From: a virus
Virus record (IMG/VR): IMGVR_UViG_3300045922_000244
Coordinates: 1-27,531 of that record
Length of the DNA: 27,531 nucleotides
Direction: 5' to 3' (one strand)
Shown: positions 1 to 27,531 of the stretch, in pieces
How the letters are laid out: each line of letters opens with the position of its first letter
How positions within the stretch are numbered: position 1 is the first letter of the stretch
Notes under the pieces: model-generated
Told to the model about the DNA's origin: nothing
What the model saw: only the letters and a program-made list of their open reading frames with translations
Database searches by the model: none
Made by a program: the position numbers and the translations under genes

Positions 1-1286
1 GGAGATTTTACGGTGTAAATGTTAGTACTCCACCCACCAAGAGTATCTATCACTGGAGTTAAGGTTATGTTTGTTACGTTAGCCGTAACCGATTGTGACG
101 TTTGAGTTCCCTGAAAAATAGCCGATGCATTAAGCCCTAAGGCCGCAGGATGCAGCGTGCCCGAGGTCCACCCTCGGATTGGTACGGTTGCTTGAATTGA
201 TAATGAATTTCCGCTGTCAACAATTCCGTTTCCATTGCCCTTAGTAAGGGCATTTGAGAAAGCTGTCTGTGCAGAAAAAGTTAAGTAAGTCACATTGGGC
301 TCAATTAAAGTGTATGTACCAAAGTATCCTGAACTGAATATATTTCTTGCTGCAAAACCAGAAATTTCTAATGTATTTATTTGAGAATCAGAAACTAACC
401 CAGGAGGCAAACTCAGGCGAGCTTCTGTGGCAGTAGGAGTGCCTGCAGTAAATCTTCCCTGAATCTGAATGCTTGCCCCCACTTGGCGGTAACGAAAGTT
501 CTGAGCCGTAACCGTTCCAAAACCAGTAAAGGTTGGCGTATAGGATACCCAGTTAGAGTCTGAGCTTACATACTCATTTGAAGCCAGCTCAAGCTCCACA
601 TTATCTACGTCAAGGTCCCAGGCCAGCGCATTTGTAGTTGTAATGTGCAAAATTAGTCGCACGCTTTCGCACGTAGTAGGAATCTGAAACGTGCCTTCGG
701 CAAAATTGCCCCCACTGAGCGCATTAGGATAAGGAGTAATTAGGACTGAATTAGTAACGTCATAGGCATAAACCATGACGTCGCTAGGAGAAGCCGCCAA
801 GTCAAATGGATTTCCAAAGCCAAAGTTTGCGCTACCAGCATAACTTAGTTTAAACCTTACAGGTTGACCGCGAAGATAGGCCGGAACATCAAGCGTCAAG
901 CTTGCTCCCTGACCCTGCCTGTTGGCTGCGCCCTTAGACAGGCGAGCAGAGGCCGTGCCATTGAGGGGCGCAGATGTCTGACGAGTAAATGTGACGTTAG
1001 GCGTTCCTCCTGTTCCGTCTACGGGAATAGTGTCCGCTGCGTCAGCATACGTAACCCAAGAGCCAATAGAGCCTTCAAAGCTTGAATCATCTCCTACAAC
1101 TATGCTCCTACTTGCTACGTCTGAGCCCAACTTTGCCCAGCTTCCGTTTCTATATTCCCACAAGCCTTCGGGCAAGGCCGTGCCATCACTGCGGAAAACA
1201 TCGCCCTCATTTGGGCTCGTAGGCGTTGCAGACTGCGGAACTAGATTTATCCAGTTTTGACTTAAATTTTTTCCAACGTATGACAT
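1..1286 (-). CDS. Tail fibre/appendage protein, partial (3' end beyond left edge)
   Basis: Open reading frame with no stop from ATG at 1286 to the left edge, about 428 residues seen. The start has an AGGAGA ribosome site four bases upstream. The N-terminus has a fibre-like pattern (NEGDVFRSDGT, LWEYRNGSWAKLG). Residues of roughly 65-230 look like a carbohydrate-binding-module-type beta sandwich of the kind found in phage appendages: VTYADAADTIPVDGTGGTP, then ASARLSKGAANRQGQG, then a segment ending WDLDVDNVELELAS. The rest is beta-rich with no recognised domain. It lies last in the visible series of minus-strand appendage genes, so a receptor- or surface-glycan-binding role is likely (inference). 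The C-terminal part, which would carry any chaperone or enzymatic domain, lies outside the window. Confidence 0.82.
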   Translation of the reverse strand, partial: MSYVGKNLSQNWINLVPQSATPTSPNEGDVFRSDGTALPEGLWEYRNGSWAKLGSDVASRSIVVGDDSSFEGSIGSWVTYADAADTIPVDGTGGTPNVTFTRQTSAPLNGTASARLSKGAANRQGQGASLTLDVPAYLRGQPVRFKLSYAGSANFGFGNPFDLAASPSDVMVYAYDVTNSVLITPYPNALSGGNFAEGTFQIPTTCESVRLILHITTTNALAWDLDVDNVELELASNEYVSSDSNWVSYTPTFTGFGTVTAQNFRYRQVGASIQIQGRFTAGTPTATEARLSLPPGLVSDSQINTLEISGFAARNIFSSGYFGTYTLIEPNVTYLTFSAQTAFSNALTKGNGNGIVDSGNSLSIQATVPIRGWTSGTLHPAALGLNASAIFQGTQTSQSVTANVTNITLTPVIDTLGGWSTNIYTVKS

Positions 1287-1294
1287 AGTGTCTC

Positions 1295-1705
1295 CTAAAT
1301 TCTAAACCAGTTTGTGCCGTCGCTTACAAAAGTCTCAGCAGCATAATTAGAGTCGATTGTTAGAGCGGACGCACCATCAATTAATGCACCGCCCGTAGTT
1401 GCAACTGTAATAGGATTTGCGTTTGCCACTGCCGCAGCATCCTTTACGTTTACAAACGCATTTGCGCTTGCAGCCGGCAGCGTCACAGTAATTCCACCAG
1501 CCGTGCATAAATACGTTTTTCCTACCGCCGCTGACGTACTAACAGCAATACTTATGACGTCATAGCCTAGCTTTGAGTCTAATTGCGCCTGTATGTCGGA
1601 TGTTACGCCGTCTAGGTAGCCAAACTCAGTATTAGACACCGAGCCTGACCCAATCTTTGCAGCGTCTATGCCTGGCGCAATAAATTTATTCGTAACTCTC
1701 GCCAC
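1295..1705 (-). CDS. Small appendage/fibre-like protein with beta-sandwich C-terminal module
   Basis: 136 residues. The start is GTG at 1705, preceded by AGGAG six bases upstream. The N-terminal half (KFIAPGIDAAKIGSGSVSNT, EFGYLDGVTSDIQAQLDSK) is nearly the same as a segment of the next protein upstream (388 residues). The C-terminal ~75 residues (VTLPAASA, NPITVATTGGALIDG, LTIDSN, DGTNWFRI) are a module common at phage fibre C-termini and also present in the protein at 13889-14548. It is likely a virion surface or fibre-attachment component. The function is inferred from module type and location; the specific partner cannot be seen. Confidence 0.8.
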   Translation of the reverse strand: MARVTNKFIAPGIDAAKIGSGSVSNTEFGYLDGVTSDIQAQLDSKLGYDVISIAVSTSAAVGKTYLCTAGGITVTLPAASANAFVNVKDAAAVANANPITVATTGGALIDGASALTIDSNYAAETFVSDGTNWFRI

Positions 1706-1717
1706 GATGGGCTCCTA

Positions 1718-2884
1718 TTAAATTAAGTATTGAATAAATAACACGTCGCCAGCAACTAGTGCAGAGGCTCCGCCAGTTGCAAGGTCATTTTCAAAGTTAA
1801 TTCGAGTTTTGCCTCCGACTCCTCCGGTCAATGCGACGGTGTAGTCGTCGTTTTCGTTTTGCACTAGTCCATAAATAGTCAAGATTATAGAATTTGGCTT
1901 GACCACGTGAGACAAGTCGTAATACTGATTTGCAATATTAGTAGGAGTTAAGACAATGTTGTCTACTTTCATTGAAGTAACGCCAGGACCTACAAGGTCT
2001 AAAATGCCCTGCACTGTTGATTTCTTAAGAGCATTTGAATCGCTAGCGTCGGCAAAAAGAATTTCGTCAGATGTTTCAATAGTTTCCGAGGTAGCCCTGT
2101 GTGGCGCAACGGTTAAGCTTCTTGAACTAGTTATGTCTCCGCCGCCATCAAGTCCACTATCGCTTAAAGTCTCAATATCAACAGAGCTGTGGTCTACGTG
2201 CTCGCTAGCTACAAAATTTTGCAAAGAATTGTGGTCAACTCCGGCAGGCAAGACTGTCGCACTAATCTCATTATTAGCGTCGTCGTAAGAAAGGTCTACG
2301 CTGCTCGTGTCTACAAGGGCTGCGCCAATCGCATCTTGCGCACGCTCGTCAGTAAAGTATAAATTGCTAGCGCCTTCGCCAATATCGTCCGTGTCTAGAA
2401 CTACTGCCCCAGTTAAGCTGTTAACGCTAGCTACTGCATTGGAGTTTATAGACCTTTCCCACTGCGAACCATTGTAAATTACCCAGTCTCCTGCGGCAAA
2501 CGTAATTGGTCCAGAGCCAAAATTGACTGTCCCTGCGTCCGAAGCAATGTAAACGTCGCCTGCATTTCCTGTTCCGTCGGCTAGAGCGGGCGTATTAGAA
2601 CTAGCGGCCCAAGTGCCCAAGTATTCCATGATAGAGTTTGGCAGTTGAGACGCTGGCACTTTTCCGCCAGCATCAAGAGTTGCAATACCGTTGGCCACGC
2701 CTTCTCTAGACTCGTCCACCTTATCATCAAGTTGTGACTGAATATTAGAAGTTACTCCGTCTAAGTATTGAAATTCCGTATTACTTACGCTTCCGTCTGC
2801 AATTTTTGTTGCGTCTATGCCGGTCGCAATTTTTGCGTCCGTAACTGCGCCATCCTGAATAAACTTTGTTCTAATTTGAGCCAT
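1718..2884 (-). CDS. Tail fibre-like structural protein
   Basis: 388 residues, ATG start with AAGGAG upstream. The N-terminus holds KFIQDGAVTDAKIATGIDA and a SNTEFQYLDGVTSNIQSQLD segment shared with the following 136-residue gene. The middle has fibre motifs such as LDAGGKVPASQLP, AGDVYIASDAGT and AAGDWVIYNGSQWERS, plus ASNLYFTDERAQDAI, all familiar from phage fibre or collar proteins. The C-terminal ~65 residues (ILTIYGLVQNENDDYTV, then ALVAGDVLFIQYLI) resemble the whole C-terminal part of the 99-residue neighbour upstream. It is most likely an appendage shaft or side fibre. No catalytic motif is visible. Confidence 0.8.
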   Translation of the reverse strand: MAQIRTKFIQDGAVTDAKIATGIDATKIADGSVSNTEFQYLDGVTSNIQSQLDDKVDESREGVANGIATLDAGGKVPASQLPNSIMEYLGTWAASSNTPALADGTGNAGDVYIASDAGTVNFGSGPITFAAGDWVIYNGSQWERSINSNAVASVNSLTGAVVLDTDDIGEGASNLYFTDERAQDAIGAALVDTSSVDLSYDDANNEISATVLPAGVDHNSLQNFVASEHVDHSSVDIETLSDSGLDGGGDITSSRSLTVAPHRATSETIETSDEILFADASDSNALKKSTVQGILDLVGPGVTSMKVDNIVLTPTNIANQYYDLSHVVKPNSIILTIYGLVQNENDDYTVALTGGVGGKTRINFENDLATGGASALVAGDVLFIQYLI

Positions 2885-2899
2885 GATTTTCTCCTTTTT

Positions 2900-3199
2900 C
2901 TAAGTCTTATATAAAATGGTAATCTCGTCACTAGCCGCCAATAGACCGTCCAGCCCCAGTCCTGACCAGGAAAGCACCGAGCCAGAAACTGAGAAGTCTA
3001 TGCCTAAAGCCATGTTGCCAGCCCCTTGCACAAGCAAAATAACATCCGTAATATTCGCTGGAACACTTGAAAGCGTAAGTTGTTTTGCAGAGGCCTCTGC
3101 CGCCGTTATGGTTCTTCTCTCGACCTCAAAATCTGCCCCGCCGCCAGCACTAGGCACAGGATAAATATACTGCGTCTCATTTGGGTACGTAAAAATCAC
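2900..3199 (-). CDS. Small beta-rich virion-associated protein
   Basis: 99 residues with a GTG start at 3199. The ribosome site AGGAG overlaps the stop of the preceding gene, so translation is probably coupled. The C-terminal ~75 residues form a compact beta domain: QLTLSSVPANITDVILLVQG, then GIDFSVSGSVLSWSGLGLDG, ending ITILYKT. Domains of this pattern occur in many phage fibre and tail proteins and in the C-terminus of the 388-residue gene next door. The N-terminal ~20 residues (IFTYPNETQYIYPVPSAGGG) could be a linker or attachment peptide. It is probably a small decoration or adaptor of the fibre; the exact role is unknown. Confidence 0.7.
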   Translation of the reverse strand: MIFTYPNETQYIYPVPSAGGGADFEVERRTITAAEASAKQLTLSSVPANITDVILLVQGAGNMALGIDFSVSGSVLSWSGLGLDGLLAASDEITILYKT

Positions 3200-3201
3200 G
3201 A

Positions 3202-3552
3202 CTAGGCTCCTACGGTCTTTGCAGTGATGACTGCATCTAATGTGCCAGACCCGCTAGTCACTTCCACACGAAGTCTTAGGTCCGTAAACGGCATGGCCAA
3301 GAAAATAACTTCGTGAGAGCCGGAAGAGCCAGAAATATTAATAGGGCTACCAAAATCTACGTCTCTCCAGTTAGCGTTTTTTCCATTCTTGACTTGCACC
3401 TTTAGCGTGGCTACTAGGCTTGATGCGGACCACCTGAAATCTATGGAAGCCTGGTCTAGTTGTTGGACATTCGTCTCTACGGAATTTATCGTACTAGAAA
3501 CTATCTGATTTGATAGCATTTTATGTGAGTAAATTAAGTGTTTTCTAGACAC
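3202..3552 (-). CDS. Conserved phage structural protein, beta-rich
   Basis: 116 residues with GTG start at 3552 and AAGGAG six bases upstream. Features seen include DFRWSASSLVATLKVQVKNG, NWRDVDF, and AMPFTDLRLRVEV followed by SGTLDAVITAKTVGA. This strand-rich pattern matches a class of small phage proteins found near tail genes, but no biochemical role is known to me. It is the first gene of the appendage group and follows a 137-bp leader with competing stem-loops (3573-3631), so its expression may be controlled separately from the ejection-protein genes upstream. Confidence 0.72.
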   Translation of the reverse strand: MSRKHLIYSHKMLSNQIVSSTINSVETNVQQLDQASIDFRWSASSLVATLKVQVKNGKNANWRDVDFGSPINISGSSGSHEVIFLAMPFTDLRLRVEVTSGSGTLDAVITAKTVGA

Positions 3553-3572
3553 GGTATCTCCTTATAGGTAAA

Positions 3573-3631
3573 GGGCTTTTTGGCCCAAGACGAACTTACA
3601 TTAGGGCAGTTCGTTTTCATGAACTTAGCCC
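3573..3631 (-). promoter_or_regulatory. Leader with mutually exclusive stem-loops
   Basis: The 137-bp gap 3553-3689 is the largest gap inside the ejection/appendage region. On the minus strand, hairpin A (3604-3631) pairs GGGC-TA-AGTTC with GAACT-GCCC around an eight-base loop. Hairpin B (3590-3614) pairs ACGAACT with AGTTCGT, 7 bp, around an 11-base loop. B uses the 3' arm of A as its 5' arm (bases 3608-3612 are in both), so the two cannot coexist. A third short stem, GGGC-N6-GCCC (3573-3586), sits about 10 bases before the AAGGAG of the 3552 gene. This could be an attenuator, a processing site or translation control. No clear sigma70 promoter was seen here. Confidence 0.45.
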
Positions 3632-3689
3632 GTCTATAAAAAAGCACCAAATCATATAGCAGCTAATAACGAATATGGCGGTTTCCACG

Positions 3690-6014
3690 CTATTCTCCCT
3701 TTTCTGCAATTCTCTGCGACTCTGTCCTTATCCTATCAGAGATTTTTACGGCTTGCAAGCCTCCGACTGTCTGCTTCACAGCGCCTTGCGCCGCCTGTTG
3801 AGGCGCCTCTTCTGGCCGATAATTGGCCTGTAAGGCTAGCACGGTTTCAGCCTGCAAACTTGGGTCGGAGGGCAGGTCCAGCAATATGCCAAGCTGCACT
3901 CGCCTATTGTAGGGCACTTGTGCGCCCGCATCTAGTTCCTGCAATACCTGCTCCCTGATAGACTGCAACATGCGCGGATATACTGCGGCTAAGGCCTCAA
4001 CATGCTCCCTAGTCAAGGTGCCCTGCTCTAAGTCTTTCATTACAGATAATGGCCTTTCTACGGCCTGTAGGTAGCGCTCAAACTTAGCCATTTCCATGCT
4101 AGAAGGCTCATATTCTTGCTTCTTACCAAGCGCACGAACATCTGAAACAGGTCTTGGAACTTTTGAAGCTAAGAATTGAAGTCCGGCCACCATGCGAGTT
4201 GCCGCAACCTGTGCAGTCTGAGGGGCTGCAATGGAGAGCACACTTGTGGCGCGAGCTACTCTACGCTCTAGCATCTCTGGCTCATTTATTAAGGTTTTTA
4301 AATTCTGACTTACTTCTTTAAATGCAGCCTTCCTATTCTTGCGCTCATTGCTAAGGTCAGTAGCCAGCAGAGCATTAATTGAGCCGGCCTTTACGCCTGG
4401 CATCTTTTGCGCTTTAAAAAATCCACCAACTCCCTGCTTTATGGCCTTAGCCGCTTCCTTATTTGACTTTTCAACGGAACTTAGCACCGTGACCATGCGC
4501 TTAATGTCTGAATCGAGCAATTTTCTTGCGCCAGCCACAAGAGCCCCAGGTATGCCCCCGGCCCCATAGCCTACGCCCCCAAAAATTAGGTCCTTAAAAG
4601 TAAGCAGGCTTTTGTCCTTAACTGCTCTTCTAGCCAGAGGCTCTTCGTATTTTTTAAATCGACTATAATTTTGATTTGCTTTCCTTAATTGTTCCGCAAG
4701 TCCCTCGTCTGCAGCCTCGACAAAATTTTCCAAGCTCTTAGCCATTTTTCCGTAAGAGTTTCGCAGTATTGAACCTACCTGCGTACCCTTTTCTTCCATT
4801 GGCAAACTCTTATAAGTGTCCCATATTTCGTTTCTTAATTGTCTAATCTCTTTTGCAAATTTTATCGAGTTGGCTGAGCCTAATTGATTTGGCCTACTTA
4901 TGCGCTCCGCATAAGTTTCAATATTGGAAACTAGGCGGTCTAATCTACGTCGTGCTGGATTTGCTGACGGCATGCTGCCAAGACGGTCTAAAGCCTCTGT
5001 GCGCAAGTCCTGTGCAACTCTGCGAAATAGTTGAACTCTGGCATTTTGTAACTGCTGAGGTCCAAATTTTTGAGCAATTTTCTCGTCAGCGTTTGTAAGT
5101 ATTGTGTCTATTTGCTTGCCTGAAGTTTCCCCAAGACGCATCAACTTAAACAGTCGGTCACTTTCTTTGTCTGTGATAGTCCAACCAACGTCTTCGCGGA
5201 GCCATCTGGGCAGGTCTGCGACCGTAGACTTTTCAACCTCGTCAAGAAGTGCGCGAGACTTCATTTTTGGAGTATAACCAAGAAGTTCCATAGCATCTTC
5301 GGCTGGGTCTGCAACTTTTTTTGCAAAGGTGCCGAACGTGTCCTTGGCCGCTTTACTAATTTTCCGGGCTCCTACGGATGCCGCACTTCCGGCCACTGGC
5401 AAGGATGCGCCTATTGCGCCCCCAAGTAATGCACCAGAGCCGGCAAAAGACAGTAAATTTTCTGCATTTACTTCGGCCTCGCCGAGCGCGTCTTCGCGCA
5501 GCAATGCACCAACACCAAAGGCTGCGCCCTCAACAGCAGAGCCCATGCCCTTAGCCGCACTCTTTCTCAAGACTTCCTTTGCCGTGCTCTTTAAAGCCTC
5601 CGGCGCAGTGGCCTTAAGTATTGCACTTTCTACGGCCTGCCCTGCCTTTGCTGCTGTCCTAGCTCCTATACCTATGGCCCCTACTGGGCCAGAAGTTATG
5701 AGAGGTCCTACAGCGCCTGTAACTGTACCAGCAATGTCTGCTTCCGGATTATACTCTCGAAGCTTTCGCAAATCTTCTTCGGTTCTAATTCCTAAGGCTT
5801 TTTGTGCCCTGTCTGATAGAGAAAATGTTGCAGTGCTGGCCGCAGCCTGCGTAAACGCTTCTAAGTCTCGACCCTTATACTTTTCAATTTCAGCAATGTC
5901 TTTTCCAAGTTGGTCAAAGTCTAACTCGTCAGAAATTATTGGCGCGTCAGTGGGCTCATTAGCGTCCACAATAATATCTGAAAAGTCAAAGTCTTTCTCT
6001 CTATTGCCAGCCAC
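3690..6014 (-). CDS. Internal virion / DNA-ejection protein (large)
   Basis: 774 residues, GTG start at 6014 with AAGGAGG upstream. The N-terminus is acidic. Two Gly/Ala-rich, membrane-compatible segments follow: about residues 94-128 (IAGTVTGAVGPLITSGPVGA) and 155-215 (GMGSAVEGAAFGVGALL, then FAGSGALLGGAIGASLPVAG). A third lies in the middle (GGVGYGAGGIPGALVAGARK). The rest is charged and helical. Small-residue hydrophobic hairpins within a long helical protein are typical of phage ejection proteins, which leave the capsid and line a conduit through the cell envelope. Position after the nozzle, with two or three more helical genes, supports this. The call rests on composition and context, not on a recognised sequence family. 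Confidence 0.7.
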   Translation of the reverse strand: MAGNREKDFDFSDIIVDANEPTDAPIISDELDFDQLGKDIAEIEKYKGRDLEAFTQAAASTATFSLSDRAQKALGIRTEEDLRKLREYNPEADIAGTVTGAVGPLITSGPVGAIGIGARTAAKAGQAVESAILKATAPEALKSTAKEVLRKSAAKGMGSAVEGAAFGVGALLREDALGEAEVNAENLLSFAGSGALLGGAIGASLPVAGSAASVGARKISKAAKDTFGTFAKKVADPAEDAMELLGYTPKMKSRALLDEVEKSTVADLPRWLREDVGWTITDKESDRLFKLMRLGETSGKQIDTILTNADEKIAQKFGPQQLQNARVQLFRRVAQDLRTEALDRLGSMPSANPARRRLDRLVSNIETYAERISRPNQLGSANSIKFAKEIRQLRNEIWDTYKSLPMEEKGTQVGSILRNSYGKMAKSLENFVEAADEGLAEQLRKANQNYSRFKKYEEPLARRAVKDKSLLTFKDLIFGGVGYGAGGIPGALVAGARKLLDSDIKRMVTVLSSVEKSNKEAAKAIKQGVGGFFKAQKMPGVKAGSINALLATDLSNERKNRKAAFKEVSQNLKTLINEPEMLERRVARATSVLSIAAPQTAQVAATRMVAGLQFLASKVPRPVSDVRALGKKQEYEPSSMEMAKFERYLQAVERPLSVMKDLEQGTLTREHVEALAAVYPRMLQSIREQVLQELDAGAQVPYNRRVQLGILLDLPSDPSLQAETVLALQANYRPEEAPQQAAQGAVKQTVGGLQAVKISDRIRTESQRIAEKGE

Positions 6015-6036
6015 TGGGCCTCCTTCGCTTTCGCGA

Positions 6037-7461
6037 TTACTCGTCTTGCCACTTACCTTGCTTAATTAGTGCAGTTATTAAGTCTGCTTTTTTTGCCTTA
6101 GGATATTTTTTTTGTGCAGCGGCCAACATTAGCTCATTCTTTTTCATGTAATCTGGAACGACGCCGCCAGCAGCCTCAATCCTCTTAATTTGCCCATATT
6201 TAAGTTTCTGTTGCAAAGTTTTAAGCGCAGTTTTATTTGCTGAGGCCAGGGAGAGCATAGAAGTTGGGTCTCTCAATATATTTCTAGCAATCTTTTGTTC
6301 AAAATCTGTCAATACGCCTGGACCAAAAAGTTCTAATCTCAATTTTCCTATCGTAGACTGCTGCAGAGTTTGCGCCTTAGCTACGGTATCTCGGTCAAAT
6401 AATTTTTTAAGTGGATTATTACCGACTTCGTCAACTAAGTTTATAAGTTCGCTTACATTATTTCTTGCGGTCTCAACATCGGAAATTTCTGAACTTAATT
6501 CCTTAGCTCTAACTTTATTTACCGTCCTAGTAAAGTTTCCATTTGGGAGTTGAACGTAAAATTCTTGTTCTTCTGGAGAAAGACTTCGCAGTTCTTCCAT
6601 AGTTAAGCCGCGCTGCTTTTCTAACGCATAAAGCTGCTGTTGTTGAGCTATGGCCTGCAATTCTTTTAGCGCCTTAGCCTGCAACTCACCAATTTTTGCT
6701 CTTGTAAGCTGGTCTTCCGTCTTCATGTGAGCAATGCGAGCCTCGTTCATTTGCTTTTCTAGCTCCGCCCTTTGCACCGCAAGCTTGTGCTCCTCTGTCC
6801 ACTGCTTCTGCTTTGCTTCTTGCTCAATACGTCGCATACGTCTATTATTTATGGCCTCAATCATTACGAAAGCTGGATTTTGCTGCGCCCCAGTTAAACC
6901 TTGACTAATACCTCCCAATAGAAGTGCAAATGCCTGGCGCATGCTTAGGCCATCTTCGGGAGACTCTTCAGGAACTTCAGTGCGTGCTTGCTCAGTCTTC
7001 TGTTCTACGCGCTCTGCAGCCTTAGTCTGGGCCTTAGCTTCGTTTTGAACTTTCTGTGCCTCGTTAATTCTAGCCTGCTCCGCCAAAGCCGCATCTTGCT
7101 CCAGTTTTTGCTTTGCTAATTCCGCTTCTAGAGCCTGTTGAGATTCTTGTGCTGCCGCTTCATCTAAAAGCACCTGCTGCTGAGGTTTAAGAACCGTATT
7201 TACTCCCGGCACCTCTGCCGGAGTGTCCTTTACAAAAGGAGCAACGAATTCTTGCATACTTGGGCCTTCTAGTGCGGGGGCCGGCGCGCGCTCCGCCACG
7301 GGAATTTGCACGTTGCCAGTTTCCCTGGCGGCTTGCTGATTAGCCTGCATCTGAAGCAATGACTGTGCAAACTTTTGAGCGTCCGTAGCATTATTGCCAA
7401 GTTCTTGACCCTGCTCCGCGGCTAAGGCTTTGTCCAAATTTAAATCGTCTTGCTCGTCCAT
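6037..7461 (-). CDS. Internal virion / DNA-ejection protein (coiled coil)
   Basis: 474 residues, ATG start with AAGGGG upstream. It is rich in Gln, Glu, Lys and Ala. Residues ~100-165 and ~200-290 are heptad-like coiled-coil stretches, separated by a hydrophobic, Gly-containing segment (MRQAFALLLGGISQGLTGAQ). The C-terminal part includes LFGPGVLTDFEQKIARNILR followed by LASANKTALKTLQQKL. This GPGVLT-type segment is common in phage proteins of the DNA-transfer group. It follows the 208-residue gene by one base and precedes the large ejection protein by 22 bases. A role as a core or injected protein is inferred from these features and from location. Confidence 0.66.
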   Translation of the reverse strand: MDEQDDLNLDKALAAEQGQELGNNATDAQKFAQSLLQMQANQQAARETGNVQIPVAERAPAPALEGPSMQEFVAPFVKDTPAEVPGVNTVLKPQQQVLLDEAAAQESQQALEAELAKQKLEQDAALAEQARINEAQKVQNEAKAQTKAAERVEQKTEQARTEVPEESPEDGLSMRQAFALLLGGISQGLTGAQQNPAFVMIEAINNRRMRRIEQEAKQKQWTEEHKLAVQRAELEKQMNEARIAHMKTEDQLTRAKIGELQAKALKELQAIAQQQQLYALEKQRGLTMEELRSLSPEEQEFYVQLPNGNFTRTVNKVRAKELSSEISDVETARNNVSELINLVDEVGNNPLKKLFDRDTVAKAQTLQQSTIGKLRLELFGPGVLTDFEQKIARNILRDPTSMLSLASANKTALKTLQQKLKYGQIKRIEAAGGVVPDYMKKNELMLAAAQKKYPKAKKADLITALIKQGKWQDE

Positions 7462-8088
7462 TTATTGCCCCTTTTTTTTCTTTGCCTGCTCTAAAGATTC
7501 TATTAAATTTTTTTTCATTTGCCAAGGTATGGCCGACTCAGCTTCCGATGCAGGCACGACGGGCTGTATAGGCCTGTCTAAAGTTTTTTTAACCGCAGAA
7601 GTGTCAGCAACGGGAAGTCCAGACATTTTTCTCTCCGACACGGCCTCGGCTTGCCCTTTAGCCGCCTGCTTCCAGCGGTCTAAAGTTGAACCGGCCTTAG
7701 ACGCGCCTGCCGCAGCGTCGACTGCCTTTGTGGCCTTAGACGCGTCTGCTGCAATATCTGCTCCTTTTGCGGCCTTAGCGCCCATTCTCAAAACCTTTGC
7801 TCCCTTAGCTATTTTGCCAATAGGACCCAAAGGGTCGGCAAATGTTTCTAGAGCAGCAACTCCTCCTGCCTTAGCCACATTGGTTACCGTAGAATCTGGA
7901 AGGCCTAATTTCTGCGCAATTTGTTCTACTAAAGCCTGGCTGGCCGCCTCAGAAGACTCGTCCTCTGGATTTGCGCCAGCCATCTTTGCCATGCCCTGCA
8001 ATAATCGACGCTGAGGTTCAGACAGCTTTTGAAGCGCGTCCGCTGCATGAGGTCCTAATTTTTTAAGCAAATTTTCAAATTTAGACAT
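7462..8088 (-). CDS. Ala-rich probable internal virion protein
   Basis: 208 residues, ATG start with GAAGGAAG upstream. The N-terminal ~60 residues are amphipathic helix (LLKKLGPHAADALQKLSEP, LVEQIAQKLGLPDSTV). The middle is Gly/Ala/Lys-rich with a hydrophobic stretch (NVAKAGGVAALETFADPLGP) and repeated KAAKGADIAADASKATKA-type helices. The C-terminus is polar and ends with a Lys cluster. I recognise no family. Its stop abuts the start of the 474-residue gene without a gap, so it is part of the same translational run and is likely another capsid-internal or ejected protein. Confidence 0.6.
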   Translation of the reverse strand: MSKFENLLKKLGPHAADALQKLSEPQRRLLQGMAKMAGANPEDESSEAASQALVEQIAQKLGLPDSTVTNVAKAGGVAALETFADPLGPIGKIAKGAKVLRMGAKAAKGADIAADASKATKAVDAAAGASKAGSTLDRWKQAAKGQAEAVSERKMSGLPVADTSAVKKTLDRPIQPVVPASEAESAIPWQMKKNLIESLEQAKKKKGQ

Positions 8089-8089
8089 A

Positions 8090-8428
8090 CTAACACTTCC
8101 TTCGGCGAGGTTTGACCAAATCGTGGCGAGACTTCATAAGCGCGGCCCCTAGCCCTTCTTTCCGAATGTTAATTTTTTCATCAGCGTCAGACAAAACTTG
8201 AGCTCCGTATATTGGGCGCCGAGCAGCCGCTGCGCGCTGAATCGCACCTTCATAAATACCCTTAGTTTCCGGCGCAACGTATTGCATGCTCTTTGTAATA
8301 ACTTTTGCGTCATTTTTTAGTGCGCCTTTCATTTTTTCTTTTAATTTATCTAAGAAGCTAGGGCTGCCCTGATTAGTCGCCGATTGCGTTACATCCGAGG
8401 CTTCGCCCATGTTAAATCGTTTAAGCAT
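8090..8428 (-). CDS. Small basic probable virion protein
   Basis: 112 residues, ATG start with AAAAGG upstream. It is basic and mostly helical: FLDKLKEKMKGALKNDAKVI, YEGAIQRAAAARRPIYG, ending in KPRRRKC. There is a SDADEKINIRKEGLGAALM segment. It reminds one of the start of chaperone-type C-terminal domains, but there is too little sequence after it for a full domain, so that link is weak. It is packed one base from each neighbour within the ejection cluster. The Arg/Lys tail could bind DNA (inference). Function unknown. Confidence 0.58.
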   Translation of the reverse strand: MLKRFNMGEASDVTQSATNQGSPSFLDKLKEKMKGALKNDAKVITKSMQYVAPETKGIYEGAIQRAAAARRPIYGAQVLSDADEKINIRKEGLGAALMKSRHDLVKPRRRKC

Positions 8429-8429
8429 A

Positions 8430-9347
8430 CTAAGCCTTTTCCTTTTTTTCTATCTTTTTTAATCTTTTGTTAAGTTCGGCCTGAGACGCAAGAACCGCAC
8501 CAAAGCCAGAAGCAATGTCTATCAATTTGGTGCCTCCGACTTCTTTTACCATACTTTTTCCAATTTCAGATTTTTCCAGGTCTTGCGCCATTATGCCGTG
8601 CTTACGACCTTCGCTAGCCCCAATCTCTTTAGGATTCTTGTACTCGTAAGAGTAGGCCTGCAACTTGTCTAAAAAGTCTTCGTACTTTTTCTCTTCCTTT
8701 TGTGCATTTTTCTTAGCTCTCTTATCAGATGCCAAAAACGAAGCTCCGGCCCCTAATACGCCGCCCAATAATTGAGACTGCTGCTGCTTTCTAGCCTGCG
8801 TTCTAGCCATATCGACGTTGGCCCTCATAGATTCCGCCTGCTGCTGCTCTCTCTTTGGAGCCGTGGCTAGCTCAAATCCAGCCCCAATGTCTTGACGAGC
8901 GCCTTGCTGAGCCTGCGCAAGCGCGTTCTGAAAATTTGCACGCTCCTGAAGCCTAGACTCTACAGCTTGCTGCGCCAAGTCGCGCCCGGCCTCGCCTTGC
9001 GCTCGCATAAGGCCACGTGCCATGGCAGAGCCGCCCGCTCCTCTTCCTGAACGCGCTGCAGCCAGTTGTTGGGCCAAGTTTCGTTCTTGCGCTGCCTTTA
9101 ATTGTGCCTCCGCTAGGCTTGGTCCGCGACCTAGGGCCGCCTGTCCCATTTGGGCCAAGACCTCTGCGCCGGCTGGCCCTCCAGCCTGTGCCATGCCCGT
9201 GCTCTGCTCCATTAGCTGCTGCTGCTTTTCTTGAAAAGGTTTTGCTTCCTTATCAATGTTCCACAGGTTTGGATTTACGTAGGCCCCAGCCCCGCTAGTT
9301 CTGCCCCCACCAAATATGCTCCCAACAGCTTTTACTGCCTTACCCAT
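8430..9347 (-). CDS. Virion protein with C-terminal peptidase-S74-like chaperone domain
   Basis: 305 residues from the ATG at 9347, chosen because AAAGGAG lies seven bases upstream; a start 11 codons further upstream is in frame but has no such site. Residues ~35-190 are Ala/Gln/Arg-rich helix. Residues ~207-303 match the peptidase S74 (intramolecular chaperone auto-processing) pattern. It has SDKRAKKN with Ser207 and Lys212 five residues apart, as in the Ser-Lys self-cleavage dyad, then FLDKLQAYSYEYKNP, KHGIMAQDLEKSEIG and a C-terminal coiled coil (LASQAELNKRLKKIEKKEK). S74 domains usually end fibres and cleave themselves after trimerisation. Here the domain is on a helical protein between the nozzle and the ejection proteins. 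Confidence 0.78.
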   Translation of the reverse strand: MGKAVKAVGSIFGGGRTSGAGAYVNPNLWNIDKEAKPFQEKQQQLMEQSTGMAQAGGPAGAEVLAQMGQAALGRGPSLAEAQLKAAQERNLAQQLAAARSGRGAGGSAMARGLMRAQGEAGRDLAQQAVESRLQERANFQNALAQAQQGARQDIGAGFELATAPKREQQQAESMRANVDMARTQARKQQQSQLLGGVLGAGASFLASDKRAKKNAQKEEKKYEDFLDKLQAYSYEYKNPKEIGASEGRKHGIMAQDLEKSEIGKSMVKEVGGTKLIDIASGFGAVLASQAELNKRLKKIEKKEKA

Positions 9348-9690
9348 TTGTAAGCTCCTTTGAAAAATAAACAAAATCATGTTGTGCCGAGTGCAGTTTA
9401 AAGCCGTAGCTCAAAAGCACGAGCATTCGCGCATGAGAATTTGGCAAACTAGGCACGACTGAGCCTAGCAAAATCTGAGCGCCAGCATCTCGCGCAATAA
9501 CTGTGACCACGTCAGCGTACTGAGACGCAATTCCAGACTTTCTCTTCTCGGGCACAACATATATGTCCTCTATATAGCACATTCGTTCTCCCTTAGGCCC
9601 CTCCATGAAGCCGTACGTGATAAAACCGTCCTCGTCTTCGTACATGTGGAAGCCCTTTAATTCCTTTAAGTAGTCTGCGTACTTATTCAT
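9340..9690 (-). CDS. GNAT-family N-acetyltransferase (small, phage-encoded)
   Basis: 116 residues from the ATG at 9690, which has GGAG seven bases upstream and follows the nozzle stop by one base. A start at 9711 inside the nozzle gene is less likely. Motif A of the GNAT fold is clear: MCYIEDIYVVPEKRKSGIAS, with Arg50-x-x-Gly53-x-Ala55 for acetyl-CoA pyrophosphate binding. A later ARMLVLLSYGFKLHS segment fits motif B. It should transfer an acetyl group from acetyl-CoA to an amine of unknown identity. Its stop overlaps the next gene by eight bases. A GNAT embedded in the tail/ejection region may modify a virion or host protein (inference). Confidence 0.8.
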   Translation of the reverse strand: MNKYADYLKELKGFHMYEDEDGFITYGFMEGPKGERMCYIEDIYVVPEKRKSGIASQYADVVTVIARDAGAQILLGSVVPSLPNSHARMLVLLSYGFKLHSAQHDFVYFSKELTNG

Positions 9691-9691
9691 G

Positions 9692-12600
9692 TTAGTCTCC
9701 ACTAGTTCCAAACTTTCGCTCTGCGCCCAATTTATTGGTGCCCTGTTTAAGTCCGGCTCGCAACGTAATCGTGCTTAAATTTAGGCCTTCTCCAACTTGG
9801 TCTTGCGCGTCCTCGATAAGCAATTTAATGCTTTGACACTTTTGTCGAGCAAAGTTTACGCGCATTTGGTACAAAGAGCCGTCTCCGCCGTATGTCGTGC
9901 TGTCTCCATACGGAGAATCCTCTCCATACCTATTGTCGCTTATAAATGAATTAATGTCAATAGTTTCCTGCTGCGTCCAGGCATCTATAAAATCGTATGC
10001 TACCTTTACGTTTAGCTTATGCGGACTTCTGTAACTGCCCAAGATTAACGCATGGTACACGCGCTGAAAGCCTTGAATCTCTCCTAAACTTAGCCAGCCG
10101 GTCTCAATTCTAAGCCTAATAGGACTAGATGCATCGCTAAAACTCTGCCTATTTTCCTTATATACGGTGCCGTCTTCTCGCACATAGTAGTAATCATTTC
10201 TAATGACAACTGCGCTACGAGCCCCATGATTGGTAAATACGGCCCATTTATCAAGTTCGTAATTGTACACAAGAGCAATATTATTCTTAGTCGTAAAGCG
10301 AATCTGATTCAATTCTCCAACAACTAGGGCAGAACTAATGCTCTCGCCATTAAAAGCTTCTACCCTGGCTCCAACGTACTCAAGGCTGAGCCCATTTGTG
10401 AGCATATATATGCCTTTTCTGCTCTTAAACATAATACCGCCAGGAGTTAGCACCACTGAATTAGTGTCAGTACAGCCAATGTCCGTGCTTATAGTCTCTG
10501 GAGAAGTGAGAGTGGACTGTTGATTTGCATTATTTGGAGGGTCTCCAGCAACATAGTAGCATGCATCTTCCGTAAACACAATGAGCTTATCGTTCATTTG
10601 TAGCATAGAAGTAATGCGCCCACCTTCTGCGCTAAAATCTGTGTAAAACAGGTCTGAAAATTCTATGGGGAATCCACTCTCATTAATTTTGCTATAGTAG
10701 ACGCGATTGCGTTCCTCTCCAACAATAGCAATTCGATTATTATATGCGCAAAGCAAGGTTGCGGAACCTGGAGCAGTATTTTCGACAATGCCGCCAGTTG
10801 TGTACAAAACTTCATTATTTATGATTGTGTCGTCAGACTGAGTGTCTAAAAAATAAACGTAGTCCACAGAAGTGTCATTAAATAGGGGGGAACTATCGTC
10901 TGTAACCTTGTAGTATGTTGTGCCCGAGTCTTCTGTTCGATAAATGTCAATTATTACGTTTTGTTTTTGAGTCAATCGCAGCGTTGGTATTTTTAATCTA
11001 ATAGACTGAGTCGTAGTTCCCCTATCTAGGGTCACGTTTAGCGGCACAAGCGTTGGGGACGAGACGTGGTCTTGGCCAGTATTGTCCGTCCACCTATAAG
11101 TGGCCACGTAGCCATAATTGCCGTCGCTCATATTACCAAGACTAGTAGAAGTCTCTGCTAGATTGTTTTGCACCACTTCTAGTAAGCCAGTGGGGAGCAC
11201 GGGGTTGTCAAATGTAATAGTGAATCCACTAGACATGGAGCCTACCACACTTACCGCAGTTAAGGCCGTAAACGCTTCTAGTTCCGCTTTAATAGCCGCA
11301 GCATTAGCCGTAAAGTTTAAAATATTGCTAATTTCGGAGCCTAACTTTAGCTTAAATGTGCCAGATTGTGGGGTGGAATTAAAACTAATTTTTTGTACTT
11401 CTTTTTCCACAGGAGAGCCTATGGCTAAAGTAGTAGTTTCCGTAGTAACGCTAGCAGCATTATTTCCAAGCAGCGTATTTGTCGGAAATGTAAATTGAGT
11501 AAAATTTTGCACTGGAGAATCAATTGTTACGGTAAATCCATTTGCGTAGTCTCCAGTGACTGTAGCCGTAGTTACGTTTGCTAGTGCCTCTAGCGCCGAC
11601 TTAATTGCGGCAGCATTAGCATTAAACGCTAAAGAAGAGGTAGTATTTGGAGCCACGGTAATGGTCCAGTTACCACTAACCGGAACTTGCGAGAAAGTAA
11701 TTCTTTGGACTTCCTTTACGCCAGTAATACCTTCTTGTACAATTGATGGAAAAATTGTAACTGGATTTCCGCCCGCAGTTAAAGTATTTGAAGCAATGGT
11801 TGGAGTAGGAAATTCCTGTATTGGGTCGTCAATTGTTACAACTATACCGGCAGAAAAGCTGCCAGTGACAGTTGCCGTAGTTATTGATGGAATAGATTCT
11901 ATAGCGGTTTTAATTTGAGCATTTGTTGCGTTAAACGCAATAGAGCTAGAAGCATTTCCGCCAATGTCTATAGTAAAATTGCCAGCATTTGGGACACTAG
12001 AAAAATTTAGCTTAAATTGCTCCTTGACTGGTGCCACGCCCTCTGTTGTTGTTGAGCCACTGACTACGACTGCATTAGTAAGCAGTGAATTATTAGTAAC
12101 TTGCAATACTGGAAAATTCTGTTTTGGTTCGTTAAACAGTATATTTATGCCTGCGCTATAGCTGCCAGTAACGGTTACATTTGTCACAGAAGGCAAAGCC
12201 TCAAGCACCGATTTAATGCTAGCATTCGTAGCATCAAAGGACAATGGGCTAGTAGTTTCAGTGCCTAAGGTTAGAGTGTACGTGCCTTGCGTTGGAACTG
12301 CGCTAAATTTAATAAGTTGTTGCGAAGATGCTCCGACATTTCCTGCAGTTATAACTTCTACAGTGGTCAATATTGGAGTGTCTAAACTTACGTCTTCTGG
12401 CCATATATTAAATCCGTGCTCAGAAACCGAGACGCCATCGTACATTTGCAGATATCCAGATGCTATGTGCAAATTATTGGCTTCATTAATTGTCTGAAAA
12501 TTATTGCGCGGGCTAAAATCAAATACTTGATAATTTACTCCCAATGTTGAGTAGACGGCCTCATCCTTTTCAGATAGTCTATTTTTCTTATTTGCAACAA

Positions 12601-13876
12601 TTAGCATTTTGCTATTGTTAAGTTTTCTAGTATGAGGAAGAACTCCAAAATTATTTAATACTCCAGCTTCTTGATTCAGAAACTTTGTTACAATACTGCC
12701 TTGGGAGTCTAGTAAAAAACAGGTCGGCTGCAAAGAGCTTGCGTGAATTACGGGCACAAGTATGGTTCCGTCTAAGTTTATGGCCGAAGAAACCAAGCCT
12801 ACGCTTCTTTTGAGCACTTGAATACCCGAAACTGTTCCCGCAAGATTAAAATTTGCCTGCTTTACTAGAGCGTCTCTATCCGCACTTGAGCGCACTTCAT
12901 AGTACAGTTTATACTGGGCGTCGGTATTAGTAGAAACTGCCGTAACATTTTTTACGTTTGTTATGGTTTCAATTGTGGTCTTAGTTTTTAGAGCTGAAGT
13001 TAGCGCCAGAGAATAAATCGTATAATATACAGCACTGCTATCCGCCCAAGCAATTATTACTCGAAAATTTAAATCAGTTGTAATATCTAGTGCAGACGAG
13101 GCGTCGGTATTATTAATATTTAGCACAGACGACAGATTATCGTCCTGGTCTATGCTGAGAATAGCTAATTTATCGCTGGCAACGGACGAGTTATATGCAA
13201 TTACAATTCTATTTTGCGCAGAATGTACATCAAAAAGTGGGGCAGCTACGTCTAAATTGTTGACCACGAGCACGGAGGAGCTAAGGACTGAAGGCTGAAG
13301 TATTCCAAATTTTTTGTAACGAATTTGGGAGCCTGAAGCATAAAATATATAAACGGAATTATTAACCGACACGACAATGGGTCTTGTGCCATTAGAATCA
13401 ACTGTAACTTCCGATGCAAGAAAACTATTGTTTTCTAGGTCCTGCACGCTGTACTGCACGCCAGCAGACCCTGACTGCCAAGAAGTAACAAGTAAGTTTT
13501 CAACGATTGTGCAAGTTGGAAACATTTGCTCATTTGCATTCTTTACCACCGTTCGGCTATCCTGGTCTAGCATGAAAACTGTGCCCTTTTTTGACCATTT
13601 TTGCAAGGACGAACTTAAAGAGTACAAAGAATTTGATGTTAGCGCACACAGCTCATTACCATATTTGGCTAAGGCTTTTATGTCTGATATGTGGAGATTG
13701 TCTAAAGTCTCAAGAGTTTGAATATCGTACCCATTCCTCTTGCGAATCATTTTTAAAGTTTCATACACTACGTTTTCCGCGACGCGAAGAAAGCCGGGCT
13801 CTTCCTGCTTTGCATCAGTCTTCGTATTAAGACCGTTATGTATTGGTAGTGCAACTACAGACTTAGCTAGCGCCAA
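9692..13876 (-). CDS. Tail nozzle / tail tubular protein B-like, with four inserted repeats
   Basis: 1394 residues, ATG start. The N-terminus (VVALPIHNGLNTKTDAKQEE, NVVYETLKMIRKRNGYD) has the opening typical of phage nozzle proteins. The C-terminal ~480 residues fit as well: GYVATYRWTDNTGQDHVSSP, DIYRTEDSGTTYYKV, LLCAYNNRIAIVGEERNRVY, GRITSMLQMNDKLIVFTEDA, YNYELDKWAVFTNHG. Between them, about residues 515-909, are four tandem ~100-residue beta repeats, which make it longer than the ~600-900 residues I would expect for this class. The nozzle forms the distal part of a short tail and contacts the fibres. The gene follows a 219-residue fibre-like gene by 12 bases and is translationally linked to the GNAT gene. 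Confidence 0.85.
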   Translation of the reverse strand: MALAKSVVALPIHNGLNTKTDAKQEEPGFLRVAENVVYETLKMIRKRNGYDIQTLETLDNLHISDIKALAKYGNELCALTSNSLYSLSSSLQKWSKKGTVFMLDQDSRTVVKNANEQMFPTCTIVENLLVTSWQSGSAGVQYSVQDLENNSFLASEVTVDSNGTRPIVVSVNNSVYIFYASGSQIRYKKFGILQPSVLSSSVLVVNNLDVAAPLFDVHSAQNRIVIAYNSSVASDKLAILSIDQDDNLSSVLNINNTDASSALDITTDLNFRVIIAWADSSAVYYTIYSLALTSALKTKTTIETITNVKNVTAVSTNTDAQYKLYYEVRSSADRDALVKQANFNLAGTVSGIQVLKRSVGLVSSAINLDGTILVPVIHASSLQPTCFLLDSQGSIVTKFLNQEAGVLNNFGVLPHTRKLNNSKMLIVANKKNRLSEKDEAVYSTLGVNYQVFDFSPRNNFQTINEANNLHIASGYLQMYDGVSVSEHGFNIWPEDVSLDTPILTTVEVITAGNVGASSQQLIKFSAVPTQGTYTLTLGTETTSPLSFDATNASIKSVLEALPSVTNVTVTGSYSAGINILFNEPKQNFPVLQVTNNSLLTNAVVVSGSTTTEGVAPVKEQFKLNFSSVPNAGNFTIDIGGNASSSIAFNATNAQIKTAIESIPSITTATVTGSFSAGIVVTIDDPIQEFPTPTIASNTLTAGGNPVTIFPSIVQEGITGVKEVQRITFSQVPVSGNWTITVAPNTTSSLAFNANAAAIKSALEALANVTTATVTGDYANGFTVTIDSPVQNFTQFTFPTNTLLGNNAASVTTETTTLAIGSPVEKEVQKISFNSTPQSGTFKLKLGSEISNILNFTANAAAIKAELEAFTALTAVSVVGSMSSGFTITFDNPVLPTGLLEVVQNNLAETSTSLGNMSDGNYGYVATYRWTDNTGQDHVSSPTLVPLNVTLDRGTTTQSIRLKIPTLRLTQKQNVIIDIYRTEDSGTTYYKVTDDSSPLFNDTSVDYVYFLDTQSDDTIINNEVLYTTGGIVENTAPGSATLLCAYNNRIAIVGEERNRVYYSKINESGFPIEFSDLFYTDFSAEGGRITSMLQMNDKLIVFTEDACYYVAGDPPNNANQQSTLTSPETISTDIGCTDTNSVVLTPGGIMFKSRKGIYMLTNGLSLEYVGARVEAFNGESISSALVVGELNQIRFTTKNNIALVYNYELDKWAVFTNHGARSAVVIRNDYYYVREDGTVYKENRQSFSDASSPIRLRIETGWLSLGEIQGFQRVYHALILGSYRSPHKLNVKVAYDFIDAWTQQETIDINSFISDNRYGEDSPYGDSTTYGGDGSLYQMRVNFARQKCQSIKLLIEDAQDQVGEGLNLSTITLRAGLKQGTNKLGAERKFGTSGD
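11150..12330 (-). repeat. Four tandem protein-level repeats inside the nozzle gene
   Basis: Approximate units are 12330-12031, 12030-11730, 11729-11416 and 11415-11150. Each begins with a strand such as QLIKFSAVPTQGTYTLTLG, KLNFSSVPNAGNFTIDIGG, RITFSQVPVSGNWTITV or KISFNSTPQSGTFKLKLG. Each continues with SLAFNANAAAIKSALEAL or a variant, and then a TVTGSFSAGIVVTIDDPIQ-type hairpin. The DNA copies have diverged, so this is an old protein repeat and not a recent duplication. Each unit looks like a beta-sandwich with one helix. Unit limits are accurate to about 20 bases. Confidence 0.8.
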
Positions 13877-13888
13877 GTGTGCCTCCCC

Positions 13889-14548
13889 TTATAAGATTGT
13901 CCAGCTTGCAGCACCATCGCCAATAAGCCAGATAGTTGCGCCGTTAGAGTCTATGGTAAAATTTGCGTTTCCATCTATAGTGTCAGCACCGCTTGCAGCC
14001 AGGGTAATAGGATTATTGTTGGATAGCTGAGACTGGTCTTTAATAATGTATAGTCGACCAGAAGGAACGGCGGAGGCAAGTGGAAGCGTTACCGTGCGAC
14101 TGGCCGTCGTATCTACTAGAATGTAAACAAAAGTGTCTGAAGGAGCAATCGTAAGATTAGACGCTATAGACGTAAGGTTCAAAGTTTGCACAGCACCTGG
14201 ACTACTTACGATAGAGCCGCCATCGGTCAATTGTATGGCAATTCCAGAACTATTAGTAAAGTACAAATTGCCCCCACTTACGTAAACAGAGTTGGAATTA
14301 AGTGCACCAGATAGTGGTACGGCCTGACTTGAGAACTGTCCGGCCCTTAAGCCTATTGCACGGAAGGAGTTAAATGTTAGGTCAGAATTAATGTCCAGGC
14401 CCGCCGTTTTTACTCTAACGCCTTTTCCTGAGCTGTGGTCGTGGCTGTCTACGACTTCTAATGCAGCATTTAGCTGAGAGGCCCAGTTTGGGCCTAATGT
14501 CTGCGTGACTACTGGAAGGTTCAAATTCATGAAATTCGTAATAGCCAT
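13889..14548 (-). CDS. Fibre-like / tail-associated protein with HDH motif
   Basis: 219 residues from ATG at 14548, which has TAGGAG five bases upstream. An in-frame ATG ten codons earlier lies too close to the preceding gene's end and has no ribosome site. The N-terminus (NLPVVTQTLGPNWASQLNAA, then VVDSHDHSSGKGVRVKT) is a pattern widespread in phage tail-fibre proteins. The middle repeats LYFTNSSGIAIQLTDGG. The C-terminal ~75 residues (VTLPLASAVPSGRLYIIKD, NNPITLAASGADTIDG, FTIDSNGATIWLIGDG) are the same module as in the 136-residue protein at 1295-1705. It is placed between the neck adaptor and the nozzle, so it could join fibres to the tail (inference). Confidence 0.76.
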   Translation of the reverse strand: MAITNFMNLNLPVVTQTLGPNWASQLNAALEVVDSHDHSSGKGVRVKTAGLDINSDLTFNSFRAIGLRAGQFSSQAVPLSGALNSNSVYVSGGNLYFTNSSGIAIQLTDGGSIVSSPGAVQTLNLTSIASNLTIAPSDTFVYILVDTTASRTVTLPLASAVPSGRLYIIKDQSQLSNNNPITLAASGADTIDGNANFTIDSNGATIWLIGDGAASWTIL

Positions 14549-14555
14549 AGGACTC

Positions 14556-14876
14556 CTAAAATATCCAAAGGTCCACAATAACAGAGGCGCTGGCTCTAAG
14601 TGGCAAGAATCTATCTAGTAAATTGGTTTCTTGAAAGTTTTCCCAAATCTGGGCATTAGCACTTTTTCGCACTACTAGCCACCCTCTATAGGGTCGGCCC
14701 AACTTGTGAGAAACTTGCGTAAATGTAGAAGAATTAAGAGAAATTCCCTGCACAAGAACGCCGTCAGAAATGGGAAAATTTAACAATGGCTGAATGGCTT
14801 GTGACACATTATCTTGAAACCGGTTAGTTTCTGCATCTTGTGTGCTTATCTTGCGTAGAGCCTTTTTAAAAGACAT
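14556..14876 (-). CDS. Conserved small phage tail/neck protein
   Basis: 106 residues, ATG start overlapping the stop of the adaptor gene by one base (TAATG). The N-terminal half is helical (LRKISTQDAETNRFQDNVSQ). The C-terminal half has the pattern VSHKLGRPYRGWLVVRKSAN followed by RFLPLRASASVIVDLWIF. This H-x-LGR-x-x-x-GW...VDLW(V/I)F pattern is frequent in phages next to fibre genes, but I know of no tested function. It is translationally coupled to the adaptor, which suggests a role in the neck or tail-attachment complex. Confidence 0.7.
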   Translation of the reverse strand: MSFKKALRKISTQDAETNRFQDNVSQAIQPLLNFPISDGVLVQGISLNSSTFTQVSHKLGRPYRGWLVVRKSANAQIWENFQETNLLDRFLPLRASASVIVDLWIF

Positions 14877-15562
14877 TAGTTGCTACTCCGCCAATAGTAA
14901 TCATCGCCTTCTGCGTAAATATCGCTAATGCTTGGAGCTTGCCCTGCATCCCTAATATTTGCTCGGTCCCTAATGCGTTTTTCTAGGGCCACTTTTTGAG
15001 CCGCAAGAACTGAGACGTCGTCCTCTTGCTTTTCTTTCATTTTTATGGCCACGTCCACAATGACGTACTCTATAAATGAGTTTAAATCGTTAAAGCTGTC
15101 TGTGTCTTGCACAAGTTTTTGAGCGATTGGCACGTACCATAGCTTTACTTCTGCGATTCGGTCTGGCTTAGGCGTAAAAACTATCTGGTTTCCAATTATT
15201 CGATATCGCACATTACTAACGCCGGCCAGGTCCCATACGCCAAGCTCGCTATATCTATTGCGTTCATTAAAATTAAATGCACGAAGTGTTAAAAAGTCTT
15301 GGGAATCATTAAGTTTTATGTCAACGCCCTTAAGTACGTAAAAGTCGGCGGGAAGAGCATACGACTTTTGTCCATTAACTATGTTTATTGTAGAAGTTAC
15401 AATTCCGTAATCGGACGCATAGGCTTCAATAAGAATGTCGTGCAGTTCTGCGATGCTGTTGTTAATATAGGACGTAAGCTCAGGCTCTGAAATAAAATTG
15501 TTATTCTCCATGTCGGCACGTTGCCTAGCCTGAGTCTTTATTTGTGCCAAGGTAATGGCCAT
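14876..15562 (-). CDS. Head-tail adaptor / neck protein (gp11-like)
   Basis: 228 residues from ATG at 15562, which has GGAG six bases upstream. An in-frame start 16 codons earlier lies within the terminator hairpin and is not used. The sequence follows the phage adaptor pattern: ITLAQIKTQARQRADMENNN, FISEPELTSYINNSIAELHD, SYALPADFYVLKGVDIKLN, RIIGNQIVFTPKPDRIAEVK, YVIVDVAIKMKEKQEDDVSV and a C-terminal IRDRANIRDAGQAPSISDIY. Such proteins attach beneath the portal and build the neck on which the tail forms. It is the first gene after a strong terminator, so its transcription depends on read-through or on another promoter that I cannot see. Confidence 0.84.
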   Translation of the reverse strand: MAITLAQIKTQARQRADMENNNFISEPELTSYINNSIAELHDILIEAYASDYGIVTSTINIVNGQKSYALPADFYVLKGVDIKLNDSQDFLTLRAFNFNERNRYSELGVWDLAGVSNVRYRIIGNQIVFTPKPDRIAEVKLWYVPIAQKLVQDTDSFNDLNSFIEYVIVDVAIKMKEKQEDDVSVLAAQKVALEKRIRDRANIRDAGQAPSISDIYAEGDDYYWRSSN

Positions 15563-15571
15563 AGGTTCTCC

Positions 15572-15608
15572 AAAATAAAAAATGTAGGCCCCCCGCAAGG
15601 AGGCCCAC
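15572..15608 (-). terminator. Rho-independent terminator
   Basis: On the minus strand the arms at 15584-15608 form a ten-pair stem (GTGGGCCTCC with GGGGGGCCTAC, two wobble pairs) with a small loop, followed by ATTTTTTATTTT. It lies between the 88-residue gene and the adaptor gene. This is the best terminator in the window. It would separate head-gene transcripts from neck/tail transcripts or set their ratio. Confidence 0.85.
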
Positions 15609-15619
15609 AAAAGTTTGGA

Positions 15620-15886
15620 CTAGTCTTCGTAAGACTTGGACTCTTCGTCCTCTTTTGGCTCCATGTTGGAGCAGCACTCAATCATGGCCTGCAAGCCTTC
15701 TTTAAGGGCTTTAACATCTCCGCTTTTTACGGCCTTCATGATTTCGTCAGCTACCATCATTAGTTCGTCGGAGTCAGCTATTTCCGCTCCGTCGGACTCT
15801 GGCGCCATGCGACTTTTTTCTTCTCCATTTTTCATCTTAGAGATAATAATTGTCGCAACTTTTTTCTTATCATCCTTCATCAACAT
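15620..15886 (-). CDS. Small acidic head-region protein
   Basis: 88 residues, ATG start with AAGGAGG upstream. The N-terminus is basic-hydrophobic (KKKVATIIISKMKNGEE). The middle is acidic and helical: AEIADSDELMMVADEIMKAV, KSGDVKALKEGLQAMIECCS. It ends in a Glu/Asp/Ser tail. The pattern of an acidic linker and then a helix with 'AI(K/V)xGDxxAL(A/K)EALxxxI' recurs in small phage proteins just downstream of the capsid gene. Its role is unknown to me. It lies right before the strong terminator, so it probably ends the head transcript. Confidence 0.7.
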   Translation of the reverse strand: MLMKDDKKKVATIIISKMKNGEEKSRMAPESDGAEIADSDELMMVADEIMKAVKSGDVKALKEGLQAMIECCSNMEPKEDEESKSYED

Positions 15887-15895
15887 GTGGCCTCC

Positions 15896-16264
15896 TTAGA
15901 CGCCGACAGATGAATCGCGGAAAATAAGGGTGACGTGAACTTCGGCCACTGCAGTCACGTCGGCAGCCGCGCCGGCGCTTGCAGTCTCAACTACTACAGT
16001 TTTTGCTGAAGAAACGTCGTGCGATTTAATACGCGCAACTACGTCTTCGCTCGTCTGCATAGTCAATTGGCAGCTTCTAAGTTCTACGTAAGTGTCTTGA
16101 AGCGTGATTGTGTACTCGCCGGCGCCTGTCTTAGTTACAGATTGCACGAACGGAATGTCGTGGCTTGTAACTGCGGCGGACGCGCTAAGTCTAATTTTTC
16201 CCGATAGGAGAACTTGTCTCTTAGTAGGAGTCAATACGAATTGATTAAAATATCTACTGGCCAT
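15896..16264 (-). CDS. Capsid-associated structural protein
   Basis: 122 residues, ATG start with AAAGGAGG upstream. It is beta-rich: MASRYFNQFVLTPTKRQVLL, then VQSVTKTGAGEYTITLQDTY, then VELRSCQLTMQTSEDVVARI, ending AEVHVTLIFRDSSVGV. Proteins with this YFNQF...GAGxYTITLQD pattern are commonly found directly after the major capsid gene in short- and long-tailed phages and are presumably virion proteins. Decoration of the head is a plausible role, but nothing in the sequence proves it. Confidence 0.74.
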   Translation of the reverse strand: MASRYFNQFVLTPTKRQVLLSGKIRLSASAAVTSHDIPFVQSVTKTGAGEYTITLQDTYVELRSCQLTMQTSEDVVARIKSHDVSSAKTVVVETASAGAAADVTAVAEVHVTLIFRDSSVGV

Positions 16265-16308
16265 TTGGCCTCCTTTTGTACATGCACTCTAGTGCCCTGC
16301 AAGTTAGA

Positions 16309-16339
16309 GTAAAGGGGCCACACTATGCAGCCCCTTTAC
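16309..16339 (-). promoter_or_regulatory. Perfect 10-bp stem-loop after the capsid gene
   Basis: The arms GTAAAGGGGC (16309-16318) and GCCCCTTTAC (16330-16339) are exact inverse complements around an 11-base loop. It lies just after the capsid stop. A T-run after the stem is lacking on both strands, so it is more likely an mRNA-stabilising or RNase III-type processing stem, or a leaky attenuator, than a full terminator. Confidence 0.6.
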
Positions 16340-16345
16340 GTAATT

Positions 16346-17563
16346 TTAGTCTAGTTTAATGTTAGCGTTAAATCCAGGTGCTCGGCAGCCCAACTGCGCG
16401 TAGTAGCCAACTCGGATTTCTACAGCGTCTGCAGAAGACTCTCGCAACATTTTTAAACCATCAGTGTCCAAAATCTTTGGAGCTTTGCCTAAGCTATAAA
16501 GTTTCCAAGTGTCTAGCTGCAGCAAGAAAGCTCTGTCAGAAGGGCAGTTTTGGTCTGGCATAACCTTTACCGGGCCTTTTGGTCCGTGAACCATAATGCC
16601 TCGGAAGTTAAGGTGTGCGTTTCCAACCTTTACTGCTTCTTCAATGTATTGAACTTTTGAGCCCAAAGACTTTGCAAGTTCGTCCCACTTAGAATAATTC
16701 ATGAAAAGGTGAGACGGACGTCCGCCTTCTCGCGCAACACGATGAATTGCGCCGATAATTGCCTCTTCAATTGGAAGAGCGGAACCATCGTAGCGAATTC
16801 CAGCAAGTCTAGTAGCGTCTACAGAACGGTCAACAGAGAAGAATGGAGTTGGAGTTGGTGCAGAATTTGGCAACCAAGCCTGAAGGCCTTTAATCTTTGC
16901 ATCATAGTCGCCTTCGACGAATACGAAATCATTTGCAGCCACACCGGCGCCGCCATTAATTGCAGTTAGAGGGTCAACAGTTAAAAGGCCGCTGTCTCGG
17001 TCAACGCCAACAACTGTAACTTTTCCAGACTTTAGTGTGCCGCCGCCGTCTGAAGTAGAGAATACAAGTTCCATTCCAACTTCAAAATTAGTAACGTCAT
17101 CGGCCTGCTTTAATTGCAAGCTAGTGCCGGTAGCGTTTGCGTTACACTGGCCGATAGAGCCAGAACCAGTTCTGTACATGGCAATTGCAAGAGAGCGAGT
17201 AATGCTATTAATTGCACCATCAATCTCAGTAGTTGCAGCTTCCATAAACGCATTTTGATTGCCCTTTGAAGCTTCTAAAGTTTCATTGTCAATTGACGCA
17301 AGAGCGTAATCTTTTGCGCGAGTCAACACGAAATCAGTAATCTTAGAGGCAGTCTTATTTGCTTGAGCAGTGCTGAAGCTAGAAGAACGACCTTGTGGAT
17401 TACCATAAATGATTGGAATTGGAAGATTCTTACCTCCAAATGCTTCGTATTTTGGCATCAAGGCAAGTAGTGGATTATCCTTGTATACCATATTTTGTAC
17501 GCGCTCGTCGGTGTAGTGCACCTTTAGCGCAGAGGCGAAACTTGCTAAATCAAGTGAAGCCAT
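16346..17563 (-). CDS. Major capsid protein (HK97-fold type)
   Basis: 405 residues, ATG start with AAGGAG upstream. It fits a phage capsid pattern throughout: an N-terminal helix ASFASALKVHYTDERVQNMV, then KDNPLLALMPKYEAFGGKNL and PIPIIYGNPQGRSSSFSTAQ, a central IDGAINSITRSLAIAMYRTG, and a C-terminal EAIIGAIHRVAREGGRPSHL, NYSKWDELAKSLGSKVQYIE and AVEIRVGYYAQLGCRAPGFN. It follows the scaffold gene and precedes the head-associated gene, the standard order. An insertion-like beta region at ~residues 145-225 (GGTLKSGKVTVVGVDRDSG) may be a surface domain. It is flanked by stem-loops on both sides, probably to tune its high expression. Confidence 0.92.
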   Translation of the reverse strand: MASLDLASFASALKVHYTDERVQNMVYKDNPLLALMPKYEAFGGKNLPIPIIYGNPQGRSSSFSTAQANKTASKITDFVLTRAKDYALASIDNETLEASKGNQNAFMEAATTEIDGAINSITRSLAIAMYRTGSGSIGQCNANATGTSLQLKQADDVTNFEVGMELVFSTSDGGGTLKSGKVTVVGVDRDSGLLTVDPLTAINGGAGVAANDFVFVEGDYDAKIKGLQAWLPNSAPTPTPFFSVDRSVDATRLAGIRYDGSALPIEEAIIGAIHRVAREGGRPSHLFMNYSKWDELAKSLGSKVQYIEEAVKVGNAHLNFRGIMVHGPKGPVKVMPDQNCPSDRAFLLQLDTWKLYSLGKAPKILDTDGLKMLRESSADAVEIRVGYYAQLGCRAPGFNANIKLD

Positions 17564-17591
17564 TTTATTCTCCTTATAAATAAATTAATAA

Positions 17592-17709
17592 AGAACAATA
17601 AGACCATCTTACTGTTCTATTTTTGGCCTTTAAAGCAGCCATGCTAGTCATTAGGTGACTATTCCGTGCATTTGATTGCACACACTCTTAGTAGGGTTCC
17701 TATCCTACT
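17592..17709 (-). promoter_or_regulatory. Cluster of stem-loops ahead of the capsid gene
   Basis: The 141-bp gap between scaffold and capsid genes (17564-17704) holds four consecutive inverted repeats: AGTAGG/CCTACT (17690-17709, overlapping the scaffold stop), GTGCA/TGCAC (17666-17681), AGTCA/TGACT (17646-17660) and a 12-pair stem with one wobble pair and a three-base loop (17592-17618). The last is followed on the minus strand by a T/A-rich tract and could act as a terminator or processing site just before the capsid ribosome site. No sigma70 promoter is obvious here. Confidence 0.5.
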
Positions 17710-18661
17710 CGACCCACTTGATAAGCTTTGCAGCCTGCGCAAGGGATTCTTCGTCACTTAGGAATCGGTCCGCAGGTTGTGACGTCTGCGACTGCTCATT
17801 TGAGAGCGTAACCGAAGGTTTTGCCTGTTTTGGCTCAGTCTGGACTTTTGGTTCTGAAGCGCCCAATAGCTTCTTAATTTTGCTCAGACCTACTCTTTTC
17901 TTAGCTTCTTCGAGTAAATGGTTTTCAACTAGCATGGCCGCATCCTTTTTATCTAGAATTTCGCCAGTGCTATTATAATGTTCTTCAATAACGTCATAAA
18001 CTAGCTGCACGCCATCTTCGCCTTCAATTGCCAGTAGCTCATACTCTGCGGCGTTTTCGCCCACGTGCTCTGCAATTTCTTGCTTAAAATTTTCAATAAC
18101 TTGTGCGTGCCTTTGCTCTAGTTCCTTCTGCTCTTTTTCTGTTAGCTTTGATTCTAGTTGCTGAAACTTTTCGTTGTATTGTCGTTCAAGTTCTTCCCGC
18201 ATTAACTTCATTTGCAGCTCTGGAGTCAATTTTCCATCGTTTAATGCAATCTGAGCCAATGTTTCGTAGTCAAAGCCTAGGCTTTGTAGCGCTTCAAATG
18301 GATTCTTCTTTAGTCGAAGTTCTAGGGGCTCTTCTTGCTGCTTAGGCTCATCTTTTTGCGCAGAATTTAGGCGCTGCTCAAGTTCTTGCATCCTAGTCTC
18401 AAGCTGCCGCTCTTTTTCTCTGAGAGCCTTTTCTTTTCTAGAAAGGGCAGCAAACTTAGAAGCAAAGAGTCGCTCTTCCTGCGACTGCTCTTCCTTCTTC
18501 GGCTCGGCCTTAACCTCTGTCTCCGTGCCGTCTGCCTTCACTTCGACGCTTTCTGCTGGCGCCTCCTCTTGCTCGGCAACTACATTTTCAATGCCTTCAG
18601 CCTGCTGTAATACATCTGCTGCGCTAATGTCCTCAGTGATTCCACCCTGTCCTTCTACCAT
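17705..18661 (-). CDS. Head scaffolding protein
   Basis: 318 residues from ATG at 18661, which has GGAG five bases upstream. An earlier in-frame ATG (18706) lacks a ribosome site. It is highly charged: an acidic N-terminus (DVLQQAEGIENVVAEQEEAP), then Lys/Glu coiled coil (LFASKFAALSRKEKALREKE, MKLMREELERQYNEKFQQLE) and a C-terminal Ser/Gln tail ending ESLAQAAKLIKWVE. The composition, length and position between portal and capsid genes are those of phage scaffolds. The ALSRKEKALREKE-type segment is familiar from this group. It would guide procapsid assembly and then be lost. Confidence 0.85.
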   Translation of the reverse strand: MVEGQGGITEDISAADVLQQAEGIENVVAEQEEAPAESVEVKADGTETEVKAEPKKEEQSQEERLFASKFAALSRKEKALREKERQLETRMQELEQRLNSAQKDEPKQQEEPLELRLKKNPFEALQSLGFDYETLAQIALNDGKLTPELQMKLMREELERQYNEKFQQLESKLTEKEQKELEQRHAQVIENFKQEIAEHVGENAAEYELLAIEGEDGVQLVYDVIEEHYNSTGEILDKKDAAMLVENHLLEEAKKRVGLSKIKKLLGASEPKVQTEPKQAKPSVTLSNEQSQTSQPADRFLSDEESLAQAAKLIKWVE

Positions 18662-18681
18662 ATTGTCTCCATTTACTTTGT

Positions 18682-18700
18682 GCCCTAGTTCTCCCAGGGC
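18682..18700 (-). promoter_or_regulatory. Stem-loop in the portal-scaffold gap
   Basis: GCCCT and AGGGC arms with a nine-base loop lie about 20 bases before the scaffold start. A perfect GGCCAT-T-ATGGCC palindrome lies just upstream. Either may influence scaffold translation. There is no T-run for a terminator. Confidence 0.35.
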
Positions 18701-18746
18701 GGCCATAATGGCCGGTTATATAGGCTTAAAAGCTCTACATACTAGT

Positions 18747-20594
18747 TCACATGTTTTCTTCAGGCACGCCCTCGGGCGCTGCCACAGGTTCTGGCGCCAT
18801 GGCGGCCTCTGGAGCTGTGGCTGCGGGCTCTGGAGCCTGAACAGCGGCCTGCGCAGCCTGAACCTGTTGCTGGGCCTTTGTGATTAGGGTCTGCGCATCC
18901 TCAATCCAGCGCCTAAAAAGCTCCAGCCTTTCCTCGTCAGCGCCCTTACTGCGGAAGAGCAGGTAGGCTTCCTGCATTTTTTTAATGCCAAGCCCCAAGT
19001 TTTGGTATGGTTCTGGAGTCTCGTATTCTCCGCGCTCAATAAACTGCTCGATAATTCGGTCAATATCTTCGGCAGGCGCATTTCGTAGATTATAGAAAGA
19101 TTGCAGGTCCGGGAAGTCTAGAAGCTTTAAAGCCTCATCCTGCCCGATAAATCCGGCTTGAAGTAGCTCTTGCACGTCCTGCAAGCGAGCTGCTGGGTTC
19201 ATGCTTAGGGCGCTCACTGGAAACACACTCATTAAGTACTGGTCAGCGTCTAAATTAATGTCAGACCACTTTATGCTATCAAAGAATTTTTTACCCTTTA
19301 CACGCACTTGGTACTCGGGATTTTCTTCGTATATTTCTTTTGCTAAGTCAATCATGATTTTGGCAGCGTCTAGGAAGGCTTGTTCGTAGCGCTGCATGAC
19401 GCTCATAAAACGCTCTGTCTCCATGTCATTATAGACTCTCAGGGCTTTTCCAGAGTTTAAGCCTGCAGGCTTGGCGGCAGTTGCAGATAGCTGACTTACG
19501 CCCGCAATTTCAAATGCTCGCTGATATAGGCGGTCTAGGTGAGAAAAAAGCTCCGGAGGAATAGTGCCAAGTTTGCCTTCAACTGGAGGCTGACCATTGT
19601 AATAGATAATGCCGCCAATCTTATTATCGAGATGCTGTGCTACGACCTTGCTTCCGGCCTCGACAAAAATCTTTGGCACACTTACAAGGTGCATACTAAC
19701 TTGAATGGTTCGCAAAATCTTATTAATTTCTAGCTGAATGCCGCTAAGTTGCTCGGCCAGACCTTGGCCAAAAAAGCCAAGCGGGCGCAAGCTCCACCTA
19801 AAAAATACAAAAGGAAAGTAAGACTTAGTGTATGGCTCTGTCCACAAAGTATGGTTTCCAATACTAATTGCGTGCTTTCCGTCCGTTGCATCTTTCTTAC
19901 TGGGAAGGCGCCAAGATTCTACGACCATAATCATGTCTGAAGTTGCTTGCATGGTTGTGTTTAGCGGGGAAATATCGGAATTTGAAGCAGCATCTATGGC
20001 CGCGTCATTTCCGGGAAACATCTCTTTTAGAACGTCTTTGTGTATAAACTTAGTCTGATGCATCTGTCGAGGATGGCCGTAGACGGACTCTTGGTCGTCC
20101 ACCTTTATCTCGTCAATGAATACGCGCTCTACTTTAATGTCTGAGCCGTCCCGAAATACTTTTAAGCAGCCGGTGCCAAAAATGCAAGAGTCTAAAAAGG
20201 CGACCGCCGATTTTGCATAGAACTCGGTCATTTGAAACTGGCCCTCTACAAACTGCGTAAGCTTTTGGGCCCTCTTCTGCATGCTCCAGTCTCCGCCATC
20301 CGTTAGAAACATGGGCTTGGGCTTATTCTTAGTTACTTTAGACACAACCGTGTCAATCATGGACTGCACGACATTTAGCGTGACTCTATTTTGCACGCTA
20401 GCAGAAGGCTCTGCTTTAAAGTACTGGTACATTTTAAGATTTACAAAGTCAAAGTTTCCATAAAGACGCATGTGCTTATAATTATCATTGCGCCTATAGG
20501 ACTGGTCTTGGTCTAATTTTTTAAGCAGTGAGAACACGGCTTCGTGCACTTCACTCTTCTTTACTTTCCACCAATAATAATTTGAACTATCCAT
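18747..20594 (-). CDS. Portal protein
   Basis: 615 residues, ATG start with a modest AAGGG site. The portal pattern is clear: LYGNFDFVNLKMYQYFKAEP, RVTLNVVQSMIDTVVSKVTK, NKPKPMFLTDGGDWSMQKRA, FLDSCIFGTGCLKVFRDGSD, VERVFIDEIKVDDQESVYG, PFVFFRWSLRPLGFFGQGLA, EQLSGIQLEINKILRTIQVS and SGKALRVYNDMETERFMSVM. The C-terminus is an Ala/Pro/Glu-rich tail, probably disordered. The dodecameric portal is the DNA entry channel and the attachment point of the adaptor. It comes after the terminase and a 76-residue gene, as usual in phage head clusters. Confidence 0.92.
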   Translation of the reverse strand: MDSSNYYWWKVKKSEVHEAVFSLLKKLDQDQSYRRNDNYKHMRLYGNFDFVNLKMYQYFKAEPSASVQNRVTLNVVQSMIDTVVSKVTKNKPKPMFLTDGGDWSMQKRAQKLTQFVEGQFQMTEFYAKSAVAFLDSCIFGTGCLKVFRDGSDIKVERVFIDEIKVDDQESVYGHPRQMHQTKFIHKDVLKEMFPGNDAAIDAASNSDISPLNTTMQATSDMIMVVESWRLPSKKDATDGKHAISIGNHTLWTEPYTKSYFPFVFFRWSLRPLGFFGQGLAEQLSGIQLEINKILRTIQVSMHLVSVPKIFVEAGSKVVAQHLDNKIGGIIYYNGQPPVEGKLGTIPPELFSHLDRLYQRAFEIAGVSQLSATAAKPAGLNSGKALRVYNDMETERFMSVMQRYEQAFLDAAKIMIDLAKEIYEENPEYQVRVKGKKFFDSIKWSDINLDADQYLMSVFPVSALSMNPAARLQDVQELLQAGFIGQDEALKLLDFPDLQSFYNLRNAPAEDIDRIIEQFIERGEYETPEPYQNLGLGIKKMQEAYLLFRSKGADEERLELFRRWIEDAQTLITKAQQQVQAAQAAVQAPEPAATAPEAAMAPEPVAAPEGVPEENM

Positions 20595-20615
20595 GCTTTA
20601 CGCCCTTAAATAGGT

Positions 20616-20846
20616 CTAGGAGCCGTTAGCGCTCCAAAATAAAAGTTCCTCATCTTCTTTATTGTCCTGTGTGGCTTCTATGGAGCTTGTCCCCGTAATT
20701 GAATCGACTAATTCGACCAATTTTTCATCCTGTATTGGCACTAGAGTGGAAAATTCTGCCTCTACTTCCGCTAACTTAACTCGCTTAATATTGTTTTTTT
20801 GGGCCCAGAGTAAGAACTCCTTGACCTCTTGTACGTTTTTAAACAT
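20616..20846 (-). CDS. Small conserved phage protein between terminase and portal
   Basis: 76 residues from ATG at 20846, which has AGGAG eight bases upstream. An in-frame start 17 codons earlier lies inside the terminase gene and has no site. The sequence FKNVQEVKEFLLWAQKNNIK followed by RVKLAEVEAEFS is a motif I recognise from small phage proteins lying at this same position in many genomes; function unknown. The C-terminus is acidic (NKEDEELLFWSANGS). Confidence 0.75.
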   Translation of the reverse strand: MFKNVQEVKEFLLWAQKNNIKRVKLAEVEAEFSTLVPIQDEKLVELVDSITGTSSIEATQDNKEDEELLFWSANGS

Positions 20847-20871
20847 GGCTCTAACTCCTGTATTTTTGTTT

Positions 20872-22302
20872 TTAATAGGGCTCTCCCCAAGGGTCATGCT
20901 CGTCCGACCACCCGGTATGTTCCTGCTCCTCTTCTCTTGCCTGCGCTATCTTGGCCCTTAATTTTTCTGCCTCCTTAGCCTCTAATGCATCCATAAACGA
21001 GTCCGTGCCGGGCTTTGGCTGCGGAATTGGCTCCTCATATAGAAAGTGGCGGCACTCTCGCCAAGCGTACAGTATGGCGTCCCCGATGTCCGTATGGTAG
21101 GCGTCTGAGACTCTAGGTCGACCAGGAGTGCTGTAGTCCCACTGCACCCGGTAGCTGTCTTCCTCAAAACGGCTACCCTCGTAGGCTAAAAGCTTGCCAG
21201 TTCTCAAATCGTCGTTCATTAGCTCAATAAATTCCAGCTTTCTTGATTTTTCCGCCGCATGCACTGGAAGTTGGTGCCGCTGTCTAATCTCTTCTTGAAT
21301 TTTCTTACCCAGAGCGCCAGCGTCCATTACCATTTTTGTGGGCTTATAAATGGCCTCAAGTTCGCGAATTTTCTCTGCTAGGTCCGTAATGGTCAATTTG
21401 TCTGCAACAAACTCTTCTACTAAGTAGACGTGCTTACTTGCCTGCGAGAATCCTAGCACGGCTATGGCGTCTGAGTCTTTCCACCCAATATCTATTCCAA
21501 ATATGTACTGAAGCTCTGTCGGCGCCTGCCTATACACGTTTAACTGCTTATTAAATTTGTACACGAGAGAGTCTGTGTCTTCTACCCATTCGCCATAATA
21601 TTCTCGACGTATTGACGGGTCTGATTTTTGAATTCCTCGACGCTCGCAGCGCTCCTCAATAATGGTCTCTACGTCCTTGCCAGACTTTATTTTTATCCAA
21701 GGATTATCATGCAAGGTCCATTTGTGGTGTGACCACCCTTTGCTGTGGCAGGCTTTGTAAAAGTAGCCCGCAGGTATTGGTCCCGGAGTTCCAATAAGTA
21801 TGAGGCTTCCGTCGTAGTCGGTTAGCGCAGGTTCAAGCACTTCATCAATTAGCTGTTCAATGTAAGACCTAAATGATTGTACCTCATCTATGTATATTTT
21901 CCTAAGAGCCACTCCTCGAAATTTTTCAATCTCACTCTCATCTTTGGCCCCGGACACATGAATTTGATTCTTATTTGGAAGTGTCAATGTTAGTTCCGTA
22001 TTATCTGGCACTCCTCCTAGCTTAAACTGTTCGTTAATGTCTAGTAGTGCACGCCAGATAATTCGCTTTGCAGAGCGCCTATTTAGAGTAATGTAGGCCA
22101 CATCGCCCACTTGCGATAGGGCCGTATGTATGAGGTCAGCCGCGCAAGCAATACTTTTGCCCGCTCGGCGGCTGCACACGGCTGTTTTAAACTTTGCCTT
22201 GTCCTGTATAAATGCAAGCTGCTTATCAAAGCAAAATTCTTCCAGCTTAAACTGAGAAGCTTCGGCTCGTCGCCGAAGCTCATTCAGTAAGGTCTTGCTC
22301 AT
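20872..22302 (-). CDS. terL: Terminase large subunit
   Basis: 476 residues, ATG start. ATPase motifs are Walker A-like CSRRAGKS (43-50), Walker B KIYIDE (135-140) and coupling motif LIGTPG (169-174). The nuclease domain has GIDIGW with Asp271, MVMDAG with Asp327, and SDAYHTDIGDA with Asp400/Asp405/Asp408. It packages DNA into the procapsid through the portal and cuts the concatemer. The start overlaps the preceding gene by four bases. The C-terminus (DALEAKEAEKLRAKIAQARE) is a short coiled coil. All key residues are present. Confidence 0.95.
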   Translation of the reverse strand: MSKTLLNELRRRAEASQFKLEEFCFDKQLAFIQDKAKFKTAVCSRRAGKSIACAADLIHTALSQVGDVAYITLNRRSAKRIIWRALLDINEQFKLGGVPDNTELTLTLPNKNQIHVSGAKDESEIEKFRGVALRKIYIDEVQSFRSYIEQLIDEVLEPALTDYDGSLILIGTPGPIPAGYFYKACHSKGWSHHKWTLHDNPWIKIKSGKDVETIIEERCERRGIQKSDPSIRREYYGEWVEDTDSLVYKFNKQLNVYRQAPTELQYIFGIDIGWKDSDAIAVLGFSQASKHVYLVEEFVADKLTITDLAEKIRELEAIYKPTKMVMDAGALGKKIQEEIRQRHQLPVHAAEKSRKLEFIELMNDDLRTGKLLAYEGSRFEEDSYRVQWDYSTPGRPRVSDAYHTDIGDAILYAWRECRHFLYEEPIPQPKPGTDSFMDALEAKEAEKLRAKIAQAREEEQEHTGWSDEHDPWGEPY

Positions 22303-22520
22303 TTTTTAGACTTTTGCTCCTTAGCAACTTCTGTCTCTAATTGTACGTAAGCTACGTTTGGGTACGGAACGATTATTGAATCGTCGTCTCCGTCAACCTG
22401 CACTCCAATGCCTTCTAGCAACTTAACTTGCACATTAGGATGTTGCTGATTTGGAAAATGAGTTACCAATTTTTTTCCTAGGTAAACTGCTTGATAAACT
22501 TTAACCATTTTAATCTTCAT
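22299..22520 (-). CDS. Small hypothetical protein upstream of terminase
   Basis: 73 residues, ATG start with CAGGAG upstream; the ATGA overlap with the terminase couples the two. It is strand-rich (KMVKVYQAVYLGKKLVTHFP, LLEGIGVQVDGDDDSIIVPY, PNVAYVQLETEV) with a basic tail. I do not recognise it. It could be an accessory packaging or virion protein, judged only by position. Confidence 0.62.
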   Translation of the reverse strand: MKIKMVKVYQAVYLGKKLVTHFPNQQHPNVQVKLLEGIGVQVDGDDDSIIVPYPNVAYVQLETEVAKEQKSKK

Positions 22521-22521
22521 T

Positions 22522-23223
22522 TTATTCTCCTGCTTCTATAATGCCTCTAATCATTGGGCATGCACTAACCATAGATTTAACCGCACCAAATAATCCTTCG
22601 GTCATGCGAGCTTCTCGTTCTTCAATTAATTCTGGAGAGCAACGGACAGTTACTACCTGGTCCGCCACATTTTCGTCAACTGCACTTTGTCCGTAGGACC
22701 ACCATTCGTTTGCTATTTTGGCCTTAAATGCGTCTAAATTCATGTTTAATCTTCTAGACACTCTAAGGTCTATTTCACGTATGATAGATTTCCACAAGTT
22801 TAATTGAGATTCCACCTCACCTTCTTCAAATTGTCCAGAAAATCTTCCCGAAGCTCTATGAAACATGATTACTCCGTTGCTCGTAATATTGCGCTTTCCG
22901 GGCAAACTCTGTACTATGGTAGCAGCCATGCTGGCACTGAATAGACTAATGGTCTCAACATTTTGATACATTTTTGCAAACTGAATAAAATCTTCGCCTG
23001 CTACTATGCTGCCGCCTGGGGAGTCTAGCACAATGTAGATGGTGTACGGAGAGCGCCCTCTTTCTTTTACCAATTGCGCAAGCTTTATGGATGCTGTAGT
23101 CATGCTGCTGGGATTTATGTTTGTTCTAATATTAACTGTATTAAGTCTAGTAAGCAGCACTTCTTTAGCTAAGCCGGGAATAGAGCACAGCATTAAGCTT
23201 AGAACACTAAGAATTTTTAACAT
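22522..23223 (-). CDS. Exported ClpP-like serine protease
   Basis: 233 residues. The N-terminal ~19 residues (MLKILSVLSLMLCSIPGLA) are a Sec signal peptide with a likely cut after GLA. The rest follows the ClpP/SppA fold: YIVLDSPGGS (63-72, oxyanion-hole motif), LFSASMAATIV with nucleophile Ser98, IMFHRASG with His122, and AVDENVADQV with Asp188 as likely acid. Spacing Ser to His (24) is close to that of ClpP. A ClpP-type head-maturation protease would stay in the cytoplasm, so the signal peptide points to the periplasm or membrane. The gene overlaps its upstream neighbour by 17 bases and lies two genes before terminase. Its target is unknown; envelope or lysis roles are possible (inference). 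Confidence 0.82.
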   Translation of the reverse strand: MLKILSVLSLMLCSIPGLAKEVLLTRLNTVNIRTNINPSSMTTASIKLAQLVKERGRSPYTIYIVLDSPGGSIVAGEDFIQFAKMYQNVETISLFSASMAATIVQSLPGKRNITSNGVIMFHRASGRFSGQFEEGEVESQLNLWKSIIREIDLRVSRRLNMNLDAFKAKIANEWWSYGQSAVDENVADQVVTVRCSPELIEEREARMTEGLFGAVKSMVSACPMIRGIIEAGE

Positions 23224-23446
23224 CTTCTTTACCCTTTGTTAGTTCGTTTAGTTGTTCAATTAGTAGCTTATTTATGTTTTGCTGCTCTATTGCCAAGTTC
23301 ATTTGTTGAAGCACTAGCTGGATTAGTTGATTTTTTCCAAGTTGTTTTAAAGTACGTTTTAGCAAGGCTATCTCGCGAAGAAGTTCTTTTTTCTGCTCCT
23401 CCGACAATTGAGGAGAATTTGTAAAATCTTGCTCGTTCTTAATCAT
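23207..23446 (-). CDS. Small coiled-coil protein
   Basis: 79 residues, ATG start with AAAGGAG upstream. Residues ~16-70 are predicted helix with leucine heptads: SEEQKKELLREIALLKRTLK, GKNQLIQLVLQQMNLAIEQQ. No family recognised. It overlaps the GNAT gene by eight bases and the protease gene by 17 bases, so it is made together with both. It could be an oligomeric partner, but nothing shows this directly. Confidence 0.62.
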   Translation of the reverse strand: MIKNEQDFTNSPQLSEEQKKELLREIALLKRTLKQLGKNQLIQLVLQQMNLAIEQQNINKLLIEQLNELTKGKEDVKNS

Positions 23447-23972
23447 TTTTTTGCTCCTTTATAAGGGCTTCTGCGGCCCGCTCAATTACTTCTGCGTCTT
23501 GTTTTTTTCTTTGCCTCTCAGCTTTTTTTCTATACGAGCCTGTAAGAGCTACGTATGGGCTGTACACAAAACCAAAGCGCTGTGCTAAATTTTCTGCAAT
23601 TCTAGTGTTGTGCGTGTATATTGCAGCCGTGCCCATCGAGTGGTCAAACTGGTTAATTAAAGTTTTTGCAATTCCCATGCGGCGATAAGTATGCTTTGTG
23701 TACACATAGTGCACGACAAAAATTCCGTCTACTCTTTCGGCGCATATATAAGAAAATATGTCAGTAGGGTCAGTTTTTGAGCACGCAATTAGGACCTCAC
23801 AAGTTTTAAGAAGCTCTTCAATAACTTTGTGATGCTCGGAAAAGTAAACTGCCGGCAACAAGTTATGGCAAAACTTTGAGTTCTGATAACTCTTTAGCCA
23901 CGAGTTAAAAATGAATCCAACGTCCTCTTCAGTGGCCCTGCGGACTTGAATTGGTAGGCTCTTCGTTTCCAT
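23439..23972 (-). CDS. GNAT-family N-acetyltransferase
   Basis: 177 residues, ATG start with AGGAG upstream. Motifs are VRRATEEDVGFIFNSWLKSY at the N-terminus, FVVHYVYTKHTYRRMGIAKT at ~85-104 with Arg97-x-x-Gly100-x-Ala102 for acetyl-CoA binding, and AENLAQRFGFVYSPYVAL later. Similar phage GNATs near terminase genes occur in several aquatic phages, as I recall, but their substrate is not known. The C-terminal ~30 residues are a Lys/Glu helix (YRKKAERQRKKQDAEVIERA). It is unrelated in detail to the GNAT at 9340-9690. Confidence 0.8.
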   Translation of the reverse strand: METKSLPIQVRRATEEDVGFIFNSWLKSYQNSKFCHNLLPAVYFSEHHKVIEELLKTCEVLIACSKTDPTDIFSYICAERVDGIFVVHYVYTKHTYRRMGIAKTLINQFDHSMGTAAIYTHNTRIAENLAQRFGFVYSPYVALTGSYRKKAERQRKKQDAEVIERAAEALIKEQKND

Positions 23973-24216
23973 TTATGTCTCCTTCTTCGTCGTCAACAAT
24001 TTCAAGGGCCTCTTCATCTGAGGTCCATTCTGTCGTAATAGTAACTTGAAGGGCCAGGCCCTCCGCGTCCGGCAAGTCTACGCCTTCTTCCGGAGCAACA
24101 AGGTCCTTTACTGGGAGAGTCACGATTGTGTCTCCAGTTTTCCCCTGCAGCACTGCCTTTGTTATGGCGTACTCAAGAACTGCATGAACTGCTGCTGCAC
24201 TATTCCCCTTCGCCAC
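23929..24216 (-). CDS. Small acidic hypothetical protein
   Basis: 95 residues with a GTG start (24216) preceded by AAGGA five bases upstream. N-terminus: AKGNSAAAVHAVLEYAITKA, VLQGKTGDTIVTLPVKDLVA. The C-terminal third is strongly acidic (SDEEALEIVDDEEGDINGNE). Not recognised. It overlaps the GNAT gene by 44 bases, so its acidic tail is written over the GNAT start region. Confidence 0.58.
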   Translation of the reverse strand: MAKGNSAAAVHAVLEYAITKAVLQGKTGDTIVTLPVKDLVAPEEGVDLPDAEGLALQVTITTEWTSDEEALEIVDDEEGDINGNEEPTNSSPQGH

Positions 24217-24391
24217 TTAAATCCTTAGCCAATGTGGCCTTAATTATTTCTACGGCCTGGTCTAAGGCCTGTATATTAGCGCGCACCTTTTCTATTTGCT
24301 GCTCAATTTTTTGCTTATTACTTTCTAAGTGCCCAAGCTCTTGGCAAGCCTGTGCGTAAAGATTTTGAATTAGGTCAAGCTGCTTACTCAT
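24200..24391 (-). CDS. Small coiled-coil protein
   Basis: 63 residues, ATG start with a GGGGG site. Almost all helix: LDLIQNLYAQACQELGHLES, NKQKIEQQIEKVRANIQALD, QAVEIIKATLAKDLSGEGE. Leucine/isoleucine heptads suggest an oligomerising coiled coil. Function unknown. Overlaps eight bases with the gene upstream and 17 with the one downstream. Confidence 0.6.
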   Translation of the reverse strand: MSKQLDLIQNLYAQACQELGHLESNKQKIEQQIEKVRANIQALDQAVEIIKATLAKDLSGEGE

Positions 24392-24731
24392 TTGCCCCCG
24401 CTTTCAGCATGCGGCGCTGTCTTAAATTTTCCATAAGTTGCAAAAGTTCTTCATCGGACATATTTGCTAGGTCTGCGTCGTTTGAGCGTTCACGCTCTTC
24501 CTTAGATAAGTCGACCAAGGACTTAACGTAGCCCTGTAAAATTTTAGATTCTTTTAGGTCTAGGCCCTTGACTGGGTCCTTCATAACTTTTTGCTTTAGG
24601 CGTGTTATTTCGTAGCTGACGACGGAAAGAGCGTCATCGAGTAGGTCTTGCACAGACGGTGCAAGGACTGGTTTAGATATTTGTGAGGGCTTAGGTACTA
24701 GAATTCTTCTAGCTCTATTTTCTTCGGACAT
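24384..24731 (-). CDS. Possible terminase small subunit
   Basis: 115 residues, ATG start with GGAGAAGG upstream. N-terminus RARRILVPKPSQISKP, then DLLDDALSVVSYEITRLKQK, DLKESKILQGYVKSLVDLSK, EERERSNDADLANMSDEELL and a C-terminal LMENLRQRRMLKAG. A helical ESxxLxxYVKxLxDLSKEERE...LSDEEL pattern recurs in phage genes near terminases, so a small terminase or packaging accessory is the best guess. No HTH is apparent, which weakens the call. It is separated from the large terminase by six genes. Confidence 0.5.
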   Translation of the reverse strand: MSEENRARRILVPKPSQISKPVLAPSVQDLLDDALSVVSYEITRLKQKVMKDPVKGLDLKESKILQGYVKSLVDLSKEERERSNDADLANMSDEELLQLMENLRQRRMLKAGANE

Positions 24732-24975
24732 TTAGCCTTCTCCGCACTTTTGCTCGTTCCATATTAGTTATGGCGTTTTCGTAGCGTGCGAAGCACAAGG
24801 CGGTTAGGAAAATAGTCCACTGCTCGAAGTAAAGTACGTGCTCAACAGATAGGGCTAGGATGTCGGCGGCCATGTGGGGCTGCATAAAGTCTACCAACTG
24901 CAAAAACTTGCCAAAGATTTGGACAGTAAGACTTAGACATAGGACAAAAATTGTTTTTAGCAAACTGTCAGACAT
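24715..24975 (-). CDS. Holin-like small membrane protein
   Basis: 86 residues from ATG at 24975, which has AAGGGAG upstream; the longer in-frame version lies within the LuxR gene. Two hydrophobic segments: LLKTIFVLCLSLTVQIFGKF (residues ~5-25) and ILALSVEHVLYFEQWTIFLT with LCFARY (~38-65). A strongly basic C-terminus follows (NMERAKVRRRLNVRRK). Two membrane spans, small size and a basic tail fit a class II holin, which would time lysis. No endolysin was recognised beside it. The start overlaps the LuxR stop by eight bases. It could instead be another small membrane protein. Confidence 0.6.
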   Translation of the reverse strand: MSDSLLKTIFVLCLSLTVQIFGKFLQLVDFMQPHMAADILALSVEHVLYFEQWTIFLTALCFARYENAITNMERAKVRRRLNVRRK

Positions 24976-25339
24976 TTTGACTCCCTTTAGTAAGTAAGGT
25001 TTGGCTGTTGGTGGTTTTGGGCGGTATGGCTCTTCTAGTGGCCGCAGGTTGTAGCAAGCCTTCAACGCCGTCGGCAAAATAGCCGCGACGGGCGAGTAGG
25101 ATTATAAAATTTGCACGGTCTGCGACTTTAAAAGTTTTGTACAATTTATTAGTGTGGAACTTTACAGTGTTTAATGCAACGCAAACTAAGTCTGCTATTT
25201 CTTGATTTGAGCGCCCTTCCATTAGGTGGCCGATTATGTCCATCTCTGCTGGAGTTATGCCGTGCACCTGAAACAGGGAAAGTATGTGTGGCTTAAATAC
25301 GAAATCACTTTTTCTTTTGAAGTTTTTTGCGCTTGGCAC
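24968..25339 (-). CDS. LuxR-type HTH regulator
   Basis: 123 residues, GTG start with AGGAGG seven bases upstream. Residues ~28-85 are a GerE/LuxR-type helix-turn-helix: ITPAEMDIIGHLMEGRSNQE, IADLVCVALNTVKFHTNKLY, KTFKVADRANFIILLARRG. The hallmarks T-xxE, GxSNxEIA, TVKxHxxxLYKxF and NR-like ends are all present. No receiver or autoinducer domain is attached, so it is a single-domain regulator with a basic N-terminus and a Lys/Pro tail. It may act on phage or host promoters (inference); it could also bind packaging DNA, since it is in the terminase region. It is coupled to the holin-like gene. Confidence 0.82.
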   Translation of the reverse strand: MPSAKNFKRKSDFVFKPHILSLFQVHGITPAEMDIIGHLMEGRSNQEIADLVCVALNTVKFHTNKLYKTFKVADRANFIILLARRGYFADGVEGLLQPAATRRAIPPKTTNSQTLLTKGSQNV

Positions 25340-25496
25340 TGTTTGTCCTCCTAGTGGTTACGAATTCTTCAGACGTTTCCACGATTTGTAGCCCGAGCTT
25401 ATTAGCCTGTGCTCTGGTAAGTTTGAGGGGGTAAACCCTATACCCAGCACCATCCTTGTACAGGCAGGTGTATATCGCAGCGCTACAGTCTGTCAT
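25305..25496 (-). CDS. Small basic hypothetical protein
   Basis: 63 residues, ATG start with AAAGGA upstream. Sequence features: AIYTCLYKDGAGYRVYPLKL, TRAQANKLGLQIVETSEEFV, and a strongly basic C-terminus (RRTNSAKRKKLQKKK) that overlaps the LuxR start by 35 bases. Not recognised. Its single ordered region is strand-rich and the basic tail could touch nucleic acid. Confidence 0.55.
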   Translation of the reverse strand: MTDCSAAIYTCLYKDGAGYRVYPLKLTRAQANKLGLQIVETSEEFVTTRRTNSAKRKKLQKKK

Positions 25497-25635
25497 GACT
25501 TTTATTCCTTTTATTCAAATTTTTATCCTCTTTGTCCCAGTTGTGGGCAATATAAGTTAGTGTGCCTCTAATGAGGACGACGGCAAATAGGCCCCACAAC
25601 ATAAAGCCCATAAAGTTTATGTGTGAATCACTCAC
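25483..25635 (-). CDS. Small single-span membrane protein, GTG start
   Basis: 50 residues starting at GTG 25635, with GGGAG five bases upstream. The stop is TAG at 25483-25485. One hydrophobic segment (residues ~8-30: FMGFMLWGLFAVVLIRGTLT) is followed by a charged tail (WDKEDKNLNKRNKSHDR). It overlaps the upstream coiled-coil gene by eight bases and the downstream gene start by 14, fitting exactly into what otherwise would be a 131-bp gap in a region of overlapping genes. Role unknown; a lysis or membrane accessory protein is possible. Confidence 0.68.
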   Translation of the reverse strand: MSDSHINFMGFMLWGLFAVVLIRGTLTYIAHNWDKEDKNLNKRNKSHDRL

Positions 25636-25837
25636 TGGCTCTCCCACTCTGCACTATTTTAAGCTCCTCAACGTACTTTGAAATTTTATGCTTTTCCTCC
25701 TTAAGAAGTTGTGCATATTTTTCTCGCACGGCGTCCATCTCTTTTTTCATTTGCAAGTTTAACTGCATTTCTTTTTCTGCCTGTAGTTTTTCCTTAACGT
25801 ACTTTTGAAACTCGGCCAACAGTGATGAAATTAGCAT
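25628..25837 (-). CDS. Small coiled-coil protein
   Basis: 69 residues, ATG start with AAAAGGAG upstream. After a short hydrophobic start (MLISSLLAEFQKYVKEKL) it is an uninterrupted charged helix: QAEKEMQLNLQMKKEMDAVR, EKYAQLLKEEKHKISKYVEE. Not recognised. With the 50-residue membrane protein that follows, it could form a two-part complex such as a spanin-like pair, but it has no signal peptide or lipobox, so this is only a guess. Confidence 0.58.
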   Translation of the reverse strand: MLISSLLAEFQKYVKEKLQAEKEMQLNLQMKKEMDAVREKYAQLLKEEKHKISKYVEELKIVQSGRASE

Positions 25838-25886
25838 TTTTACTCCTTTTACTCAGTTTAATATTAGAAGTGCAAAGTTGCAAACC

Positions 25887-26093
25887 CTATTTTTCAATTG
25901 AGCATAAAAACTTTGAAACTTCGGTTGAGCCCGCAAGATAAGATTGGTACGATTTGGCCCGTGCGTACTCTGTAAAGTCTACGATATAAGTTTTTGAGGT
26001 CTCGGCCACAATGCGGCCACGAAGAGCGGTCTCCACAACATCGAATTCCCACTGCGTGCCCAAGTTTACTAAAAGCATGCACCATACGTACAT
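25887..26093 (-). CDS. Small hypothetical protein
   Basis: 68 residues, ATG start with AAGGGAG nine bases upstream. The N-terminus is hydrophobic (YVWCMLLVNLGTQWEF) and the rest is strand-rich: VVETALRGRIVAETSKTYIV, DFTEYARAKSYQSYLAGSTE. The RGRIVAETSKTYIVDF part looks like a small beta-barrel such as SH3/KOW, but this is weak. It is the first gene downstream of the promoter at 26128-26156. An overlapping frame on the same strand is less likely, as it has no good ribosome site. Confidence 0.55.
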   Translation of the reverse strand: MYVWCMLLVNLGTQWEFDVVETALRGRIVAETSKTYIVDFTEYARAKSYQSYLAGSTEVSKFLCSIEK

Positions 26094-26127
26094 AAGTATT
26101 TTCTCCCTTCTAAGTGAATATAAAATA

Positions 26128-26156
26128 AGGATAAGCTAAGGCTTGCTGAATGTCAA
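26128..26156 (-). promoter_or_regulatory. Sigma70-type promoter for the small-gene block
   Basis: On the minus strand TTGACA (26151-26156), a 17-bp spacer and TATCCT (26128-26133). The -35 is perfect and the -10 fits four of six. It lies in an 89-bp gap and would begin transcripts for the 26093 gene and the overlapping chain after it. Confidence 0.7.
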
Positions 26157-26182
26157 GAGAAATGCACACAGCCTAGGCTACC

Positions 26183-26695
26183 CTAGTCCCACCAATACGT
26201 AGAATACTTGGATATGATTTTGTAAAATCGTTGGTAGTCGCGATTTTTCATGTTCTCATCAGCCTGCCAGGCTTCTGCAGATTCCCGCAGTTGGTCGTCT
26301 GTCACATAAGCCTTATTAAGCGTAAAAATTAATGTTACGGAGTTAGGCGTGCTTGACTCTGGGGTTGTGCGAATATTTAGAGGACCGTATTTTTTTGCAA
26401 AGGCTCTTTGGTGCATTTCGTACTCATTTCGCAAAAGCCTGTGTCCCAGTTTAATGGCAAGAGAAATTGATTGCATCTTTGGCTTGTAATTTTTGCATTC
26501 TGTAGAATGGTAGCCGTGCTTTAAAAAGTAGTTCCGCATTCGTTCCATTTTGAGCACAAGCATTTCTATGATAAAGTCATGGTCCCAGTCATAATTGTTT
26601 CGCATGGCCCAGCCCCAGTAAAGCATGCGGCGTGCTTTTAGGTACACATTTTTAATGGCTTGCCAAATGCGAAGTAAGAACTCGACTACCTTCAT
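26183..26695 (-). CDS. Conserved phage hypothetical protein
   Basis: 170 residues, ATG start with AAGGAG upstream, overlapping the gene before by four bases. The pattern MLYWGWAMRNNYDWDHDFII, EMLVLKMERMRNYFLKHGYH, RLLRNEYEMHQRAFAKKYGP and the end RFYKIISKYSTYWWD is one I have seen in hypothetical proteins of many phages. Conserved aromatic and His/Cys residues are abundant. Function is unknown. The N-terminal helix (VVEFLLRIWQAIKNVYLKAR) is amphipathic and could lie on a membrane. Confidence 0.72.
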   Translation of the reverse strand: MKVVEFLLRIWQAIKNVYLKARRMLYWGWAMRNNYDWDHDFIIEMLVLKMERMRNYFLKHGYHSTECKNYKPKMQSISLAIKLGHRLLRNEYEMHQRAFAKKYGPLNIRTTPESSTPNSVTLIFTLNKAYVTDDQLRESAEAWQADENMKNRDYQRFYKIISKYSTYWWD

Positions 26696-26883
26696 TTTCT
26701 TTTCTCCTTACTTTCTTCCTCGTCCTCACTCACAATTTGCAGAGAGCCCAGCTTGATAGCGTAGCCGCAGCCCAGTAAAAATTGCTCAATAGACTCCAGA
26801 AGGTCAGTAATGCATTCTTTCTCCGTTTCTACCGTTATGGTCGTGCCGTCATGTTGTTCGCAAACTAACGTGTACCTAGACAT
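26692..26883 (-). CDS. Small conserved phage hypothetical protein
   Basis: 63 residues, ATG start with AAAGGAG upstream. Sequence YTLVCEQHDGTTITVETEKE, CITDLLESIEQFLLGCGYAI, KLGSLQIVSEDEEESKEKRK. A beta-hairpin, then a helix ending FLxGxGY, is a pattern seen in small proteins paired with the 170-residue type; the two are coupled by a 4-base overlap. It is the first gene of the leftward block, about 30 bases after its promoter. Confidence 0.7.
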   Translation of the reverse strand: MSRYTLVCEQHDGTTITVETEKECITDLLESIEQFLLGCGYAIKLGSLQIVSEDEEESKEKRK

Positions 26884-26916
26884 TGGGAGGCTCCTTTAAG
26901 TTTAGAGTGCACAGCC

Positions 26917-26945
26917 AGTGTACCTAGGCTTTTTGAGGATGTCAA
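26917..26945 (-). promoter_or_regulatory. Strong sigma70-type promoter (leftward)
   Basis: On the minus strand TTGACA (26940-26945), 17-bp spacer, TACACT (26917-26922). The -35 is perfect and the -10 fits four of six. The expected start is near 26910, giving a leader of ~27 bases that holds the AAAGGAG of the 26883 gene. The spacer contains GCCTAGG, also present near the 26128-26156 promoter. Confidence 0.78.
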
Positions 26946-27083
26946 GGGCCAATTGTTAGATTTCTGTTAGGAGGGCAAAAATTGGTCGTTTGCCAGGGAC
27001 CGATACAGGCACAAGTGAGAATTGAGGACAAAAAAATTTTGGTGGGGGGTGCATTTTATAGCAGGGGGCCTGTGCCTTAAAAA

Positions 27084-27118
27084 GGGGGGCCTGGCGGGCG
27101 CTAATGGGCGTTAGCGGG
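27084..27118 (+). other. G-quadruplex motif with 10-bp phased G-runs
   Basis: On the plus strand GGGGGG (27084-27089) is followed by GGG at 27096, 27106 and 27116. The loops are 6, 7 and 7 bases, so the canonical G3-N1-7 pattern is met. A GGGCG unit recurs every 10 bp from 27096. More G-runs lie just upstream (27043-27048 and 27064-27068). Confidence 0.55.
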
Positions 27119-27207
27119 CGCTTGCGTGCACGAAGGCATATTTTGATGTAGGCGCAAAATAAATGCCACGCCCCGCCGAAAATCCCGTCTCAAAATGGCA
27201 CCGCCCC

Positions 27208-27301
27208 TTGGCACGATTTTTGAATATACAAGATTTGTGCCAAAGCTATCTCATGCAAGTCTCGTGCCAAAGCGCCGCTAGCGTGCAAGCCTCGTGCCAA
27301 A
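27208..27301 (+). repeat. Iteron-like 18-bp direct repeats with inverted half-site
   Basis: TGCAAGTCTCGTGCCAAA (27254-27271) and TGCAAGCCTCGTGCCAAA (27284-27301) differ at one base. A third copy, TACAAGATTTGTGCCAAA (27227-27244), matches 14 of 18. An inverted TTGGCACGA lies at 27208-27216. Unit starts are 27 and 30 bp apart, near whole numbers of helix turns. The array ends 27 bp before the -35 of the rightward promoter. It may be an operator/activator array or replication iterons. Confidence 0.75.
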
Positions 27302-27328
27302 TTTATTTTCTTAAAGGTCTTAAGCGAA

Positions 27329-27357
27329 TTGACCGGGCGCCGATGAGTGTGTATGAT
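27329..27357 (+). promoter_or_regulatory. Strong sigma70-type promoter (rightward)
   Basis: TTGACC (27329-27334), 17-bp spacer, TATGAT (27352-27357): five of six at each box. The expected start, near 27364, leaves a leader of only about 13 bases, which holds the GAGGAG ribosome site of the 27377 gene. Confidence 0.8.
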
Positions 27358-27376
27358 GAAAAAAGAGGAGTTAGCA

Positions 27377-27531
27377 ATGGGCAGACAATACGTTAGAGAG
27401 TTTAGGACTGAAGTTGGCGCAATTGAGCTTGAATATAATTTCAAAGAGGTTGACGGCAATCAGGCGCTAGATAGCCTACGCATTAGGGTTGATGGGCGCG
27501 CTATTGACTACCCCAAGGCTTGGTCGGGGCA
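27377..27531 (+). CDS. Unknown protein, partial (runs off right edge)
   Basis: ATG at 27377 with GAGGAG six bases upstream; 51 complete codons to the window end with no stop. Visible sequence: MGRQYVREFRTEVGAIELEY, NFKEVDGNQALDSLRIRVDG, RAIDYPKAWSG. Not recognised. It is the only gene read on the plus strand and has its own strong promoter, so it may begin an early or regulatory operon that diverges from the structural block. Confidence 0.72.
   Translation, partial: MGRQYVREFRTEVGAIELEYNFKEVDGNQALDSLRIRVDGRAIDYPKAWSG

Follow-up and report, generated by a model that had tools for sequence, protein, structure and literature searches.

A ClpP-type peptidase family with predicted Sec signal peptides in uncultured phages

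ClpP is the textbook cytoplasmic protease fed by an ATPase, and the ClpP proteins of phages are taken for capsid enzymes. The catalytic Asp of E. coli ClpP is Asp171. SppA (S49), with a crotonase-type fold, lies on the membrane or periplasm side. We describe here a ClpP-type protein encoded in the window, that is, the whole stretch of 27,531 nucleotides analysed (IMG/VR virus record IMGVR_UViG_3300045922_000244, a fragmentary virus record), together with its homologues. This family shares with ClpP (S14) the fold, the Ser and His columns, the handle-like helix region and an acidic third residue; it differs, at 20-22% identity, in having a predicted signal peptide for the axial segment, Glu for Asp171, mostly Asp/Asn instead of Arg in column 172, just before the acidic catalytic residue, and a C-terminal extension with cysteines. 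The phage head maturation proteases (NF045542; PHROG 94 and 133; Gifsy-2) give the closest profile matches, and Gifsy-2 capsid-processing Clp likewise holds Glu in the Asp171 column (KETW); however, those checked are leaderless, and the exported clade stands apart from them in the tree and can occur alongside a different head protease. The same phages (L004, L009, L021, L057 and others) also carry leaderless ClpP paralogues of the same fold, which are often only one or two genes away but form a branch of their own. In contrast to SppA, the family fails the S49 profile and conserves Ser-His-Glu instead of Ser-Lys, and membership in S49 is ruled out by the failed profile and the conserved His and Glu. 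The closest public protein seen, A0A6J5KYR7 (BFVD, uncultured Caudovirales phage; 35% identity over the full model, E=5.5e-26), is probably of the same family, although it is named only 'ClpP Protease subunit'. As judged from these comparisons, the exported family resembles ClpP and the ClpP-type head proteases and is distinct by its leader and by failing the head-maturation cut-off.

The minus-strand ORF at 22522-23223, 233 aa long, is a genuine gene with a ClpP frame, as the preliminary description had it; AAAGGGTAAAGAAG precedes its ATG at 23223, and its first 17 nt are shared with the 3' end of the upstream gene. The coiled-coil-like gene and the GNAT gene that were named there are both found directly upstream. 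The gene had also been placed at a distance from portal and capsid genes, and this is wrong, as the minus-strand order shows:

23439..23972, minus strand, GNAT-like gene, a conserved neighbour in the window-type relatives
23207..23446, minus strand, charged coiled-coil-like protein of 79 aa, directly upstream of the ClpP-type gene
22522..23223, minus strand, coding sequence of the predicted exported ClpP-type peptidase, 233 aa, ATG at 23223
22299..22520, minus strand, 73-aa protein, directly downstream, at +1 in 27 relatives
20872..22302, minus strand, terminase large subunit, TerL (PHROG 2, E=4.1e-40)
20616..20897, minus strand, 93-aa protein between TerL and portal
18747..20594, minus strand, P22/SU10-type portal (family profile matches)
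17705..18706, minus strand, scaffold-like protein, charged, between the portal and capsid genes, without a family match
16346..17563, minus strand, SU10-type major capsid protein (family profile matches)

The window gene is inside a head/packaging operon, one small gene before TerL. The 'holin-like' label given to 24715-24972 finds no family support in profile searches. Upstream of the late gene block, the minus strand carries a regulator-like gene at 24968-25339 with the look of a LuxR-type HTH protein (phrog_10300, transcriptional regulator, E=2.3e-4). TerL and portal of the window have only distant matches among 50,697 GenBank phages, and its lineage is without a close cultured relative in that set.

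The features of the protein that bear on its fold, catalysis and location are as follows:

23167..23223, minus strand, predicted Sec signal peptide, residues 1-19 (MLKILSVLSLMLCSIPGLA), with K, a hydrophobic stretch and G-L-A
22930..22932, minus strand, predicted catalytic Ser98, in 41 of 41 homologues and 68 of 68 sequences of the tree alignment
22858..22860, minus strand, predicted catalytic His122, in 41 of 41 and 68 of 68 likewise
22705..22707, minus strand, Glu173, predicted third catalytic residue, in the ClpP Asp171 column (E35/D6, n=41)
22660..22662, minus strand, Asp188, equivalent to the non-catalytic GLVD Asp of ClpP
22639..22641, minus strand, Cys195, proposed disulfide partner, in 37 of 41 and invariant in a 25-member alignment
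22558..22560, minus strand, Cys222 (CP motif), proposed disulfide partner, in 37 of 41 and invariant in the same 25

The Pfam CLP_protease domain is found in the window protein (E=1.1e-11) and in all nine family members tested. Structure prediction, suggested earlier as a check, gave a ClpP fold: the AlphaFold2 monomer model, built from a nine-row alignment, has a pLDDT of 87.8, with the leader as its worst-modelled part (a low-confidence helix at residues 4-11), and its best structural matches are solved ClpPs (Foldseek E about 1e-14, rmsd about 2.2 A). A giant-virus protein (Fadolivirus, BFVD A0A7D3V576) also matches the model, with TM 0.81 and 27% identity, and a transfer between phage and eukaryotic virus families is possible. 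The triad first proposed, Ser98/His122/Asp188, stands in its Ser and His, which are invariant, and falls in its Asp: genuine ClpP-type proteases have D, N, G or E at the GLVD position, and it is Glu173 that fills the Asp171 column (E38/D3 in the tree alignment). A Ser-His-acid triad is present in the ClpP register with Glu173 as the acid; catalysis would be by Ser98-His122-Glu173, and the window protein is probably an active peptidase.

The leader was assessed by a rule that serves as a rough stand-in for SignalP and asks for a positive n-region and an uncharged hydrophobic stretch of nine. Starts were picked on the ribosome site and the start codon alone, and the small-residue cleavage site, sought after the rule had been applied, was present in 75. 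Among the 81 non-redundant homologues with complete N-termini, 76 pass, compared with none of 28 ClpP paralogues without a leader from the same phages, 47 of 888 ORFs in the neighbourhood (5%) and 6.5% of shuffled sequences. The five failures are two proteins with a leader from another nearby start (L038, L088), one with a hydrophobic leader without Lys/Arg (L093), one mis-indexed to a neighbouring ORF (L153) and one with undetermined bases (L081). Since the patterns used for the scan (IYLVLDSP and TITLFAASM) were taken from the ClpP core, with the leader excluded, the leader was not selected for. It is kept across the family as a feature and not as a sequence; leaders diverge while cores align, which is the pattern expected of signal peptides. 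By the rule, the window protein has the positive n-region, the hydrophobic core and the small residue before the cleavage site of a Sec substrate, and cleavage is likely after Ala19. A start downstream of the hydrophobic segment is ruled out by the ATG at 23223 with its ribosome-binding site and by the conserved leaders. The window protein is no lipoprotein, having no lipobox (Leu precedes Cys13); a lipobox-like LVAC occurs in one MAG homologue (L079). The Sec signal peptide proposed in the preliminary description is thereby strongly supported, and the search for homologues that it recommended brought together over 80 family members with conserved leaders. To judge by its N-terminus and those of its relatives, the window protein is very probably exported.

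Post-leader cysteines were counted in the same 81 homologues, with the caution that counts in related sequences are not independent: the number is even in 73 and odd in 8, and it is mixed in the leaderless paralogues. The vent group (L009-L015) is without Cys195 and Cys222 and has another pair. Conserved and mostly even cysteines suggest disulfides formed in an oxidising compartment.

The family was collected stepwise. A single protein query gave two relatives at 51% identity; a TerL query gave more contigs, in which each intact gene upstream of TerL starts with a hydrophobic leader; alignment queries gave 46 and then at least 179 encoding contigs in IMG/VR, compared with only 4 among 84,980 prokaryote species represented by one genome each. 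From 132 loci, 83 non-redundant homologues were retained, nearly all viral, and at least 75 distinct uncultured phage sequences other than the window carry a ClpP-type enzyme with an export signal. In a tree made without the leader and the C-terminal extension (41 exported proteins, 20 leaderless paralogues and 7 reference ClpPs), a branch with 96 bootstrap and 91 SH-aLRT, recovered in 97% of bootstrap trees, separates the exported proteins from the rest; the leaderless paralogues sit on their own branch, and a number of terminal branches are long. This tree is most simply explained by a single origin of the exported clade. Such a leaderless ClpP-like gene adjoins the exported one in many relatives (L004:8211-8783, L009:1157-1720, L021 and others); their Asp171 column holds D, N or E, and some copies may be inactive. 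In cultured phages, tblastn with four family members gave no close homologue, only low-identity matches that are mostly known ClpP or capsid proteases, and in open-licence papers we found no description of a signal-peptide-bearing phage ClpP. Within these searches we found neither a prior description nor a cultured representative of the exported family.

The family spans unrelated phage contexts. In class A, the window type, the gene precedes TerL, and a leaderless ClpP often stands between the GNAT and coiled-coil genes. In class B, a marine group, it is between a small-terminase-like gene (weak Pfam support) and a distant TerL. Class C has the order PD-(D/E)XK nuclease, exported gene, separate head protease and capsid gene, and many of its members also carry a leaderless ClpP; the head protease is a Peptidase_S78 in L057 and matches phrog_1028 (E=6e-37) in L058, and the same neighbour family is found in 12 loci. 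In class D (L029, L092, L093 and L107) an Amidase_2 gene directly precedes the gene, and a RusA-like gene and one for a TM protein follow it. Other lysis-type neighbours are an M15 peptidase after the gene in L020, DUF5675 before it in L030 and an SLT transglycosylase near it in L032; further contexts, as read by eye, are after an HNH-like gene and, for one subset, near sbcC/sbcD-like genes.

The reading that we favour, with a probability of about 0.5, is a Sec-exported, ATP-independent, phage-specific ClpP-type peptidase that works in the envelope of the host at a late stage of infection. The ClpP-type serine peptidases of this clade, which is specific to phages, would be made with a Sec signal peptide, so that the periplasm is the destination or an uncleaved anchor facing the periplasm holds the protein, and the cysteines of the C-terminal extension would probably pair there as disulfides. 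The signal peptide would replace the N-terminal axial segment by which ClpP docks its ATPase: the ClpP match begins at residue 24-29, just after the leader, so that no ClpX/ClpA-docking segment is left. As there is no ATP in the periplasm either, the enzyme should act without an unfoldase, on substrates that are presumably exposed, short or unfolded; on the simplest model it is a periplasmic peptidase that needs no ATP. Because the gene is placed with head/packaging or lysis genes, it is probably expressed late. The most likely use would be to cut host envelope proteins late in infection, so that the envelope breaks down and virions leave more easily, a role that we put forward tentatively, at somewhat less than even odds. 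The link to lysis draws on context in some relatives only, namely the class D loci with Amidase_2 directly upstream; counting against it, the window-type gene stands with packaging genes and one subset is near sbcC/sbcD-like recombination genes. A lysis cassette in the window type is unsupported: in the full relatives G001 and G003, read by eye, lysis-type genes sit elsewhere (an M15-like gene at 5.3 kb vs 36.4 kb in G001; a transglycosylase-like gene at 21.6 kb vs 27.4 kb in G003).

One competitor is a protease for head maturation whose hydrophobic N-terminus would be a propeptide or a membrane anchor and which would work on a membrane-bound procapsid. ClpP-type head proteases are known, as in Gifsy-2; the window gene is by TerL, portal, scaffold and capsid genes, the family member lies 1-3 genes before TerL in 45 loci, and the window holds no leaderless paralogue and no other protease among the ORFs examined. 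Against this, the leaders combine a positive start, a hydrophobic core and an AxA-type site with an ever changing sequence, the cysteines are conserved and mostly paired, and the NCBIfam head-maturation model NF045542 gives 36.8 bits against a cut-off of 120. Counting against the envelope reading, all PHROG matches are labelled head-maturation or ATP-dependent protease, via the shared ClpP domain. The separate S78-type head protease of some relatives, often joined by a leaderless ClpP, and the homologues outside any head module make a general capsid-maturation role unlikely, and we regard it as improbable for the window protein as well. The earlier view of an exported rather than a cytoplasmic capsid enzyme is in this respect strongly supported by leaders, cysteines and the separate head protease, though its argument from gene position does not hold for the window.

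Among readings that keep the protein in the envelope, superinfection exclusion, in which the enzyme, once outside, would shave off a receptor or block the injection proteins of later phages, would suit the location and the unrelated contexts; the mostly late-module position speaks against it, no lysogenic context or receptor evidence was seen, and we hold it unlikely. Much the same weight goes to periplasmic quality control or clean-up, in which the enzyme would act like SppA and clear away signal peptides or misfolded proteins of phage or host: exported crotonase/ClpP-fold peptidases of bacteria have such roles (SppA, S49), but the triad here is the ClpP-type Ser-His-Glu/Asp and not Ser-Lys, and S49 matches only one of nine members (E=0.09). 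Less probable still is an exported ClpP-fold scaffold or binding protein without peptidase activity; inactive members exist in the ClpP superfamily, yet Ser, His and Glu/Asp are retained in 41 of 41 homologues. For the exported peptidase that we prefer, clade, leader, fold, catalytic residues, cysteines and contexts are supported at the sequence level. From them we infer its export, disulfides, activity, oligomer, timing, substrate and role, be it lysis, exclusion or protein quality control.

If true, a ClpP moved outside the cytoplasm, with its active site kept and cysteines gained, would be a new phage route to the envelope. The wider proposal, a widespread and distinct class of phage proteases in which an ATP-free periplasmic ClpP breaks down the host envelope as the protein-cutting counterpart of endolysins and spanins, is rather doubtful. 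The family also points to a systematic misannotation, as family libraries give only head maturation or ATP-dependent Clp proteases as its matches.

Some further genes were seen in the relatives. In L058, a 121-kb phage contig, a subtilase with its own leader (L058:6771-7490, Peptidase_S8, E=5.2e-21) directly follows the exported ClpP-like gene, forming a tandem of two exported proteases. TerL is interrupted by an intein at L002:4751-6988 (Intein_splicing E=8.6e-9 in L002) and in L003, and by one of LAGLIDADG type at L038:6961-9447; the L002 intein has a nested alternative-frame DUF559 endonuclease-like ORF (L002:5433-5972, E=3.7e-11). One lineage (L009:2933-3811, L013, L014, L015) has a 2OG-Fe(II) oxygenase gene (PF13759, E=8.8e-19) as an insertion directly before TerL. 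Near the start of the late operon, L007:6759-7208 (G003:25252-25701) encodes a protein with a long perfect Ser-Gln-Ala repeat run, and G003:10342-12150 (L067) holds three tandem paralogues of about 200 aa.
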